Assembly (NCBI GenBank): GCA_937872385.1
Contig: CALMSO010000093.1
Coordinates: 1 to 64,000 of the forward strand
Origin: an uncultured Saprospiraceae bacterium
GTDB taxonomy: Bacteria; Bacteroidota; Bacteroidia; Chitinophagales; Saprospiraceae
Reading direction: 5' to 3'
DNA: 64,000 nt
Both the position numbers and the translations under genes were made by a program. Under the pieces are notes generated by a model. The model was not told the origin of the DNA. It worked only from the letters and a program-made list of their open reading frames with translations, and made no database searches. Of the stretch, positions 1-64,000 are shown one piece after another; the stretch's first letter is position 1; each line of letters opens with the position of its first letter.

Positions 1-129
1 TTTGTGCTTCATCGTTTTGTTTATTTAGTTGGTGATGCATTTGACACAATGTTTTTAACAAAAATACACAAAATATTGGTAATCAATATTTTAAACTCAA
101 AACAAAATAGCATATCATACGGGCAAAGT

Positions 130-205
130 GTCACCCCGTTGGGGTTTTAATCCACTTTTTATGTCTTTATAAATGTGCCACCCCTACGGGGTTGTTTTTT
201 TACTT
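130..205. repeat. Two GC hairpin modules of the dispersed hairpin family
   Basis: Two short hairpins, ACCCC-GTT-GGGGT at 133-145 and CCCC-TAC-GGGG at 181-191, are separated by about 35 bases. The second is followed by a T-rich tail, so it could terminate plus-strand transcription. The same hairpin type with other loops recurs inside the inverted-repeat elements at 16288-16503 and 48798-49101. The first 130 bases of the window are A+T-rich and show no gene. Confidence 0.6.
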
Positions 206-226
206 ATTAGTAATTCTCAAATTTTA

Positions 227-300
227 GATGCCAGATTTTAGATTTTAGATTTTAGATTTTAGATGATAGACGATAGACGATAGATTTTAGATGCCAAATG
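227..300. repeat. Heptamer tandem arrays (GATTTTA, then GATAGAC)
   Basis: Four perfect copies of GATTTTA lie at 234-261. They are followed by about two and a half copies of GATAGAC at 265-284 and a return to GATTTTAGATGCC. The block sits downstream of the SusD stop codon. The same words occur inverted at 11806-11890 and in the same orientation at 28890-28950. Confidence 0.8.
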
Positions 301-305
301 CCAGA

Positions 306-455
306 CTTTACGGGACACTTAACTTTTCAACCCTTAAACCCATCAACCTTATTCCCCTATTCCCTTATTCCCCTATTCCCCCATCCAACTTTTCAACCCT
401 TCTCAACTTTTCAACCCTTTTAAACCCATTCCCCTATTCAACCTATTCCCCTATC
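306..455. repeat. Pyrimidine-rich dispersed repeat block
   Basis: Iterations of words such as CAACTTTTCAACCCT and CTATTCCCCTATTCCC run right up to the SusD stop codon. The same words recur at 20812-20840 and 29000-29110 and, inverted, at 31137-31190. Open frames read through here are low-complexity and are not believed to be genes. Confidence 0.7.
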
Positions 456-1982
456 TCAATGCGGATTAATCCCCTCTGGGTCGGGGGCGCCGCCGAAGGT
501 ATAAAGATTGAGTCGCTGCACCGTCAATTCATCCGCTGGCACAGGCAAATGCGCTGGAGTGCCTTTTTGCAAGCCGCCGAGATCGTCTAATTCCGTAAAA
601 TCGAGCCGGCGGCCCGCGCGGCGGCGGTCAAACCAAAGGCTCATTGGTGCCGTGCCGAGCAGTTCAAGCGCCCGCTCGTAGCGAATAGCGCGCAGCAGGG
701 TAGCATCGTTGACAGTCGTATTCAGAGGCGGCAAGTTGCCACGCGTCACGCGGGTACCGGCGTTGAGCACACTGATGGCTTCATTTTTGCGCGATAGCCG
801 GGCCAGCGCCTCCGCGCGCAGCAGGTCACAGTCGGCTTGTAAAAATACAGGCATGGGGCCGCCCGACGAGCCGTTGCCCGCAAAGCCCTCCTGCGATATA
901 TTTCGATTGTGCTGATAATGCGAAAAGTGCCATTCGCCGCGCTCTACGGGAAAAGTATTGAAAGGCAAAAAGATAAAATCGGTGCTCAGGCGTCGGTCGT
1001 TAGAAGTTGCCATGCGGTTGGTCAGTGGCGCTTCCCCTTTCGATACTTCAGGGTAGCGGGCCGGCTGTGCCGGGTCGAAAGCTTGTACTAAGCGCTGATC
1101 CAGCCGCGCCCAGAAAGGTCCCTGCCCGGTTTCCGCGAAAGCGTACTGCTGGTAGCTCGTCCAGAAGCGCCCATCAGCCATTGGCGCGAAGTCGAAATTT
1201 AAACCGCGCTCGGCGTGCATCAACACCTGCTGCCAGTCCACTTGCACATTTTCGGCTTCGGTGCGGGGCATTTGAGCCAATAGGCGCGCCGCATACGCGT
1301 GGCACAGGCGCACAAAACGATCGGCATTGAGCGGGACGCCATTGAAATAATTGTGCACAAAATCGGATCCCACAGCTTCAGCGATGGCGATGGCAGCATC
1401 TAATTCGGCAACGGCGGCTGTAATCATCGCCGGATAATCCGAAAAAGGCAGTTCACCGGTCACATTTGTATTTTCATCAGCCAATAGCCCTTGGTCGAAA
1501 ACCAGCCCGATATAGCCCCAACTTAGCCCGCGCAGCAGGTGCGCCGCCGCCCGTACAATCGCATCTTGTGGCCCCTCATTATCAATGGTAATGCCCTCCT
1601 CCAAGGCTGCCAGTACATCATTCGCACTGGAAACTGCCGACAGACAACCAAACCAAGGAGCCAAGGCGATTTGCTTATAATCAAGTGTTTCGCTCAATTG
1701 GTTATTATACGCCGAGCGTGGCTCCATGCCAAAACGCTGCGCCCCGAAATTGTCCCAAGGCAAACTGTAAGCATCTGCAGCCACCGACAGCGCTATCACC
1801 GGGTGCGGGCCATGCACGCCTTGCCACCAAGCAATGTAGCCACCTTGCAACACGGGCGCCAGATCGGCTCCGGCCGCCAGCACCGACTGCCGGTCGGGGT
1901 TATTATAATTAATGGTGTCCAAGTCTTTACAACCGGCCAGTAGCATCGTTATAATAGAAATCGAAATGATGTTTTTTTTCAT
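456..1982 (-). CDS. SusD/RagB-family outer-membrane lipoprotein
   Basis: This is a predicted surface-exposed nutrient-binding lipoprotein that caps the SusC channel encoded just upstream. The start at 1982 gives 508 residues and a clean lipoprotein signal (MKKNIISISIITMLLAGC, lipobox LAGC at Cys18). A longer frame from 2036 would put extra hydrophobic residues before it. The body is helix-rich in the SusD/RagB manner, with an N-terminal CKDLDTINYNNP segment typical of the family. The gene follows susC by 68 bases on the same strand, so the two are surely co-transcribed. No glycoside hydrolase, sulfatase or peptidase is adjacent, so the substrate cannot be inferred. The gene ends against a block of intergenic repeats. 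Confidence 0.9.
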   Translation of the reverse strand: MKKNIISISIITMLLAGCKDLDTINYNNPDRQSVLAAGADLAPVLQGGYIAWWQGVHGPHPVIALSVAADAYSLPWDNFGAQRFGMEPRSAYNNQLSETLDYKQIALAPWFGCLSAVSSANDVLAALEEGITIDNEGPQDAIVRAAAHLLRGLSWGYIGLVFDQGLLADENTNVTGELPFSDYPAMITAAVAELDAAIAIAEAVGSDFVHNYFNGVPLNADRFVRLCHAYAARLLAQMPRTEAENVQVDWQQVLMHAERGLNFDFAPMADGRFWTSYQQYAFAETGQGPFWARLDQRLVQAFDPAQPARYPEVSKGEAPLTNRMATSNDRRLSTDFIFLPFNTFPVERGEWHFSHYQHNRNISQEGFAGNGSSGGPMPVFLQADCDLLRAEALARLSRKNEAISVLNAGTRVTRGNLPPLNTTVNDATLLRAIRYERALELLGTAPMSLWFDRRRAGRRLDFTELDDLGGLQKGTPAHLPVPADELTVQRLNLYTFGGAPDPEGINPH

Positions 1983-2050
1983 AAACAATTTTATAACAAC
2001 CACACATAAAACATTGATTAACAACATCCAATACATTCATATCAATCATT

Positions 2051-5000
2051 CTAAAATACGACTTGCAAACTCAAGGTATAAGTTCTCGCCAGCGGATAAT
2101 TGAACGCATCTACAAAAAACACGCCGGGGTCGCCACCGGGCGTACGCAAATCACTCCCACGTCCGTGGCGCAAGCGGTTGCTCAGGGTATTCTCGTCGCG
2201 GGGCACGCTGCTAATGTCCGGATGAAAACCGCTATAACGGGTTTTGGTAAATAGATTCCGCCCGATGAGGCTCAAACGCAGGCTTTCGGCAAAAGCGACG
2301 GTTGTAAAATTATAGGAAATCGCCGCTTCGCGCAACATGAAAAACGAGCCGTCCTCCACGAAATGGTTATTGGCAACCAGCCCATTGTACAAGCCTTCGC
2401 TGCCGTAAAAGCCGGCCGCTATATCTGAATATTGGCTGACATCGCCGTGCCGAAAATCCCGGTAGAGCCATTGTTTCGTCAGGTTATAAATCTGCCCCCC
2501 TTTTTTCCAGTCAAATAGCGTGTATAACTGCAGTCCTTTATACCCCAAATGATGCGCAAAGCCCATCCGGAAGTCCGGATTAATATCACCAATAGACTGT
2601 ACCAAAGGATTCCCATTTTCATCCCTCAGCTTGTAAGGGCGCTCTTGGGGAGTGCCAAGTTGATCCTTGCGCACCACGTAGCCCGCTGCATTGAGCGTGT
2701 AATCGTCTGGATTGACATTTTCCTGCGCCGAAAGCTGATTCAATTTGGTAGCGAATACCTCACCGACCATGGTACCAAAAGCGCGGCCGGCTTCCATCAG
2801 AAACAGCGAAGAACCTTCAATGCCAGGGCCCGTCACGTAGGCTGGCACGTCCAATTGTATAATTTGCTGGCGCACCCGATCGAAAGTGGTGTACACATCC
2901 CAGCGAAAATCCGGTATTTTTACCTTGAAAAGTCGCTTGAGGTCTGTATTCAAACCCGCTTCAAAAACTTTGCCCTCCATGGTGCCCGCGTTGCGCCACT
3001 GCCCACGAAAACCGGCGGCCGCCGAGAGTGGCGTCAGCAAAATCTGGTCTTCGGTCACGATGCGACTGTAATTAAATTCTAACGCAAAAGCCTTGCCGAA
3101 CCGCAGGTCCACGCCTACTTCGGTTTCGGTAGAATAGGCGGGTTTCAAAAACGCATTGCCGAGGGTATTTTTAGTCGTAACGCCGCCAATAAGTTCAAAA
3201 GTCTCGAAGCGCTGCTCAAAACCTGGTCGAATACCAGAAGTACCCGTAGAAGCCCTGATTTTCAGTTCCTGAACGCCTTTGATGCGAATATCTTCGGTCA
3301 TGCGGTAAGCGGCACTGGCGCGGTAATAATTTGCCCAGCGGTTTTCGGGACCAAAAAGTGAAGTGCCTTCCCTCCGAAACAGCCCGCTGAAAATGAATTT
3401 CTGTTTGTAATCTGCATCGCCAATGAGAAAGCCGCTGTAGCCCACCACATCTTGGCGCTCGGAGGCAACGAAAATGCGGTTGCGCACATTGTCAAGCGAG
3501 CGAATGCCCGCCACGGCGAGGTTTTCGCCAATGGCATCGTTGAAACGGGTGCTCAGGTCTTCGTACAAAAAGCTGGCTCGTAGTGCCGTATTAAAACCGA
3601 TGAACGGCCGCCGGAATGCGACATCTGCCCGGGAAGTAAAATAACTGCTTTGCCGGTTGCTCCGATGCAACCCGCCGCCAGCGCTGTTTTGCACACCAGC
3701 AGTAAGCTCAGTTCCGAAGCCCGGTGGCGGACTGGTGCTCAGATAGCCTTTATGGACAAAATGTTCAAAATCATTCACTGCCCGGTCGAGTGCAGCGCTA
3801 TAGCTAAAGGTAAACCATTCGTTGAGGTAGTAATTAGCGGTAAAATTGCCCATTAGGCGATTGCGACGCACGGTCTGGCTGGCGTTGGCGCGGTCGTAGC
3901 GCGGATTAGTAATGCCGGCTCCGGTGTTGTCAATTTCCCAATCGTGGGGTGAGCCATCCTCGTCATTGGGTGCATCGAGGTCAAAAATCGGCGTTATCAA
4001 TAGCGTATTGGACAAAAAAGTGCCCGGGCCATTGGCCGCAGGCTCCAGCAGGTCTTGGGTAGAAGTCGAATACATCGAACTCAATTGCAACTCTAACTTG
4101 CGGCTGATGAGATGATCGGCATTAGCACGAAAAGCGTGCCGGGTGTAGCCGTCAAAATTTTGCAAAATGCCTTTATCCTGCAAGCGCTGGGCCGAAACCA
4201 TAAAGTTGGTCTGATCCGATTTGCCCTCCAGGGCGAGATGGTGCGACTGAAAAGCGCCCCGTTGAAAAAGTACTTCCTGTTGGTAATCCTGCCAATTGGG
4301 CAAAGGCGTGGCGAAGGTCTGCGCCGCCGTCGGGTCGCCCAGCACGGGCTGCGGCCCCTCCGCCCGAATGATTTCCCGGTGCGTCATCGTATTGAGGTTC
4401 AGCGTATTCACTACTTCTGAAGCCCCGATTTCGTTACGATACGTAATGCGCGTATCGCCCACATTGAGCTGGCGGCCGCGTTTGGTAAAAATTTGTATAA
4501 CCCCGTTAGCTGCCTGCGAGCCATAAAAAGATGTGCCCGCCGAGCCTTTCAAAACTTCCACCCGGTCTATGTCTTCGGCATTCAAATCCGCCAGCGTGCT
4601 ATTGACAAAAATACCGTCCACAATCAACAGTGGCTGCTGACCATTGGCGATAGCATTAGCCGAGCGCACCTGAAAAAACGCACCCTGCCCGGGCTGCCCG
4701 CTCACCGTATTGACCCGAAAACCGGGTATCTTGCCTTGCAAACCAATACCGACATTGGCCGCAGGCACTACATTCAAAGCTTCGGCATTGATATGCCCCA
4801 CCGAGTAGCTCATGATTTTAGCTGAGCGCCCTGCGGCTGTACCCGTCACAATTACTTCGTCTATCTCAGCGACGGCTGGTAGCAACGCGATGTTGATTTC
4901 CGAGCGGCTGTTGACGCGAATGGACTGTGTCCGAAAACCGGTGTAGGAAAATACCAATGTGTCGCTGGCGTGTGTGGAATAGAAATTTTGTCGCACCTCG

Positions 5001-5257
5001 ATGCGGTAATAGCCGTCCTTGTTGGTGGTCACGCCACTACCTTCGCCTTTCAAACGCACATTGACGCCATCAAGCGGGGTGCGGGTATCGGCGGCTACTA
5101 CCTGCCCGGATACCGACATTTGCCCCTGCAACAAGCCGGGACAGAGCAAGCACAGTTGGAAAAACAATATGGCAGGCAAGGACAGGGCAAACGGGCGAAC
5201 ACACTCCCGCACCCTTATCCGCCGGGCACCTCCCCGGGGTTTGTAAGGTTTCTTCAT
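2051..5257 (-). CDS. SusC/RagA-family TonB-dependent outer-membrane receptor
   Basis: This 1068-residue protein is a TonB-dependent transporter that would import oligomeric nutrients with its SusD partner. A basic N-terminus and hydrophobic segment (about 22-46) form the signal peptide. A carboxypeptidase-regulatory-like domain follows (about 47-125). Next come the SusC signature EIDEVIVTGTA (131-141), a plug domain with QPLLIVDGIFVN near 210, and a long beta-barrel ending in the aromatic residues LQVVF. Length and order are normal for the family. The gene heads the SusCD operon. A promoter-like sequence lies at 5510-5540, and the leader contains a small inverted-repeat element. The start at 5257 is the only one that retains the whole signal region. 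Confidence 0.95.
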   Translation of the reverse strand: MKKPYKPRGGARRIRVRECVRPFALSLPAILFFQLCLLCPGLLQGQMSVSGQVVAADTRTPLDGVNVRLKGEGSGVTTNKDGYYRIEVRQNFYSTHASDTLVFSYTGFRTQSIRVNSRSEINIALLPAVAEIDEVIVTGTAAGRSAKIMSYSVGHINAEALNVVPAANVGIGLQGKIPGFRVNTVSGQPGQGAFFQVRSANAIANGQQPLLIVDGIFVNSTLADLNAEDIDRVEVLKGSAGTSFYGSQAANGVIQIFTKRGRQLNVGDTRITYRNEIGASEVVNTLNLNTMTHREIIRAEGPQPVLGDPTAAQTFATPLPNWQDYQQEVLFQRGAFQSHHLALEGKSDQTNFMVSAQRLQDKGILQNFDGYTRHAFRANADHLISRKLELQLSSMYSTSTQDLLEPAANGPGTFLSNTLLITPIFDLDAPNDEDGSPHDWEIDNTGAGITNPRYDRANASQTVRRNRLMGNFTANYYLNEWFTFSYSAALDRAVNDFEHFVHKGYLSTSPPPGFGTELTAGVQNSAGGGLHRSNRQSSYFTSRADVAFRRPFIGFNTALRASFLYEDLSTRFNDAIGENLAVAGIRSLDNVRNRIFVASERQDVVGYSGFLIGDADYKQKFIFSGLFRREGTSLFGPENRWANYYRASAAYRMTEDIRIKGVQELKIRASTGTSGIRPGFEQRFETFELIGGVTTKNTLGNAFLKPAYSTETEVGVDLRFGKAFALEFNYSRIVTEDQILLTPLSAAAGFRGQWRNAGTMEGKVFEAGLNTDLKRLFKVKIPDFRWDVYTTFDRVRQQIIQLDVPAYVTGPGIEGSSLFLMEAGRAFGTMVGEVFATKLNQLSAQENVNPDDYTLNAAGYVVRKDQLGTPQERPYKLRDENGNPLVQSIGDINPDFRMGFAHHLGYKGLQLYTLFDWKKGGQIYNLTKQWLYRDFRHGDVSQYSDIAAGFYGSEGLYNGLVANNHFVEDGSFFMLREAAISYNFTTVAFAESLRLSLIGRNLFTKTRYSGFHPDISSVPRDENTLSNRLRHGRGSDLRTPGGDPGVFFVDAFNYPLARTYTLSLQVVF

Positions 5258-5311
5258 AGTTTATGTTTGTGTAAGCCGATGTTAAGCCGTTTTCGGTACT
5301 GGGTAGCATTT

Positions 5312-5474
5312 AGAGCATGTTTACATTTCATACTTTGGTCTGCAAATGCTCATCTATGGAACCTCACTTTGCCTTTTTCTCGCTCCGTAGCGCTGCTATG
5401 CAGCTCAAAAAACGCTTCGTGAGAACCCAAATCTGACCATTTTCGACTTCAAAAACGAATTTTAAACATACTCT
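5312..5474. mobile_element. MITE-like element with 12-bp terminal inverted repeats
   Basis: AGAGCATGTTTA at 5312-5323 and TAAACATACTCT at 5463-5474 are inverted repeats with one mismatch that bound about 163 bases. The interior has no convincing gene and contains the word CTCCGTAGCGCTGCTATGC. No transposase is present, so this would be a non-autonomous element or remnant. It occupies the leader of susC. Confidence 0.55.
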
Positions 5475-5509
5475 TAGTCATTTGCAGGCAACTGCAAAAC
5501 CGGTTATAA

Positions 5510-5540
5510 AAAACATACATCTACGTTCGGGAATCACAAA
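5510..5540 (-). promoter_or_regulatory. Bacteroidota-type promoter for susCD
   Basis: On the minus strand TTTG (5537-5540) is followed after 19 bases by TATGTTTT (5510-5517), which matches seven of eight positions of TAnnTTTG. Transcription would start near 5503 and run through the inverted-repeat element into susC, giving a leader of about 245 bases. Confidence 0.5.
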
Positions 5541-5545
5541 TATGG

Positions 5546-7717
5546 CTATTGCGATACCACTTTCACCTCCACCGCTTTTTCGGGGGTAGTAGCCAAACAG
5601 CCCCAGGTAGAATTGGCCTTGCGTACCAACACAACGTACTTGCCAGCATGATACGGCGTTATATCCAGGTCAAAACGCGGCTCTTTTTGCAATTCGCTCG
5701 TGCCCGGTGCCAGCACCCATTCGGTATTGCCTTCCGGCTGAAAATAGAGCGTGTAACGGTAGTTCTTGTCCGAAAAATCGTATTGAATCAACAGTTTTTT
5801 GCCCGGCTCGATGGGCTTATCGCCCAGCACCAGGGTCTCGCGCTCGTATTTGCAGGATTGAAAATCGCTAATCGGATTTTGTGGTTTGGCGTATTCAAAA
5901 GCAGCCATTGCCGCCGGTACACCACGGGCCACCAAATCGCCGCTGACCTCGCCGGTTTGCGCATTGGTCGTTTTTTCAATCACAACCGGATCGCTTTTTT
6001 GCGGATTGAGCCGGTCGCGGTACGCCAGAATTTCCTCAATGCCGTACTTTGGGCCTTCGCCCAGCACGTAGGCGGCCTTTCGATTGCCATTAGACGTATT
6101 GACAACAATTTCAATATAACGGTCAGTTGACAGCATATCCGGTAGTAACTCCTTGATAACAGCACCGCGTTTGCTGCCTTCAATGAGTAGTTTCAGGCGA
6201 TCGGGCGTTTCGCCAGCCCAGATAGAATACCGACAGCCCTCCGACTGGCAGCAGCGCGGATTGAGCCAGGAAACGTACAGTGGTTTGTCCGGTTGACCTG
6301 ACATATATACTAAGCTCAGCTCTTGAATGGGGGTGCAATTCGGGTCGCTGGCCCGCACGCTGATGGTCTCAATATCCTGACTGATAGACGGCGTATCGAA
6401 CAGTTCTTCGCGGCTGTAGGCTTGCGGTGGCGCAGGCACATTGGTATGGACGGGTGTTTTAGCAGCCAGGGTGGTAGGTGCAGCTTGTTGAGTTGGATCT
6501 CCGGCCTTTATCCAGAAGGCACCCATCGGAAACGGCTGCAAATATGGGTCGGGTTTAACGTAAGTCACTACCTGAATCGGCTGAATACTGCGCTTGAGGT
6601 CGCGCTCATCGAGCAAAATTTCAAACGGCGCAATGGCTCCTGCTCGCAGTTGTACTGGCTCGGCGGCAATATCCCGATAGCCGGGGTGCACATAATGCAC
6701 TTCCGCAAAAGGCGCAAGCGTACCGCAGGGCGAATTGGTCGCCAACTCCACCGTGCCGCGAATAGTATTGCCATACAAGCCAGCCCGAGCCATTACCACG
6801 CAGGTATCGGGCAGTGCAGTCGGCGATTTGGCGGTCATTTGCGTTTGTTGATAAGATTGAGACGCCGAAGTGGTTTCCAGCAGCACACTGCGGTCGGCGA
6901 TGGCGATGGCCATATTTACATTGTGAATAACCGGCGTCGAGCAGTTCTCGCCTTGGGCCAGCACCCGCGCATAGTACACCCCAGGGCGCAAGCTACACAG
7001 CGGCTCGGTGCGAGGGGCATTGCCCGCTGCGATTTGCATCCGCCCGTCGGTGCGCAGAGGACGCCAGTCTTCATTGGTATTGGCATTGCGCAATTCTACA
7101 CTGAAAGTCCACTCGGTGCCCGTACAATTTTGACATTGCAAACGTATGGCCGGGCGGTCGGCGGCGGCACAATAGCCATTGGGGTCCACCTGCACGTACA
7201 GATCAGGATTTTGACAAGGTACCGTAGCCGGGCGATTAGGCGATTGGGTTGCGAGTGCTTCGCGGGTTGCGGGTTGCGACGGCGCTTTGGCACCGGGCAC
7301 ATATTCGTACCGATAACTACCCACCAATACTTTACTTTCAAATTTGGACGCCACCAAAGTGGAGGTTTTATAATCCATTCCGAAGGTATAAAAATGCATC
7401 TGCTTCAGACCGCTGATGCGCAGGGTATCTTGCTGGCGATTGCCCAATGTTTGTAAGCCCCGCAGCATGGTAGGCTCGCCACTCCCCGATAGGCTGGTGC
7501 CCTGGTCTTTCATCCAGAGCGAGCCTTCTAAGGCATTGATTTTGCTGTGTGTAAAGTAAAAAACGAGCAGTACAGTGCCTGCTTCTTCGGTAGGCAGGAT
7601 GGTGGCGCGAAAATCCGGCTCTTCCTTATCGAAAAAGCCTTTAATCTGTGCGGATGCAACAGTAACCACGAACAGGCTGAACGCCAATACAGTGCACAAA
7701 ATGGCAATTTTCCTCAT
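5546..7717 (-). CDS. Large secreted protein of unknown function
   Basis: I do not recognise a family. The 723-residue product starts with a clear Sec signal (about 1-23, ending VASAQ), so it is exported. The mature protein looks like a chain of beta-rich modules. One of about 80 residues near 165-250 has paired cysteines (CQNPDLY, QCQNCTG, CSLRPGVYYARV), and similar segments near the C-terminus end in YHAGKYVVLVRKA. No C-terminal T9SS sorting domain, lipobox or catalytic motif is apparent. It lies upstream of susC on the same strand but is separated by about 290 bases that hold an independent promoter. An adhesin or surface scaffold is plausible but only a guess. Confidence 0.8.
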   Translation of the reverse strand: MRKIAILCTVLAFSLFVVTVASAQIKGFFDKEEPDFRATILPTEEAGTVLLVFYFTHSKINALEGSLWMKDQGTSLSGSGEPTMLRGLQTLGNRQQDTLRISGLKQMHFYTFGMDYKTSTLVASKFESKVLVGSYRYEYVPGAKAPSQPATREALATQSPNRPATVPCQNPDLYVQVDPNGYCAAADRPAIRLQCQNCTGTEWTFSVELRNANTNEDWRPLRTDGRMQIAAGNAPRTEPLCSLRPGVYYARVLAQGENCSTPVIHNVNMAIAIADRSVLLETTSASQSYQQTQMTAKSPTALPDTCVVMARAGLYGNTIRGTVELATNSPCGTLAPFAEVHYVHPGYRDIAAEPVQLRAGAIAPFEILLDERDLKRSIQPIQVVTYVKPDPYLQPFPMGAFWIKAGDPTQQAAPTTLAAKTPVHTNVPAPPQAYSREELFDTPSISQDIETISVRASDPNCTPIQELSLVYMSGQPDKPLYVSWLNPRCCQSEGCRYSIWAGETPDRLKLLIEGSKRGAVIKELLPDMLSTDRYIEIVVNTSNGNRKAAYVLGEGPKYGIEEILAYRDRLNPQKSDPVVIEKTTNAQTGEVSGDLVARGVPAAMAAFEYAKPQNPISDFQSCKYERETLVLGDKPIEPGKKLLIQYDFSDKNYRYTLYFQPEGNTEWVLAPGTSELQKEPRFDLDITPYHAGKYVVLVRKANSTWGCLATTPEKAVEVKVVSQ

Positions 7718-8315
7718 GTATGAATGTTTTTGTTTTTATATAGTGATGCCGGTTGACAGATGTCGGACCTTAGTCAAACAGATTGCTGGATGCTTGAATG
7801 CTATTCCCTTGTTTATCAGTTATTAACAATTTACACTTTTACAATCGTTTTTTCGGGAATTAGGCGATGAGATAGTAGCGGGAGGCGCCCCGGTCAGATT
7901 TGTTATAGCGAGTGCAGTAGTCCAGTTAGGGGGTTTTGCTATTGGCTAACAATTGCCATGAAAATAGTTGCAAAACGCTATTCCGGACGCCTCAAAAATA
8001 AAACAAATTTTGACCAATAGAAGAAAAATGTATGTTTTTTAACACGCCCGCCGCTTTGTGTTCCCTGTTTTTGTTAGCAAACCGACCTTATTGCCGGTAC
8101 TTTGCACAAAAAGTCGCGTCATTCATCGCTTTCATCCGCGAAAAAAGCTTACTTTTACCGGCATCTACAGTCATAATCTCCAATCGCCTGCAATGTCTGG
8201 CTTTTTTTTACTTACCCGCAGGTCAATTTTTCCAGACGACTCCAACTTTAAAAAGGCAGTTGCCGGATATTCCGACAGCCTACTGAACGCTGAAAATCCG
8301 AGTGTGCGTACATAG
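7718..8315. other. Intergenic region with no recognised gene
   Basis: About 600 bases lie between divergent genes. Short frames exist (for example 8032-8286) but have no family resemblance or recognisable start signal. A TACTTTG word near 8097 could be part of a promoter for the rightward gene, but no upstream box is properly spaced. I see no RNA gene. Confidence 0.5.
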
Positions 8316-10745
8316 ATGAAAGGTTTATTTATATTTTTTTTTCTAATGAGTTGTAAAAACCTGAAATTACAAACCGCAAAGCCGGCTCGCAAGCGCCAAA
8401 GGATGAATATGGGAAAATGGTTGTACCAGATGGCTCTACAAGCTCTTTGCACCTGCTTTGGCACGCTGAGGGGGGGAAAGCTGCGTAGCAATTATAGTGG
8501 CAAATACGTTTTGCTGTTGGGTTTTATTGCCCTTGCCGTACAGAAAATGCCCGCGCAACGAATTATTCCGCTTGATCGCTGTGGTTTTTCCTACATAGAC
8601 CCCCAAAATGAGAACGAGCCGGATGTGCCTACCCGCGATTCGATGTTATACACCGAATACTTCAGCGAAGATAGCCTCCTGAAGGCATTCTACGTGGATA
8701 TCAACGCTTTTGGAGCGCAGCAGGTGGACCGGACGCGGGTGTTTGCTATCCTACCCGATAGCAGCCTACAACTGCTCGGCGAAATGGCTTTTGGCAACTG
8801 CCCGGAATGTGTGCAAGGCTTCGCATTAGTGGATAATGGCGCGCTGCAAGTACAAAACGTGAACAATCGCAATACAATGGATATGTGGCTACAGGGTTTT
8901 GGCCAGCCGCCTTTTCGGCTTACCGGCAACTTGCAAAGCTTGCGTGGCGTGGGGCGTATCAGCGGCCGCATTCCTTTCTGCGCCATTGGCTGGCAGGTGC
9001 AATACAGCATTTTCAATACCCCCAATATTACTTCCACCGAGTTTTCTACGCATATTCTTTGCCCGCAAATTATAGCCAATTGCCCCATTACGACCCGTTT
9101 CGAGATAGATTGTCAAAATGACAGCCTGCATTTGCAAGCACAAATTCCAATTGATTGTTTCTCAGACCAACTGACCGTAGGCTGGAGCAATTCGCAAGGT
9201 TTTACAGCCAGCACGCCAAATACTTCCAGAGCGCTGACGGGCAACCTTGGCCGCTATTACCTTACCCTACGCGACGAGGGCTGCACCCGCGTGGACTCGG
9301 TCGAAGTGACCAATCCTCCCTTTGCTACAGCCGGAGCCGACGTAGCAGTGTGCCAAGACGAGCCCGTGGAGCTGGCAGGTACCGGTGGATTTGGACACTA
9401 CTGGCAGACACCAGCAGGCACCATCGTGCGCGATTCGGTGCTGCTTTTCGCAAATGCAAACCCAGAACAGGCTGGTTTTTATATTCTAAATGCTGTCAAC
9501 GAGCAAAACTGTACCGATACCGATACCTTGCTACTAACCGTGCACGTGCCGCCCGACCCAGAAATAGACTTTACCATGCCTTGCCTCGGCGATTCGCTCG
9601 TTTTACAATTGCGCAACGACAGCGTTTACACCCAAATCATCTGGCGCAATCCGCAGGGCGCAGTGCTCAGCCCGCCCACTGTGCCGGATTTTCAAGTGGT
9701 AAATATTGGCAATTATTCATTGCAAATAACTGATAATCAAGGCTGTGAAACGATAAATTCCATTTACATCAACGGTAATGAACCGCCGGAATTAGCATTG
9801 CTTATCGAAGAAGGCTGCGACAGCACGCGCGTGCAGTTAGCCCCAGAAACCTATCTTTACGAATGGGCGGCCGGAGCGGTCGGGCCCTATTTTGCTACAG
9901 CAACTGGTGGGCTGTTTCAGGTGCGCGTGACCGACCCGACGGGCTGCACCGCTATCACTGACATCAGGCTGCCTGCGCCCGAAGGCCCCAATCTGGCGGT
10001 GACCACCGAACAACCCCGCTGCCCCGGAGATTTAGGCGCCATTGAAATACAAAGCAACAACCCGGATCGGCCGCTCATCTTTTCCATTGACGGTGGCGAA
10101 ACCTTTTCGGTCAATAAACGCTTCCGGGATTTGCCTTATGGCCGCTACTTAGTCATCGTACAAGATGCGCTGGGCTGTACCCAAAAAACGCCGGTGTCCA
10201 TTGTCCCCCCCGATACGATGGGCGTAACGCTCAACATAGACTCGCTCGAAGTGCGCCCCGGCACACCGATAACGCTCATTGCCAATACCGTTGGCAACAT
10301 CCGTGCCTACGAATGGCTGCCCATAGACATCAACTCTGGCGGCCCGAGCACCTCGTTCAATGCCGCTGGCAATCTCAATGTACGCATCATCGTGGAGGAC
10401 ACGCGCGGCTGCCGAGCTTCCGACGGCTTCTTTTTGTCGGTCGCAATCGGTGATTTATACGCCCCCAGCGCTTTTTCACCCAACGGCGACGGCGTCAATG
10501 ATCAATTTACTTTGTATAGCGACAATGGCTCCGGCGAAATCATCGAGCGTTTGCAAATTTTCGATCGCTGGGGCAACGTACTGTTTACAACCGAAAAAAT
10601 ACTGCCAAACGACGACGCACAAGGCTGGGACGGAACCTGCCGCGGCAAACCCGCACCGCCGGGCGTGTATATGTATCATGCGCTGGTGCGCTTTGGCAAT
10701 GGTGTGGAAAAATTTTATACTGGCGACCTCACGCTGGTGCGATAA
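8316..10745 (+). CDS. T9SS type B-sorted surface protein with SprB/Ig-like repeats
   Basis: This 809-residue exported protein ends in a gliding-motility-associated (type B) sorting domain at about 710-809. The signatures are APSAFSPNGDGVND, IFDRWGNVLF and WDGTCRGKPAPPGVYMY. It is therefore predicted to leave the cell through the type IX secretion system. The middle contains PKD/Ig-like and SprB-like beta modules, each with a GC(T/E) element such as DPTGCTAITDI and DALGCTQKTPV. The start is uncertain: the hydrophobic export segment (KYVLLLGFIALAV) lies about 70 residues in, and ATG at 8403 is an alternative. Two predicted outer-membrane proteins follow, the first after 10 bases, suggesting a substrate with its anchoring partners. 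Ligand unknown. Confidence 0.88.
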   Translation: MKGLFIFFFLMSCKNLKLQTAKPARKRQRMNMGKWLYQMALQALCTCFGTLRGGKLRSNYSGKYVLLLGFIALAVQKMPAQRIIPLDRCGFSYIDPQNENEPDVPTRDSMLYTEYFSEDSLLKAFYVDINAFGAQQVDRTRVFAILPDSSLQLLGEMAFGNCPECVQGFALVDNGALQVQNVNNRNTMDMWLQGFGQPPFRLTGNLQSLRGVGRISGRIPFCAIGWQVQYSIFNTPNITSTEFSTHILCPQIIANCPITTRFEIDCQNDSLHLQAQIPIDCFSDQLTVGWSNSQGFTASTPNTSRALTGNLGRYYLTLRDEGCTRVDSVEVTNPPFATAGADVAVCQDEPVELAGTGGFGHYWQTPAGTIVRDSVLLFANANPEQAGFYILNAVNEQNCTDTDTLLLTVHVPPDPEIDFTMPCLGDSLVLQLRNDSVYTQIIWRNPQGAVLSPPTVPDFQVVNIGNYSLQITDNQGCETINSIYINGNEPPELALLIEEGCDSTRVQLAPETYLYEWAAGAVGPYFATATGGLFQVRVTDPTGCTAITDIRLPAPEGPNLAVTTEQPRCPGDLGAIEIQSNNPDRPLIFSIDGGETFSVNKRFRDLPYGRYLVIVQDALGCTQKTPVSIVPPDTMGVTLNIDSLEVRPGTPITLIANTVGNIRAYEWLPIDINSGGPSTSFNAAGNLNVRIIVEDTRGCRASDGFFLSVAIGDLYAPSAFSPNGDGVNDQFTLYSDNGSGEIIERLQIFDRWGNVLFTTEKILPNDDAQGWDGTCRGKPAPPGVYMYHALVRFGNGVEKFYTGDLTLVR

Positions 10746-10755
10746 AAACCTGATT

Positions 10756-11724
10756 ATGAGAATATTGCTTATCGCATTTTTTTTATTATCAATGTCAAAC
10801 GTACTCTTGGCGCAGCATTTTGCCGCTGGCGTTGAGACCTACACTGGCGTGGCGCGCACCTCCTTTCGGGGTAGCCTGCCGGAGATTGTCGGCTTCTCCG
10901 AGTTAGCCATTTCCGAAAGCGATGTCAATACCGCTTTTGCCCGTTTCGGGCTGGATGGCCCCAATTGGCTGAAGCGCCTCTTTACGGACGTACGCATTGA
11001 AGTGGATGGCGAATTGGCAAAACAATTGACCCGCAATGTGCAAACCACCCGTTTCTACGCTCGGTATCGCTTTATTGGCGGCAGTTTCAGCATTTCCGAC
11101 CCGCGCCTGGCTACACCGGAAGAATCAAAAAAACTAAAAAATCAGGTCAAGTCCCTCCGCTTAGCGCTCAACGGTGATGCGCTGGAACTGGCGGAACATC
11201 TTGCCATCATGGCTGCGCTCGACGAGATTCGCGTGAAGCCTTTTTTTAATAATCGGTACGACTTAGAAGGCTATATAGACCTTGGGCAATTGCTACTACC
11301 CGATGCGAAACTGATAGAATGGGGCAAAAACAGCTCTGTAGGGCTGCATCTTGTAGGAGGCGTGCGCTTCACGGCCGATCCTTCGCCGGTAGTGGACCTC
11401 GGCAGCATCCTTTTTGTAAGCGAGCGGCTGAGCGAATTGGTGCGGGGTAGCCTGCTTAGTCGGGTAGAAAATACAACCGACAAGATAGCCGTCGCCATTC
11501 AAAATGTAGTCTTTGGGCGTTTCCGCGATCCGCGCACAGTCCCCTCAGTAGGTTGGTTTACCAGGGTAGAAACTCCGGTCAATTTTGGTGGCGATTTTTC
11601 ATTACTACTTGGTACTGAGCTAAGTATGCAGCGGCACACGTCCATCCGGGGTGTACAGCCCATGTACTCAGCCTACGGCTACGCGGGGATGCGCTGGGGG
11701 ATATTGGGGAGGAAGAAAGGTTGA
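10756..11724 (+). CDS. Predicted outer-membrane protein of unknown function
   Basis: The 322-residue product begins with a Sec signal peptide (MRILLIAFFLLSMSNVLLAQ). The rest alternates amphipathic strands and ends in aromatic-rich strands (YSAYGYAGMRWGI), as in a small beta-barrel. A helical stretch at about 120-165 interrupts it. I do not recognise a family. In particular, the usual PorP/SprF signature expected next to a type B-sorted protein is not visible. Although an in-frame opening extends further upstream inside the preceding gene, ATG at 10756 is chosen because it begins the signal peptide and lies only 10 bases after that gene's stop. Co-transcription with the type B protein is likely. 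Confidence 0.85.
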   Translation: MRILLIAFFLLSMSNVLLAQHFAAGVETYTGVARTSFRGSLPEIVGFSELAISESDVNTAFARFGLDGPNWLKRLFTDVRIEVDGELAKQLTRNVQTTRFYARYRFIGGSFSISDPRLATPEESKKLKNQVKSLRLALNGDALELAEHLAIMAALDEIRVKPFFNNRYDLEGYIDLGQLLLPDAKLIEWGKNSSVGLHLVGGVRFTADPSPVVDLGSILFVSERLSELVRGSLLSRVENTTDKIAVAIQNVVFGRFRDPRTVPSVGWFTRVETPVNFGGDFSLLLGTELSMQRHTSIRGVQPMYSAYGYAGMRWGILGRKKG

Positions 11725-11747
11725 GGAGGATATAACGCTTACTGACT

Positions 11748-11805
11748 GTGCGGCGAACAGCGAAAAGCAAATAGCAAACCGCAAACAGTGTTCCGTCCTG
11801 AAGTC
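11748..11805. repeat. Dispersed repeat block, inverted copy at about 28935-28993
   Basis: The sequence beginning TGCGGCGAACAGCGAAAAGC and running into CCGTCCTGAAGTCTGG is matched by the reverse complement of the segment at about 28935-28993 with few differences. It precedes a heptamer array here, and a related array accompanies the other copy. Confidence 0.65.
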
Positions 11806-11890
11806 TGGCATCTAAAAATCTATCATCTATTATCTAAAATCTATCATCTAAAATCTGGCATCTGGCATCTGGCATCTGGCATCTAAAAAT
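11806..11890. repeat. Heptamer array of TnnnATC units
   Basis: Units TGGCATC, TATCATC, TATTATC and TAAAATC alternate and include a run of four TGGCATC at 11856-11883. The register is essentially a strict seven bases, with one 8-base unit. The array ends 9 bases before the ATG at 11900, so it occupies the leader of that gene. Confidence 0.85.
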
Positions 11891-11899
11891 AACATACAC

Positions 11900-12853
11900 A
11901 TGAGACAACTTCTACTTTTATGCGCATTTTCTGCTATATCGTTCTGGACGAGCGGGCAGCAGTTTTTTAGCAATGCTGCCCCCAAAGGGACCAAAGGCAA
12001 CACCTACCTATTGAGTATGAATGATGCCCAATTGGACATTGGGGTACAAACGGTGACGATTTTCGCTTTAGACGACCGAGCAACGCTGCATTCCAATCCG
12101 CATTTTCAGGCCATGTGGAACCTGATTCGGCTGGGGGCATCCATCGAGGCTTTACTGCAAGGCGCCAACGAGCCGCTCAACGATATCAATTTGGGCAAGA
12201 AATATGGGCAAAATGGTTATAACAAAACCATCTTACAAGTCTTTGTGCGCTATGGGTTTGGCGAGTCGTCCGATTTGGCTCTGCAACGGCATTTTTTTGA
12301 ATACGTCATTGGGCCCGGCTATTTTCGGCAAGGCAACCGAGGCATCCACACCCATCTTGAGTACCAGATGAACATCCTCAAAACCGGCTACAGCGCAGGC
12401 GGCGGCAGCATTGCCAAAGCTTTCGATCACGAAATATATGCCGGAGCGCGTATGGGCTTCGACTGGAGCTTTGGCCGCTCAGAAAGCGAAGCAGGTTTTT
12501 TTACCCATCTCAACGATGAAATCAGGCGCATCGCCGACCGGAACGAATTCACCGCCAGCCAGCTCATCCGGCTGCAAGAGATGGCCGAAACCAGCAAGGT
12601 GCTGCTCCCAGAAGACGTGGGCGGACGCGCTTTTCACATCGGCCCGGTTTTCGGGGCGCGTTTGTCCAAAAATGTGCTCAAACACGGGCAAGTTTTCGTA
12701 AGTGGCACAGGTTTTTTCGACTTGATGGATCTTTCTAATCAAAAAGGCGAAAAGGCCAATCGGCGCAGCCAGCATCAGATTTCCGCCTCTTTGGGTTTTC
12801 GGCTCACTATTGGTGGCGAAGGACACGGATTGGTGGCCAAAGGCTTTTTCTAA
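11900..12853 (+). CDS. Predicted outer-membrane protein of unknown function
   Basis: This 317-residue protein has a signal peptide (MRQLLLLCAFSAISFWTSGQ). Its alternating strand pattern ends in ASLGFRLTIGG and a terminal Phe, compatible with an outer-membrane beta-barrel. A charged helical insertion (about 190-235) contains repeated Arg and Glu. I do not recognise the family. It follows another unassigned barrel-like gene after 175 bases that hold a heptamer repeat array. Its stop codon directly abuts the stop of the convergent gene (12854), leaving no room for a terminator. Context suggests work at the cell surface with the type B-sorted protein at 8316, but this is inference. Confidence 0.8.
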   Translation: MRQLLLLCAFSAISFWTSGQQFFSNAAPKGTKGNTYLLSMNDAQLDIGVQTVTIFALDDRATLHSNPHFQAMWNLIRLGASIEALLQGANEPLNDINLGKKYGQNGYNKTILQVFVRYGFGESSDLALQRHFFEYVIGPGYFRQGNRGIHTHLEYQMNILKTGYSAGGGSIAKAFDHEIYAGARMGFDWSFGRSESEAGFFTHLNDEIRRIADRNEFTASQLIRLQEMAETSKVLLPEDVGGRAFHIGPVFGARLSKNVLKHGQVFVSGTGFFDLMDLSNQKGEKANRRSQHQISASLGFRLTIGGEGHGLVAKGFF

Positions 12854-13507
12854 CTACCAGTCCCAATCAATCGGGAAACGGCGAATTAGGCGCGTCTCGT
12901 CGGCAGCGGAAAGCTTAGCGGGTTTGAAACCATCGCTTTGCCAAAGGTACAAAGAAACGAACTCTTCGTAGGAGTCCTCCATCTCGCCGGCTTCGTTGGT
13001 GCGCAGGGCGTGCGCCGAATCGCGGATGAGCAGGTCTTTTTTGCCATCGCCATTATAGTCAAAAAACCAAGTATTGCGCAACACCTGACCGCCATCACCG
13101 CCATAAAACTGTGATACTGGAATAAGCGCGGTTACGTAATTCAGTTTTTTATTAACAATCAGTAAAGACTGGTTGCCAAACCAATAAACCGTGACTCCGA
13201 TGATGTAAGCGTCGTATTCGTCATTGAGTGCAAAGCGGCTCAAGCCCACAATGGAAGTCTCTTCCGGATCGAGCAGGTAGTCAATATTTTGCTGAAGCTG
13301 TACGTCTATATTGGTCGTAAAAACAGCGTAAGGAATGATGTCAGCGCGCATGCCGCGCGGCTCGGTCAGAGAGAAAAACAAGGTATCACCGATTTTTTTC
13401 ATCGGCTGGAAATAGCGGCCGAAGTCCGCGCTGGCCGCTTGCTGGGCTTGCGTAGCGATGCCGCCGTACAAGAGGAAGAGTGAAGTCACTAAAAGGTATT
13501 TTCTCAT
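12854..13507 (-). CDS. Small secreted protein with an EF-hand-like Ca-binding loop
   Basis: The start at 13507 gives 217 residues and a signal peptide (MRKYLLVTSLFLLYGGIATQAQ); ATG at 13519 or 13567 would only add residues before it. The mature part is about 195 residues with no full family assignment. It contains FFDYNGDGKKDLLIRD, the DxDGDG-type calcium loop found in FG-GAP/VCBS and dockerin-like proteins. This resembles a single blade of an FG-GAP propeller rather than an enzyme. The gene converges on the preceding gene with stop codons touching. The groEL terminator (13569-13591) lies upstream of it on the same strand. Confidence 0.75.
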   Translation of the reverse strand: MRKYLLVTSLFLLYGGIATQAQQAASADFGRYFQPMKKIGDTLFFSLTEPRGMRADIIPYAVFTTNIDVQLQQNIDYLLDPEETSIVGLSRFALNDEYDAYIIGVTVYWFGNQSLLIVNKKLNYVTALIPVSQFYGGDGGQVLRNTWFFDYNGDGKKDLLIRDSAHALRTNEAGEMEDSYEEFVSLYLWQSDGFKPAKLSAADETRLIRRFPIDWDW

Positions 13508-13564
13508 AGGTACATGCATTGGTTTTTCTGTTTGTAAAATAGAAGAATTGTAGCCGAAAACGAA

Positions 13565-13592
13565 CAAAGGCTGACGAATATTTCGCCAGCCC
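13565..13592 (-). terminator. groEL terminator hairpin
   Basis: The stem GGCTGACGAA (13569-13578) pairs with TTCGCCAGCC (13582-13591) with one G-U pair. On the minus strand it is followed by TTTGTT. It lies about 30 bases beyond the groEL stop. Confidence 0.8.
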
Positions 13593-13618
13593 TTGAAGTT
13601 TATTGATTTGCGTTGATA

Positions 13619-15262
13619 TTACATCATGCCGCCCATGCCGCCGCCCGGCATACCGCCGCCTGGCATACCGTTGCCGCCTTCTTCGGGCTTATCGTTGATA
13701 ACACACTCAGTGGTGAGCACCATACCAGAAATAGAAGCTGCGTTTTCCAGCGCGATGCGGGTTACCTTGGTCGGGTCAATTACACCGGCTTTTTTCAGAT
13801 CTTCGTACTGGTCGGTGCGGGCATTGTAGCCAAAGCTATCTTTGCCTTCGAGTACTTTTTGCAATACGACCGAGCCTTCTGCGCCAGCATTATCAGCAAT
13901 GGTACGCAAGGGCGATTCCAACGCTTTTCTGACAATTTGTACGCCAATGGTTTCGTCCTCGTTGATGCCTTTCAGGTCTTGCAATGCCGCAATGGAGCGC
14001 ACCAGCGCCACGCCACCGCCAGCTACGATACCTTCCTCCACTGCGGCGCGGGTAGCGTGCAGGGCATCGTCCACGCGATCTTTCTTTTCTTTCATTTCGA
14101 CTTCCGTCGGCGCGCCTACGTACAGTACGGCTACGCCGCCAGCTAATTTTGCCAAACGCTCTTGCAGCTTTTCCCGATCGTAATCCGAAGTGGTCGCTTC
14201 AATTTGCTGCTTAATCTGGTTGATACGCGCCTTGATCTGGTCTTCCTGACCGCCACCGTTGACAATGGTCGTGTTGTCTTTGTCAATTGAGATTTTCTCA
14301 GCTTGACCGAGGTGCGACAGCTCCGCGTTTTCTAATTTGTAGCCTTTTTCGTCGCTGATAACCGTACCGCCTGTCAGGATGGCAATATCTTCCAGCATCG
14401 CCTTGCGACGGTCGCCAAAGCCCGGAGCCTTTACGGCTACCACTTTCAGGTTAGCGCGCAAACGGTTGACTACCAGCACTCCCAGCGCTTGGCTTTCTAC
14501 ATCTTCGGCAATAATGAGCAGCGGACGTCCAGCACCGATTACCTTTTCCAGAATCGGCACGATGTCCTGCATATTAGAAACCTTCTTGTCGTAAATCAGG
14601 ATATAGGGATGCTCGTATTCCGTTGTCATCGAATCTGCATCGGTCACAAAGTAAGGCGATAAATATCCGCGATCGAATTGCATACCCAGCACCTCCTCCA
14701 CGTAAGTGTCGGTGCCTTTGGCTTCTTCTACCGTGATGACACCGTCTTTCGAGACGCGCTTCATGGCATCGGCCAGCAGCGCACCGATTTCCTCTTCGTT
14801 ATTGGCAGAAATAGTAGCCACCTGCTTGATTTTTTCATAATCGCTACCGATGTGCTCAGATTGTGCGCTGAGGTCTTCGATGACTTTCTTCACTGCTTTG
14901 TCAATGCCGCGCTTGAGATCCATCGGATTAGCACCCGCCGTTACGTTTTTCAAACCCGCAGTGATCATAGCCTGCGCCAGTACCGTCGCCGTAGTGGTGC
15001 CATCGCCTGCCACATCGGCAGTTTTCGATGCCACTTCCTTCACCATTTGGGCACCGATGTTTTCTACAGGATCGGGTAGCTCTATTTCTTTTGCCACCGT
15101 CACGCCATCTTTTGTGATTTGTGGAGCGCCGAAGCTCTTTTGAATCACCACGTTGCGCCCCTTAGGGCCGAGGGTCACCTTAACCGCATTGGCCAGCGCA
15201 TCCACGCCGCTTTTTAACTTTTCTCTCGCTTCTGAATTAAAGCTAATTTCTTTCGTAGCCAT
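13619..15262 (-). CDS. groL: Chaperonin GroEL (60 kDa)
   Basis: This is the ATP-dependent cytosolic chaperonin that refolds proteins in a double heptameric ring with GroES. The 547-residue protein shows the family throughout: [20 protein letters not shown] at the N-terminus, [10 protein letters not shown], the ATP-binding [11 protein letters not shown], and a VAGGGVAL segment. The C-terminus is the usual Gly-Met tail ([13 protein letters not shown]). Length is normal and no key residue is missing. It follows groES by 48 bases on the same strand, the standard groESL operon. A terminator lies at 13565-13592. I found no CIRCE operator upstream of the pair. Confidence 0.99.
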
Positions 15263-15310
15263 ATTGCTTGAAATTTTGGATTGTTAGTTTTTAGTGTTTT
15301 TTGAAAAAAA

Positions 15311-15574
15311 TTAAAGTACAATCAGGATATCATCTTCGCGCATGATGAGATAATCCTCGCCATCGTAATGCAACTCCTGACCAGCGTACTTGCCATAAAG
15401 CACGGTGTCGCCAATCTGTACTGTCATCAGATTGCCGTCTTTGCCAGGGCCAACGGCCACCACTTCGCCTTTTTGCGGTTTTTCTTTAGCCGTATCCGGA
15501 ATGATAATACCACCTTTGGTTTTTTCTTCTGCCGGAGCCGGCTTCACAACTACTCTGTCGTTGATAGGCTTCAT
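15311..15574 (-). CDS. groES: Co-chaperonin GroES (10 kDa)
   Basis: This is the heptameric lid of the GroEL chamber. The 87-residue product is slightly shorter than the E. coli protein. It has the family features [19 protein letters not shown] (the first strand), a mobile loop with [20 protein letters not shown], the [14 protein letters not shown] strand and the terminal DILIVL. It is the first gene of groESL. The ATG at 15574 is the only sensible start. Upstream bases hold neither an inverted repeat of the CIRCE type nor a strong TAnnTTTG box, so heat-shock control here may use another signal. Confidence 0.98.
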
Positions 15575-15764
15575 AATTTCTTCAGTTTTTTCGAATTGAA
15601 TTGGTTAGACCATAAAATTTTAGTCACTACCCTCTCATCATACAATGTGCCAAACTATCTTCGGCTGCCATTTTTTCAGGTGCATAGCATCAAAACCTTG
15701 TTTTGCGTTGAATGAAGTGCCATAAACAGATTCAGGTGACAAAATTGCCCTGACAAGATGTACC

Positions 15765-15904
15765 GCGAACCGCGAACCCCGAACCGCGAACCGCGAACCG
15801 CGAATAGCGAACCCCGAACCGCGAATAGCGAACTCCGAACCGCGAATAGCGAATAGCGAATAGCGAACCCCGAACCGCGAATAGCGAATAGCAAACCCCG
15901 AATA
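15765..15904. repeat. Array of exactly 20 heptamer units
   Basis: The 140 bases divide without remainder into 20 units of seven: mainly GCGAACC, CCGAACC and GCGAATA, with GCGAACT, GCAAACC and CCGAATA once each. Because 7 is not a multiple of 3, open frames through it read as repeated FAIRGSR/SLFAVRG peptides. These are artefacts of the repeat, not genes. Confidence 0.93.
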
Positions 15905-15907
15905 ATA

Positions 15908-15936
15908 CCAATGTAACAAGTGATCTGGCTATCAGT
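15908..15936. repeat. Dispersed block shared with 36970-36996
   Basis: The segment beginning CCAATGTAACAAGTGATCTG and continuing GCTATCAG reappears at 36970-36996 with only two or three differences. It follows directly on the 20-unit heptamer array. Confidence 0.55.
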
Positions 15937-15989
15937 ATTATACCATGCTCAATGCCAAACGTGAGATACCAGAAAGGGCTAAAAGGAAA

Positions 15990-16287
15990 TTCATTAGCTA
16001 AACCAAGTTGCGATATTCATTATTGAAAAAACTATTTAATATCTAAATTATTGATTATCAATATTTTATTAAAAATTATCGTTTTAAAACTTTACATTTC
16101 TTTTAAAAACAACTGAAATACATATATTTTATAACTAATTGAAAAATCAAGGATGAAGGATATAAAATATATAAATTTTCGTATTGTTTATAAATTTATA
16201 AATCAACGTTTTATGTATATAAAATCAAAACGAGCAAATAAAAAAATCAACAGCAAAGTGTTTAAAAGTTATAATGCATCATAAAAA
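15990..16287. other. Strongly A+T-rich gene-free stretch
   Basis: About 300 bases consist almost wholly of A and T, with near-palindromic words such as ATTGATTATCAAT and runs like ATATAAAATATATAAATTTT. No open frame of note and no promoter pair is identifiable. It borders the inverted-repeat element at 16288. Confidence 0.6.
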
Positions 16288-16503
16288 ATGCGAATATTGA
16301 GTTAATCCCGAAAGGGGTGGCACTATGTTGGTGTAACATGTCACCCCGCTGGGGTTCGTTTTTACGTATGCCTGATGCTTTATACTATTTTCAATTGGAA
16401 ATGACGTGCTTATTTATGCTCAAAAGCTTGTTTTTCAGAATTTTACAAAATCGTAAATCGGGCTTCGCAAATGGTATTAATCATTTGAACCCGATATTCG
16501 CAT
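16288..16503. mobile_element. Short inverted-repeat element, copy A (216 bp)
   Basis: The left end ATGCGAATATTGAGTT (16288-16303) and right end AACCCGATATTCGCAT (16488-16503) are inverted repeats matching at 13 of 16 positions. AAAAA flanks both sides (16283-16287 and 16504-16508) and may be a target duplication. Inside are two GC hairpins (TCCCGAAAGGGG near 16305 and CACCCCGCTGGGG near 16342). About 120 bases match the reverse complement of copy B at 48798. There is no transposase, so it is non-autonomous. Confidence 0.65.
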
Positions 16504-16656
16504 AAAAAGCTATTTTGTATGGTTGTATTCAAATGGTGGTGCACGGCAAAATGTGCTTAGCGGTTTTGTTACTCAACCAACCTGGAAAAACAGTAAATCG
16601 TTTCCGGCTGGAAAAATAATAACTTTCAAATGGTCAAAGTCAATAAAAACGATTTC

Positions 16657-19533
16657 ATGCGACTAATATTCTTCTTTTTCTGCTTGCTGCTGACACAGTC
16701 GGGGCAAGCACAATTGCTTCAGCCGCCGCCCACGCCGGGTGAGGAGCGGATTAGTAGTTTTGCACAACGCAAAGCACTTGAGCAAGCTTCGCTTTTGAAT
16801 GGTATCGAATGGCGCAGCATCGGCCCGACCATTATGAGTGGCCGCGTAACGGACATTGATGTGTCGCCAACTGACCCAACGCACTTTTATGTAGCTTATG
16901 CTTCGGGCGGCCTTTGGAAAACGGTCAACAACGGGCACTCTTTCACGCCACTGTTCGATCAGGAAATGGCAATGACCATTGGGGATATTGCCGTGGATTG
17001 GGCACGCAACACCATCTGGGTGGGCACCGGCGAGGTCAATTCCAGCCGCTCTTCCTATGCCGGTACGGGCATTTTCAAAAGTACCAATGGCGGCAAAACT
17101 TGGCAGCATCTTGGTTTGGGCGAAAGCCATCATATCGGGCGCATTATATTGCACCCTACCAATCCGGATATCGCTTGGGTAGCTGTTCTTGGTCATTTGT
17201 ACTCGCCCAATAAAGAACGCGGCGTGTATAAAACTACCGATGGCGGCAAAACCTGGAAACAGACCCTTTTCGTCAATGAAAATGCAGGTGCTGTAGATCT
17301 TATTATGGAACCCAGCAACCCGCGCGTGCTTTACGCTGCAGCCTGGGAGCGCGAGCGCCGCGCTTGGAATTTTGTAGAAGGCGGCCAAGGCACTGGCATT
17401 TATAAAAGTACCGATGGTGGCGACACCTGGAAGTTGCTCACGAATGCCAGCAGTGGTTTCCCGCAGGGCGAACTCGTAGGGCGTATTGGGCTGAGTGCTT
17501 ATAAAGGCAAGGGCCAAACTGTGCTGTACGCAGCGGTGGATAATTATAATCTTCGGCCCAAAGCAGACCCCGACCCCGATGTGGTGACCCGCGAGATGCT
17601 GCGCGAGATGAGCACCGAGGATTTTCTAAAATTACCGAAATATCAAGTAGCCGAGTATTTGCAAAGCAATGGTTTTCCGCGTACCTACAGCGCCGACAAG
17701 GTCATTGATATGGTGAAAAAAAATGAAATCAAGCCGGTGGCCTTGGTAGAATACGTTGAAGATGCTAATTCCATTCTGCTCAGCTCTACGGTCATTGGGC
17801 TGGAAATTTATAAAAGTACTGATGGCGGCAAAACTTGGGCCAAAACCCACAAAGATTTATTAGATGCTTACAGCTCTTATGGCTATTATTTTGGCATGGT
17901 GCATGTCTCACCGGTTAATCCGAACAAGGTTTACACCTATGGCGTACCTATTTTGCGCTCCGACGATGGCGGTAAAACCTGGATTAATATTGATAACGAT
18001 AATGTACACGCCGACCACCACGCCCTCTGGATCAATCCGCGCCGCGAAGGGCACCTCATCAATGGCAATGACGGGGGCTTGAACATTTCTTACGACGATG
18101 GCAAAACCTGGATCAAGTGCAATACGCCGCCGGTTGGGCAATTTTATGCCGTAGCTGTAGATATGGCTAAACCCTATAATGTATATGGCGGCTTACAAGA
18201 CAATGGCGTATGGATGGGCCCCAGCAATTACAGGAGCAACACAGGCTGGCACGCTTCTGGGCAATACCCCTACAAATCGCTGCTGGGCGGCGACGGGATG
18301 CAAGTAGCCGTAGATACCCGCGACAACGCAACGGTTTACACCGGTTTTCAGTTTGGCAATTATTCGCGTATCAATACCAAAACCAACGAGCGCAAGCGCA
18401 TCACCCCTCAGCCACAGCTCGGCGAGCGCCCCCTGCGCTGGAATTGGCAGTCGCCCATTCATTTATCCATTCACAATCAGGACATCCTCTACATGGGCTC
18501 CAACAAGCTCCACCGTTCATTCAATCAAGGCGATGATTTTACTGAAATCTCCGCCGATCTGACCAAAGGCGGCCGCAAGGGCGATGTCGCTTTCGGTACT
18601 TTGACTACCATTCATGAGTCACCACTTAAATTTGGCTTGCTCTACACCGGCTCCGACGACGGGCTGGTGCATTTTTCACCCGATGGCGGCCATACCTGGA
18701 GGAATGTCACCGCTGGACTGCCACAGGATATGTGGGTGAGCCGCGTACAAGCCTCCGCGCATGTGGAGAGTCGCGTATATGTAGCGCTCAATGGCTACCG
18801 TTGGGATGATTTTACATCCTACCTTTATGTTTCGGAAGATTATGGCAAAACCTGGCGCAAAATAGGCAATGATTTGCCGTTAGAGCCGGTTAATGTGGTG
18901 CGAGAAGACCCCGCCAATGCTAATATTCTGTACGTCGGTACCGACCATGGGCTGTATGTTTCTGTCAATCGGGGCATTAATTTTATGCTGTGGAATAAAG
19001 GACTGCCCGCAGCGCCGGTGCACGATTTAGTTATTCAAAACCGCGACAAGGAGATACTCGTAGGTACGCATGGGCGCTCCTTGTACACTGGCAATATCCG
19101 CGAATTGCAGCAGCTTACCGCTGAGCTGATGGACAAACCCTTGGTCATTTTCAATATAGAAAAACAACGCCACAATCCGCGCTGGGGCTTTTCTAGCTGG
19201 TGGGGCGAGCTTAAACCGGCGGTGAAAATACCGCTTTACGCGAATAGCGCTGGCAAAATCAATGGTACGGTCAGCACTGCTGCGGGCCTGCCTATGGCTA
19301 CTTTTACCGCCGAAGTGCAGCCGGGGCTAAACTATCCTGAGTACGATCTTTCGTTTGAAGAAGCGCTACTCGAAGATTATAACCAAAGCCTTAACGAAAA
19401 ACGCAAGCCCGACGAAAAACCGCTGCGCGTGACCAAAGCCGACAATGGCAAGTATTATTTGCATAAAGGTACTTACAAACTGTTGATAGAAAAAGACGGA
19501 CAAGTCCAAGAAACGACTATTGTAATTGAATAA
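16657..19533 (+). CDS. Secreted Asp-box (BNR/sortilin-like) beta-propeller protein
   Basis: ATG at 16657 gives 958 residues with a signal peptide (MRLIFFFFCLLLTQSGQAQ); the in-frame ATG at 16630 would precede it needlessly. The body carries at least eight Asp boxes (S-x-D-x-G-x-T-W), for example KSTNGGKTW, KTTDGGKTW, KSTDGGDTW, RSDDGGKTW, FSPDGGHTW and VSEDYGKTW. They are spread over about 700 residues, as in two stacked VPS10/sortilin-type propellers. The family is common in Bacteroidota and often labelled glycosyl hydrolase, but Asp boxes are structural and no sialidase catalytic set is evident. No T9SS sorting domain is visible at the end (ETTIVIE). It is likely periplasmic or surface-located. 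No operon partner. Confidence 0.88.
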   Translation: MRLIFFFFCLLLTQSGQAQLLQPPPTPGEERISSFAQRKALEQASLLNGIEWRSIGPTIMSGRVTDIDVSPTDPTHFYVAYASGGLWKTVNNGHSFTPLFDQEMAMTIGDIAVDWARNTIWVGTGEVNSSRSSYAGTGIFKSTNGGKTWQHLGLGESHHIGRIILHPTNPDIAWVAVLGHLYSPNKERGVYKTTDGGKTWKQTLFVNENAGAVDLIMEPSNPRVLYAAAWERERRAWNFVEGGQGTGIYKSTDGGDTWKLLTNASSGFPQGELVGRIGLSAYKGKGQTVLYAAVDNYNLRPKADPDPDVVTREMLREMSTEDFLKLPKYQVAEYLQSNGFPRTYSADKVIDMVKKNEIKPVALVEYVEDANSILLSSTVIGLEIYKSTDGGKTWAKTHKDLLDAYSSYGYYFGMVHVSPVNPNKVYTYGVPILRSDDGGKTWINIDNDNVHADHHALWINPRREGHLINGNDGGLNISYDDGKTWIKCNTPPVGQFYAVAVDMAKPYNVYGGLQDNGVWMGPSNYRSNTGWHASGQYPYKSLLGGDGMQVAVDTRDNATVYTGFQFGNYSRINTKTNERKRITPQPQLGERPLRWNWQSPIHLSIHNQDILYMGSNKLHRSFNQGDDFTEISADLTKGGRKGDVAFGTLTTIHESPLKFGLLYTGSDDGLVHFSPDGGHTWRNVTAGLPQDMWVSRVQASAHVESRVYVALNGYRWDDFTSYLYVSEDYGKTWRKIGNDLPLEPVNVVREDPANANILYVGTDHGLYVSVNRGINFMLWNKGLPAAPVHDLVIQNRDKEILVGTHGRSLYTGNIRELQQLTAELMDKPLVIFNIEKQRHNPRWGFSSWWGELKPAVKIPLYANSAGKINGTVSTAAGLPMATFTAEVQPGLNYPEYDLSFEEALLEDYNQSLNEKRKPDEKPLRVTKADNGKYYLHKGTYKLLIEKDGQVQETTIVIE

Positions 19534-19871
19534 AAGCTGCGTCTGGCTGCTCGGGCCCCGTCTAATTATATGGATTTCAATGGCGGTACGTCATTATTAT
19601 TTATTGAAATTCATTATATCGGCGGGGCTTGCTGTTTATAATTTGCTGGTTTTTATATTTACGAAGTTTATAAAATTTTGTCAAAACACACTAAATGGTT
19701 TTGTTATAATGCATGTAACTATTGCTTAACTAGTATATTAAAAAACGACAGGTTTAAGCACTCAAGTATAACTATTTTTAGTTTTAATAAAGCATAAAAG
19801 ACTGATTATCAAAGGCAAAATCGCTATTTTGATTAATGATTAATGATTAACAACATCCCATTACTTATTAG
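19534..19871. other. Intergenic region with no recognised gene
   Basis: This A+T-rich stretch lies between convergent genes. A short hydrophobic open frame (19526-19729) overlaps the preceding stop codon and has no start signal. Near 19832-19850 ATTAATG is repeated about two and a half times. Nothing else is supported. Confidence 0.5.
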
Positions 19872-20630
19872 CTAATGATCTAACCAGCTTTTAAAATCAT
19901 TAACGCGCTCGCGGCTTACGATAACTTCAAAATCGGCTTTCGGCCGGAGTTCTAATTTCAGGCGGCTATTGAAATAAGGGGCAATTTTCTGAATGGACTG
20001 AATGCTCGCAATCACCTTTCGATTGATGCGGAAAAACTGCTTCGGATCGAGCGCCGTTTCCAATTGCTCAAGGGTATAATCCACGAGGTGCTTTTTATTA
20101 TCCACCGTTTTGGCGTAAGCCAGCCCATCTTCTGAATAAAAATAGTGAATATCAGCCACGGTGATATAACTCATTTGCTGCCCTACGCGCACCATGAAGC
20201 GCTCTTTATATTGCGGTTGTGTCATAGTTTGCATCATTTGCTGAATGGTTTGCAGGTTATAATTAACTTTTTGACCAAATACCGTATCAAATTTACGAAA
20301 AGCATCAGCCAATTCGTCTGGGTCAATGGGTTTGAGTAAATAATCTACGCTATTCACCTTGAAAGCGCGCAAGGTATATTGATCATAAGCGGTAGTAAAA
20401 ATTACCGGCGATTGTACAGCAACCTGCTGAAAAATATCAAAACTCAGCCCGTCGGCTAATTGAATATCCATAAAAATAAGGTCTGGTGCTGCTTGCGTAC
20501 GCAACCATTGCACGGCGCGTTCCACGCTGTCGAGCATATCAAGCACGAAGGCCTGCGGCCGGCACTCCGTTACTAAATTGCGCAAGCGTTTGGCGGCCGG
20601 TTGTTCGTCTTCTATAATAAGAATATGCAT
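19872..20630 (-). CDS. LytTR-family response regulator
   Basis: This is a two-component DNA-binding regulator of 252 residues. The receiver domain (1-about 120) has the acidic pocket E7-D8, the phospho-acceptor Asp55 (LIFMDIQL), Thr80 (IFTTAYDQY) and Lys100 (DYLLKPID). After a linker with many Gln and Met, the LytTR domain (about 150-252) shows RVGQQMSYITVADIHYFYSE and the terminal FEVIVSRERVNDFKSWL. In Bacteroidota these usually pair with a membrane 7TM/HisKA-like kinase. None is adjacent here, so it is an orphan within this window and its stimulus and targets are unknown. The following heptamer-rich leader shows no clear promoter. Confidence 0.95.
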   Translation of the reverse strand: MHILIIEDEQPAAKRLRNLVTECRPQAFVLDMLDSVERAVQWLRTQAAPDLIFMDIQLADGLSFDIFQQVAVQSPVIFTTAYDQYTLRAFKVNSVDYLLKPIDPDELADAFRKFDTVFGQKVNYNLQTIQQMMQTMTQPQYKERFMVRVGQQMSYITVADIHYFYSEDGLAYAKTVDNKKHLVDYTLEQLETALDPKQFFRINRKVIASIQSIQKIAPYFNSRLKLELRPKADFEVIVSRERVNDFKSWLDH

Positions 20631-20649
20631 GATATTAAGTAATAGAATA

Positions 20650-20840
20650 TTGTTATTTTCGCTGTTCGCATTTCGCTATTCGCCACGCAGATAGCAGGAT
20701 ATAATACGATTTACGATTTACGATTTACGATTTACGATTTTGTAAAAGTTTGAAAAACAAGGTTTTGAATATGAATAAATACGGCATTTTCAATTGAAAA
20801 AGATATTACTTTTTTCAACCCTTCAACTTTTCAACCCTCA
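20650..20840. repeat. Composite dispersed repeat with CGATTTA heptamers
   Basis: The heptamer CGATTTA is repeated four times plus part at 20707-20741. It is flanked by a block containing CGCCACGCAGATAGCAGG and, downstream, TTGAAAAACAAGGTTTTGA and TTTTCAATTGAAAA, ending in pyrimidine words. The whole arrangement, about 180 bases, recurs inverted at 31137-31340. Its middle is related to the inverted-repeat elements at 16288 and 48798. Confidence 0.75.
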
Positions 20841-20842
20841 TT

Positions 20843-22153
20843 TTACACCCTACGAATCACAGCACCTAAGGCATTCAGCCGCTCATCAATTCGCTGATAG
20901 CCCCGATCAATCTGGTGAATATTATTAATAACACTACGCCCTCGCGCCGATAGTGCGGCAATCAGCAAGGCTACGCCCGCCCGAATATCGGGTGATGTCA
21001 TTTCAATGCCGCGCAACTGAAAGCGCCGGTTCAGCCCAATAACGGTAGCTCGGTGCGGGTCGCAAAGGATGATTTGCGCGCCCATGTCAATGAGTTTGTC
21101 CACAAAAAATAGGCGGCTTTCAAACATTTTTTGGTGAATAAGTACGCTGCCCTTAGCCTGAATAGCCAGTACCAACATGATACTCATTAAGTCGGGTGTA
21201 AAGCCCGGCCAGGGCGCATCATAAATAGTCATAATGGAGCCGTCCATAAAGCTCTGGATTTCATATTCGTCCTGCGCCGGAATGTAAATATCATCGCCCC
21301 GGATGTCCATTTGTATGCCCATGCGCTCGAACATGCGCGGGATGATGCCCAACTCATGCACCTGTGCGTTTTTGATGGTAATTTCCGATTGCGTCATGGC
21401 GGCCAGCCCAATAAAACTGCCAATTTCAATCATGTCGGGCAGCATCCGGTGCTCGGTACCGCTGAGGGTTTTTACCCCTTCGATGACTAAATAATTCGAT
21501 CCGGTGCCCGATATTTTGGCGCCCATTCTATTTAGCATTTTACATAATTGCTGCACGTAGGGTTCGCAGGCTGCATTGTAAATTTCGGTGATACCCTCTG
21601 CTAAAACCGCTGCCATTACTACATTTGCCGTACCCGTCACCGATATTTCATCCATTAAAATGTATTTACCTCTGAGCTGAGGCGTAGTTACATTATAATA
21701 ATTCAGCGTTTCATTATATTCAAACTTTGCGCCTAATTCTTCTAATCCCAGCAGGTGCGTATCGAGGCGCCGCCGCCCGATTTTGTCGCCGCCCGGCTTG
21801 GGCAGTACCGCCTTGCCATAGCGCGCCAGCAGCGGGCCGATGAGCATCACCGAGCCGCGAATGCGGTTGGCTTTTTTGCGAAAATCTTCGGTGTAAAGAT
21901 AGTCAAGATTGACCTCTTTCGCGGCGAATGCATAGGTGTCTTCGGTTTGTTGGCGCACCTCCACGCCTAAGCCTTGCAGCAGTTCGATGAGCAGTCGCAC
22001 ATCCTGAATAGCGGGCAAATTGCTGATGGTCACGCGCTCTGGGGTGAGCAACACCGCGCTAAGTATTTGCAAAGCTTCGTTTTTGGCACCTTGCGGAGTA
22101 ATATCGCCTTGTAAACGGTTTCCGCCAATGACTTCAAATGCATCTAAGTTCAT
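20843..22153 (-). CDS. murA: UDP-N-acetylglucosamine 1-carboxyvinyltransferase (MurA)
   Basis: This enzyme catalyses the first committed step of peptidoglycan synthesis, transfer of enolpyruvate from PEP to UDP-GlcNAc, in the cytosol. The 436-residue protein has the EPSP-synthase-like two-domain layout, QGAKNEALQIL (Lys24-Asn25 are the UDP-GlcNAc contacts), RGSVMLIGPLLARYG and GRRRLDTHLLGLEELG. At the usual catalytic Cys115 position the loop reads PGGDKIG, so the Cys is replaced by Asp123. In other bacteria that change keeps activity but gives fosfomycin insensitivity. The gene lies 105 bases downstream of polA on the same strand. Confidence 0.97.
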   Translation of the reverse strand: MNLDAFEVIGGNRLQGDITPQGAKNEALQILSAVLLTPERVTISNLPAIQDVRLLIELLQGLGVEVRQQTEDTYAFAAKEVNLDYLYTEDFRKKANRIRGSVMLIGPLLARYGKAVLPKPGGDKIGRRRLDTHLLGLEELGAKFEYNETLNYYNVTTPQLRGKYILMDEISVTGTANVVMAAVLAEGITEIYNAACEPYVQQLCKMLNRMGAKISGTGSNYLVIEGVKTLSGTEHRMLPDMIEIGSFIGLAAMTQSEITIKNAQVHELGIIPRMFERMGIQMDIRGDDIYIPAQDEYEIQSFMDGSIMTIYDAPWPGFTPDLMSIMLVLAIQAKGSVLIHQKMFESRLFFVDKLIDMGAQIILCDPHRATVIGLNRRFQLRGIEMTSPDIRAGVALLIAALSARGRSVINNIHQIDRGYQRIDERLNALGAVIRRV

Positions 22154-22258
22154 TTAGTGATTTTGTTATTTAGTGATTTCGTTATTTAATTTTTATGCAT
22201 CATTTCTTCGGTGAATGGAATTGGTAAATGGTACATTACCCGAACGGGAACCTCGCCC

Positions 22259-25066
22259 CTAATGCGCTTCGTACCAGTTATTACCTACGCCCATACCTAC
22301 TAAAATCGGTACTTGCAAGCGGGGCATAGCATTTTTCATTTTATCCTCGATAATTGGTTTTAGGCGCTCCACTTCGTTTTTGGGCACATCAAAAATCAGT
22401 TCATCATGCACTTGCAAAATCATTTTAGCGGCAAACTGCTCCTTTTGTAATGTTTGGTGAATGTTGATCATTGCCATTTTAATCATATCCGCTGCGGTGC
22501 CCTGTATCGGCGTATTGATGGCGATGCGCTCGGCGTTGCTGCGCTCCAGCGAACTTTTGGAATTGATGTCGCGCAGGTAGCGCCGCCGCCCCATGAGGGT
22601 GGTCACATAACCGTTTTTGCGGGCTTCTGCCACCACGTTGTCCATATAATGTTTTAAACCCTGGTATTGCTTAAAATACTGCTCGATCAGCTCGCTGGCT
22701 TCGGTGCGTTTGATGCCGAGTTGGCGCGACAAATTAGTAGCTCCTGCACCATATATAATGCTGAAATTCACTGTTTTAGCTCGGTAGCGTTGCTCGGTGC
22801 TCACTTCCTCGAAAGGCACTTCAAAGACTTTGGCCGCGGTGGCCCGGTGGATGTCCTGCCCCGATTGGAAGGCTTCGAGCATGGCTTCGTCGCCGCTGAT
22901 TTCTGCGATCAGGCGCAACTCAATTTGCGAATAATCCGCCGACAGCAACACATGGTTGTCATCTCTTGGAATGAAGGCCTCCCGCACGCGCGCGCCCTCT
23001 GGCGTACGGATAGGAATATTTTGCAGGTTGGGATTGTTAGAACTCAAGCGCCCGGTGGCTGCCAATGCCTGATTGAACGAACTGTGAATGCGCCCAGTGC
23101 GCGGATTGACCATGCGGGGCAGGGCATCCACATAAGTAGATTTTAATTTATTTAGACCCCTGTATTTCAAAATATTAGCTACTACTGGAAAATTTGCAGC
23201 CAAGTCGCTGAGCACATCTTCGTCGGTTTTGTACTGCCCGGTTTTGGTCTTTCGACCGCCGGGGGCTTTCAGCCGGTCAAATAGCACTTCCCCCACTTGC
23301 TTGGGCGATCCGATGTTGAATTGCAAGCCAGCTTCTTTATAAATTTGTGCTTCGAGCTGTATAATTTCCGCATCGAGTTCTTGAGAATAGGCCGCCAAAA
23401 AATCCGCATCAATGCGAATGCCTTCAAACTCCATGTCCACTAAGGCCCGAATCATTGGCTCTTCGAGGTCGAGGTACAATTTTTCCAAGCCTTCCTCGCG
23501 CAGGCGGGGTTCGAGGTATTGTTGCAATTGCAGGGTAATGTCGGCATCTTCGGCCGCGTAATCTTTCGCCTCTTCCACCCCAATGTCGCGCATGGTGCGT
23601 TGATTTTTGCCTTTGCCAATGAGCGAAGTGATGGACACCGGCTGGTATTTCAAATAGGTTTCCGCGAGGTAATCCATGCCATGCCGCATCTCCGGCTCCA
23701 GCAAATAATGCGCTATCATGGTATCGAAATATGCGCCGTGCAGCGCTACGCCGTACCATTTCAGCACGAGTGCATCGTATTTGATATTTTGCCCAATTTT
23801 ACGAATGTTGGAATTTTCAAAAACCGGACGGAATTCGTGCACCAATTGTCGGGCCGCTTCTTGGTCGGCAGGTGCAGGCACGTAGTAAGCTTCGCCGGGT
23901 TGGAAGGCAAAAGCCAGCCCGACCAGTTCCGCCTGATTGGCGTCCACATCGGTGGTTTCGCTGTCAAAACACAATTCTTTTTGCTGTAATAATTTGTCTA
24001 TCAAGTTTTTACGGGTTTCTGGGGTGTCTATCAAATGGTACTCGTGCGGCGTATTGTGCATATTTTTATCGGCGACCGAATGCGCGGCTGGCGCGGATGC
24101 TTGCGGGGCGCTGCCCTCGTCGTGGTCGAACAAACTGCCCTGCCTGCCTCCAGACGACGATGCCCGACTGGCGGTGTTTTCACCTTCTTCTTCACCCAGC
24201 ACTTGACGGGCTAAGGTTCTGAATTCCAGTTCTTTAAATAATTCTGCCAGCGCCTCGCGGTCGGGTGGGTCAATGAGAAAGGCGCGCTCATCGAAGGCGA
24301 TAGGTACCTGGATGTCAATTTTTGCCAATTCTTTAGACAATAAAGCTTGCTGCGCAAACTCCTCCACACGCTCGCGCTGTTTGCCCTTGAGCTTGTCCGC
24401 GTTTTGAATCAGATTTTCCACGGTATCAAATTCTGCCAGCAATTTCGCGGCCGTTTTCTCGCCGATACCGGGAATGCCAGGAATGTTGTCCACCTTGTCG
24501 CCCATGAGTCCGAGCATATCCACCACCTGCTCAATGCGCGCGATGCCCCAGTTGTCGGTGACTTCTTTTTCGCCCCACACCTCCACGCCGTTGCCTTGGC
24601 GCGAGGGTTTGTACATAAAAACACTGGGCGATACGAGCTGCCCGAAATCCTTGTCGGGCGTGACCATAAACACCTGATAGCCTTGCGCTTCTGCTTGTTT
24701 GGCTAAGGTGCCGATTACATCGTCGGCCTCGAAATGATCTACCGAAAGGATGGGAATTTTAAATGCTTCCAACAATTGCTTAATATAAGGAATGGCGATG
24801 CGAATATCTTCGGGTTGCTCCTCGCGGTTGGCTTTATACTCGGCAAACATCGTGTGGCGGAAAGTATCGGTCGGTGGGTCGAAGGCTACGGCGATGTGGG
24901 TCGGTTTTTCGTTTTGCAACAAATCCCAGAGGGTGCGCGTGAAGCCCGCCACCGCGGATGTATTCACTCCTTTAGAATTGATGAGCGGTCGGGCGATAAA
25001 AGCAAAATGGGCGCGGTACACCAGCGCGTGCCCATCGAGCAGAAAGAGTCGTTTGTCTGCTGACAT
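22259..25066 (-). CDS. polA: DNA polymerase I
   Basis: This is the repair and Okazaki-fragment polymerase. ATG at 25066 gives 935 residues starting MSADKRLFLLDGHALVYRAH, the conserved N-terminus. The frame upstream to 25147 adds a non-conserved tail. The 5'-3' nuclease domain spans about 1-290 (HFEADDVIGTLA, TPDKDFGQLV, GDKVDNIPGIPGIGEKTA). A low-complexity linker of about 40 residues follows, then a 3'-5' exonuclease domain. Its metal ligands look intact: DSETTD at Asp368-Glu370, FDTMIAHYLL and YAAEDADIT. Proofreading is therefore probably retained, unlike in Taq-type enzymes. The polymerase domain has motif A DYSQIELRL, motif B with KTVNFSIIYGAG, and motif C VHDEL. Confidence 0.98.
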   Translation of the reverse strand: MSADKRLFLLDGHALVYRAHFAFIARPLINSKGVNTSAVAGFTRTLWDLLQNEKPTHIAVAFDPPTDTFRHTMFAEYKANREEQPEDIRIAIPYIKQLLEAFKIPILSVDHFEADDVIGTLAKQAEAQGYQVFMVTPDKDFGQLVSPSVFMYKPSRQGNGVEVWGEKEVTDNWGIARIEQVVDMLGLMGDKVDNIPGIPGIGEKTAAKLLAEFDTVENLIQNADKLKGKQRERVEEFAQQALLSKELAKIDIQVPIAFDERAFLIDPPDREALAELFKELEFRTLARQVLGEEEGENTASRASSSGGRQGSLFDHDEGSAPQASAPAAHSVADKNMHNTPHEYHLIDTPETRKNLIDKLLQQKELCFDSETTDVDANQAELVGLAFAFQPGEAYYVPAPADQEAARQLVHEFRPVFENSNIRKIGQNIKYDALVLKWYGVALHGAYFDTMIAHYLLEPEMRHGMDYLAETYLKYQPVSITSLIGKGKNQRTMRDIGVEEAKDYAAEDADITLQLQQYLEPRLREEGLEKLYLDLEEPMIRALVDMEFEGIRIDADFLAAYSQELDAEIIQLEAQIYKEAGLQFNIGSPKQVGEVLFDRLKAPGGRKTKTGQYKTDEDVLSDLAANFPVVANILKYRGLNKLKSTYVDALPRMVNPRTGRIHSSFNQALAATGRLSSNNPNLQNIPIRTPEGARVREAFIPRDDNHVLLSADYSQIELRLIAEISGDEAMLEAFQSGQDIHRATAAKVFEVPFEEVSTEQRYRAKTVNFSIIYGAGATNLSRQLGIKRTEASELIEQYFKQYQGLKHYMDNVVAEARKNGYVTTLMGRRRYLRDINSKSSLERSNAERIAINTPIQGTAADMIKMAMINIHQTLQKEQFAAKMILQVHDELIFDVPKNEVERLKPIIEDKMKNAMPRLQVPILVGMGVGNNWYEAH

Positions 25067-25151
25067 AATGGCGATTTTGAGGTAAAGATAAGGGGTTTTG
25101 CCATTTCTGGTGGATGCTTGGAAAATTTTAAATCGCACCTTTACCACACCA

Positions 25152-25796
25152 CTAATGCTTGCGAGCTATCAATAGCCCGTCGCGTATGGGCAGCATGATA
25201 TTTTCTACCCGCTCGTCGGCGTGTATTTTGTCGTTGAAAGTCCGAATCAGTTGTGTATCGACGTCATGAGCACGTTCGTTGACGATTTTGCCACCCCAAA
25301 GCACATTATCAATTAGGATCAGCCCGCCGGGGCGTACCTTATCGAAGATTAAATCGTAAAAAAAGGCGTTCTGTTGTTTGCCGGCATCAATAAATACGAG
25401 ATCAAACGAAATATCTAAAACAGGTATCATCTCCTCGGCCCGGCCTATGTGCAGCTGAATGGCGGCTTCCAGCCCAGCTAAGGCAATGTACTTGCGAATC
25501 AAGTGCTCTAATTCTCGATTGGGTTCGATGGTGTGCAGCCGCCCACCTGGTGCCAGCCCGCGCGCAAGGCAAATGGCTGCATACCCGGTGAAGGTGCCGA
25601 TTTCGAGTATGGATTTCGGCTGGAGTAAGCTGCTCAACAATTGGAGCAACTGCCCTTGCAAATGCCCCGACAGCATCTGTGGGGCGAGGGTTTTCAGGTG
25701 GGTCTCGCGCTCTAAGGCCTGCAGCACTGGGTCGGGCGGTGTAGTGTGCGCGGCGCAGTAGTCATGCAACAATTTATTAAAGCTGTGTTTGTCCAT
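25152..25796 (-). CDS. SAM-dependent O-methyltransferase (caffeoyl-CoA type)
   Basis: This cytosolic class I methyltransferase has 214 residues from ATG at 25796. Motif I is ILEIGTFTGYAAICLA. An acidic motif follows (LHTIEPNRELE), then the metal/substrate region DLVFIDAGKQQN, and then GGLILIDNVLWGGKI with a conserved Asp-Asn. These are the hallmarks of the divalent-cation-dependent catechol or caffeoyl-CoA O-methyltransferase family (Methyltransf_3). Bacterial substrates are generally unknown. An open frame continues to 25934, but the CAAAGGTA box at 25822-25829 reads TACCTTTG on this strand, which places the transcript start just before 25796. It lies 85 bases before polA on the same strand. 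Confidence 0.93.
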   Translation of the reverse strand: MDKHSFNKLLHDYCAAHTTPPDPVLQALERETHLKTLAPQMLSGHLQGQLLQLLSSLLQPKSILEIGTFTGYAAICLARGLAPGGRLHTIEPNRELEHLIRKYIALAGLEAAIQLHIGRAEEMIPVLDISFDLVFIDAGKQQNAFFYDLIFDKVRPGGLILIDNVLWGGKIVNERAHDVDTQLIRTFNDKIHADERVENIMLPIRDGLLIARKH

Positions 25797-25821
25797 ATGC
25801 TGTGCTAATAATTGACGCGGG

Positions 25822-25829
25822 CAAAGGTA
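25822..25829 (-). promoter_or_regulatory. TAnnTTTG promoter box for the O-methyltransferase
   Basis: The minus strand reads TACCTTTG, a full match to the Bacteroidota -7 box. No good TTTG lies at the usual distance upstream. The start site would fall about 20 bases before ATG 25796 and supports that start. Confidence 0.5.
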
Positions 25830-25875
25830 CATAATCATTGGCGTTTTGTAATATTCCCTGCCAAAAGGGCAATAT

Positions 25876-25909
25876 TTTGAGAATCCCTGCAGTTGCTTTT
25901 GTATATTTG
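25876..25909 (+). promoter_or_regulatory. Bacteroidota-type promoter for the gene at 25975
   Basis: TTTG (25876-25879) is followed after 22 bases by TATATTTG (25902-25909), a perfect -7 box. The leader would be about 60 bases. Confidence 0.65.
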
Positions 25910-25974
25910 TCAAGTTTAATAGCCAAAGCATCAACTATTTTACATTTTATTCACCCAAAAGCATATTATTTATT

Positions 25975-26619
25975 ATGAAAATGCATCATTTTTTGTTATT
26001 GTTTATCACCGTTATTACATGTTATCAATGTGGTAAAAAAGAAACACCCGCCGACAATGCCAATGACTCCGGCTTTACTTTCTGGCAGGAAGACGAAGCG
26101 GACGACGCAGTAGCCAATCTCGCGCCGGAAGAGGCAGTGAAAAAAGCTTTGCAACAATTAGAAAAAGGCGAGCCAGATGCCAAACCAGCGGCTGACCACA
26201 AGCAGTTGCAGGCCTTACTCCCCGAACGCTTAGTGGGCATACCGCGCAGCAGCATCGAAGGGCAAAAATCGGGTTTGCAAGGGCTGAGCATTGCGACCGC
26301 CAAAGCAGAATACGAAATGGGCGACAAACGCCTGAGCGTAGCTTTAGTGGACGCAGGCAGCTCTTCGCTGACGCTGGCCGGGCTGGCGATGTGGGCCAGC
26401 ATGGAGTTTGAACGCGAATCCAATGGCAGCTACGAGCGCACCACCGTGATAGATGGGCATAAGGCTTTTGAACAATATGATAATAATACGCAGTCGGGGC
26501 AGGTGAATGTTTTAGTGGACAATCGCTTTGTACTGAGCATTGAAGGAGAAAATGTATCGGAAAAAGACCTGCGGCAGGCCTTGAAAGGTATTAATTTGCG
26601 GAAGCTGGCGGGCTTATAA
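25975..26619 (+). CDS. Putative exported lipoprotein of unknown function
   Basis: The 214-residue protein starts with a hydrophobic export segment (MKMHHFLLLFITVITCYQC), followed by a polar, acidic region typical of lipoprotein tethers (KKETPADNANDS). Lipidation at Cys16 or Cys19 is likely, although the lipobox is imperfect. The rest is predicted mixed alpha/beta. A tail containing GHKAFEQYDNNTQSGQVNVL and NRFVLSIEGENVSEKDL resembles small periplasmic proteins with a ferredoxin-like fold. I do not recognise a family. It has its own strong promoter and is monocistronic, ending toward a shared bidirectional terminator at 26775-26808. Confidence 0.8.
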   Translation: MKMHHFLLLFITVITCYQCGKKETPADNANDSGFTFWQEDEADDAVANLAPEEAVKKALQQLEKGEPDAKPAADHKQLQALLPERLVGIPRSSIEGQKSGLQGLSIATAKAEYEMGDKRLSVALVDAGSSSLTLAGLAMWASMEFERESNGSYERTTVIDGHKAFEQYDNNTQSGQVNVLVDNRFVLSIEGENVSEKDLRQALKGINLRKLAGL

Positions 26620-26774
26620 TATTGTAATAAAACCAAATAAGTAATGGGGCATTGTTATTTTGTTATTTGCTGTTTTGTTAATGTTGTTTGTTAATTAACT
26701 AAATGATTAAAAATCTGATAATCAGATATTTGTAATTTTAAACGTCGAAAATAATTACGTCCAAGTGCTTATAA

Positions 26775-26808
26775 AAACAGGGAGTGGGCATTAATCCACT
26801 CCCCGTTT
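26775..26808. terminator. Bidirectional terminator between convergent genes
   Basis: GGGAGTGG (26780-26787) pairs perfectly with CCACTCCC (26796-26803) around an 8-base loop. A's precede it and GTTTAT follows, so both strands end in a T-run. It serves the lipoprotein gene at 25975 and the serine hydrolase at 26814. Confidence 0.85.
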
Positions 26809-26813
26809 ATTAT

Positions 26814-28616
26814 TTACTTACGCATCGCTTTGAAAGTGCCGTTTGGCTGAATAAAATAGACGGCTCCGGCCTTTCCATCCGCATTCATTTCAAAACGAAT
26901 GCTGTAGCCATCGAGTACTTTTAGCTTGAATTCGTGATTGCCAATGGGCACCGTTTCATAATCCGGCTGACCGGGTACGAATAGCATCAGCATGTTTTCG
27001 CCGCGCAGATAGACCCTCGCTGCCATACCCGCCATTTCATACTCACCGAGGTAGGATTCCAAATCGGCTTTGGCAACAGCTACGGCCACGGCTTGCTTTT
27101 TGAAAATCAGTTTTTCTAATGCAGGCTCTACACCGACCAACGTAGCCGACTCGATGTCGCCTTTCATGTCTATATTAAAACTGACGCGAATGGGCGAGTT
27201 ATTTTCTTCCGAATCATCCGTTAAAAATTTGGGGCGAAAAACATTATAATGATAATGTTCTAACCAAGAATCTGCACTTTTATTACGAAAAGACATCATA
27301 AGCGAATCATTTCTTACCGAAACATGAAACGCCCCATAGCCAGGATGCTCATACTGCCCGGCATACTCTGCGAGCAAATGCGAGGGCCGCGTGCCCTGCT
27401 TGCGGTTGTCCGACTGGGCGGCTTCGGCTTGTTTGGCAGCGGCTTTCGCCTCGGCCATCGCTTTTTTGAGCTGCTGATGCCAATCGCGGTGCGGTAAGTT
27501 TAACATTTTATCCGCAATATAATTGCGAATCATACCCGGTAGCGGCGAGCCATTTTGGTTGACCAATACTACAATTCCGATACTATCCGAAGGGTAAAAG
27601 GCTGTCATAGCACTGAATCCGTCAATATTGCCGCCATGCTGTACCATATAATGCCCGCGATAAGATTGTAAGAACCAGCCCATGCCATAATTGGAAAATT
27701 GTACGTCCGGATTGTCGGCATTGGGTAAGGCCGCACCAACCACCATTTGTGACGTTATAGCCTCGCGCACATACGCTTCTGGCAGTATTTCCTTGCCGTT
27801 CCATTTACCGCCGTTGACCCAGGTCAGCACCCAGTTGGCCATTTCTACTGGGCTGGAAAAGATAGACCCCGCCGGGCCCATGCCTTCTATTTTATAATAA
27901 TCTTTCTTTTTTATGATACTATCTTTCACTATTTCATAGCCTTTGGCGGCGTTGTTATGCTTGCCATCCCAGAGTGTAAAGTTAGAGGTTTTCATGCCCA
28001 GCGGCTCGAAGAAATGCTTTTGAATGTTGCGCTCCCAAGTTTCGCCGGTAATCCGCTCCGTAATAACACCTTGTAATAAAAACATGAAATTATTATAATA
28101 CCAGCGCTCGCGCAGGTCGGCAAAATTTTCATGATACTGAATGCGCATCACGAGGCTGTCGCGGGTAGTCGGATTCAAATACCAGGAGTAATCGTGGCGC
28201 GGGATGCCCGTGCGGTGGCAGGTGAGGTCCCGAACGGTGATATTATTCGTCAGCAGATCATTATAAAATGCAACTTCTGGGAGGTAGGTTTTCGCCTTTT
28301 CATCCCATTTGAGCTTGCCTTCATTTTGTAAATTGCCGAGCAGGGCACTGGTAAAAGCTTTGGTACACGAACCAATTGCGAAAAGCGTATTGCCATCCGC
28401 CGGTAGCTTGTTTTCATAATCGCGGAAGCCAAAGCCGCCCGCATATACCACTTTGTTTTTTTCTACCACAGCAATGCCCACGCCCGGTGCGTGCCATTCC
28501 TTGAGTAGGCGTTGCACGAGCGTATCCATGCCAGCGAGGCGTTTGTCGGTCGGTTTTTGCGCAGCGGTAGCCGTAGCTATTAGCAGCAGCCAGAGAATTG
28601 GGATCAGGTGCTTCAT
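26814..28616 (-). CDS. Exported serine hydrolase, class C beta-lactamase-like
   Basis: This 600-residue penicillin-binding-fold hydrolase has a signal peptide (MKHLIPILWLLLIATATAAQ). The N-terminal Beta-lactamase domain (about 25-390) carries the S-x-x-K motif SCTK (Ser83, Lys86), a YNN motif near 174-176 and an HGG element (MVQHGGNIDG) as the third box. A Lys/Ala-rich linker leads to a C-terminal DUF3471-like lipocalin-type domain (about 410-600). Such proteins are D-aminopeptidases or esterases acting on peptides or esters in the periplasm, and few are true beta-lactamases. The family match is sure; the substrate is unknown. ATG at 28628 is an equally possible start. Monocistronic. Confidence 0.93.
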   Translation of the reverse strand: MKHLIPILWLLLIATATAAQKPTDKRLAGMDTLVQRLLKEWHAPGVGIAVVEKNKVVYAGGFGFRDYENKLPADGNTLFAIGSCTKAFTSALLGNLQNEGKLKWDEKAKTYLPEVAFYNDLLTNNITVRDLTCHRTGIPRHDYSWYLNPTTRDSLVMRIQYHENFADLRERWYYNNFMFLLQGVITERITGETWERNIQKHFFEPLGMKTSNFTLWDGKHNNAAKGYEIVKDSIIKKKDYYKIEGMGPAGSIFSSPVEMANWVLTWVNGGKWNGKEILPEAYVREAITSQMVVGAALPNADNPDVQFSNYGMGWFLQSYRGHYMVQHGGNIDGFSAMTAFYPSDSIGIVVLVNQNGSPLPGMIRNYIADKMLNLPHRDWHQQLKKAMAEAKAAAKQAEAAQSDNRKQGTRPSHLLAEYAGQYEHPGYGAFHVSVRNDSLMMSFRNKSADSWLEHYHYNVFRPKFLTDDSEENNSPIRVSFNIDMKGDIESATLVGVEPALEKLIFKKQAVAVAVAKADLESYLGEYEMAGMAARVYLRGENMLMLFVPGQPDYETVPIGNHEFKLKVLDGYSIRFEMNADGKAGAVYFIQPNGTFKAMRK

Positions 28617-28736
28617 GTATCGTATCATTTTGTGTTAATAAAAAAAAGGAACCTGGTGAAAATAAGTTATTTACATCTTACCGTTGTAATAAAATAGACT
28701 AACGGGCTAAATTTCACGGCAAATTACTGGTATAAA

Positions 28737-28776
28737 TAAAAAAAGTTGTGCCGCACCATTTTGGTGTGACACAACT
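28737..28776 (-). terminator. Strong minus-strand terminator of unassigned transcript
   Basis: AGTTGTGCCGCACC (28744-28757) pairs with GGTGTGACACAACT (28763-28776) over 14 positions with one mismatch and one G-U pair. On the minus strand it is followed by seven T's. The nearest minus-strand gene upstream (FAS1, ending 29137) is 360 bases away, so either a long 3' tail or a small RNA or peptide gene ends here. Confidence 0.8.
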
Positions 28777-28859
28777 GCATGAAGTATTGTTCTCCCAAAC
28801 CTAATTCTTACTACTTTTATAAGGGGCAGACATAATGATGTTTAATATGAAAGTCGTAA

Positions 28860-29120
28860 GTTGTTGATTGTCAATGATTAAATTTTGGATAATAGATGAT
28901 AAATTTCAGATACCAGATGCCAGATTTTTAGATGCCAGACTTTAGGACGGGGTACTGTTCGCTGTTTGCTATTTGCTTTTCGCTGTTCGCCACACTCAGC
29001 ATGCCTTATACCCTACATCTCTAAACCTTTACACCTTTCTAACTCCTATTCCTCTATTTATCCTATTCCCCTATTCGCCCCATCAACTTTTCAACCTCTC
29101 AACTTTTCTAAACCATAATG
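28860..29120. repeat. Composite dispersed repeat downstream of the FAS1 gene
   Basis: Heptamer-like words (AGATGCCAGA, ATAGATGATAAAT) run into GACTTTAGGACGGGG. A block matching 11748-11805 in inverted orientation follows, then pyrimidine words (CCTATTCCCCTATTCG, CATCAACTTTTCAACC). The arrangement resembles 227-455, which also lies just after the stop codon of a minus-strand gene. Confidence 0.7.
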
Positions 29121-29136
29121 CCCCATTACTCAAAAC

Positions 29137-30126
29137 TTAGGGTAGCAGTACCCGGTCAATGACGTGCACCACGCCATTGGTAGTTTGTACGTCGGGGATG
29201 ACGATGTTGGCGGGCATCATATTGCCATTGCCACGGATAGTGAGGGCACCGTCCACAAAAGCACCCAGATTGAGCGATACGCCACCCAGCGGGTCTGTCG
29301 GTCCAGAGCCTAACTCCGGCGTGAAACGACCACCATCGGCAATTACATGATTGAGCAATACTGCTGTAACCGTTTCTTTCGGCAACTTACGAATATCGGC
29401 AGGCTGCTCTAGGGGTACGCCCAACAACTGGCCCAACTCGCGGAAGGCCTGATCCGTAGGGGCAAAGACCGTAAAGGACGGGCTGCCCGGCGACTGCGTG
29501 AGCGCGCCTGCCAGCTCTGCGTACAACACCGCTTCCACCAAGAAGGACAATTCGGGTACTATGAAGACATTCGCATTGCTCAGCGCTATAGCCGATTGTA
29601 CAATATCTACGCCGGTGGCCAACATTACTTTGTCAATGACGTGCACCGTGCCGTTGGCAGCATTCACATTGGTAGCCAATATTTTAGAGCCGTTGATGTA
29701 CAAATCATTGCCGCGCTCAATGAAGCGACGATTGGGCCCCAGCAAAGACGGCGAACTCAGGCCCGCACGAATGCTACTGCTAAGCAAATCGCCGTTAGAT
29801 ACATGATACAGCAGGGTGCTGGTGAGGAAAGGCACTTGCAGCACCGCGAGGTCTTCCGCACGGTTGAGACCTAATTTGGCGAAAGCCTCGTCGGTTGGTG
29901 CGAATACCGTGTAGCTGCCGTTGGGGTCGTTGGGGTTTTCGTTCGAGAGCACTACCGCCACGCCACCGCGGATGGCTGCTGCTTCCAGCAGGTTAAAACT
30001 ACCGTTGGCTACGGCAATACCAGCAATGGTCGGCTCGATATCATTATAATCCTCTTGGCAGCCGGTGAATAAAGTTATTGCAAAAAGTGCATAGAATGCG
30101 TATAGAAAACGATTACGAGTTTTCAT
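29137..30126 (-). CDS. Lipoprotein with two fasciclin (FAS1) domains
   Basis: The 329-residue protein has a lipoprotein signal with the cysteine at 23 (ITLFTGCQED). Two tandem FAS1 domains follow (about 34-170 and 178-329). Each shows the H1 motif (YTVFAPTDEAFAKL and FTVFAPTDQAFREL) and the H2 motif (NGTVHVIDKVML and NGVVHVIDRVLL). FAS1 domains mediate adhesion or ligand binding at the cell surface. The gene follows a predicted outer-membrane beta-barrel gene by 55 bases on the same strand and is probably its partner. The signal and domain borders are clear; the ligand is not. Confidence 0.95.
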   Translation of the reverse strand: MKTRNRFLYAFYALFAITLFTGCQEDYNDIEPTIAGIAVANGSFNLLEAAAIRGGVAVVLSNENPNDPNGSYTVFAPTDEAFAKLGLNRAEDLAVLQVPFLTSTLLYHVSNGDLLSSSIRAGLSSPSLLGPNRRFIERGNDLYINGSKILATNVNAANGTVHVIDKVMLATGVDIVQSAIALSNANVFIVPELSFLVEAVLYAELAGALTQSPGSPSFTVFAPTDQAFRELGQLLGVPLEQPADIRKLPKETVTAVLLNHVIADGGRFTPELGSGPTDPLGGVSLNLGAFVDGALTIRGNGNMMPANIVIPDVQTTNGVVHVIDRVLLP

Positions 30127-30181
30127 AAGTCGAAATTTTATTTAGTTTGTTAATGTACTTATTTTACCGAATGGTAAATGT

Positions 30182-31060
30182 TTAATAAGAAAGTACGATA
30201 CCGCCGTAGAAACCGGTGGCGTCGCCTACGTTGCGTCCGTTGAGGTAGGTATTGGCTCCTGCCGAGATACCGAATCCTTTAGCTACCGGCACGAAGAGGT
30301 TGATACCGGCGCGGGTATAATTTACTTTCGTCTCTGGGAAGAAGCCCTGAAAACCCAGCCCAAGTATGTCCACGCCACTGGTCGAACGTTGGCTGCCCAT
30401 CCAGGCATCGGCGTAGAACGATTTTCCGGCGTAGCCAACCTTTATTTCCGAAAGGATAGCATTGGGCACATCATTATTGCGCAAGCTATAGCCTGCCTGT
30501 GCACTTGCAAACAAGCCCATGTCCATCTGGTATTGCGCCAGCAAGAACGTATTGAGGCTGGTAGCGCGATTGCCGATAGCGAGAATAGATTGCAGCCCTT
30601 CGTTCACGGGGTAGTTGCTGAGCGGGGTCACTAAGCCCAGCGCCCCGATGAAGCGCAGCGTACCCGCGCCCACTTTGTAATCGAGCGGATTGTACTTCAA
30701 ATAGACCGATAAATCTTGTAGCCCGCTTCTTTCGCCATCAAAACCGAGATCGTTGAGCAATGCCTCGCTGGCGGCACCCTTAGCCGTGATATACGGCAGG
30801 TTTAAAATAACATCGAGGCGATCGCTGAGGCCATAAGTAGCAAAAAGGCTTACGCTATTGAGCGTTACTTCATCGAATACCGGCACGCCCTGAATTTTCT
30901 GCGGCACGAGAAAAACTTCATCATACGATTCTGAAAAGTACGATACCACTACGTTGCCCTTGCCTTTACCTTGCATAAAACCGTTAATCGGGCTTTGCGC
31001 ACATAGTAGCAGCGGCAGTCCTACCATGATTAGTGTTGCGAAAAATTGTGAGAGTTTCAT
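30182..31060 (-). CDS. Outer-membrane beta-barrel of the phenol-MetA/transporter-like type
   Basis: The 292-residue protein has a signal peptide (MKLSQFFATLIMVGLPLLLCAQ) and a regular pattern of short amphipathic strands typical of a 12-strand barrel: FATYGLSDRLDVILNLPYIT, LGLVTPLSNYPV and the terminal YGGIVLSY. This resembles the Phenol_MetA_deg/transporter family of outer-membrane proteins; the resemblance is moderate and the substrate unknown. It is first in an operon with the FAS1 lipoprotein 55 bases downstream. Immediately upstream lies a repeat-rich region (31137-31340), and I see no consensus promoter in the short leader. Confidence 0.8.
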   Translation of the reverse strand: MKLSQFFATLIMVGLPLLLCAQSPINGFMQGKGKGNVVVSYFSESYDEVFLVPQKIQGVPVFDEVTLNSVSLFATYGLSDRLDVILNLPYITAKGAASEALLNDLGFDGERSGLQDLSVYLKYNPLDYKVGAGTLRFIGALGLVTPLSNYPVNEGLQSILAIGNRATSLNTFLLAQYQMDMGLFASAQAGYSLRNNDVPNAILSEIKVGYAGKSFYADAWMGSQRSTSGVDILGLGFQGFFPETKVNYTRAGINLFVPVAKGFGISAGANTYLNGRNVGDATGFYGGIVLSY

Positions 31061-31136
31061 AAGATTGTGTGTTTTTAATTGTGATGCTTTTACTTACGGA
31101 AGGAAGGCGCCGGGCGGTTTAAAAAAGGGAGGAAAA

Positions 31137-31340
31137 AGTTGAAGGATTGAGAAGTTGAAGGGTTGAAAAGTTGAAGGGTTGAAGGAAGTAATATCCTTTT
31201 CAATTGGAAACGACGTACTTATTTGTACTCAAAATATTGTTTTTCAAAGCTTTACAAAATCGTAAATCGTAAATCGTATTATATCCTGCAATCTGCGTGG
31301 CGAAAAGCAAACAGCCAATAGCGAACAGCTATATAGAATA
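31137..31340. repeat. Composite dispersed repeat, inverted copy of 20650-20840
   Basis: AAGTTGAAGGGTTGAA is iterated, followed by TTTTCAATTGGAAACGACG, TCGTAAATCGTAAATCG and GCAATCTGCGTGGCGAAAAG. Read on the minus strand, this is the same order of modules as at 20650-20840. The 339 bases between the flanking genes hold nothing else recognisable. Confidence 0.75.
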
Positions 31341-31399
31341 GCATAAATAACAATGCCGCCTTACTTTTTACAATGTAAATATGCGCTAATGCACAAAAA

Positions 31400-32644
31400 T
31401 TATTCTGCCGATATGAACTGCCGCAGCATGTCTAACGCGATGATGGCGGAGTAATGGATATTTTTTTCTCGGTCTTTGCCGCTAATGATTCGACGTGTCA
31501 CAATGCGCTCCCGATTGCCAACAGCTAACCAAACCAACCCGACGGGCTTATCTGGAGTGCCGCCGTCGGGGCCAGCTATGCCCGTGGTAGCAAGGGCAAT
31601 ATCCACGCCAAGCACACGTAGCGCGCCCTGCACCATTTCGGTGGCAATAGCTTCGCTCACAGCGCCCCATTGGGCAAGTGTGGCAGGTTGCACGTCCAAT
31701 AAATTGATTTTCAGTTTATTATCATAAGCGATGATGCTTCCATAGAAATATGCCGAAGCACCCGGCGCCGTCGTGATGCGATGTGCCAAATAGCCACCTG
31801 TACAGCTTTCGGCGGTAGCAAGGGTCAGCTGGCGGTCCATTAGCATTTTACCTACAACAGCTTCGAGTGTTTCCTGCCCATGCCCGAAAACGATTTCTGG
31901 AATAAGCGTCTCCAATTCCGCCGCTTTGCTATCGAGCAATTGATGCAGGGCTGCTTCGTCGGGGCCCGTGCCCGTCAAGCGCAGGCGCACCTGCCCGAGG
32001 TTGGGCAGATAGGCTAACTTCAAGTTGGGGGGTAGGCTATTTTCAAAATCAGCAATCCGGGCTGCAATTTCCGACTCGCCGGTACCAACCGTCAGTAGGG
32101 TGCGGTGCGCAATGGGCAGGCCAGTAAAGCGCGCGCGCAGGCGTGGCAGCACTTCCTGCTCCATGAGGTATTGCATTTCGTAGGGTACGCCAGGCATGGA
32201 TACCAGCACCTTGCCATCGGCTTCGTACCAAGTGCCGGGCGCAGTACCCATTTTATTGAACAAAACGGTAGCATTGGCAGGTAAATAGCACTGCTGGCGG
32301 TGCGACTCGCGCACAGGGAAATTGCGGGCAGCAAACAGGCGCACAATGCGGTCGTAGGTCGGCGCATGAAAAACCATTTCTACACCAAAAAAACCAGCAA
32401 TGGCTTCGAGCGTCAAATCATCGGGGGTGGGCCCGAGGCCGCCCGTCATCAATACAATATCGGCATCAGAGGTGAGGGCTTCGCCGATGGCGCGTCGGAT
32501 GTCCTGTAAGGTATCGCCGATGGTCGTTTTGCGAATGACGCGCGCGCCCGCGAGGTTGAGTTGTTGTGCGATCCAAACGGCGTTGGTGTCGGTGATTTGT
32601 CCGATGAGGAGCTCGTCGCCGATAGATAGTAAATGTACATTCAT
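31400..32644 (-). CDS. cinA: CinA-family nicotinamide-nucleotide amidohydrolase
   Basis: This cytosolic enzyme of the pyridine nucleotide cycle (historically competence/damage-inducible protein A) has 414 residues and two domains. The N-terminal MoaB/MogA-like domain (about 1-170) includes SIGDELLIGQITDTNAVWIA and MTGGLGPTPDDLT. In COG1058 proteins this part can hydrolyse ADP-ribose. The C-terminal CinA domain (about 255-414) has LATAESCTGGYLAHRITT and ATTGIAGPDGGTPDKPVG, matching the NMN deamidase active site. Length and motifs are intact. A TAnnTTTG box (32712-32719) upstream may be its promoter. Not obviously in an operon. Confidence 0.97.
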   Translation of the reverse strand: MNVHLLSIGDELLIGQITDTNAVWIAQQLNLAGARVIRKTTIGDTLQDIRRAIGEALTSDADIVLMTGGLGPTPDDLTLEAIAGFFGVEMVFHAPTYDRIVRLFAARNFPVRESHRQQCYLPANATVLFNKMGTAPGTWYEADGKVLVSMPGVPYEMQYLMEQEVLPRLRARFTGLPIAHRTLLTVGTGESEIAARIADFENSLPPNLKLAYLPNLGQVRLRLTGTGPDEAALHQLLDSKAAELETLIPEIVFGHGQETLEAVVGKMLMDRQLTLATAESCTGGYLAHRITTAPGASAYFYGSIIAYDNKLKINLLDVQPATLAQWGAVSEAIATEMVQGALRVLGVDIALATTGIAGPDGGTPDKPVGLVWLAVGNRERIVTRRIISGKDREKNIHYSAIIALDMLRQFISAE

Positions 32645-32711
32645 TGAGGGTATGCTGTTCTTGTATGTATGATTTTATGCACTTTTATAATTAAAAATTT
32701 ACCCAATCCTG

Positions 32712-32719
32712 CAAATGTA
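32712..32719 (-). promoter_or_regulatory. TAnnTTTG promoter box for cinA
   Basis: The minus strand reads TACATTTG, a full -7 match about 68 bases before the cinA start. The upstream TTTG box is not convincing. Confidence 0.4.
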
Positions 32720-32786
32720 GCCTATTCACTTTTGCATAAGATACCGTATAATATTTTTAACCATGCTATTATTATTATACATTTTT

Positions 32787-33512
32787 TCAATCCTGTTTAT
32801 TATATATCACGGGCATTTGCCCTCGCCATTTAGTCCAGCTATCAGGGTCCGTTATCAGCGTGGCCATAAAATGCCCCACATTTATTCTGGCGGTTTTACC
32901 AGGATTAAAAATAGCACTCCGCGTAGGCGAAACGTGAAGTTCGTATGTACTTACTTGCTCCTCGTTGATCAGCGTATCTGGTCGCACCACCACCCATTCA
33001 ATCAATGGATGCTGCTGTCCGATGTGTGTGCGCAAAAAGTCTGCCGCCTGTTCGTTATCCGAATGAGGTGGCAGTAGCCATCGGATTAGCCCAACTACAA
33101 TTTTTTGCCCAAAGGAAACAGGTTCAGGGAGGTCTCGGTTGCGGTTGCCAGCCGTATTCATCAGCACTAATCGGAGGGGGCTTTCCGGGGCGGCTTTCTC
33201 GATGGCATTGCAAATTAATCGAACCGTATTGGTCACTAATTTACGGGGTTTCCCATAGATGCCTTTCCAGCTCAGATTGTGCCCAAGACAAGAGACAATA
33301 GCCTTGCAATCTTTTAGGTAATTTGCCATTTCGGCCACCGCTATGTCTGTGATTTGTGCTTTAATAATGGTCACTTTTTCGTTATGCTGCCAGCTCTCTG
33401 GTATGTTTGCCGATGGGCGTATTATCACCTTGACTTGTTGCCCTGCGTTCAGCAATTGCTCGACTAAATGTTTTCCGGTGGCCCCGCTTGCCCCTATCAC
33501 TAATGTGGTCAT
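32787..33512 (-). CDS. NAD(P)-binding NmrA/atypical SDR family protein
   Basis: ATG at 33512 gives 241 residues beginning directly with the Rossmann strand MTTLVIGASGATGKHLVEQL (GxxGxxG). The longer frame from 33563 adds an unrelated tail. The fold continues with IVSCLGHNLSWKGIYG, VLMNTAGNRNRDL and EWVVVRPDTLINEEQ. It lacks the classical SDR catalytic Tyr-x-x-x-Lys, as expected for the NmrA/DUF2867-type group, in which members act as redox sensors, reductases or inert cofactor binders. No substrate can be inferred. Monocistronic, reading toward cinA. Confidence 0.9.
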   Translation of the reverse strand: MTTLVIGASGATGKHLVEQLLNAGQQVKVIIRPSANIPESWQHNEKVTIIKAQITDIAVAEMANYLKDCKAIVSCLGHNLSWKGIYGKPRKLVTNTVRLICNAIEKAAPESPLRLVLMNTAGNRNRDLPEPVSFGQKIVVGLIRWLLPPHSDNEQAADFLRTHIGQQHPLIEWVVVRPDTLINEEQVSTYELHVSPTRSAIFNPGKTARINVGHFMATLITDPDSWTKWRGQMPVIYNKQD

Positions 33513-33581
33513 GTGGTTTATTGAATTTATAAAATGCTTGAAAATTTCGCAAAGACGCTTCAAGATAAATATAACATTGTA

Positions 33582-33630
33582 AAAAACGAGAATGGCAGCA
33601 ATCTCCCGCCCGAAAAACTACTGCCATTCA
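33582..33630 (-). terminator. Tricorn protease gene terminator
   Basis: GAATGGCAG (33590-33598) pairs perfectly with CTGCCATTC (33621-33629). On the minus strand the hairpin is followed by TCGTTTTTT. It lies 25-65 bases past the stop of the gene at 33654. Confidence 0.8.
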
Positions 33631-33653
33631 GTATCAAAAAACGATGCGTATCC

Positions 33654-36600
33654 TTATCCCTTTGGGCGCATGTACCGCACCGGCGGCGCAGGTTCCGGTT
33701 TTAGTTCAATCGCTTCGGTTTCGAGCAGTTTCAGGGCTTCTTGCACGGCACGCTCCAATTGCGGGTCGCCACCGCGGATGACTTTCGCAGGTTCTTGCAG
33801 CACTTCGATGTCGGGGGCAATGCCTTCCCCTTCCACTGCCCAGTTGCCATCGGTATCAAAAAAACCGCCCCGTGGCGCGAGCATTCGGCCGCCATCCACC
33901 AACGGCGGCGTATCCCAGATGCCCACCAGACCACCCCAGGTGCGGGTGCCTACCAGCGTGCCCAACTGCATTTTACGAAACATATAGGGCAGCAAATCGC
34001 CACCCGAGCCTGCTGACTCATTGATAATCATTACTTTAGGCCCCCAAATGCCGGCCATAGGTGTAGTGAAAGGGCGTCGGTTGCCAGCCTTGCTATTAAA
34101 ATAACCGTGCAGTTTGCGCGCCATGATGTCAATCATATAATCAGCGGCCGAGCCACCGCCATTGTTGCGCTCGTCAATGACTACGCCGCGTTTGTCTTGT
34201 TGTGCAAAATAATAGCGATTAAAATAGGTATAACCCGGCCCGCCGGTATTGGGCACATAAACATAAGCTAATTTTCCATCAGACAACGCTGCCACCTTGC
34301 GGCGATTGCCTTCTACCCAGTCGCGCAGCCGCAGTTGTGCTTCGTTGGCCACTGGCACTACCGTTAGGCTACGCGCATTTTGCAGTGAGGGCGTACTGTT
34401 GACCTTGATTTGCACCTGCCGGTTGGCGGTTCCTTCAAAAAGACTGTACAGATTCGCGGGCGCACGCAGCGCTACACCATTGACTTCTAATAGATAATCG
34501 CCAGTGCGCACATCAAGCCCCGGGCCCGAGAGCGGCGATTTCAAATCGGGATTCCAGTTTTCGCCGGTGTATATTTTGGCAATGCGATAAAAACCGTTCA
34601 CTTCTTCAAAATCGGCACCCAGCAAGCCAACGGGTATCGTTTTTACATCCGGAAAATTGCCGCCAGAGACGTAGGAATGCCCAACGGCAATCTCTGCCCC
34701 CATCACATCGAGCAGATAGTTGAGGTCGGTGCGATGCCGCACATGCTCTAACCAAGGGCTGTACCAGGTATAAATGTCTTTCCAGGGTGCGCCGTGCAGG
34801 TTGTCCACGTACAAAAAGTCGCGTTGCAAGCGCCAACCTTCATCAAACATCTGCCGCCATTCGGCTAATGGCTCTACTTTCATTTTCAGATTGAACTTCA
34901 ACGCACCATCATTAGACTTGACCGCGCCGCCGTCGGTTTTTACAATACCCCAGGTGCCATTGTGCCCGTAGAGCAATTGCTTCCGATCGTGCGAAACCGA
35001 AACACTACTGACCGGCGAGAGGAATTCTATCGCCTTGCGCTCCTGGAAGCTGTAACGATGCAGCACCAGCCCCGGCTGATTAGGGATATTTTCGGCGTAG
35101 AAAACGTGCCCCTCCGGGCCAGCCACCAAAAAGGCATAGTCGCGCAAGGGCACCTCGATGGCAATGATCCGCTGGTCAATACTTTCCATGTCAATGCTCA
35201 CGGTCACGGTTTTGGACTTGTCCTTGTCTTTATCTTCATTCTTATCTTTTTTGGCTTCCTCTTCATCGCTTTTGGGCGCGAGCGGCGACGGCTCGTTTTT
35301 GGCGAGCACGATAGCATAGACGCCCCGTGTCACAGGTTGATTGTAAGAGCTCATATCCAACCAGCCGGTATTTAGTCCATAATCGGTGCTGGCTAAAAAA
35401 TACAGGTATTTGCCGCTCTCGTCCCAGGCTGGCGACATGGCGTCGGCCATGCCATCGGTGAGTTGCAGGGTTTGACCGGTAGCGATATTATGCACTTTGA
35501 TAACCTTGAATTGCGTTTCCAATAATTGGGCGTAAGCCACCCATTTGCTATCTGGCGACCAAACCGGATGCATCGTGCGATTCGGATGTGCGTAGCCGTC
35601 GGTATCTATTTTTTGGGTAGTGCCGGTGGCAATGTCGGTGTACCACAAGTTGTAATGCGTATCCGTGAAAGCAATGAATTTGCCGTCGGGCGACCATTCG
35701 GGCCGGAAGAAGAATGTCGGATTGGGAATAGCAATCGTTTTTTTCTGCAAACCCATTTGGTCCGAAATGACTAATTGATACGCGCCGCCAGCATCTGAAA
35801 ACCAAGCAATTTGCTGCCCGTCGGGCGACCACACCGGGTAGCGATCAGCGGCATTAGAAGATTGCGTCAGGTTGCGCCAGTCGCCATCTTCTTTGGGTAC
35901 GGTAAAAATATCACCGCGATATTCAAACAAAGCCCGTTTGCCGGTAGGCGAAAGCGAAGCATTTTGCAACTGATTGGGGCGCACGTCTTCCCAGCGCGGG
36001 CGTGCCCAGTTGAGGTCGCCGCGCACCTCGATGGTCAGTTGTTTCGCATTGCCCGTAGCCGGATCTAACAGATGCAGGTAGCCTCCTTGTTCATAGACAA
36101 TACGATCCTGGCAGGCGTCTATACTTTTTACATCAAAATCTTTATGGAAAGTAATCTGCCGCAGCTCGTCGGTTTTGGGATCGAACGACCAGATATTATT
36201 AGCAAAATCGCGTTCCGAGAGGAAATAAACTTTACCCTGGTACCAGACGGGGTCTTGGTGGCGCTCGTCATTGGCGCGGGGCGTTTGTTTGAGCGAAAAA
36301 TCTTGCAAATCCACAATCCAGATGGGCTGGGCCGTACCGCCGCGATAATTGCGCCATTCAGGATCCCAGGGTTGAATCGGAGTATAGGCCAAGTAGCGGC
36401 CGTCAGCCGACAGATCGCCGAACGCCGCCTGCGGTATCGGGAGGGCTTTGGACAAGCCACCAGTAAGACCAATTGTATAAAACTGCATGGTGCGCGTAGG
36501 TGCCCCCGCGCGATTGGAGCGGAACAGCACCTCCTTGCCATCAGGCGTCCAGCCTTGTGCAATATCCACACCAGGGTGCCAAGTGAGCCGCCGAGGATCG

Positions 36601-36887
36601 CCACCTCCCGTCGGGATGACATACACATCGGTATTGCCATCGTACTGCCCAGTGAAGGCAATCATACTACCATCGGGCGAAAAATGCGGGAAACTCTCAG
36701 TACCTTCAAATGAAGTCAGCCGTCGGGCATCACCGCCTTCGCGGTCCACGACCCAGAGGTCATCCGCATACACAAACGCGATATGCCGCTCACTGACGGT
36801 AGGTTGGCGTAGCAATCGGGTGCCTTGTGCCCAAATCCACTGCGCGCCAAGCAAAAACATTAAGATAAAAAGCAGGTTAGGTTTCAT
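33654..36887 (-). CDS. Tricorn protease homologue (S41 peptidase)
   Basis: The 1077-residue exported peptidase has a signal peptide (about 1-20). Two beta-propellers made of TolB/PD40-like blades follow (about 21-640, e.g. FSPDGSMIAFTG, WSPDGQQIAWFS, WSPDSKWVAYAQ). A charged Lys/Asp/Glu insertion is also present (near 540-560). Next are the tricorn core with a His in VGHSYVSGG, a PDZ domain (about 775-855, GDYLLEVNGV) and an S41 protease domain with the nucleophile Ser961 in NESAGSGGD. It probably degrades peptides in the periplasm, in contrast to the cytosolic archaeal tricorn. Monocistronic with its own terminator at 33582-33630. Confidence 0.95.
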   Translation of the reverse strand: MKPNLLFILMFLLGAQWIWAQGTRLLRQPTVSERHIAFVYADDLWVVDREGGDARRLTSFEGTESFPHFSPDGSMIAFTGQYDGNTDVYVIPTGGGDPRRLTWHPGVDIAQGWTPDGKEVLFRSNRAGAPTRTMQFYTIGLTGGLSKALPIPQAAFGDLSADGRYLAYTPIQPWDPEWRNYRGGTAQPIWIVDLQDFSLKQTPRANDERHQDPVWYQGKVYFLSERDFANNIWSFDPKTDELRQITFHKDFDVKSIDACQDRIVYEQGGYLHLLDPATGNAKQLTIEVRGDLNWARPRWEDVRPNQLQNASLSPTGKRALFEYRGDIFTVPKEDGDWRNLTQSSNAADRYPVWSPDGQQIAWFSDAGGAYQLVISDQMGLQKKTIAIPNPTFFFRPEWSPDGKFIAFTDTHYNLWYTDIATGTTQKIDTDGYAHPNRTMHPVWSPDSKWVAYAQLLETQFKVIKVHNIATGQTLQLTDGMADAMSPAWDESGKYLYFLASTDYGLNTGWLDMSSYNQPVTRGVYAIVLAKNEPSPLAPKSDEEEAKKDKNEDKDKDKSKTVTVSIDMESIDQRIIAIEVPLRDYAFLVAGPEGHVFYAENIPNQPGLVLHRYSFQERKAIEFLSPVSSVSVSHDRKQLLYGHNGTWGIVKTDGGAVKSNDGALKFNLKMKVEPLAEWRQMFDEGWRLQRDFLYVDNLHGAPWKDIYTWYSPWLEHVRHRTDLNYLLDVMGAEIAVGHSYVSGGNFPDVKTIPVGLLGADFEEVNGFYRIAKIYTGENWNPDLKSPLSGPGLDVRTGDYLLEVNGVALRAPANLYSLFEGTANRQVQIKVNSTPSLQNARSLTVVPVANEAQLRLRDWVEGNRRKVAALSDGKLAYVYVPNTGGPGYTYFNRYYFAQQDKRGVVIDERNNGGGSAADYMIDIMARKLHGYFNSKAGNRRPFTTPMAGIWGPKVMIINESAGSGGDLLPYMFRKMQLGTLVGTRTWGGLVGIWDTPPLVDGGRMLAPRGGFFDTDGNWAVEGEGIAPDIEVLQEPAKVIRGGDPQLERAVQEALKLLETEAIELKPEPAPPVRYMRPKG

Positions 36888-36969
36888 ACCGGAATCGGGT
36901 TTTGAATGTATAGAAAATGCTGTAAGATAATAAGGCTTCGTTAATTTTTCAAAAGATAGCGATATTGTG

Positions 36970-36996
36970 CCAATGTAACAGCGATCTGGTTATCAG
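36970..36996. repeat. Dispersed block shared with 15908-15936
   Basis: A segment beginning CCAATGTAACAGCGATCTGG and continuing TTATCAG matches the one at 15908 with few changes. It lies upstream of the tricorn gene. Confidence 0.55.
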
Positions 36997-37073
36997 CGAA
37001 CGGTGACTTGCATGGATAGTCAAACAGTAGTAAAACCATGAATACGTCACAACTCATTGAAATTGGTATTATA

Positions 37074-37200
37074 CGATTTACGATTTACGATTTACGATTT
37101 ACGATTTACGATTTACGATTTTTTAAGGTATTGAAAATCAGAATTTTAAACACAAACAAACACCTCACGTTCAATTGAAATTCAATTGAAATCGGTATTA
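37074..37200. repeat. CGATTTA heptamer array with degenerate dispersed tail
   Basis: Six perfect CGATTTA units plus a partial seventh occupy 37074-37122. The following 80 bases (AATTCAATTGAAATCGG) are a degraded version of the sequence following the array at 20707. Beyond them, to 37265, are fragments of the TTTTCGC-type words seen in the other blocks. No gene is recognisable in 36888-37288. Confidence 0.8.
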
Positions 37201-37288
37201 TAGCGCTTTTCGCTACTTGCTGCCTGTCCACCTCTGGCAGGTTCGCTTTTCGCAATGCATAAGCAGGATGGGGCAATCCAAAGTAGTA

Positions 37289-39268
37289 TCAATCAACCAG
37301 CCGCCATTTAATGCCAAAACGAAAAGCACTGGGCGGGTGAGCATAGAAAGCCGTTTGGTAGAAAAAACGATCGGTGAGCAAGGTATTGGTCAGGTTTTCC
37401 ATTTTGGCGAAAGCCCGAAATTTAGTTACACGCATAGTAAAAAATGCATCCACGGCGGGATAGAATGCAGCGTCGCGGCGGTTTTGCAACTGAAACTGCC
37501 CGGTGACGGGATTGTAATAATTGGCGGCGAAGGTATCATTATAACGCAAATCAATCCCCAGCTTGACGTCCAGCACCCCAAACCAGAAGCCTTCATAATA
37601 AAAACTGTGCTTGCCAAAAATGCGCGGCAGCCGCACCACATCTGAGGAAGCCGTTTGTAAAGCGAGCGTATTATCGAGGTGTAATCTCCAGACGCGGAAG
37701 TCTTTTTGTATTAAAAATTGTAAAATACTGATTGGCGCAGCGGTTTGTTGTGGCACAGCGGTTGTATCAAAGTAAATAAAGTTATTTAGTAAATGATAGC
37801 GCCCGGTGAGTGCTAATTGTAGGCGCGGCAGGGTGTAAGTGCCGCCAAGCGTAGTAGAAAGGGTTTTGCGAAAATCATTGTTCCAGACGGGCCGTTGTGA
37901 TACAAAAAAGCGGTGCTGCATGAGTGTAGGCGCATACAACTGGTTGATAAATTCGCCGCGCAACTGCCCAATGCTACCAAAATCGAGGAAAAGTTTGCCC
38001 TCTGCCCGGTAGTCGCCAGCATTATCGAGCAAACCGAGGTGCCCGTAAGTTTCGAGGCGCATGCGCTCGCCAAAGCTGATATTCCAGCGGCCGGTGAGGA
38101 AGAGGTTGTTGAGCGTAGAATCGCGGGGTTCTTGCCCAAGCAGGTGCAGGGTGTGTACGAGGCCCGCCTCTAAAAGGTCGCGCTCACTTTTGGCTTCGGA
38201 GGCACTTTTGGCGCGCAGCCGGAAAGTGCTGAGCCGGAAGCTGTTTTCTATTTTTCGATGCTGAATAAAATGGCGCACGCCGCGTGCGTCGCCGCCGAGG
38301 ATGGGAAACCACTCGAAGAAAGCATTGTCCGTCAGTACATTATCATCAAAAAACTTGTAGCGATAGTTGCCCAGCAATGCCTGGTGCGAAAGCGTAAAGG
38401 CGCGGGTAAGCCCCTTGAGCGAATCGGGTTTGCCACCGAGCTGAAAGTATTGCGTATAAGCCAATTCGGCACTTGAGTAGCGCGTTTGGCCGTTGTTCAG
38501 AAATACCTCCGCCGAGCTGGGGCTAGCAAACTGCCCTTCCAGATTGGGTTCTACGGCCAGCCCGCCATTGTCTTCCTGCTCGATGGCATTGCTGGCTACG
38601 GCCAAAAAAGCTTGATAACGCCCGCCCTGCCCTTGCATCCAGAAGCCAGTGTTAAAGTTGGTGTTGCGGGTATTTTGATTAGGGTATTGATTGCTGCGGC
38701 CCAGTTGGCTCATGCGGCTATAATCGAGCGAGAAATTTAGCCCTTTGGCAAAATTACGGCTGAATTGTGCGGTGGTGTAAGTATCGGCTTGCTCCGAGCC
38801 AACCATGAAAGACACATTCGTAAAAGCTTTTTGCAAACGATGATAACGCACCTGCGTGGCCGAAGTCAGATACAGATCAAACTGGTGCAGCCCAATGTCA
38901 AAGCCGCGCCGCCAGACCGTTTCAAAAACAATAGGCTCATGCGCAGAGCCAAGATTGCCGAGGTGTCGGTAATCAAAAGCACGCCGCCGCACGGGGTCGT
39001 ATTGTTGAAAATCGCTAAGCGTAGAATCTGAAAAAGGCGTTTCTCGATTAGGATTGTCTGCAAAAATAAAAAAAATGCCTACCGTATCTGGTATATCGTC
39101 TATGGTTTGCTCAAGCCGCGAAGAGTCGAATGGTTCCTGCTGCTGCGGAATACCCGGTATGCCCCCAGGTGTGGCTTCTATAGGCACACGGCCAGGGCGC
39201 TGCGCCTGCACCGAGGCAGCCACAAAGAGCAAAAATACCAGTCCAATCAGTCGGGTCGCTTGTTGCAC
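37289..39268 (-). CDS. Putative porin (Porin_10-like outer-membrane protein)
   Basis: The 659-residue protein has a signal peptide (about 1-22, ending VQAQ) and a Pro/Gln-rich N-terminal stretch. A barrel of alternating strands follows, ending in FRFGIKWRLVD. The N-terminal region FDYRHLGNLGSAHEP and the organisation match the Bacteroidota putative porin family (Porin_10). Its substrate is unknown. The gene is third in an apparent recN-fabI-porin operon, with 27 bases between fabI and this gene. It is a normal-length, uninterrupted frame. Confidence 0.88.
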   Translation of the reverse strand: MQQATRLIGLVFLLFVAASVQAQRPGRVPIEATPGGIPGIPQQQEPFDSSRLEQTIDDIPDTVGIFFIFADNPNRETPFSDSTLSDFQQYDPVRRRAFDYRHLGNLGSAHEPIVFETVWRRGFDIGLHQFDLYLTSATQVRYHRLQKAFTNVSFMVGSEQADTYTTAQFSRNFAKGLNFSLDYSRMSQLGRSNQYPNQNTRNTNFNTGFWMQGQGGRYQAFLAVASNAIEQEDNGGLAVEPNLEGQFASPSSAEVFLNNGQTRYSSAELAYTQYFQLGGKPDSLKGLTRAFTLSHQALLGNYRYKFFDDNVLTDNAFFEWFPILGGDARGVRHFIQHRKIENSFRLSTFRLRAKSASEAKSERDLLEAGLVHTLHLLGQEPRDSTLNNLFLTGRWNISFGERMRLETYGHLGLLDNAGDYRAEGKLFLDFGSIGQLRGEFINQLYAPTLMQHRFFVSQRPVWNNDFRKTLSTTLGGTYTLPRLQLALTGRYHLLNNFIYFDTTAVPQQTAAPISILQFLIQKDFRVWRLHLDNTLALQTASSDVVRLPRIFGKHSFYYEGFWFGVLDVKLGIDLRYNDTFAANYYNPVTGQFQLQNRRDAAFYPAVDAFFTMRVTKFRAFAKMENLTNTLLTDRFFYQTAFYAHPPSAFRFGIKWRLVD

Positions 39269-39295
39269 CGTTTTATAATTTCATCATGAGGCGCA

Positions 39296-40099
39296 CTACA
39301 GCCCCAGCACCGCCGGGCTCATTCCCATATTGGAAAATCCACCGTCGTGATAAAGGTTTTGCATCGTCACCGAGCGCGTGAGGTCAGAAAAGAGCGTCAC
39401 GCAGTAGTCGGCACAGGCTTCAGCCGAGGCATTACCTAATGGCGACATTTTGTCAGCATATTCAAAAAATTCCGTAAACCCCTTCACGCCGCTACCGGCC
39501 GTAGTCACCGTTGGCGATTGGGAAATGGTATTGACGCGCACCTTATTACGAATACCAAAATGGTAGCCAAAGCTGCGGGCAAAAGACTCTAACAGGGCTT
39601 TAGACTCCGCCATTTCATTATAATCCGGGAAAACACGTTGCGCAGCAATATACGTCAGCGCCAGAATGGAGCCCCAGTCGTTCATGGCTTCCTGCTTCCA
39701 AAGCACCTGCATCATTTTGTGAAAAGAAATCGCCGAAATATCGAAGGTTTTCAGCATCCATTCGTGATTGAGGTCAGTGTAGCTGCGGCCCTTGCGCACA
39801 TTGAGCGACATACCAATGGAGTGCAGCACGAAGTCGAGTTTGCCGCCAAGCGCATCCTGCGATTTGGTGAAAAGGTTCTCTAAATCGTCCATGGAAGTAG
39901 CGTCTGCCGGGATGATCTCGGCATTGAGTTGCTTGCCCAATTCATTGATAGCCCCGAAACGCATGGCCACCGGCGCATTCGTGAGGGTAATGGTAGCACC
40001 TTCGGCCACGCAGCGCTCGGCTACTTTCCAGGCGATTGATTTTTCGTCCAAAGCGCCAAAAATGACGCCTCGCTTTCCTTGCAGTAAGTTGTTTGCCAT
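39296..40099 (-). CDS. fabI: Enoyl-[acyl-carrier-protein] reductase (NADH), FabI
   Basis: This enzyme performs the final reduction of each fatty-acid elongation cycle, trans-2-enoyl-ACP to acyl-ACP, in the cytosol. ATG at 40099 gives 267 residues starting MANNLLQGKRGVIFGALDEK, the usual FabI N-terminus. The longer frame to 40153 is rejected. The catalytic pair is visible as Tyr160-x6-Lys167 (YNEMAESKALL), with SIGM and a Rossmann fold characteristic of the divergent SDR enzyme. It sits 69 bases downstream of recN and 27 bases upstream of the porin, all on one strand. Triclosan sensitivity would be expected from family membership but is not tested here. Confidence 0.98.
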   Translation of the reverse strand: MANNLLQGKRGVIFGALDEKSIAWKVAERCVAEGATITLTNAPVAMRFGAINELGKQLNAEIIPADATSMDDLENLFTKSQDALGGKLDFVLHSIGMSLNVRKGRSYTDLNHEWMLKTFDISAISFHKMMQVLWKQEAMNDWGSILALTYIAAQRVFPDYNEMAESKALLESFARSFGYHFGIRNKVRVNTISQSPTVTTAGSGVKGFTEFFEYADKMSPLGNASAEACADYCVTLFSDLTRSVTMQNLYHDGGFSNMGMSPAVLGL

Positions 40100-40168
40100 A
40101 ATTTTGTTAAAATTATAATATTGATTGACTGAAGGTTGGAATAAAAGTGCCAACCACTCAGCCGGATT

Positions 40169-41824
40169 TTACACTTCCATCAATTGCCGCGCATTCTCGA
40201 TGGCCGCCTCGCTGGGCGGGTTCTGGCTGAGCATGGTGGCTATGGCCCGGATGCGCTCATCGCGGCTCAGGGCTTTTACTTTTGTAATCACGCGATCTTC
40301 TTTTTCTACTTTATAAGCAAAATAATGCGCATCGGCTTTGGAAGCTACCTGCGGCGAGTGCGTGATGGTGACCACCTGATGGTGATTGGAAAGCTGCCGC
40401 AAAATGTTGCCCATGCGCAGCGCTACATCGCCCGATACGCCCACGTCTATCTCGTCGAAAATGAGCGTAGGTAAGGGTATAGCACTGGCTACCAATGATT
40501 TAGTAACCAAAGTCAGCCGCGCCAACTCCCCGCCGGAGGCCACATCTTTAATCATTTGCAAACGCCCGCCCTTATTAGCGGTGAACAAAAAGTTCAGTTC
40601 GTCCAGTCCGGTAGGGCCTAAGGTGTCATTTTTCTTGCAATCTACCTTCAGCACGGCGTGCTCCATCGAAAGCTGGCTGAGCATGGCTCTCACCTTGTCT
40701 TCAAAATCCGGCACGACTAAATGGCGGCGCTCGCTCAGCATATTCGCTACCTGATAAAGGTGCGTCTCTTGCTCGGCAATGCGTTTGCGTAGGGTTTCTA
40801 TTTCGGTAGAAAGGTCGCCAAATTCGCCCAATTGCGCTTGCAGATTCTCTTGAATATCAAGCAGTTCCCTCACTGTGCCCACGCGATGTTTGTTCTCGAG
40901 GCGATAGATCAAATCGAGCCGCGCCTGAATTTCGGTGATCCGCTCCGGGTCGTATTCGGTTTGTTCGGCAATGGTTTCAAATTCGCCAGCAATATCTTTC
41001 AATTCTTCGGTCAGCCCATCGTATTTTTCGGATAGCGCCGCCAGTTTTCCATCGTATTTACCAATCTGATGCAGCATGATGCCCAATTCTTCCATTTGGC
41101 TCACCAAGGACTGCTCGCTTTCGCTGAGGTATTGAAAAGCGGCGCTCATGGTGCGCTTGATTTCTTCGGCATTGGCCAGCACCGATAGTTCCTGCTCTGA
41201 GCGCTCCTGCTCGCCGTCCATGAGTTCGGCTTTGTTGAACTCCTCAAGTTGAAATTGCAAAAATTCGACCTCTTTGGCGGAAGCCTCGTTTTTGTGAATG
41301 AGATTGTCTAAACGGCGCTTATCCGCAATATATTGGCGGTATTCTTCTTCGTAGCCAGCGGCCAGGCGCTTGTTGTCGGCTAAGGCATCAATCATGCGAA
41401 GCTGGAAGGACACATTATGAATATCGAGGGTATCAAACTGCTGGTGCAGATCAATGAGGGCGCTGCTGAGTTGTTGTAGCACATTGAGATTCACGGGCGA
41501 ATCGTTGATAAAAGCGCGCGATTTGCCGGAAGGCGCTATCTCCCGCCGGATGATGGTTTCCTCGTCGTATTCGATATCATTATCTGTAAAAAAAGCTTGC
41601 AACTGGTAGCTGCGAATGTCGAAACGCGCCTCTACGACGCACTTTTCGGCTTCGTTGTAGAGCGATTTGGTGTCGGCCCGATTGCCCATAATGAGGCCCA
41701 GCGCGCCCAGCAAAATGGATTTGCCCGCGCCGGTTTCACCGGTGATGATGGTCAGTCCCTCGGAAAAATTGATTTCCAGCGACTCGATGATGGCGTAGTT
41801 CCGAATATGCAGACTTTTGATCAT
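40169..41824 (-). CDS. recN: DNA repair protein RecN
   Basis: This SMC-like ATPase acts in recombinational repair of double-strand breaks. ATG at 41824 gives 551 residues. MIKSLHIRNYAIIESLEINF and Walker A GETGAGKS (29-36) begin the head. A long coiled-coil rich in Glu/Gln (about 160-370) forms the arms. The C-terminal head has the ABC signature ASGGELARLTL, Walker B LPTLIFDEIDVGVSGDVA and the H-loop ITHSPQVAS. Its promoter is recognisable at 41906-41939. It begins an apparent operon with fabI and a porin gene. Confidence 0.97.
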   Translation of the reverse strand: MIKSLHIRNYAIIESLEINFSEGLTIITGETGAGKSILLGALGLIMGNRADTKSLYNEAEKCVVEARFDIRSYQLQAFFTDNDIEYDEETIIRREIAPSGKSRAFINDSPVNLNVLQQLSSALIDLHQQFDTLDIHNVSFQLRMIDALADNKRLAAGYEEEYRQYIADKRRLDNLIHKNEASAKEVEFLQFQLEEFNKAELMDGEQERSEQELSVLANAEEIKRTMSAAFQYLSESEQSLVSQMEELGIMLHQIGKYDGKLAALSEKYDGLTEELKDIAGEFETIAEQTEYDPERITEIQARLDLIYRLENKHRVGTVRELLDIQENLQAQLGEFGDLSTEIETLRKRIAEQETHLYQVANMLSERRHLVVPDFEDKVRAMLSQLSMEHAVLKVDCKKNDTLGPTGLDELNFLFTANKGGRLQMIKDVASGGELARLTLVTKSLVASAIPLPTLIFDEIDVGVSGDVALRMGNILRQLSNHHQVVTITHSPQVASKADAHYFAYKVEKEDRVITKVKALSRDERIRAIATMLSQNPPSEAAIENARQLMEV

Positions 41825-41905
41825 GGCTTTCCGAGCATTTACCATTATGTCGTTTCCGGTTGCTGGCGTTTAGCGTCGCCCCTCCGGTAGAATAAAGGTG
41901 CGGGG

Positions 41906-41939
41906 CAAAGTTAAGAAACTGTTCGGAAAGTTTTTCAAA
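41906..41939 (-). promoter_or_regulatory. Bacteroidota-type promoter for the recN operon
   Basis: On the minus strand TTTG (41936-41939) is followed after 22 bases by TAACTTTG (41906-41913), a perfect -7 box. Transcription would start near 41899, giving a 75-base leader to recN. Confidence 0.7.
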
Positions 41940-41974
41940 CAAAAAGTTGATGCTCGGCTGGTATTGGGTGCAAC

Positions 41975-42010
41975 ACAAAAGGACTTCCACGCATCGGTGA
42001 AAGTCCTTCG
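41975..42010 (-). terminator. Terminator of the small transcription unit
   Basis: AAGGACTTCCAC (41979-41990) pairs with GTGAAAGTCCTT (41997-42008) with one G-U pair. On the minus strand it is followed by TTTTGTGTT. It ends a unit that starts at the promoter 42189-42219 and lies upstream of the recN promoter. Confidence 0.8.
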
Positions 42011-42053
42011 GGTTGCGCCTCCGCGCGTGTTCGTTTTCTCTTCAGCAGTAGAT

Positions 42054-42122
42054 TCAGGCTTCTTTTACAATTTCATACCTGAACAATAATAAAATCAGCA
42101 GTAGTACACTGAAGATGATCAT
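42054..42122 (-). CDS. Possible 22-residue membrane peptide
   Basis: ATG at 42122 opens a frame of 22 codons ending TGA at 42054. The peptide is mostly one hydrophobic run (SVLLLILLLF) followed by RYEIVKEA, like a single-span small membrane protein with a charged end. What supports it is its setting: a consensus promoter 70 bases upstream and a good terminator about 45 bases downstream, separate from its neighbours' signals. A longer overlapping frame from 42157 would read MNIFHNPKF and is less peptide-like. The transcript could equally be a non-coding small RNA, and I cannot tell which from sequence alone. Confidence 0.35.
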   Translation of the reverse strand: MIIFSVLLLILLLFRYEIVKEA

Positions 42123-42188
42123 GGGACTTGAATTTTGGATTATGGAATATGTTCATGCGAAGCCGCCTCTCAATGCGACATTCGGATT

Positions 42189-42219
42189 CAAAAGTAAGGC
42201 ATTTTGCAGCAAAAGTCAA
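42189..42219 (-). promoter_or_regulatory. Bacteroidota-type promoter of the small transcription unit
   Basis: On the minus strand TTG (42217-42219) is followed after 20 bases by TACTTTTG (42189-42196), a perfect TAnnTTTG. The predicted transcript runs from near 42182 to the terminator at 41975, about 205 bases. Confidence 0.7.
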
Positions 42220-42230
42220 CAGCCGACAAT

Positions 42231-42267
42231 TAAAAAACCCGTTCGTTGCAATAAACAAACGGGTTTT
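42231..42267. terminator. Terminator after the superoxide dismutase gene
   Basis: AACCCGTT (42236-42243) pairs with AACGGGTT (42258-42265). On the minus strand six T's follow, and on the plus strand a short TTTT follows. It lies about 30 bases past the sod stop codon. Confidence 0.85.
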
Positions 42268-42296
42268 GGCAGCAAACTTTAACAAATATTTTAGAT

Positions 42297-42899
42297 TTAG
42301 GCTGCGTAGCGGCGGTTGACCTCATCCCAGTTGATGACGTTGAAGAAAGCCGAAATATAGTCCGGGCGGCGATTCTGATAATTGAGGTAGTAGGCGTGCT
42401 CCCACACATCGAGACCCAACACCGGCGTGCCTTTGGTATCGGCAACGTCCATGAGTGGATTGTCCTGATTGGGCGTGGATGTGATGTGCAGTTTGCCGCT
42501 GCCATCCTTGATGAGCCATGCCCAGCCCGAGCCAAAACGGGTAGCTGCTGCGGCAGAAAACTGGCTTTTGAATTCGTCGTAAGAGCCGAAATCGCGGTTG
42601 ATGGCTGCTGCAATAGCCCCTGTAGGCGCACCGCCACCATTGGGCGACATGACCGTCCAGAATAGGTTATGATTGTAATAGCCACCGCCATTGTTGCGTA
42701 CAGCCATCGAGTGCTTGGAAATAGTAGCCAGAATATCTTCGATGGATTTACCTTCAAGCTCGGTGCCAGCAGTAGCGCTATTCAGGTTGGTGGTGTAGCC
42801 TGCGTGGTGCTTGCCATGATGAATTTCCATGGTGCGGGCGTCAATATTTGGCTCGAGTGCATCAAAGGCGTAAGGTAAATCAGGAAGTTGAAATGCCAT
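42297..42899 (-). CDS. sod: Superoxide dismutase (Fe/Mn family)
   Basis: This enzyme converts superoxide to hydrogen peroxide and oxygen. The 200-residue protein has all four metal ligands: His27 (EIHHGKHH), His77 (YYNHNLFW), Asp164 and His168 ([10 protein letters not shown]). The start [17 protein letters not shown] is standard and cytosolic, with no signal peptide. Which metal it uses (Fe, Mn or cambialistic) cannot be safely read from these motifs. A terminator follows at 42231-42267. The gene appears monocistronic. Confidence 0.98.
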
Positions 42900-43122
42900 A
42901 TTTGGGTTGGTTTTAATGATAAAATGTGGTTTTCGTTGTTTTGGCTACGCAATGAATTGCCATAACCTTCTGTCTTAATCAACGCCGCATTATTCGATTA
43001 GTTTAACTCGGTTTCAAAAAAATAGCCTCGCTTACCGACAAGAGCGATCTCGGTTATTTGACAATAAAAAGGACCCGAAATCGTCACAAAACACATTTTT
43101 CAAGTATTCCTTGCGAAAATTA

Positions 43123-43154
43123 TTTGTGCCAACTCAAAATAAAAGGTATTTTTG
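43123..43154 (+). promoter_or_regulatory. Bacteroidota-type promoter upstream of the ompA-like gene
   Basis: TTTG (43123-43126), a 20-base spacer and TATTTTTG (43147-43154) match the full consensus. This implies a leader of nearly 290 bases before ATG 43447. A second box, TACATTTG at 43422-43429, would give an 11-base leader but has no upstream TTTG. I see no other gene in 42900-43446. Confidence 0.6.
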
Positions 43155-43446
43155 TAGCTGATTTTTTTCAATGTAAACAGGCTTCTGTGTTTAGAGCTTG
43201 TTTTTCAACGCTTTAGAGGCTCGCATCGTCTTCGGATACACGCCATGCACAAAAAACAAGGCGGCGTCAACGGACAATAACAAATCATACTAGAAACCCA
43301 CATCTCAAGCTTAGCAAACCATTTTCAGAACCGGTGTATTCAAAACGGAGGAAATACCTTTGCTTTATTACAAACTGTTGTTTATCAAAAATTTACATAT
43401 AAAACATAACAAATTATTTTTTACATTTGAAATAATCCCTACAACT

Positions 43447-44946
43447 ATGACTGCAAAACGTACTATGTTGCTTGTGCTGCTGCTGCTAATCGCGGGGCTT
43501 GGTTATGCACAAAAAAGCAAGGAAGAGAAAAAAACCAGCCCTGCCAACAATTCCCAACCTACCCCTAAAAATATGTGGGAAGTAGGCGCCCACGGCGGGT
43601 ATTTGTTCAACAGTGGCGACGTGGCCACGCAAGGCGGCTATGGTGCAGGTTTGCACATACGCAAATCGCTCGACTACGTATTCTCGCTACGTGGTGAGGC
43701 TATTTATGGCAATTTCAGTGGAACTGCTTTCGATTCGCTGCGCAATTTTGAAAACAACTGGCTCTCCGCTTCAGTGGTGGGTTTATTCAATCTTAACAGC
43801 TTGCGCTTCAACGATAAGACGCGCAAATTCACCATTTACGCTGGCGCAGGTGCTGGGGCCAGCTACTTCGAAGTGAATACCAAAAGAAGACTCGATCCGC
43901 AAGACCGAATGTTTGAAGAAAGAACCTTTGAGCGGGCCATTACGCCTCATGTAGTAGTGACGGCGGGCTTCGCCGTGCGCCTCGGCAAGCGTTTTAATAT
44001 TGGTATTGACCATCAGGCCATGCTGCCGCTGGGTGCCCGAGCTGACTTGGTGGACGGCTTCGACCGCGACGAGCAGGGCGAGCGCACTGGCTCCGGCGAT
44101 ATTGTACAATACGCCAATTTGCGCCTGAATTTCAACATTGGCTCATCGTCGCGCCTTTCCGAGCCACTGTATTGGATTAATCCATTAGAAAATGTCATTG
44201 CCCAGGTTTCAGAAACCCGTGGCCGCATGGATGCAGCGCTGAAGGACTCCGACGGCGACGGTGTGCCCGATATTTTTGATGAAGAACCCGACACGCCCCC
44301 CGGCGTACCTGTAGATACCAAAGGGCGTACCCTCGATAGCGACGGCGACGGCATCCCCGACTACAAAGACCGCGAACCCTACAACCCGCCTCGGGCTGGC
44401 GAAATGGTCAATGAATTTGGAGTGGTGGTCAATCCTAATCCAGCCGAGCGCCCAAGCATGGGCGGCGGTGGCGGCGTCAGCGAGGAGCGCGTGCGCGAAA
44501 TTGTGGACGAAATGCTCAAGGATTATCGCCTCACCGAAAACGCCAACTCTGTAGCTGATTGGTTTTTGCCGATGATTCATTTTGGTAATGAAAATACAAC
44601 CATCAAATACTCGGATTATGGCACCTTAGCTGGCATTGCCCGCATGATGAAAAACAATCCGAATATGCGCCTCGTTATCACTGGCCATACCGACTCTACT
44701 GGTCCGGAAGAACTCAACAATATGCTTTCTTACCAACGCGCACAGGCGGTAGTCAATCATTTAGTCGAAAATCATGGCATTGGCCGCGGCCGCTTGCTCA
44801 TCGAATGGAAAGGACCGCAGGAGGTTTTAGTGCCACAAGCCAGCAGCTACATGAATCGCCGCGTAGAATTTCGCGTAGCTTCGCGTGATGACGTAGAAAT
44901 GGATCCGCCTAGCGGTAGCAGCCAAAAGAAACGCGACGGTTATTAA
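43447..44946 (+). CDS. OmpA-family protein with thrombospondin type 3 repeats
   Basis: ATG at 43447 gives 499 residues with a signal peptide (MTAKRTMLLVLLLLIAGLGYAQ); the in-frame ATG at 43360 is rejected because it precedes this signal. An N-terminal beta-barrel (about 40-250) is followed by calcium-binding type 3 repeats (DSDGDGVPDIFDEEPDTPPG and DSDGDGIPDYKDREPYNPP). A short helical stretch comes next, then a C-terminal OmpA domain (about 375-480: LVITGHTDSTGPEE, YQRAQAVVNHLV, NRRVEFRV) that binds peptidoglycan. It anchors the outer membrane to the wall. A near-perfect terminator palindrome follows at 45020-45059. Confidence 0.96.
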   Translation: MTAKRTMLLVLLLLIAGLGYAQKSKEEKKTSPANNSQPTPKNMWEVGAHGGYLFNSGDVATQGGYGAGLHIRKSLDYVFSLRGEAIYGNFSGTAFDSLRNFENNWLSASVVGLFNLNSLRFNDKTRKFTIYAGAGAGASYFEVNTKRRLDPQDRMFEERTFERAITPHVVVTAGFAVRLGKRFNIGIDHQAMLPLGARADLVDGFDRDEQGERTGSGDIVQYANLRLNFNIGSSSRLSEPLYWINPLENVIAQVSETRGRMDAALKDSDGDGVPDIFDEEPDTPPGVPVDTKGRTLDSDGDGIPDYKDREPYNPPRAGEMVNEFGVVVNPNPAERPSMGGGGGVSEERVREIVDEMLKDYRLTENANSVADWFLPMIHFGNENTTIKYSDYGTLAGIARMMKNNPNMRLVITGHTDSTGPEELNNMLSYQRAQAVVNHLVENHGIGRGRLLIEWKGPQEVLVPQASSYMNRRVEFRVASRDDVEMDPPSGSSQKKRDGY

Positions 44947-45019
44947 TCATGTAGTATTTTATAGGTGAATATTTTGTAATTATTGTTTACCAATAGACCA
45001 TTCAATATCAAACCAATAC

Positions 45020-45064
45020 AAACGAGCGCCGGAGAAAAATTTTTCTCCGGCGCTCGTTTTTGTA
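45020..45064. terminator. Perfect 40-bp palindromic bidirectional terminator
   Basis: AAACGAGCGCCGGAGAAAAA (45020-45039) is directly followed by its exact reverse complement (45040-45059). T-runs lie at both outer ends. It is shared by the convergent ompA-like and trkH genes. Confidence 0.92.
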
Positions 45065-45113
45065 AAGAAATATTTAGCGGTAAATGATATAAAAATTCAA
45101 TCCCACATTTTAT

Positions 45114-46874
45114 TTAGTTAATCAAAATATCCTCTTCCGGATAGCGAATATGACTCGTTTCAAGACGACGCAACATGCCAATGAGCAAGTTAATAGCCCC
45201 CACGCGCCCGATAAACATCAATAGCACCAGCACCAACTTACTCTCGTCGCTCAAGCTGCCTGTGATACCCATACTCAGCCCCACTGTGCAATAAGCCGAG
45301 AAACATTCAAACACAATACGCAGAAAATCAGCTGGGCCCGACTCTTCAAAGGACGCGACCAACATGACACCAAAACCAATAAAAATAAAAGACAAACTAA
45401 TAATAGCCGCACTTTTGCGCACCGAATAGTCAGAAATCACCCGGCGTCCCACGGTGATGCTCGTTTTGCCTCGCGCCAGGCTAAAAATATTGAGCGTAGC
45501 AATAGCGAAAGTACTGGTTTTGATGCCCCCGCCGGTAGAGGCTGGCGCTGCACCGATCCACATCAGCAGCAGTACAATCATAATAGTGGAAATATGTAAA
45601 GAGCCGGTATCAACGGTATTGAAACCTGCTGTGCGTGGAGTCACTGCGCCAAAAAAAGAAGTTACTAATTTGCCAGACAAGGTGGCGTGCTCGTCCAGTA
45701 CATTATTATATTCGAGGAAAAAGAAAAAAAGTGTACCAACACCCATCAGAATGAGCGTAGTATAAATAACAATTTTTGAATTGAGCGTTACTACACGAGG
45801 GCGCTTGCGGTAGTTTACTTCATTAGAAATATGTTTTTTAATCAGGGTAAGCATTTTTTCCCGGATATAATCCATCATATTAAACATGATATTGTAACCC
45901 AAGCCGCCAAAAATAAAAAGTATGGCTATAATAAAATGAATGAAATAATTAAAGCGAAATGATTCTTCGTACAGGCTGTTGGAGAGCGTAGAAAACCCAG
46001 CATTGCAAAAGGCTGAAACAGCATGAAAAATAGCAAAAAAGATGCGCTCGCTTTGGTTCGGTATCACATCTTTTGGGATGTAAGCATAAATAAGCAGTGC
46101 GCCTATGATTTCCACCGTTAAGGTCAAGGCTACAATATTTACCGTTAGTCGGAAAATATTACTAAACTGATTAGAATTAACAAAATCTTTTACAAACAAG
46201 CTTTCGCGGTACGACATATTTTCCTTGAAAAAATAAGCAAAAAAGGAAGTAAGCGTGAGCATGCCCAGCCCGCCTGCCTGAAAAAGCAGCATAATAACCC
46301 ACTGCCCCACTGGCGTAAAGTCCTGCCCTACATCTGCCACCACCAGCCCCGTCACACACACGGCACTGGTAGCCATAAACAACGCATCGGCAAAAGAAAT
46401 AGACCCAACCGTAGCCATTGGCAGCTTGAGCAATAGCGTACCCACCGCAATCAACAAAGCAAAGCTAAACGCAAAAATAAAGGCTGGCTGTAGGCGCGAA
46501 GAATAAAACCGCTGGATCACGGTGCTATATTCTATTGTAAAAAATAGCAACACACAAATTCGCAACAAAGGCAATTGTTGCATTAGAATGGCTTCGAGAC
46601 TGCGCCCCGACGAAAAAACCGAGGTTAGAATATATAACAAACCTCCAATAAACAGCAAAATCACTGCAATTTGGCTACGCCGCGCAGCCGAGCGGGGGGT
46701 AGTCAGGCGTTTGACAATATTCAGAAAAATAAAGGTGTTTAATAATATAAAATAATAAAGCGGCAAATGCGCCGTAAAGGCTCGATCCACTTCATATCCG
46801 ATATCATAAATAAACGTGAGTACTGCCACCAGACCGGCGGCCAGCGAAACCGCTCGGAGCGGAAATTGTGCCAT
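45114..46874 (-). CDS. trkH: TrkH-family potassium uptake protein
   Basis: This is the membrane pore subunit of a Trk/Ktr K+ transporter. ATG at 46874 gives 586 residues. The frame continues to 47021, but those residues are non-hydrophobic and look untranslated. There are at least ten membrane segments and four selectivity-filter half-sites: TSAVCVTGLVV, SAFCNAGFST, TPRTAGFNTVD and SAYCTVGLSM, each with the key Gly. Such a channel needs a TrkA/KtrA cytosolic partner, which is not present in this window. Monocistronic. Confidence 0.95.
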   Translation of the reverse strand: MAQFPLRAVSLAAGLVAVLTFIYDIGYEVDRAFTAHLPLYYFILLNTFIFLNIVKRLTTPRSAARRSQIAVILLFIGGLLYILTSVFSSGRSLEAILMQQLPLLRICVLLFFTIEYSTVIQRFYSSRLQPAFIFAFSFALLIAVGTLLLKLPMATVGSISFADALFMATSAVCVTGLVVADVGQDFTPVGQWVIMLLFQAGGLGMLTLTSFFAYFFKENMSYRESLFVKDFVNSNQFSNIFRLTVNIVALTLTVEIIGALLIYAYIPKDVIPNQSERIFFAIFHAVSAFCNAGFSTLSNSLYEESFRFNYFIHFIIAILFIFGGLGYNIMFNMMDYIREKMLTLIKKHISNEVNYRKRPRVVTLNSKIVIYTTLILMGVGTLFFFFLEYNNVLDEHATLSGKLVTSFFGAVTPRTAGFNTVDTGSLHISTIMIVLLLMWIGAAPASTGGGIKTSTFAIATLNIFSLARGKTSITVGRRVISDYSVRKSAAIISLSFIFIGFGVMLVASFEESGPADFLRIVFECFSAYCTVGLSMGITGSLSDESKLVLVLLMFIGRVGAINLLIGMLRRLETSHIRYPEEDILIN

Positions 46875-47104
46875 AATGGTTTTCACAAAGTAAACCTTCT
46901 GATAGTCAATTAGGAACGCTAAATGTTTTGCAAAGCTAAAACAGAATTCAGGAAAATGAAACTTCCGCTGTGTTAAAAATCTTTTTCCCCCGCTATCCCG
47001 GATTATTTTGCGCCAGCGCATTGTCTAATTTGTTATTGACTATGTAGTAGCTATCAAATACTATAAAACAGCCGACTATTTTTCTTCACTAAAAAACACT
47101 TGGA

Positions 47105-48676
47105 ATGAGAGTACTTTTGATGATTTTGCTAATGGCAACGCTGGGTTTTCAGGCCCATACTCAAGAAAAAGTGAATACTGAGATCAATCAAATCATCCGC
47201 AAACACGGCCTCGAACAAAGCCAGGTAATGGAAATTGCCAGCTGGATGACTGATGTGTATGGCCCGCGCCTGACCGCTTCGCCCATGCTCGACCGCGCCA
47301 CCCAGTGGGCAGTACAAACCCTACAAGGGTGGGGCATGAAAAATGTGCACACCGAAGACTGGGGCCCCTTTGGCCGCGGCTGGGAACTCAAGCATTTTGC
47401 TATGCACGCTACCGCCCCAAACTATTTTCCGATCATCGCCTACCCGAAAGCTTGGTCGCCCTCAACCAAAGGCACCATCAGCGGTGAAGTGATTTATCTC
47501 GACGCCGCCAGCGAAGCCGATTTAGCGAAATATAAGGGCAAGCTCAAGGGCAAATTTGTCTTCATGGACACTGCCCGCGTGGTGAGCGAGTGGTTTGACG
47601 CACCGGCCAAACGCCTCGGAAATGATGAATTGCTGCGCTTGGCTAATGCCCCGGAGCCTACTGTCAATCGCTTCCGCAATTTTCAGAGCAATATCGGCTT
47701 TGCCAATGCCCTCTGGAAATTTTTGTACGATGAGCAACCCCTCGCCATCATTGATCGCAACTACAAAGGCGACCTCGGCACGGTATTCGTCAGTGGTGCT
47801 CGCACCCCTGAAGGACGCGCCTGGGACGAAGGGCGGCAGGTAATTCCGCAAGCTACCGTCAGCATTGAACATTATAACCGCATCTTTCGCCTGATGAAAA
47901 AAGGCATCCCCGTGACCCTTTCGATGAATCTTGAGGCAATGTATGCCAATCCGGATAAAGATATGGAACGCAATATCATCGCCGAAATACCCGGCACCGA
48001 CCTCAAGGACGAAGTGGTCATGTTTGGTGCGCACTTCGACTCATGGCACAGCGGCACCGGCGCTACCGACAATGCCGCAGGCTCGTCCGTGATGATGGAA
48101 GCAGCCCGCATTTTACTCGAAACGATCAAGGAAACTGGTATTCAGCCGCGCCGTACCCTGCGCCTGGCCCTGTGGACGGGCGAAGAGCAAGGACTCTACG
48201 GCTCGCGCGGCTACGTAGAGCAGCATTTTGCAGAAATGGAAAATCGCAGCGTGAAAGCCCTCAAACCAGCTCAGCAAAAAATTTCGGCGTATTACAACCT
48301 TGACAATGGCACCGGCCGTATCCGGGGAGTTTATATGCAAGGCAATGCAGCCGTAGCGCCCATTTTCCGGGCCTGGCTCGATGCTTTCCGCGACCTCGAC
48401 GCCACCACCCTCACCATGAGCAATACCGGCGGCACCGACCACCTGTCCTTCGATGGTGTGGGCATTCCTGGTTTTCAATTTATCCAAGATCCAGTGGCTT
48501 ACTCCACGCGCACCCACCACTCCAATATGGATAACTGGGATCACCTCGTAGCCGAAGACCTACGCCAGGCGGCCACCATCGTCGCTTCTTTTGTGTGGCA
48601 TACTTCACAACGCGATGAAATGCTGCCCCGGAAGCCCATGGAAATAGAAACCAGTGCCGCTACCGGATCCAGATAA
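47105..48676 (+). CDS. Secreted M28-family zinc aminopeptidase
   Basis: This 523-residue exported metallopeptidase has a signal peptide (MRVLLMILLMATLGFQAHT). A PA-like insert (about 110-250) precedes the M28 catalytic domain. The two-zinc site can be followed: GAHFDSWHSGTGATDNAAG supplies His and Asp, WTGEEQGLYGSRGY supplies the paired Glu, and NTGGTDHLSFDGVGIPGFQF and THHSNMDNWD supply the remaining Asp and His. It would cleave peptides in the periplasm or outside the cell. The catalytic set appears complete. Terminator at 48724-48758. Monocistronic. Confidence 0.95.
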   Translation: MRVLLMILLMATLGFQAHTQEKVNTEINQIIRKHGLEQSQVMEIASWMTDVYGPRLTASPMLDRATQWAVQTLQGWGMKNVHTEDWGPFGRGWELKHFAMHATAPNYFPIIAYPKAWSPSTKGTISGEVIYLDAASEADLAKYKGKLKGKFVFMDTARVVSEWFDAPAKRLGNDELLRLANAPEPTVNRFRNFQSNIGFANALWKFLYDEQPLAIIDRNYKGDLGTVFVSGARTPEGRAWDEGRQVIPQATVSIEHYNRIFRLMKKGIPVTLSMNLEAMYANPDKDMERNIIAEIPGTDLKDEVVMFGAHFDSWHSGTGATDNAAGSSVMMEAARILLETIKETGIQPRRTLRLALWTGEEQGLYGSRGYVEQHFAEMENRSVKALKPAQQKISAYYNLDNGTGRIRGVYMQGNAAVAPIFRAWLDAFRDLDATTLTMSNTGGTDHLSFDGVGIPGFQFIQDPVAYSTRTHHSNMDNWDHLVAEDLRQAATIVASFVWHTSQRDEMLPRKPMEIETSAATGSR

Positions 48677-48723
48677 TTAAATAAATATAAACGTTACATA
48701 TCGAAACACGTTCCCCCTTTATT

Positions 48724-48758
48724 CGCCCTGTGTACAGGATGTATGCGGGGCGTTTTTT
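48724..48758 (+). terminator. M28 peptidase gene terminator
   Basis: CGCCCTG (48724-48730) pairs with CGGGGCG (48746-48752) with one G-U pair, and is followed by TTTTTT. It is about 50 bases past the stop codon. Confidence 0.7.
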
Positions 48759-48797
48759 ATAAAAAACTGACAGTACATATCTATTTGTATAATAATA

Positions 48798-49101
48798 ATG
48801 CGAATATCAAGTTCAAATGATTAATAACCATTTGCGATTTGCGAAGTTCGATTTACGATTTTGTAAAACCCTGAAAAACAAACTTTTGAGCATAAATAAG
48901 CACGTCATTTCCAATTGAAAATAGTATAAAAACGAACCCCATAGGGGTGATATAATTATCAAGGATATAAATAAGGCGATTTAAACCCCAGCGGGGTGGC
49001 ATATTACACCAACACGGTGTCACCCCGTTGGGATTCAAAACCATTGATTATCAATTAACTATAAATTTTTCACCCCTTCGGGGCTAACTCGATATTCGCA
49101 T
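48798..49101. mobile_element. Short inverted-repeat element, copy B (304 bp)
   Basis: ATGCGAATATCAAGTT (48798-48813) and AACTCGATATTCGCAT (49086-49101) are inverted repeats matching at 15 of 16 positions, flanked by TA on both sides. Four GC hairpins lie inside: CCCC-ATA-GGGG (48937-48947), CCCC-AGC-GGGG (48986-48996), CCC-GTT-GGG (around 49027) and CCCTTCGGGG with a UUCG-type loop (49074-49083). The first 120 bases match the reverse complement of copy A at 16288. An open frame inside (48853-49044) is repeat-derived. Confidence 0.7.
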
Positions 49102-49164
49102 TAATGATTTATGGCAAGTTGTCTAATTTTTGTTAAAATAATACTTTTTCAATAAAATATAACT

Positions 49165-49172
49165 TACTTTTG
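49165..49172 (+). promoter_or_regulatory. TAnnTTTG box upstream of the DinB-like gene
   Basis: TACTTTTG is a full -7 match 85 bases before ATG 49257. No upstream TTTG lies at the right distance. The following segment (49180-49206) recurs at 57706-57732. Confidence 0.4.
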
Positions 49173-49256
49173 GTAGTTTAATGAAACATGGTTATTTGGT
49201 TAATTGTACCGTTTTTATACTAAAAAAATTCCGTCTGGATATTCATCCCAATTTAT

Positions 49257-49796
49257 ATGAACAATTCATTGAAAACATCATTGTGGAATCAATTTGGGGC
49301 AAGTATTGATATGCTTATAAATGTTGTTCATCTTTGCCCTGATGCTTATTTTTCTAAACATAAGCGATTTTATTACATTGCATATCATAGTGTAATTTTT
49401 TTAGACTACTATTTAACCATACCACCAAAAGATTTTGTACCCTTACTGCCTTTTACACAGAAGATGCCTGAGCAGAGACCTCAAGAGGCAATTGACGATT
49501 TGATTCCGGATGAAATTTATAGTAAAAAAGAATTAATAGAATACCTGGAACGGTGTCGTGAGAAGTGTAAAAACATCATTACAAATTTGACCGACGATAA
49601 GCTTAATGAGCGTTTCACAGAAGGGAATGCCCCTAATGATATGGATTATCCTATTTTGGAAATATTACTTTATAACTTACGCCACACGCAGCATCATGTT
49701 GCACAGCTAAATATGCTCATACGACAAAACCTTGATAAGCATATGGAATGGTCTTTTAGAGTAGGTGACATAGACATGGGTGAGTTAAAAATTTAG
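49257..49796 (+). CDS. DinB-like metal-binding four-helix protein
   Basis: The 179-residue cytosolic protein has the DinB/YfiT-type arrangement of three spaced histidines on a four-helix bundle: an early IAYHSVIFLDYY and a late LYNLRHTQHHVAQLNML. Members are metal-dependent and some transfer thiols or are damage-induced, but function is usually unassigned. Codon use and A+T content are higher than in neighbouring genes, and with the flanking inverted-repeat element this hints at recent arrival. The start at 49257 is clear. A TACTTTTG box lies at 49165. Confidence 0.8.
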   Translation: MNNSLKTSLWNQFGASIDMLINVVHLCPDAYFSKHKRFYYIAYHSVIFLDYYLTIPPKDFVPLLPFTQKMPEQRPQEAIDDLIPDEIYSKKELIEYLERCREKCKNIITNLTDDKLNERFTEGNAPNDMDYPILEILLYNLRHTQHHVAQLNMLIRQNLDKHMEWSFRVGDIDMGELKI

Positions 49797-49930
49797 ACCA
49801 CAGAGTTATGTAAAGATTGTAAAAGCGCACTATAATAAAATAATGCTTCGCATAGTATAGCTAATTATGCCTTTTAAATACGAGCATCTCGGTAAATTAT
49901 TACATTTCATAAAAATAACGCATCATAATT

Positions 49931-50494
49931 ATGAAACATAAAAAGGAACTTTCTGCCGCTGAAAGGGTAGCGCTAATTACAATGCTAAAAACGCGTTTTG
50001 AGCAAAATAAGCACCGCCACGAAGGGTTGGATTGGGCTGAAATACAAGCCCGGCTGGAACGGCAACTGGAAAAACTTTGGTCGCTGAATGCGATGGAAGC
50101 CACAGGCGGCGAGCCGGATGTAACGGCTTATGATAAGATGGCAGATGCATATATTTTTTGTGATTGTGTGGCTGAAAGCCCTAAAGGGCGCAGAAGTGTT
50201 TGTTATGATCCGGAGGCGCTGGCCTCAAGAAAAGAGTATAAACCTAACGATAGCGCCGTGGGTATGGCCGCCCACATGGGCATCGAGGTATTGACCGAAG
50301 CGCAGTATCGCGCCTTGCAACAGCTTGGAAAATTTGATACAAAAACGTCTAGTTGGCTATCAACTCCCCCCGAAATCAGGGCGCTGGGCGGGGCCATTTT
50401 CGGTGATTTTCGCTATGGACAAGTGTTTATTTATCATAACGGCGCGGAATCTTATTATGCTGCAAGAGGATTTCGCGGCGCATTAAGCGTGTAA
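49931..50494 (+). CDS. DUF4256 family protein
   Basis: The 187-residue cytosolic protein closely follows the DUF4256 pattern: a basic N-terminal helix, then EATGGEPDVTAYD, IFCDCVAESPKGRRS, MGIEVLTEAQYRALQQLG, FDTKTSSWLSTPPEIRALGG and HNGAESYYAARGFRG. The family is found in diverse bacteria. Its function is unknown. The gene stands alone, 135 bases after the DinB-like gene on the same strand. A hairpin terminator for the facing gene lies just beyond it (50557-50590). Confidence 0.9.
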   Translation: MKHKKELSAAERVALITMLKTRFEQNKHRHEGLDWAEIQARLERQLEKLWSLNAMEATGGEPDVTAYDKMADAYIFCDCVAESPKGRRSVCYDPEALASRKEYKPNDSAVGMAAHMGIEVLTEAQYRALQQLGKFDTKTSSWLSTPPEIRALGGAIFGDFRYGQVFIYHNGAESYYAARGFRGALSV

Positions 50495-50549
50495 TATTAT
50501 TTACAATTTACGAAGTCCGATTCACAATACAATATTCCATTACTTATTA

Positions 50550-50592
50550 TAATAACAAGCGCCTGACGGCAGCAGCACCGCCAGACGCTTGC
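50550..50592 (-). terminator. Terminator of the metallophosphatase gene
   Basis: AAGCGCCTG (50557-50565) pairs with CAGACGCTT (50582-50590) with one mismatch. On the minus strand the hairpin is followed by TGTTATTATAATAAG. It lies between convergent genes. Confidence 0.65.
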
Positions 50593-50596
50593 GCAT

Positions 50597-52489
50597 TTAC
50601 CGCAGTTGCAGCGTATCAAATTCTTCGAGCGTATCGGGGTTGACCACACGCATACGGATGCGCTTCTTTTTCACATCGAAGAAAACGAGGGCGTTTTGGG
50701 TCGTGAAACCGGTCACCCAGGGGGTCCAGGGGGTTTGTTCTTGGGCGTAGTAAGGAGCGCCGGCCGCGCCGTTGTTGATCTGCCAGATAGTACGGCTGCG
50801 TTGCAGTTTGGGCTTGTCCCAGTTGTCGGGGTAGGTATTGGTTTCGGGCCGCAGTTCGAGTTTGTTGTAGTTGTGCTCGTCGCCAGTGAGAATAGCTACG
50901 AATTTTTTACTGCGATTGATGAGCACGTCTAAGAGTTGGTCGCGCCGCTCTATGATGCCCACGTCCACGGGTTGTCCCGCTACATTAGGGCGGAAGCGGT
51001 TGTTGCCACGATACCACATATCATCGCCGACGTGCCCGCCGTTGGGGAAAAACGGGGTGTGCAGGGTCAGGAAAATATGCTGCACCGAGCGGTCTTTTTC
51101 TAATTTGGCAATCGTTTCTTGTAGCCAAACCATCTGATTATCCATGATATACCCATGCAAATTTCCACCTATATAATCTGATTGCGACAAAGACGGCGCG
51201 TACCAGTAATCGGAATTCAGCACAATCATTGCCACATTGCCGTAGGTATAATAGAATACATTTTCTTCATACGACGGGAAGTCCATCTCATTCGGATTGG
51301 GGTCGTACTTGCTGCCATCCTCGCTTTTGGGGCCGTTGAGCGGGTTCACAAAATGGTCGGCAAAGACCTTTTCTGCCGATTCGGTGGCAAAAGGAAAGCG
51401 GTCAATAGTGTAGGTGCGGTTCTCTACCGTATCGCGGAAGACGTGCATAAAGGCTTCGTGATTGCCCATAGCGGCAACGATGGGGAAGTGATGCCCCCAG
51501 GGCTGCACGGCGCGTTTCCAGTTGGCGTATTGCAGATCCATCTGCCCGCGGTGCGTGAGGTAGCCGTTGATGAGGTCGCCAGTGATTTGTAAAAAAGCTG
51601 CATTTTGCTGGTGCGCCAGCGCGGCAATTTTTTTCATAATGTAAAAATTGGTACCGTGTACATTGCGCTCGCCGCCGCCCGTGCCGTTGCGCGAATCGCT
51701 GGCATAAGCAAAGGTGAAAGCAGTTTTAGCACCAGGCTTAGGGGCTGTTTTGAAACTGTAATTTTGTGACAAATCACCGTAGCGTACGGTATAATCGTAA
51801 TTTGTATTCGGCTGTAAACCAGTCACTTTTATCTCATGCTGCGTAGTGGCTGCCTTGTCGGCAAAAGCGCGTCCACCCGCCAGCACGGTGGCCTGCACGG
51901 GCAGGTTGGTGGTGAAGGAAATCACTGCGCCGTCGGCTTCGAGGATATTGATGAACGGCCCCTCGATAATGGTAGGAATGACCTCAAATGCATCGCCTGC
52001 CTTGAACGAAACGATGCCATCATAAAGCAAGTCGCCGCGCTCGTTGGCTACGCGATAACCCAGCGTACCGAAGCTACTTTTTTCCCAACCGACCATATCA
52101 TAACGGCCGCCGAGATTGGCCCGGACGTTGAGGTTCGCTTTGCCATCGGCAATGGGCAGGCTGCGCCCCAGATACACCGGGTGTGGGTACTTCATGTCGG
52201 CGTAGGGTATGAAGCCATAATACAGCGTGCCATTGAGATTGGGCATTTTAAAATCGAACGCAATGCCGTCGGCGGTGCCTTGCGGGCTGCCGAAAACTTG
52301 CTCGTAGGTGTAGGGCGCGGTAGGTGTCACAGCCGGAATCAAGCGACCGTCTTTTTCCATCACGAGGCGGCCGGCGACGTCGTAGCGCAGATTGGCGTGT
52401 ACGGCAGGTACAGCCGGTTGCTGTGCAAAAATGGCCGAGGCCATTAGCAGGCAAAGCAGTGCGAAAGTGTGTTGTTTGCTAAAAAACAT
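50597..52489 (-). CDS. Exported calcineurin-like metallophosphatase
   Basis: ATG at 52489 gives 630 residues with a signal peptide (MFFSKQHTFALLCLLMASAIFAQ). The frame back to 52630 adds cytosol-like residues and is not used. A purple-acid-phosphatase-like Fn3 domain (about 160-270, ending LQPNTNYDYTVRYG) precedes the metallophosphoesterase domain. Its motifs are ASDSRNG, ITGDLING, MGNHEAF, LTLHTPFFPNGGHVG and LTGDEHNY, which supply the di-metal ligands. It probably removes phosphate from organic esters in the periplasm. No C-terminal T9SS domain is evident. Monocistronic. Confidence 0.94.
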   Translation of the reverse strand: MFFSKQHTFALLCLLMASAIFAQQPAVPAVHANLRYDVAGRLVMEKDGRLIPAVTPTAPYTYEQVFGSPQGTADGIAFDFKMPNLNGTLYYGFIPYADMKYPHPVYLGRSLPIADGKANLNVRANLGGRYDMVGWEKSSFGTLGYRVANERGDLLYDGIVSFKAGDAFEVIPTIIEGPFINILEADGAVISFTTNLPVQATVLAGGRAFADKAATTQHEIKVTGLQPNTNYDYTVRYGDLSQNYSFKTAPKPGAKTAFTFAYASDSRNGTGGGERNVHGTNFYIMKKIAALAHQQNAAFLQITGDLINGYLTHRGQMDLQYANWKRAVQPWGHHFPIVAAMGNHEAFMHVFRDTVENRTYTIDRFPFATESAEKVFADHFVNPLNGPKSEDGSKYDPNPNEMDFPSYEENVFYYTYGNVAMIVLNSDYWYAPSLSQSDYIGGNLHGYIMDNQMVWLQETIAKLEKDRSVQHIFLTLHTPFFPNGGHVGDDMWYRGNNRFRPNVAGQPVDVGIIERRDQLLDVLINRSKKFVAILTGDEHNYNKLELRPETNTYPDNWDKPKLQRSRTIWQINNGAAGAPYYAQEQTPWTPWVTGFTTQNALVFFDVKKKRIRMRVVNPDTLEEFDTLQLR

Positions 52490-52850
52490 GATGTGGATTA
52501 ATTTTTGATTACTATTTAGCGGTTGAAAAAAGTGCGACCACAGGTTGTGCCCTAATAGCAAGAATGCGGAGGACGGGCACATTGCTGCGCAGAAAAAAGC
52601 AAATGGTGTTCTGATTTCGGGGCATGACAAAATCGGACTGAAGTGTCATTTTGCATAGCTGCAAATATCGCCAAAAATGGCGGAACAGGCTATGGCAAAC
52701 AAAATGATAATATAAAATTAATATAGCGGAGGATGCATTGCAGGCTGTATTGTGCTTTTGCCCTTTTGAGCTTAATCAATTGATAATGAGCGTTTTATCA
52801 AACAATTTGTTACACAATTCTGAAAATTATAAACTATTGCGCTGGGTGTC
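52490..52850. other. Intergenic region with no recognised gene
   Basis: About 360 bases between two same-strand genes. Nothing beyond A+T-rich words and an imperfect ATATTTG box is supported. Confidence 0.45.
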
Positions 52851-53981
52851 CTATCGCTGCCCGCTACCAAAGGCTTCAAAGATTTGCATGTCTAAAAAAC
52901 CAAGTTTTTCGGCATCTTCGGCTGCTTCGCGGTAGCTGCGCACGAGCTTGATATTGTCCACGCCGGATTCGGCAATCAACCGGAGGATACGCATTCGGCC
53001 GCGTTTGTTTTTTAAGTCATGGATGTAAATGGCCTTCACCTGCTGCGGGAAAGCGCGGGCAATGGTGAGGTAAATGTCGGTGTCTTTTTCGCCGCTATCG
53101 CCGATGAGGATGAACGGCATGTCCGGATACATGCGCAGAATGTGGGCTACGGCGGCTATTTTGTGCCCCCGGTATTGGCGGTCAAACATTTCAAAAGGGA
53201 AACGCTGCGGAAACAGCCCAATGTCTCGCAACATAAGCGGCCCGCGCGGCAGGTCGTTGAGTTCAATAAAATCTTCGAGGAAATCATATAAATTCCAGGG
53301 ACTTTTTGATACATAAAAAAAAGGGTTGCGCCGGTTGCCTTCTTTTCCTCTTTGCAATGCCCTGAAAAAAGCTTCTACCGCCTGAAAGGTTTGTCGGTTA
53401 TTTACATTTTTAAAAAATGTAAGATATAACATTTTTAGCTTCAGCAATGAAGTAACTTCTGTAATTAGGATAGTATCATCAATATCACTAATAACGCCAA
53501 ATTCGGCCTTGCCGGGCACTAATATTTTTGCGGTACGGGTCACATTAATCTCCCGGCGGCGGGTGCGCACCAAATGCACGGTTGCTTCTCGCCATTTTTT
53601 CTTTTCGGACGGTTTGAGCGGATAGGGTAAGGGCTGATCTAAATAAAAATAGCCTTCGCGATCGGTGACAAGGTCGAATGTATTGCCCCCAATGCGCACC
53701 TGAAGCTGTGCACTGCGAATTTCGGCACTGCCAAAACGCTTGTAATTATTGACAATATTGCGCCACACCGAGTCGGTTGGAGAAGTAGTGATGACCTTGT
53801 TTTTGAGTACGCGCCCTTGCAAGAAAAGGTGATCGCGCCGCCCGTAGCCCCGATACGCCAACACGGTGATAGGCGCCTGCCCGAAAAGACTCAAAAAGAG
53901 CTTCAGGTAGTATTTTAGGTGTGCGAGGAACAGCGAGACGCCCCGTAGCAGAATCAATAGCAAGCGCTTTCCAGGCTGCAT
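52851..53981 (-). CDS. App1-family (DUF2183) phosphatidate-phosphatase-like protein
   Basis: The 376-residue protein has a hydrophobic N-terminal patch and an App1 catalytic domain (about 155-376). The HAD-type motif D-x-D-x-T is seen as ISDIDDT (Asp166, Asp168, Thr170). The second and third HAD motifs appear as YVSKSPWNLY and ILIGDSGEKDTDIY. In yeast App1 is a phosphatidate phosphatase, and bacterial members are mostly uncharacterised. It likely acts on membrane phospholipid. No operon partner. Confidence 0.93.
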   Translation of the reverse strand: MQPGKRLLLILLRGVSLFLAHLKYYLKLFLSLFGQAPITVLAYRGYGRRDHLFLQGRVLKNKVITTSPTDSVWRNIVNNYKRFGSAEIRSAQLQVRIGGNTFDLVTDREGYFYLDQPLPYPLKPSEKKKWREATVHLVRTRRREINVTRTAKILVPGKAEFGVISDIDDTILITEVTSLLKLKMLYLTFFKNVNNRQTFQAVEAFFRALQRGKEGNRRNPFFYVSKSPWNLYDFLEDFIELNDLPRGPLMLRDIGLFPQRFPFEMFDRQYRGHKIAAVAHILRMYPDMPFILIGDSGEKDTDIYLTIARAFPQQVKAIYIHDLKNKRGRMRILRLIAESGVDNIKLVRSYREAAEDAEKLGFLDMQIFEAFGSGQR

Positions 53982-54087
53982 GGGTTTTTGCTGGTGAAAA
54001 TAGGGAAACTTTTCAGAAATGGTAACTTTTGTCGGAGTTCATTGCAATCATGGCTTTAAGCAATCAAGTTTTTTACTACTCGGAAAC

Positions 54088-54118
54088 TTTGTTCATTGTC
54101 CGTGTTGTTGTATTTTTG
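54088..54118 (+). promoter_or_regulatory. Bacteroidota-type promoter for the HTH gene
   Basis: TTTG (54088-54091), a 19-base spacer and TATTTTTG (54111-54118) match the consensus perfectly. The leader to ATG 54159 is about 35 bases, which supports that start over the upstream ATG at 54096. Confidence 0.75.
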
Positions 54119-54158
54119 TATAATATTTATTTGCTACGATCTTAATAACACTCCAGTC

Positions 54159-54353
54159 ATGTCTAAAAAAGTCGTAATAATAAATGGTTATCGAACCCGG
54201 AAAGAAGTAGCTGAAATATTGGATATTAATGAAAGAACGCTTTATGAGCTACTAAAATCTGATTATTTCAAAGATAAAATACCTGCCAGAGCACGGCTCT
54301 CGCCAGCACATCAACGACTTATTTTTGATTATTGTGGGATTGAGTATAAATAA
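54159..54353 (+). CDS. Small excisionase/MerR-like HTH DNA-binding protein
   Basis: The 64-residue protein consists almost wholly of a winged-HTH-like segment: GYRTRKEVAEILDINERTLYELLKSDYF, with the pattern of excisionase or helix-turn-helix type 17 domains. It ends IFDYCGIEYK. ATG at 54159 is chosen over 54096 because the promoter at 54088-54118 lies downstream of the latter. Codon use is A+T-rich. Such proteins usually regulate or direct mobile DNA, but no integrase is adjacent. It is the first gene of a 1.4-kb A+T-rich islet and its target is unknown. Confidence 0.8.
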   Translation: MSKKVVIINGYRTRKEVAEILDINERTLYELLKSDYFKDKIPARARLSPAHQRLIFDYCGIEYK

Positions 54354-54478
54354 AATACTTTACATAGCAAAGAGCAACTGAAAATTTGTACACAACGGAT
54401 AAAAGCCTGCCTTTTTTTTTACTCCCCTCAAAAACCATCAGGTAGCGTACTTTTTGACACTTGGTAAATAGCATGAAT

Positions 54479-54538
54479 CTCCGATTATCTCCGATTATCT
54501 CCGATTATCTCCGATTATCTCCGATTATTTTCCGATAT
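54479..54538. repeat. 10-bp tandem repeat abutting a promoter
   Basis: CTCCGATTAT is repeated five times perfectly (54479-54528), with a degenerate sixth unit to 54538. The array covers the place where the upstream promoter box should be and overlaps the -7 box TATCTTTG at 54536-54543. Confidence 0.92.
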
Positions 54539-54543
54539 CTTTG
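54536..54543 (+). promoter_or_regulatory. TAnnTTTG box for the Cys-rich lipoprotein gene
   Basis: TATCTTTG is a full -7 match about 40 bases before ATG 54585. The position expected for TTTG is inside the 10-bp repeats and reads as repeat sequence. Confidence 0.6.
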
Positions 54544-54584
54544 TGATGTTATTTCTTTATTTCATCACTAAAATATAACTTCCA

Positions 54585-55409
54585 ATGAAAAATCTTCTTT
54601 TTCTGTTTTTCCTCGTTTGCATTTTTGGTGCATGTAGTAATTTACAAGATAGCCAAAAAATGACAGAAGGTTTTGCTGCTTCTGAAGTATTTGAAGTACC
54701 CAAAGTATTAATTGGTGCAAAATTAGGCAACATCCCTTTGCCTGATCATACGATTGTAAAGTATATGGATGAGTGGTCTGTACAATTACAATTACCTGAG
54801 CATGTATATGTGTATGTAGAGGATGAAAATGGCGAATTTTACAGTGCTTCTTCTGTTTGTTATACTTGTGATTGTTCCGGTGGGGACACCGGATGTAATG
54901 TACTTTATTATCAAGGTAGTTTTGCCTGCTCAGAATGCGGCGGCAGTTGCACGGGTCAGCGCTCTGCTTGCGATGAAGATCATCAGCGTAATATTTCGAA
55001 TGATCGCTTTTTATTTGTAGATTTCTCAGCAGGGACTCAATTCATTGATAACAATACCGATACGAAAAAGTTATATACTGCTACTTCTTTCTTTTTTGAT
55101 ATACCAGAAGTGCAACAGGCTATAAAAACATTACATGAGAAATATTATGGCACAACAGATGTAGATGAATTTATGATTCAAAATGCTCGTATTGTAGGCT
55201 TGAATATATTTGGTGTTTTAGTAGGTTATCCAATGTCGGAAAAGACTTCTGATTTCGCTCGCTCAATGGATAGCGATGATGGGGTTAGTATAGCTTGCTC
55301 GTGCATGTCGGGTTCCAGCGGATGTAAATACAAGAAAGGATTTGGTGGGGTGCACTATTGTGAAGGCGGCAGTTGTACTTCATGCCGCATGGAAGTGGAT
55401 TCAGAGTAG
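54585..55409 (+). CDS. Cys-rich lipoprotein with a duplicated Cys motif
   Basis: This 274-residue protein resembles no family I know. It has a lipoprotein signal with the cysteine at 17 (CIFGACSN), so it is membrane-anchored. Two Cys-rich segments share a pattern. C95-x-C97-x6-C104-x10-C115-x2-C118-GGS-C122 is in the first. C238-x-C240-x6-C247-x11-C259-x-GGS-C264-x2-C267 is in the second, and both read GGSCT. They could form disulfide knots or bind metal. The intervening 100 residues are beta-like. The gene is A+T-rich, unlike its flanks, and its promoter is preceded by the 10-bp tandem array. It may be an acquired surface gene. Confidence 0.75.
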   Translation: MKNLLFLFFLVCIFGACSNLQDSQKMTEGFAASEVFEVPKVLIGAKLGNIPLPDHTIVKYMDEWSVQLQLPEHVYVYVEDENGEFYSASSVCYTCDCSGGDTGCNVLYYQGSFACSECGGSCTGQRSACDEDHQRNISNDRFLFVDFSAGTQFIDNNTDTKKLYTATSFFFDIPEVQQAIKTLHEKYYGTTDVDEFMIQNARIVGLNIFGVLVGYPMSEKTSDFARSMDSDDGVSIACSCMSGSSGCKYKKGFGGVHYCEGGSCTSCRMEVDSE

Positions 55410-55571
55410 TGTCAGTTTTGAGAATAATAAATAACGAACGTAAAAAGATTCTTTCAAACACGCTTTTATTATATTGAAATACTATAAACTTTAAGTGAAT
55501 GGATTAAGTCAATGCCTTGCAATATCATTATTACAAGGCATGACCTTTTTCAGTAAATAAAATTAAATTAT

Positions 55572-57467
55572 TTATTCTACAATCACGCCACGGGTTTTTA
55601 CTTCTTCATTCGTCCTGAGCATTACCCAGTAAGTGCCTGCCGCCAGCCCACGCATATCCAACTTGAGCCGGTGCTCGCCTGCTGCCAGATTCCAGCCGGG
55701 ATAAACGCGCTGCACTTTACCATCGCTACTAAATAACTTTACTTGTAAGGGACCGGCTTTACGCAATTGTAAATCAAGCGTTGCAATATCTTGTACTGGA
55801 TTGGGAAACAGACCGACAATCTCAAATTGCCCAGCAAGGCTCCTCACTTCAGGTAGGCTGGTGCTCAGGCCTGCATTGAGCGGTATTTGCGAAGTGAAAA
55901 CGTCAATATTGCCGTCGTTGCTGCGCCCATCTGCCCAGAAAGGCAAGGCATAACCGCTGGTAGCCACTACTTGGGTGTATTCTCCTACGCCAAAGTTGCC
56001 GTTGCTTTGCCCAATAACCCCGAAGTCGCTGGATTGAGTAGAAATAGCAACATTCGGCTCGAAGGTCAGGCCACCATCTCTTGAGAGGGTCATATAATAA
56101 TTCGTCATTCTGTTATTTACATCACCTCGGCGATCATACCAGGTAGTTACTACAATGCCCGCATCATTTACTGCCAAACTGGGAAAAAATTGATGCGTAT
56201 CATTATCATTATTATCATTTAAAACGATAGCTGCACTCCAAGTAGCACCGCCATCGGTTGAGCGGCTGTAATAAATATCTAATCCGTTACTTAGCTGATT
56301 ATTTAGTCCGTCGGCAGTCCACACTACATAAAGATTATTATTATAATCACCGCCCGACTTGTCGGCGCGCAGGTGCGGACAGGGATATACGCGATTGGGG
56401 TCAATGCCGATAATGCCGCACTCAGGGTCGCTGCCCGGAGGAAAACACTGCAAGTGCACGGGCGCAATACGCACCGGCTCAGAAAAGCTGGCACCGCCGT
56501 CGGTAGATTTGCTATGATACAGCCCCAGCACTTCGTCGGTTTCGGTTGCTCCGCAAAACAATACATGTACAGCACCCGCTGCATCCACGTCCACACTGGT
56601 GTATTGTACAAAACGCAAGTCAGGAGGCGATACAATCGCCGCAGCACCAAAAGTATTAGCCGTACGAGCTTTGGTTTTTAATCGAATCTGGAAAGTCGTA
56701 TCATTCAAATTGAGAAAGGCATAAGCTACATACACATTGCCTCGGTGCGCCGCGCTATGCATATCGGCGGTCATCCATTGCTTGTCGGGCAGTGCGCCGC
56801 TGCTGCCTTCTACATCGCCCAGAATACCATCGTCAATCAACGAAGGCTGGCGCTGCCAAGTCGCGCCGCCATCAGTCGAAACCGCCCAGTGCAACTGCCC
56901 CTTGAAGACAAAATCGAGCCCAACGGTTATCGTCAGCCAACTGAAATAAGCCACGCCCTGGTCGTCGAAGACCAGCATAGGATCGCCACCGCCCAACACC
57001 AAAGAGAAGCCCGATTGGTCATTCACGCCGTTGAAGGTGCTGAGTTGCCAGGTTTGACCAAAGTCGCGGGTATAATAAATCGGAAAAGTGAGCGCAGCCA
57101 GCAGGTTGTCGGTGTCGAGGCGCATAGCCGCCGCGATGATGTTGTTGCTGTCTGTTGGATTGATAGCAGCGTGTACTTCCGATTCGCTCTCAGAGCTTGC
57201 GCTGATGGCGCGATTGGCGGAGCGAGCGCTTAGGCGGCTGGGCGTGGGCGTGGCGGGCGTAGCCGAGGCAGGCGATGGCGCTTGTTGTAACAACTCCAAA
57301 CCTCGGTGGATTTCGGTGGAGGAGTGTTTCACCTTGTTGCGGAAAGCCGTTTCCAACATCTGCCTAACGTGTTGTTTATCAAATGTTTGTGCATCGAGCA
57401 AAGCAATGGACAACAATAGCAGGAGAGCAGCGCCTCCGGTTTTCAGGATAGCAGAAAAACAGGTCAT
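55572..57467 (-). CDS. Sialidase/BNR-like protein with T9SS type A sorting domain
   Basis: The 631-residue protein has an N-terminal export segment (GGAALLLLLSIALLDAQ) and a six-bladed-propeller-like body. It carries Asp boxes (STDGGATWQ, STDGGASFS, STDGGATWS, SRDGGLTFE) and repeated tyrosine/arginine positions of the sialidase fold. The last 80 residues (LFPNPVQDIATLDLQLR, MRGLAAGTYWVMLRT) form a type A T9SS sorting domain, so it is exported to the surface or medium. No clear sialidase Arg triad could be confirmed, so binding or glycosidase function is unresolved. Its promoter at 57608-57638 is well formed. Confidence 0.9.
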   Translation of the reverse strand: MTCFSAILKTGGAALLLLLSIALLDAQTFDKQHVRQMLETAFRNKVKHSSTEIHRGLELLQQAPSPASATPATPTPSRLSARSANRAISASSESESEVHAAINPTDSNNIIAAAMRLDTDNLLAALTFPIYYTRDFGQTWQLSTFNGVNDQSGFSLVLGGGDPMLVFDDQGVAYFSWLTITVGLDFVFKGQLHWAVSTDGGATWQRQPSLIDDGILGDVEGSSGALPDKQWMTADMHSAAHRGNVYVAYAFLNLNDTTFQIRLKTKARTANTFGAAAIVSPPDLRFVQYTSVDVDAAGAVHVLFCGATETDEVLGLYHSKSTDGGASFSEPVRIAPVHLQCFPPGSDPECGIIGIDPNRVYPCPHLRADKSGGDYNNNLYVVWTADGLNNQLSNGLDIYYSRSTDGGATWSAAIVLNDNNDNDTHQFFPSLAVNDAGIVVTTWYDRRGDVNNRMTNYYMTLSRDGGLTFEPNVAISTQSSDFGVIGQSNGNFGVGEYTQVVATSGYALPFWADGRSNDGNIDVFTSQIPLNAGLSTSLPEVRSLAGQFEIVGLFPNPVQDIATLDLQLRKAGPLQVKLFSSDGKVQRVYPGWNLAAGEHRLKLDMRGLAAGTYWVMLRTNEEVKTRGVIVE

Positions 57468-57607
57468 GCGATTGGTTTTTAAAAAATGAATAGTAGAAAC
57501 GATAAGCGCTTCCGGCTTATTGCCGAAAGGCGAATAGGGTGTTGCAGAAGGAGAAAAAGGAGATAAATACAGTGTATGCCAAATTCCTGATTACACTATA
57601 ATAATTA

Positions 57608-57638
57608 CAAAGATACACCGCAACCGCGAAAATCCAAA
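57608..57638 (-). promoter_or_regulatory. Bacteroidota-type promoter for the sialidase-like gene
   Basis: On the minus strand TTTG (57635-57638), a 19-base spacer and TATCTTTG (57608-57615) match the full consensus. The leader is about 135 bases. Confidence 0.75.
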
Positions 57639-57705
57639 ACTGGCAAGGTCAGATAGCCGTCAAAAACGGCATTTTGAATATTGAAAAAACGGTACGGAGT
57701 ATTAT

Positions 57706-57732
57706 AATGAAACATGATTATTTTGTTAATTG
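57706..57732. repeat. Intergenic motif shared with 49180-49206
   Basis: A 27-base segment beginning AATGAAACATGATTATTTTG matches the one at 49180-49206 at 25 positions. Both lie in A+T-rich intergenic DNA upstream of plus-strand genes. Confidence 0.55.
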
Positions 57733-57885
57733 GGCAAATTAGAATGCCATATATTTACCAATATGTTATTTTTATGTTTTTAATAATCAGCTATTTATGA
57801 TTTTCATATTTAAAATACTTGTATCTGAATATTATTCTATTGACATCCGTGCTATATGCCTGATATTGGCAAAATGTGCGCTCTA

Positions 57886-57914
57886 TTGCTCAAAACCTTG
57901 AACAAATACCTTTT
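57886..57914 (+). promoter_or_regulatory. Probable promoter for the Rieske gene
   Basis: TTG (57886-57888), an 18-base spacer and TACCTTTT (57907-57914), one base off TAnnTTTG, precede ATG 57966 by about 50 bases. Confidence 0.45.
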
Positions 57915-57965
57915 TAAGGCATTTCACTTGCAAGTTATTTCCAATTCCCTAAAAACATACCTATC

Positions 57966-58376
57966 ATGGACAGAAAAGAATTTCTCAGCCTGCTGGGCCT
58001 CTCCGTAGGCGGCATGGTGGTCGCTTCCTGCCTTGGCGGTTGCAGCCAAGACTCCGTAGCCCCGCGCAGCGATGTGGACTTTACCCTCGACCTTGCCGAT
58101 AGTGCTAATGCTGCCTTGCAAAATAATGGTGGATTTGTGGTACGGCAGGGTGTCATTGTAGCCAAAACTGTCAATGGTGCGTTTATCGCAGTGTCCGCTG
58201 CTTGTACGCATCAAGGTACTACCGTGCAATATCAGGTCAACAACAATCGCTTCTTTTGCCCCAATCACGGCTCTAATTTTTCCGAATCCGGCGCGGTGAT
58301 CAACGGCCCTGCCAACCGGCCGCTACAACGCTTCAATACTGAGTTAATGGGCGATTTACTCCGGATATTTGCTTAA
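57966..58376 (+). CDS. Exported Rieske [2Fe-2S] protein
   Basis: This 136-residue protein coordinates a Rieske cluster through C80-T-H82 and C98-P-N-H101 (SAACTHQGT and FFCPNHGSNF). The N-terminus (MDRKEFLSLLGLSVGGMVVASCLGGC) looks like a lipoprotein or Tat-type signal. It has RK rather than RR, and Cys22 or Cys26 could be lipidated. It is much shorter than cytochrome bc1 Rieske subunits and has no cytochrome or oxygenase partner nearby. It probably acts as a stand-alone electron carrier at the membrane. A promoter lies at 57886. Confidence 0.93.
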   Translation: MDRKEFLSLLGLSVGGMVVASCLGGCSQDSVAPRSDVDFTLDLADSANAALQNNGGFVVRQGVIVAKTVNGAFIAVSAACTHQGTTVQYQVNNNRFFCPNHGSNFSESGAVINGPANRPLQRFNTELMGDLLRIFA

Positions 58377-58415
58377 AAAAATCGGGAGGCCGGAGATTTT
58401 TTTCGCCCTCCCGAT
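58375..58415. terminator. Hairpin after the Rieske gene with T-run on the minus strand
   Basis: ATCGGGAGG (58381-58389) pairs perfectly with CCTCCCGAT (58407-58415). The T-run (TTTTTTT) lies on the minus strand side, so it is oriented to stop antisense transcription as well as, more weakly, the Rieske message. Confidence 0.65.
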
Positions 58416-58500
58416 GAATTTGTTAAAATCCAATAGCTACCGAATGTCCGTATATTGACACATGACCGACAAAACTTTACCTTATATTTAGGCCGTCAAT

Positions 58501-59205
58501 ATGCGAGCACCTCTACATACCGCCATTTTACTCTTCCTGCGCAACGAGCAGGAAGAAGCCCGTGCCAAGGCCCTACGCGCGCATTTCGGCTCGCGTCGAA
58601 GCTTGCGGATGGTGCGCGCCCTCAATCACCATGCCCTCCACGTAAGCCAACAATCGGGCTTGCCGGTTATTGTTATTAAGGGCGAACAACAAATTGGTAA
58701 CAATTTCGGCGAACGCTTTGCCAATGCCTTCGAGGAGGCCTTCGCGGCAGGCTACGAAAATGTAATTGCCATCGGCAATGACTGTCTGAGCCTGAGCACT
58801 GAGCATCTGCACAAGGCCGCAGCCCTACTCAATAGCGGCGAAGGGCTCGTGCTTGGTCCAGCCGAAGACGGTGGTGCTTACATCGTGGGGGTGCATCGCG
58901 GAGCTTACCAGCGCGCCCCATTCATCAATCTGCCCTGGCAAACCCCGGAAGTACTTGAAGCACTCATCAGCTATGCCCGCCAGCAACGCGCCGTGTGCAG
59001 CTACCTACCTATGGCGCAAGATATGGACGACGCACCCGCTTTCCGAAAAGTGGTCAGCCAGATGCCTGTGCACCTCCGAATAGTGCAAATATTGCGTAAC
59101 ATCCTCAAAAAGAGCGCATTACAGCCCGCCGACGCACCCTTGCCTGCCCGTCAGGACACGCATTCCACTCGCTCGCTGCGCGCGCCCCCGCTACTTACTC
59201 GCTAA
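58501..59205 (+). CDS. DUF2064 (GT-A fold) family protein
   Basis: The 234-residue cytosolic protein matches the DUF2064 pattern: ILLFLRNEQEEARAK, a QIGNNFGERFANAFEEAF segment, VIAIGNDCLSLSTEHL and VLGPAEDGGAYIVGV. The fold is a glycosyltransferase A-like nucleotidyl-sugar domain, with GND as the metal-binding equivalent. Enzymatic role is not established. The C-terminal 40 residues (LPARQDTHSTRSLRAPP) look unstructured. It is followed after about 100 bases by a TonB receptor on the same strand. Confidence 0.9.
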   Translation: MRAPLHTAILLFLRNEQEEARAKALRAHFGSRRSLRMVRALNHHALHVSQQSGLPVIVIKGEQQIGNNFGERFANAFEEAFAAGYENVIAIGNDCLSLSTEHLHKAAALLNSGEGLVLGPAEDGGAYIVGVHRGAYQRAPFINLPWQTPEVLEALISYARQQRAVCSYLPMAQDMDDAPAFRKVVSQMPVHLRIVQILRNILKKSALQPADAPLPARQDTHSTRSLRAPPLLTR

Positions 59206-59308
59206 TCATTTTCTGCTGCTTTCATCATGGCTACAACCAACTGTTGTATATAGATAGTGTGGGCCCATGAGGTATGACTATTTTATCAAAATTAAATCTT
59301 ATCATTAC

Positions 59309-62296
59309 ATGAAAAAACTTATTACACTGTGCAGTTGCTTGCTGCTCACAGTAGGCGCTTTCGCGCAATCCGACCTGACGGTATTCGTCATCAACTGGCT
59401 GAACAACGAGCCGATAGCGGGCGCAGAAGTCCAGTTAGAAAATTCGGGACGTGGCTTTATTCAAACACAAGTATCTGATAACCAAGGAAAAGTGATTTTT
59501 AAAAACATCCCGGAAGTAAGCGGCTACAAAGTACGCATTGCTGAAACCGAATTATATTCTGATGCACTTTCTGGCGAAATCAATATCCGTTCCAACCAAA
59601 ACCCAACGGTGCAGGTAGGTGTATTTGAAAAGCGCTCAATTGACCTCGATGCAGTAGTAATACAAGGCGCTTCTACAACACGTATTAATCGCACCAACGC
59701 CGAAGTTTCTTTTGAATTAAAACAAAAAGAAATCGAACAAATCCCAATTGAAGGGCGCGACATCACACGGGTGCTTTTCCGCCTACCCAATGTATCGCAG
59801 GCTACCGGTTTCTACCCGGAAGCGCCAAACGTAGCCATTAACGGCGCTAACTCACTGTTTACCAGCTATATGATTGATGGTATGGACAACAATGAGCGTT
59901 TCCTCGGCGGTCAGAAATTTGCCATGCCAATTGGTTTTGTGCGCAACGTGACCGTACTCACCAATAATTATTCGGCAGAGTATGGCCTCACCAATAATGG
60001 CGTAGTAAATATTACTACCCGCTCCGGCTCAAATGAATTCAGCGGCGAAGCCTTTGTCATCTCACGGCCCGGGCCAGTCATTGATGGCCGATCAGACTTT
60101 GCGCAGCGCGACCTGTCGGGCAATTTCGTCAAGGATGGTTTCCAGCGCTATCAAGCGGGCTTCGGCTTCGGCGGCGCATTGGTGCCTGACAAAACTTTCT
60201 ACTATGTAAACGTAGAGCATTCTACCGATTTGAAAGATAATTTGCTCAACTCGCCTGCGCTGCGCGTAAATGAAACCGTGCGCGGTACCAATCGTTTTAC
60301 CTATGCTTCCGCAAAAATAGACCAAAACTGGACGGCAAATTTTCGTTCGTCTTTGCGCGTGAACCTCGGTCAGGTAGGCATCGAACGGCAGGGCGGCGGC
60401 CTCGACGGCGGCGTAGCTTTCCAGTCGGCGGGCAATGTTCAGGATCGCAACTCCCTGTTAGTCGCCCTCAAAAACAGCTACGTGAATGGCAATTTCAGCT
60501 CGCAATCGAATGTGCAATTTGCCCGTTTTCGCTGGAATTATGCACGCGCCTTGAACGGCAACTCCCCGCAAGTAGTGGTGCGCGACCCCACCGACCAGAC
60601 CATCGCGGTGCTGGGGCATCCGGGTTTTTTCTTCGATCAATTAGAAAATACCGTGCAATTCCAACAGAAGTTTAGCTACTACGCGGGCAAGCACACGCTC
60701 AAGGCGGGCGGCAGCATTATCAGCGCCGACCATAGCCTCCAAGGCGGAGGTAATGAATTCGGCAGTTATTTAGTGCGCTTGAATCAGCAACAACTCAATC
60801 AGGTAGCCGGCCTAAATCGCGGTGCCAATCTGAATGTAAATGATATTCCATTAGATGTAGAAGTTTTACAATATGATGTAGAACTACGCCCCGCTACTTT
60901 TGGTACTCGCCAAACGATTTATTCACTTTACGTAGAAGATCAGTGGTCTGTAACAGATCGGCTGAACCTGACGCTGGGCTTGCGTTATGATTATGATAAC
61001 CTCTCACAGGGTGGCTCGAATCAAGGTGATGTAAATAACATTGCACCGAGACTTAATTTTAATTACAAACTTGGTCAGCGCAGCGCATTACGAGGTGGTT
61101 ATGGCATTTTTTATGATAAAATATTATACGCTATTTATAGCGATGCTTTGCAACAAAACACCACTTCTGCCGATTATCGCCTAAAATTGCAAGAATTAGT
61201 AAACCTCGGCATTCTACCTGCCAGTACCAACCTCGATCGCATCACTTTTGATGGTAATGCGGGTGCTACGGTGAATAATGTAAGCTACCTTCAGGGCCCT
61301 TCGGCGGCCAGCCTGCAAGAGCAACGCCAGAGCGCTTTCAGCAATGAGCGACGCATCCTAAATCCGAATGGTTATCAAAATCCTTACACGCATCAAGTAG
61401 CGCTGGGTTATCAATATCAAATTGATGAAAAAAGTCTTTTTTTCGTGGATTTAGTGCATAATCAATCGTATAATTTATTTCGCTTACGCAATTTAAACGC
61501 AGCCGCGCCGTATCCGATTGACCCCAATAATGTGGTAGTACGTACGCCCGCCGAAGCCGACGCCAGCCGCCCAATTCCTATTGTAAACGGTGCAGCTTTA
61601 CTTGATGGCAAAACCGTAACCGGCGTGGCACGCAACGTAGTAATGACCGAGTCAGCCGGGCGCTCACGCTATTATGCAGCCAGTTTTAATTTACAACGCG
61701 ACCGCGCGCAAGACAACGAAAAGTTTTCTTATTTACTAAATTATACGCTCTCTTTATTGGAAAATGATACCGAAGATATTAACTTCCGAGCCATGGATGC
61801 CAATGATTTTGACGCCGAATGGGGCCCTTCGATTAATGACCGCCGCCATATTATAAATGGCGTAGTAAATTATTTCCCAACCAAACGGCTCGCAGTTACT
61901 ATCGCTACTTTATTACAAAGTGGCCAGCCTATTAATCGCATTCCGGATGCATTATTATATGGCACAACCGACCTCAATGGCGATGGCGCTTCCTTTGGCG
62001 ATGCTTATGTGGGCAATAGCGACCGCCACCCTGGTGAAAGCCGCAATAGCGACCGGCTCCCCTGGTCTAATAATTTTGACCTCGGGCTGCAGTACGATTT
62101 TCCGATAGGCAACAATCGTTTAGAGTTCAGAGCAGATATTTTTAATATATTTAACATTCAGAACCTGAGCGGTTATAGCAATAATGCTACGCAAAGCAAT
62201 CAGATTCAGGTTGGTTCGGCGGCCTCTGGCCTGCTGGTACGTCGCAACGCCGGCGCACCACGTCAATTTCAGTTTGGCCTGCGGTACGCTTTTTAA
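59309..62296 (+). CDS. TonB-dependent outer-membrane receptor without SusD partner
   Basis: ATG at 59309 gives 995 residues with a signal peptide (MKKLITLCSCLLLTVGAFAQ); ATG at 59267 would only add a tail. An N-terminal carboxypeptidase-regulatory-like domain (about 21-105) precedes a plug with SYMIDGMDNNERFLGGQKF. A barrel follows, ending in GAPRQFQFGLRYAF. It resembles the Oar-like or siderophore-type receptors that work alone. No SusD follows. A substrate-binding protein of an ABC importer begins 55 bases downstream, so the receptor may feed it. Substrate unknown. Confidence 0.93.
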   Translation: MKKLITLCSCLLLTVGAFAQSDLTVFVINWLNNEPIAGAEVQLENSGRGFIQTQVSDNQGKVIFKNIPEVSGYKVRIAETELYSDALSGEINIRSNQNPTVQVGVFEKRSIDLDAVVIQGASTTRINRTNAEVSFELKQKEIEQIPIEGRDITRVLFRLPNVSQATGFYPEAPNVAINGANSLFTSYMIDGMDNNERFLGGQKFAMPIGFVRNVTVLTNNYSAEYGLTNNGVVNITTRSGSNEFSGEAFVISRPGPVIDGRSDFAQRDLSGNFVKDGFQRYQAGFGFGGALVPDKTFYYVNVEHSTDLKDNLLNSPALRVNETVRGTNRFTYASAKIDQNWTANFRSSLRVNLGQVGIERQGGGLDGGVAFQSAGNVQDRNSLLVALKNSYVNGNFSSQSNVQFARFRWNYARALNGNSPQVVVRDPTDQTIAVLGHPGFFFDQLENTVQFQQKFSYYAGKHTLKAGGSIISADHSLQGGGNEFGSYLVRLNQQQLNQVAGLNRGANLNVNDIPLDVEVLQYDVELRPATFGTRQTIYSLYVEDQWSVTDRLNLTLGLRYDYDNLSQGGSNQGDVNNIAPRLNFNYKLGQRSALRGGYGIFYDKILYAIYSDALQQNTTSADYRLKLQELVNLGILPASTNLDRITFDGNAGATVNNVSYLQGPSAASLQEQRQSAFSNERRILNPNGYQNPYTHQVALGYQYQIDEKSLFFVDLVHNQSYNLFRLRNLNAAAPYPIDPNNVVVRTPAEADASRPIPIVNGAALLDGKTVTGVARNVVMTESAGRSRYYAASFNLQRDRAQDNEKFSYLLNYTLSLLENDTEDINFRAMDANDFDAEWGPSINDRRHIINGVVNYFPTKRLAVTIATLLQSGQPINRIPDALLYGTTDLNGDGASFGDAYVGNSDRHPGESRNSDRLPWSNNFDLGLQYDFPIGNNRLEFRADIFNIFNIQNLSGYSNNATQSNQIQVGSAASGLLVRRNAGAPRQFQFGLRYAF

Positions 62297-62303
62297 ATTT
62301 CCA

Positions 62304-62336
62304 AAACCAGGCAGGTCTTGCAGGCCTGTCTGGTTT
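62304..62336 (+). terminator. Weak hairpin between receptor and binding-protein genes
   Basis: AAACCAGGCAGG (62304-62315) pairs with CCTGTCTGGTTT (62325-62336) with one G-U pair. Few T's follow, so it may attenuate rather than stop transcription into the ABC genes. Confidence 0.5.
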
Positions 62337-62350
62337 AAACCTAAAATATT

Positions 62351-63580
62351 ATGCGCATCATACAACTGTTAATTGTTATATTATGCATCGCGTTATTTAG
62401 TAGCGCTTGTAATAAAGTAAATAACGACACATCCGCTGCTGAAGTGCTCAGCCTGAGTTGGGATGACATTCTCGCCGAGGCACGCGGCAAAACCTTACAT
62501 CTAATGATGTGGCAGGGCGATCCGCTTATCAATGCATATATGCAACAGTATGTAATACCAGCATTAAAAACGCAATATGATATTAACTTGCGCATCACTA
62601 ACGGACAAGGAAATGTAATAGTACAAGCTTTACTCGGTGAAATAGAAGCGGGCCGCCAGCGCAGCGAATTAGACCTGTGTTGGATCAATGGCGAGACCTT
62701 TTATCAGTTGCGACAGATTGACGCGCTATTCGGGTCCTTCACCGATCGGCTGCCCAATGCACAGTACATTGATTTTGCGAATCCCTTTATTGGCAAGGAC
62801 TTTCAGCAGCCGGTGGAAGGATATGAATGCCCTTGGGGCAATGTACAAATGACGATTATTTATGATAGCGCTAAGGTGCAGGCCCCTCCGATGACGCGCA
62901 CAGCATTGTTAGATTTTGTAAAAACCAACCCCGAAAAATTTACTTTTGATAATCACTTCACGGGGCTTACTTTTTTAAAAGCTTTATTAATGGACATTGC
63001 CGGCGGTGCAACAGCACTAAATGGACCGTTTGACGAAACTAAATATACTACATATTCTGCCGAATTATGGCAATATGTAAATGAACTGAAGCCGTATTTA
63101 TGGCGGCAGGGCCGGAGCTTTCCGGAGGCGGTAGCACCTATGCATCAATTATTTGCGAATGGCGAACTGTGGTTTACGATGAGTAATAATGATTGTGAAG
63201 TAGATAATAAAATTTTGGAAGGTTTATTTCCGAATACGGCGCGCGCTTACGTTCCTGATTTTGGCACGATTCAAAATTCGCATTATATGGGCATCCCGAA
63301 ATTATCAGCCAATAAGGCCGCCGCTATGGTGGTTTGCAATTTTCTGATTTCGCCAGAAGCACAGTACAAAAAAATGGATCCACAGGTATGGGGCGATGGT
63401 ACTATACTGAATATCAATGCTTTACCAACAAATTGGCAAGAGAAATTTGCCAATTTGCCCAATCGCAGGTACGCGCCCAAACGCAGCGACATTCAGCCTA
63501 AAGCACTGCCCGAACTGGCACCAGAGTATATGATGCGCCTTGCAGAAGATTTTCGGCGCTATGTAATTAATAGTTTTTAA
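62351..63580 (+). CDS. ynjB: YnjB-like ABC transporter substrate-binding lipoprotein
   Basis: The 409-residue protein has a lipoprotein signal with Cys20 (CIALFSSACNK). The family pattern of the YnjBCD uptake system (COG4134) follows: WDDILAEARGKTL, MMWQGDPLINAYMQQYVIP, GEIEAGRQRSELDLCWINGE and LFGSFTDRLPNAQYIDF. Its ligand is uncharacterised in the family. It probably sits in the periplasm and delivers solute to the permease encoded 23 bases downstream. It follows a TonB receptor on the same strand after a weak hairpin. Confidence 0.9.
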   Translation: MRIIQLLIVILCIALFSSACNKVNNDTSAAEVLSLSWDDILAEARGKTLHLMMWQGDPLINAYMQQYVIPALKTQYDINLRITNGQGNVIVQALLGEIEAGRQRSELDLCWINGETFYQLRQIDALFGSFTDRLPNAQYIDFANPFIGKDFQQPVEGYECPWGNVQMTIIYDSAKVQAPPMTRTALLDFVKTNPEKFTFDNHFTGLTFLKALLMDIAGGATALNGPFDETKYTTYSAELWQYVNELKPYLWRQGRSFPEAVAPMHQLFANGELWFTMSNNDCEVDNKILEGLFPNTARAYVPDFGTIQNSHYMGIPKLSANKAAAMVVCNFLISPEAQYKKMDPQVWGDGTILNINALPTNWQEKFANLPNRRYAPKRSDIQPKALPELAPEYMMRLAEDFRRYVINSF

Positions 63581-63603
63581 ATGTTTATTAGGCACTACAT
63601 TAT

Positions 63604-64000
63604 ATGCATGTTATAGCAAAATACAGCTATTTGACACTCTTTATCCTTTTAGCGGGTGTACCCCTGCTGGCGGGGCTTGGCTATGCATTGCTCTATAGTC
63701 TCGGACTCACCGGTGTATTAAATGAGGGTTTCACAATCGTCCATTGGTACAAATCATTGATTAATAGAAGTTTATGGCAATCACTTGGCTTTAGTTTTTA
63801 CATCGCTTTTATTACTATGAGTATCGCCATTGGGCTGGCTTTATGGGCTGTAGTGCGTCAGGGCGAGGCATTCCGCAGCGGTTATTTATCTTTTTTGATT
63901 TATTTACCACTTACTTTACCGGCAACGGTAATAGGGTTTTACAGTTTTCAGTTATTAGCCAAATCAGGCTTGTTGTCGAGGCTGGGCTTTCAAGCAGGAT
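63604..64000 (+). CDS. ABC transporter permease, YnjC-like (partial)
   Basis: ATG at 63604 opens a frame that reaches the window end, so only the first 132 residues are seen. The visible part has three membrane segments (LTLFILLAGVPLLAGLGYAL, FYIAFITMSIAIGLALWAVV, IYLPLTLPATVIGFYSFQLL). It looks like the N-terminal half of a permease in the YnjBCD-like system. It follows the substrate-binding protein by 23 bases. An earlier ATG at 63581 is in another frame and stops after 11 codons, so it is rejected. Confidence 0.85.
   Translation, partial: MHVIAKYSYLTLFILLAGVPLLAGLGYALLYSLGLTGVLNEGFTIVHWYKSLINRSLWQSLGFSFYIAFITMSIAIGLALWAVVRQGEAFRSGYLSFLIYLPLTLPATVIGFYSFQLLAKSGLLSRLGFQAG

Follow-up and report, generated by a model that had tools for sequence, protein, structure and literature searches.

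The window, by which we mean the whole stretch analysed (64,000 nucleotides, positions 1-64000 of contig C93), belongs to a Saprospiraceae genome of 4.85 Mb assembled in 113 contigs. It contains two gene-free segments of 304 and 216 bp, whose boundaries were placed correctly by a first-pass annotation (Table 1). The annotation described them as ending in matched inverted repeats of about 16 bases; the matching is evident, and in the longer segment the arms extend over 18 nt with 94% complementarity and a spacing of 272 nt. We call the family to which both segments belong R1 and give its terminal inverted repeat (TIR) as 16 bp, ATGCGAATATCRRGYT. With up to one mismatch allowed, the window has 7 occurrences of the core of these ends, ATGCGAATATC, where 1.7 would be expected. 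The 120 bases said to be common to both segments in opposite orientation were recovered as an alignment of query positions 3-135 with the minus strand of C93:16379-16503 at 88% identity, and the segments indeed differ in hairpin number, with two CCCC/GGGG hairpins in the shorter and four in the longer. The larger part of these 120 bases does not stem from R1; it belongs to a nested element, R2, which was absent from the first-pass annotation, as was a third, end-less R1 copy near the contig start. Tandem ATTTTAGAT repeats adjoin the latter at 225-300. R1 contains no gene, and in the window copy no stop-free stretch exceeds 64 codons.

Table 1. Features of R1 and R2 in the window.
Feature	Position	Strand	Evidence or remark
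R1 composite copy 1, R1 with nested R2, 304 bp	48798..49101	+	TIRs, genome-wide family
R1 left TIR (end A), ATGCGAATATCAAGTT	48798..48813	+	pattern match, 0 mismatches
R1 right TIR (end B), ATGCGAATATCGAGTT	49086..49101	-	inverted-arm comparison, end-pattern search
Left target-site duplication TAATA, copy 1	48793..48797	+	4 of 5 bases equal to TAATG of the right side
Right target-site duplication TAATG, copy 1	49102..49106	+	
Nested R2, 102 bp, copy 1	48825..48926	+	TAA flanks at 48822-48824 and 48927-48929
R1 GC hairpin 1, ACCCCATAGGGGT	48936..48948	+	
R1 GC hairpins 2 and 3, jointly also the central palindrome of R1	48985..49032	+	
R1 GC hairpin 4, CCCCTTCGGGG	49072..49083	+	
R1 composite copy 2, short R1 variant with nested R2, 216 bp	16288..16503	-	
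Target-site duplication AAAAA, left of copy 2	16283..16287	+	
Target-site duplication AAAAA, right of copy 2	16504..16508	+	
Nested R2 in copy 2	16383..16476	-	TTA flanks at 16380-16382 and 16477-16479
Third R1 fragment, degenerate, without TIRs, two ACCCCNNNGGGGT hairpins	75..207 (approximate)	-	near contig start
Solo R2-family copy	20705..20805	+	
Solo R2-family copy, degenerate	31192..31278	-	
Solo R2-family copy with expanded CGATTTA repeat	37072..37197	+	

Copies and target sites of R1

With the window element as BLAST query, 81 pieces were recovered genome-wide, and the R1 end pattern gave 186 matches in the genome at up to three mismatches against 36 for a reversed-pattern control; therefore the recurrence of R1 is not due to chance. 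R1-specific sequence is present at about 44 places, as counted from the BLAST and end-pattern matches. The copies were enumerated from sequence searches and fetched loci, and the genome-wide search for facing ends that the first-pass annotation had proposed resulted in a curated set of 26 two-ended elements of 118-320 bp. Pairwise identity has a median of 87% and a maximum of 97%. The copies fall into size classes of 118, 168, 216 and 304-320 bp, and this variation is due to the presence or absence of R2 together with the loss or gain of a unit of about 50 bp between the repeated CCCC-GGGG hairpins. A fourth short repeat (L245 2307-2402 and L246 13653-13752, 79% over 100 bp) adjoins truncated R1 ends.

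Perfect direct duplications of 5 bp flank 13 of the 26 copies, and at least 4 of 5 bases match in 20, compared with a mean of 1.2 and a maximum of 6 perfect matches when the flanks were re-paired at random in 10,000 trials. Exact flank matches of 4 bp were seen in two copies and of 6 bp in one. The AAAAA noted earlier on both sides of the shorter window copy is such an exact 5-bp target-site duplication; the TA reported at the longer copy is present on both sides as well, and it proves to be the inner part of a decayed 5-bp duplication, TAATA/TAATG. The flanks are 83% AT, and 25 of the 26 copies are clear of predicted ORFs, the remaining one overlapping a single ORF end by about 20 bp.

Empty sites were sought by joining the flanks of R1 copies, minus one 5-bp duplicate, and comparing the joined sequence with repeats elsewhere in the same genome. 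The joined flanks of locus L043 reconstitute R2 over its whole length and without a gap (83% identity to L139 over 107 bp), those of L008 restore the R2 border gap-free (84% over 86 bp), and those of L023 restore it with a 1-nt gap. With several further R1 copies the joined flanks show a weaker likeness (69-88%, gapped) to a third AT-rich repeat, GTAAGTAATGGGACATTGTTATTTGTTAATTGGG. This dispersed repeat flanks the R1 copies L007, L029, L039, L062 and L064, and it may be a target for R1 insertion. An orthologous empty site was sought in a genome of the same genus (G001) and not found: the M28 gene of the window is present there (73% identical), its downstream neighbour differs, and the region downstream of M28 is not syntenic.

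The nested element R2

R2 is about 101 bp long (TACCATTTGCGATTTGCGAAGTCCGATT...CAATTGAAAATAGTA), has a short TIR of about TACYATTT and is flanked by 3-bp TWA duplications. It is also found in numerous solo copies (of 171 candidates, 42 gave scored matches), and the copy nested in the longer window element is 94% identical to solo copies. Exact 3-bp duplications accompany 21 of 34 R2 copies (13 TTA/TTA and 8 TAA/TAA), the shuffle mean being 12.6 (p = 0.0008, a value somewhat optimistic because R2 copies that share the nesting site in R1 do not each represent a separate insertion), and an exact 4-bp match occurs once. Five solo copies are identical over 101 bp, so R2 has moved recently.

The position of R2 inside R1 is fixed at CAAATGATTAA/AGCATC, and R2-free R1 copies run uninterrupted through this site. 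It is occupied by two R2 subtypes with a likeness of about 75%, which lie in opposite orientations (for example window 48822-48929 versus L049), so that either two or more insertions took place there or R2 was exchanged. In the composites L002, L007, L013, L016, L020 and L021 R2 lies at the same internal site at different loci, and beyond the R1 ends each of the six is bordered by a perfect 5-bp duplication of its own. We conclude that the composites transposed as units, a separate insertion of R2 at exactly the same base pair in copy after copy being far less likely. R2 is a second, unrelated and independently mobile MITE.

Host range and candidate mobilising enzymes

R1 was found in none of 60 relatives, G001 included, and its 16-nt end gives 0-1 match per genome in 397 order-level genomes versus 29 here. 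The paired-end R1 pattern (119-179 bp) was absent from the genome contig and viral contig collections searched, as was the simple 168-bp copy from the plasmid and phage collections searched. R2 is abundant in G001, and 35 further relatives lack it; therefore the host range of R1 is narrower than that of R2. A search of papers on Saprospira and miniature inverted-repeats did not yield such an element. The DUF4256 protein encoded in the window has its nearest relatives mostly in Bacteroidota.

The first-pass annotation had also suggested looking for a transposase whose ends match; among the families searched (DDE_Tnp_1, DDE_Tnp_4 and DDE_Tnp_1_4), the genome yielded none whose ends are like those of R1. 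DDE_Tnp_1 gave two matches, both IS4 fragments without R1 ends, IS1380-type enzymes (DDE_Tnp_1_4) gave no match in the genome, and DDE_Tnp_4 gave one 3'-terminal fragment, which was rejected as the source of R2 since no obvious R2 ends could be seen by eye at the locus. Among the matches listed in the end-pattern search, there is no facing pair of R1 ends spaced as in an IS. The IS4-family fragments at C72:84159 and C57:59173 were rejected as a source of R1 or R2 because their ends do not match, one of them merely adjoining an R2 copy. An IS4-family transposase is represented by three truncated relics (L125 2055-2807, L126 2090-2496 and L246 near 13400), the first of which is abutted by an R2 copy; their common right end, ...GTACTGAA, is unlike R1, and R1 does not have the ends of an IS4-family derivative. 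Isolated R1 ends, one at C91:20248 and one at C27:173813, were considered as remains of an autonomous element and rejected: both run into a common short repeat, that at C27:173813 also into a further IS4 relic, and neither place has a transposase linked to R1. Several of the 113 contigs end in R1 or R2. Thus these repeats probably break the assembly, and in an assembly fragmented in this way a multi-copy IS could be missing.

Discussion

Our data imply that R1 is a real, previously unnamed MITE family that carries a nested second MITE. It combines TIRs, duplications of constant length, short non-coding length, dispersed copies and within-genome empty sites. The first-pass annotation had left the choice between a mobilisable MITE and a structural repeat; the recurring facing ends, the constant 5-bp duplications and the empty target sites inside other repeats support the former. 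The past mobility of R1 is well supported, and we infer the mobilising enzyme to be a DDE-type transposase that has since been lost or is not represented in the assembly. We are highly confident that R1 is a non-autonomous derivative of a DNA transposon, which was moved in trans and later became host to R2. A DDE-type transposase supplied in trans would cut or copy R1 at its ATGCGAATATC ends, and R1 would be inserted at staggered 5-bp cuts in AT-rich intergenic DNA; the unrelated R2 landed in R1 at the one fixed site CAAATGATTAA/AGCATC, and the R1+R2 composites then spread as units to different loci.

One would argue that an element so rich in hairpins is a functional structured element, such as a bidirectional terminator or a regulatory RNA, which was duplicated and whose hairpins are under selection. 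Full R1 without R2 is a nested palindrome of 214-218 bp, the window copy has a much more stable fold than shuffled sequences (z = -4.1, folded as DNA), 94% of cells pair in 15 aligned copies, most copies are located between genes and one terminator-like site lies within the element. However, in the same 15 copies compensatory changes do not exceed those of shuffled controls, for extended or for local hairpin structures (a GU/AC count was set aside because it was dominated by pairs always showing G-U), and thus neither selection on R1 structure nor the structural-repeat option is supported. Moreover, of the 24 copies that could be scored, 18 are situated between genes in tandem and no more than 3 between convergent genes, hairpins are freely lost among copies, and no Rfam family is matched at the gathering threshold, the sub-threshold matches MIR398 and mir-927 being plant and animal models which we take for chance palindromes. 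Such an explanation, which moreover leaves the 5-bp duplications unaccounted for, is in our opinion hardly credible.

The hairpins could alternatively be the mobile signal itself, with R1 being a REP/BIME-type repeat moved by an HUH transposase (Y1, RAYT or IS200-like) and with TIRs that are incidental. At C113:34885 an IS200-like single-domain Y1 transposase gene is followed by the hairpins AACCCCGCAAGGGGTGACATA and TATGTCACCCCTTCGGGGTTT and by three 32-nt units with GATATAATTGTAA (L249 1444-2193, a BIME-like hairpin array). The inner hairpin of R1, AACCCCNNNGGGGTGACATAATTATAA, agrees with the hairpins of this locus at 20 of 21 nt, and among the own-genome loci sampled, a sample enriched for R1, the hairpin-plus-tail pattern is confined to R1 and the Y1 locus. 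Contrastingly, HUH enzymes produce no target duplications, whereas the TIRs of R1 have exact 5-bp ones; copies of 118 and 130 bp that lack most hairpins keep both TIRs, the 118-bp copy even with a perfect duplication, and no R1 TIRs are found at the Y1 locus in the stretch read. Therefore we regard movement of R1 by an HUH enzyme as very unlikely. A second Y1 transposase in the genome (L250, C5:83576 region) has GGCGACTTCAGTCGCC hairpins on both sides, which is the typical RAYT/REP arrangement.

The match to the Y1 locus can be accommodated in a different way while R1 is kept as a MITE of the DDE type: its hairpins may be captured REP-like units, for which the sequence likeness is suggestive, not proof. 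In such a combination a DDE-type MITE shell would have taken up REP-like palindromes of an IS200-like/Y1 system and would serve as the landing site of R2 too. We consider this possible and rather doubtful; if it is true, R1 would carry the recognition signals of three unrelated mobilisers within about 300 bp.

Since R2 is found inside R1, R1 is found inside R2 and composites moved as units, relative ages can be read without recourse to other strains: R2 occurs genus-wide and is in part recent, and R1 was found only in this species. In other respects R1 is ordinary mobile DNA, a family that is new within a familiar class of genome parasites.

When known systems are considered, R1 resembles REP/BIME repeats located beside RAYT or IS200-like Y1 genes in that its inner hairpins match those at C113:34885; it differs in having both TIRs and 5-bp duplications, which REPs lack, and so does not have the make-up of a REP/BIME. 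Duplications of 3 bp of the TWA type are typical of the PIF/Harbinger / IS5 superfamily. R2, with its exact TTA/TTA or TAA/TAA duplications, is in this respect like a PIF/Harbinger-like or IS5-family MITE, and it differs from these by its short TIR and by the lack of an intact matching transposase among those found.

The closest MITEs described in Bacteroidota are BrickBuilt, MITE239, MITE464 and MITE700 of Porphyromonas gingivalis (PMC4596501). R1 is similar to them in copy number, intergenic position and the lack of transposase remnants, and BrickBuilt has variable internal repeats and nesting with other elements has been reported in P. gingivalis, as in R1 (PMC4596501). However, the TIRs of the P. 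gingivalis MITEs, GAGACCTTTGCA or ACGTCAGTTCGA, are similar to those of IS5-family ISPg elements and unrelated to ATGCGAATATCRRGYT of R1 (PMC4596501), which has neither of the two and thus does not belong among these MITEs by its ends. Their duplications vary in length, whereas those of R1 are constantly 5 bp, and the internal unit of BrickBuilt is a 23-nt tandem repeat, whereas the internal units of R1 are hairpins (PMC4596501). To the known families R1 adds a species-restricted one, whose 5-bp duplications are clean and whose nesting is recorded with unusual clarity.

Follow-up and report, generated by a model that had tools for sequence, protein, structure and literature searches.

BldC of Streptomyces is a 68-aa protein without an effector domain which, in the available sections of its structural description, binds DNA with one protomer per direct repeat in a head-to-tail arrangement, the number of repeats being variable (PMC5859096). 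Its helices span residues 14–21, 25–34 and 51–60 with two wing strands between, and within the recognition helix Lys26 and Arg30 touch bases, with Arg30 reading the terminal C-G pair of AATTXXXX(C) (PMC5859096). The protein acts mainly by repression, while some of its genes are activated, according to a second study (PMC6428758), and was placed in HTH 17 in the corresponding part of a paper on RdfS (PMC11963761). RdfS and phage Xis are small winged-HTH proteins that form head-to-tail DNA filaments of the kind proposed for the system reported here, but they are recombination directionality factors, and RdfS is described there as carrying one more helix at its N-terminus and as lacking a consensus motif (PMC11963761). 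For classical MerR proteins, the BldC paper describes palindromic sites, each occupied by a symmetric dimer that is held together by a coiled coil (PMC5859096). In the literature searched, with subscription journals and preprints lying outside it, no prior description of a system such as the present one was found.

The locus lies in a 64,000-nucleotide stretch of DNA (hereafter the window) from contig C93 of a 4.85-Mb Saprospiraceae genome in 113 contigs. Its features are as follows:

54111..54118, + strand: candidate −7 box of the HTH gene itself, TATTTTTG, a TAnnTTTG match read in the window with a putative function
54159..54353, + strand: ORF for a single-domain HTH protein of 64 aa with recognition helix NERTLYELLK, residue 30 being Glu
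54477..54526, + strand: five exact 10-bp putative operator units, ATCTCCGATT (minus strand: AATCGGAGAT), in the register obtained by aligning 42 unit families
54529..54538, + strand: degenerate sixth unit, TTTCCGATAT, read directly, shifted by 1 bp and overlapping the −7 box
54536..54543, + strand: predicted −7 box of the lipoprotein gene, TATCTTTG, starting 9 bases past the last exact unit in the ATCTCCGATT register
54585..55409, + strand: ORF for a Cys-rich lipoprotein of 274 aa (ATG at 54585), the presumed regulated gene

The first-pass annotation had read the same five units in the register CTCCGATTAT (54479–54528) and described them as perfect repeats accompanied by a perfect TAnnTTTG box. 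This was confirmed by direct reading, by Tandem Repeats Finder (54477–54540, period 10, 6.4 copies, score 105) and by shuffling, the exact lag-10 run being the longest in the window with 42 bases against a maximum of 11 across 200 shuffles. The further statement that the units end at the box holds for the degenerate sixth unit, which runs into TATCTTTG, but not for the exact units, which stop short with the box following 9 bases later. No match to the lipoprotein was found in Pfam or NCBIfam. By eye, it has two mutually similar Cys-rich stretches (residues ~92–125 and ~238–268), which are also like the homologue at locus L074. Other intergenic arrays in the window, with units of 7 and 8 bp, are a class apart from the 10-bp arrays. 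They include TACGATT arrays at three places (20705–20740, 37072–37121 and 31257–31278), ACCGCGA ×17 (15762–15881), ATCTGGC (11853–11884) and TATTCCCC/TTCAACCC (327–459).

The best Pfam match of the HTH protein was HTH_17 (E = 1.2e-4), which fails the Pfam cut-off, and a PDB sequence search gave chance matches only. Its AlphaFold2 model (pLDDT 86.5) is filled by helices at residues 14–20, 25–32 and 49–59, and Foldseek with this model returned no match with E < 0.001. VIA-align placed IF2 subdomains at the top (Z up to 8.1), followed by the MerR-like HiNmlR (5.7), RacA (5.7), pSK1 Par (5.1) and BldC (4.0), the alignment to BldC 6amk (2.7 Å, 48 aligned) being level with those to other MerR-like chains. 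A second family member showed the same structural neighbourhood (6amk, Z 3.8, 2.7 Å, 46 aligned); in both models the helices fall near the residue positions of those of BldC and the wing strands are absent. A profile of 37 members gave no BldC chain among the best 60 of its 79 matches. The structural ranking therefore suggests a fold that is MerR-like in kind and not BldC in particular. The MerR-like winged HTH fold, common to classical MerR, RacA and HiNmlR, is among the best structural matches; membership of the classical MerR proteins, which act as symmetric dimers at a palindrome located between −35 and −10, was ruled out, as the sites are direct repeats and the protein is too short for a coiled coil.

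Like BldC, the window protein is one small HTH domain without an effector or dimerisation domain, and its presumed operator is a direct-repeat array of varying unit number in which each unit covers roughly one helical turn (10 bp here, 9 bp in the BldC crystal repeat). The optimised whiI site of BldC, CAATTCGGACAATTCGGACA, has TCGGACA in common with the consensus obtained here, WWTCGGACAW (available sections of PMC5859096). The sixth residue of the recognition helix covaries with a C at the matching end of the unit and is, by helix register only, a possible counterpart of Arg30; the window protein has Glu at this position. BldC is described as one pleiotropic regulator with imperfect 9-bp repeats at scattered sites (same sections of PMC5859096), whereas here a genome has several paralogues, every one followed immediately by an array of its own with regular 10-bp spacing and phasing with TAnnTTTG. 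By this analogy, the system probably works in the manner of BldC, and its protein is a possible member of the BldC family.

As read from sequence, the window locus is one case of a recurrent module consisting of a gene for a single-domain HTH protein, a 10-bp direct-repeat array, a predicted TAnnTTTG promoter and a predicted exported protein. Dozens of relatives have the same apparent layout, with unit sequences that are different yet seem to match their own HTH protein. The genomes searched were Saprospiraceae in a wide sense (naming inferred), including Phaeodactylibacter xiamenensis, which NCBI assigns to Haliscomenobacteraceae, order Saprospirales; its locus consists of an HTH gene, TGTCCCAAAC ×3 and TATATTTG. 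With the window protein alone as query, matches among 150 family genomes were confined to its own and the sister genome, and a profile built from six HTH proteins was needed to find the short HTH genes family-wide. This yielded a first set of 59 loci, with long-frame matches and fragments excluded. Profile matches in frames of ~430 aa were set aside as presumed Fis/NtrC-type regulators, judged by their length, and nineteen of them, together with one arbitrary stretch (L108), served as control loci.

A lag-10 run score of at least 12 within 400 bp of the HTH gene was found at 17 of the 59 loci and in 0 of 60 control segments. The same test at the other lags from 5 to 19 gave 0 to 3 loci, and lag 20 gave 5; a weaker detector found 21/59 loci versus 0/118 controls. 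The first set was then enlarged by five loci, giving 63 scored, with an array defined as a period-10 score of at least 8 within 200 nt 3′ of the HTH stop. Such arrays were present at 24 of the 63 loci, with counts of 1, 1, 0 and 0 for periods 8, 9, 11 and 12 and 0/79 in controls. TAnnTTTG was present within 200 nt on the 3′ side on the same strand at 33/61 loci and on the opposite strand at 5/61 (shuffles: mean 6.9, maximum 14). Array length across the modules ranged from 3 to 8 units. An export heuristic was positive for the next gene in 30/44 cases beside arrays, 37/55 without an array and 16/54 control ORFs, many of the latter being spurious; export tracks the HTH module and not the array in particular.

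Hold-out predictions were fixed in writing before scoring. Matches were found in 102 of 398 genomes, and 73 loci came from genomes not previously used, of which 70 were left after three repeat contigs had been dropped. Period-10 arrays were present at 30 of these 70, with counts of 1, 1, 0, 0, 0 and 0 for periods 7, 8, 9, 11, 12 and 13, and TAnnTTTG lay within 200 nt on the same strand at 36/70 and on the opposite strand at 4/70. A rule that Arg two residues before the invariant Thr pairs with CCCA in place of CCGA had held at 18/18 in the first set, the position having been picked after looking, and held at 12/15 in the hold-out (p = 0.089 by loci, 0.032 by families). The hold-out counts thus confirmed the linkage of HTH gene and array and the promoter, and the CCCA/CCGA rule only in part. 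Loci without a scored array made up 39/63 of the first set and 40/70 of the hold-out, and several of the score-negative loci carry degenerate arrays by eye.

Beyond the family the HTH gene is rare, being found in 4/149 genomes in a class-level search and in 2/395 phylum genomes with 15 candidates scored per genome, the own genome being counted in both. No clear array was seen at a Chlorobiota locus (L126) or at L130 and L131, which encode transposase-like proteins. Upstream of the HTH gene, a (CTTAC)n array was observed at L034 and L127, a 12-bp array, AATTTTACTGCC ×5, at L071 and an 8-bp array, AAAACCTT ×4, at L033.

Within the genome of the window, a two-unit pattern (at most 3 mismatches) was placed 18 times forward and twice in reverse, always within one of five arrays, namely that of the window and four on contig C57, with no placement for the control pattern. 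One C57 array adjoins another HTH gene, whose product is 64% identical, and a gene for a 182-aa lipoprotein comes next. The other three lie upstream of genes for small exported Cys-rich peptides (both properties judged by eye) and large lipoproteins; a DUF4221 protein is one of the large lipoproteins downstream of a C57 array. A broader three-unit pattern (TSNCCGA at 10-bp spacing, at most 2 mismatches), designed after some of its arrays had already been seen, gave 19 placements at nine places with overlaps counted, including the window, three on C57, C59, C37, C111 and one stray on C7, and its control gave 0 forward and 1 reverse. Four of these nine clusters (C93, C59, C37 and C111) adjoin HTH genes of the same family, and a fifth HTH-linked array (C57) was caught by the two-unit pattern and missed by the three-unit one. 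A further TTCGGGAAGA-like 10-bp array of ~7.7 units occurs at 4198–4274 of locus L014 (contig C57), upstream of a gene whose product is a small, Cys-containing exported peptide, and no adjoining HTH gene was seen. It should also be noted that the HTH-array modules L024 (sister genome G001, contig C298) and L026 (own contig C86) head operons that encode a very large protein of outer-membrane type along with a member of the GLPGLI family (TIGR01200), and that the L053 target is likewise GLPGLI.

The comparison of proteins with their units drew on 57 arrays, reduced to one for each family at 55% identity (42 families), whose units were aligned for register and strand without the use of protein data; the consensus was WWT(C/G)GGACAW (WTGTCCGAWW on the opposite strand). 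In a crude Mantel-type test, protein similarity and unit similarity were not significantly related (p = 0.10), and the register alignment and per-position tests were adopted after this result had been seen. Correction over every pair of positions left three residue-base pairs: column 4 with helix position 1 (p = 0.007) and with position 2 (p = 0.04), and column 7 with position 6 (p = 0.009). Arg at helix position 6, residue 30 of the window protein, occurs with C at column 7 in 28/32 families, and non-Arg residues in 0/10 (p = 7e-7); Asn occurs with A in 4/5 and the Glu of the window protein with G. Tyr at helix position 1 occurs with T at column 4 in 5/5, versus 2/37 of the others (p = 2.5e-5). 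The tests of columns 4 and 7 were discovered on the pooled sets and split afterwards, the position-6 pairing then giving p = 4e-4 in the first set and p = 0.0012 in the hold-out.

The position-6 effect persisted at 50% and 45% clustering (p = 1e-5 and 4e-4) and stood at p = 0.1 at 40%, where just 5 groups are left. On a poorly resolved tree of the 42 proteins, the Arg label has to change ~9 times and shows no stronger clustering than labels that were shuffled, and shared ancestry therefore does not account for the covariation. A similar pattern is seen in the own genome, where the array beside the Glu-30 protein has CTCC in 5/5 units and that beside an Asn-30 paralogue has TTCC in 3/3; the three arrays without an adjacent HTH gene have CTCC in 3/3, 3/6 and 1/8 units. 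The covariation is the strongest evidence that each HTH protein may read its adjoining array.

The spacing between array and promoter was analysed for the 30 main-orientation arrays that have TAnnTTTG no more than 80 bp away. The box follows the last unit at a distance of 9 or 10 in 7 arrays, 18–20 in 18, 29–31 in 3, 4 once and 70 once. By family, 21/23 fall in a single 3-bp phase class (p = 1.3e-9), the window distance being 9; the 70-bp distance of L088 is counted in phase, probably without meaning, and without it the figure is 20/22. The seven plus-oriented arrays with a box showed no clear phase (p = 0.06). The argument of the first-pass annotation, that ten bases are about one helical turn and that whole units would keep the same face of the helix, is thus borne out across the modules, with array-to-box distances of 9, 19 or 29 bp, ±1. 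The spacers between arrays and boxes differ in sequence. Some of the equal phase may stem from shared ancestry in which whole units were gained or lost, but indels of other sizes must have been rejected.

In a flavobacterium, TAnnTTTG is the sigma-A −7 box and occupies −12 to −5 (PMC9723704). On this basis, the last unit would span about −41 to −32 where the distance is 19 bp and about −31 to −22 where it is 9 bp. A TTG starting 19–23 nt upstream of the box is present in 5/25 phased array promoters; for TTG at −33, array promoters and the HTH genes' own promoters showed no clear difference.

In the sister species G001, the sole other genome of the genus searched, the syntenic locus encodes homologues of the lipoprotein (58% identical) and the HTH protein (70%) with TTCCGATTTT ×4 between, against five units and a degenerate one in the window. 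A second G001 locus matches the C57 module, one orthologous array having 2 units versus 8 in the own genome. A third module has a degenerate array only, and the protein it encodes is remotely homologous to the window lipoprotein (24%, E = 5e-10). For the suggestion that gain and loss of units form an analogue switch, the support consists of unit counts that differ at orthologous loci between species; graded control of the promoter by unit number is possible.

The linkage of HTH gene and array, the covariation of helix and unit and the fixed phase indicate that the array is most probably an operator of the neighbouring HTH protein. From these computed results we infer binding, oligomerisation and regulation, and we consider it likely that the array is filled head-to-tail by this protein, in phase with the lipoprotein promoter, and controls that promoter. 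Judging from the sequence comparison, each 10-bp unit would be one site for the 64-residue protein encoded just upstream. By analogy with BldC, one protomer per helical turn would bind head-to-tail along the direct repeat. The bound proteins would then make up a short filament along one side of the helix, at a constant phase relative to the −7 box of the lipoprotein gene, and this filament would control the promoter. The phasing favours contact with the polymerase and hence activation, a sign of control that is put forward as a guess, if a mildly favoured one. An earlier reading of the units as activator sites for the neighbouring HTH protein is well supported, if indirectly, as to predicted HTH sites, through family linkage and helix-unit covariation, and not as to the word activator.

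The same operator and protein could instead repress, the filament covering the −33 region and the spacer and excluding RNA polymerase until the HTH protein drops off. This reading is possible but rather doubtful. With the box placed at −12 to −5, the units of the 9-bp class, the window included, do extend as far as about −22, and BldC itself mainly represses and activates only a subset (available part of PMC6428758), but steric repression needs no helical phasing and 21 of the 23 families keep phase. The scarcity of an upstream TTG (just 5/25) also suggests a weak promoter needing help, a weak point of this argument being that the HTH promoters are not clearly better.

The remaining explanations dispense with the neighbouring HTH protein as the reader of the array. 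The tract might be a slippage-prone spacer in the manner of a contingency locus, changes in unit number shifting the DNA upstream and so tuning or switching the promoter without a binding protein of its own, and the perfect one-turn units adjoining the −7 box and the 8 versus 2 units at orthologous loci in sister species would suit this. It is nevertheless unlikely, as enrichment is seen for period 10 only and beside this HTH family only, unit bases covary with the recognition helix, and the other arrays are imperfect and so poor substrates for slippage. Somewhat less probable still is that the array is a site for another protein, the HTH gene being uninvolved or itself one of the targets within that operon; binding of the HTH protein is predicted from sequence comparison and some arrays precede operons without an adjoining HTH gene, but the units covary with residues in the helix of the adjacent HTH protein, with about nine separate changes at one residue. 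Selfish or neutral short tandem repeats, of which the genome has many as 7- and 8-bp units, including the numerous intergenic ones in the window, seem the most improbable source, given that four of nine three-unit clusters and a fifth array are HTH-linked, that the control pattern gave 0 forward and 1 reverse, and that helix covariation and phasing are unexpected for neutral repeats.

An operator read by the neighbouring HTH protein may, more tentatively, be part of a lineage-wide repertoire in Saprospiraceae-type bacteria, a proposal that is plausible without being the safer assumption. In such a repertoire, regulator-array pairs would be mutually specific with a simple residue-to-base code, unit number in each phased filament would set the output of one exported-protein operon, and copies of an array would recruit further operons, as on contig C57. 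If this is true, sequence alone would assign a target, an operator and part of a recognition code to a large set of unnamed HTH genes in environmentally abundant bacteria. The arrays would represent dozens of natural experiments on how one domain achieves specificity through repetition, and on a possible tuning of transcription by unit number. As the pairs look mutually specific, they would be usable as gene-control parts for Bacteroidota, and regulons would be predicted for exported proteins of unknown function.
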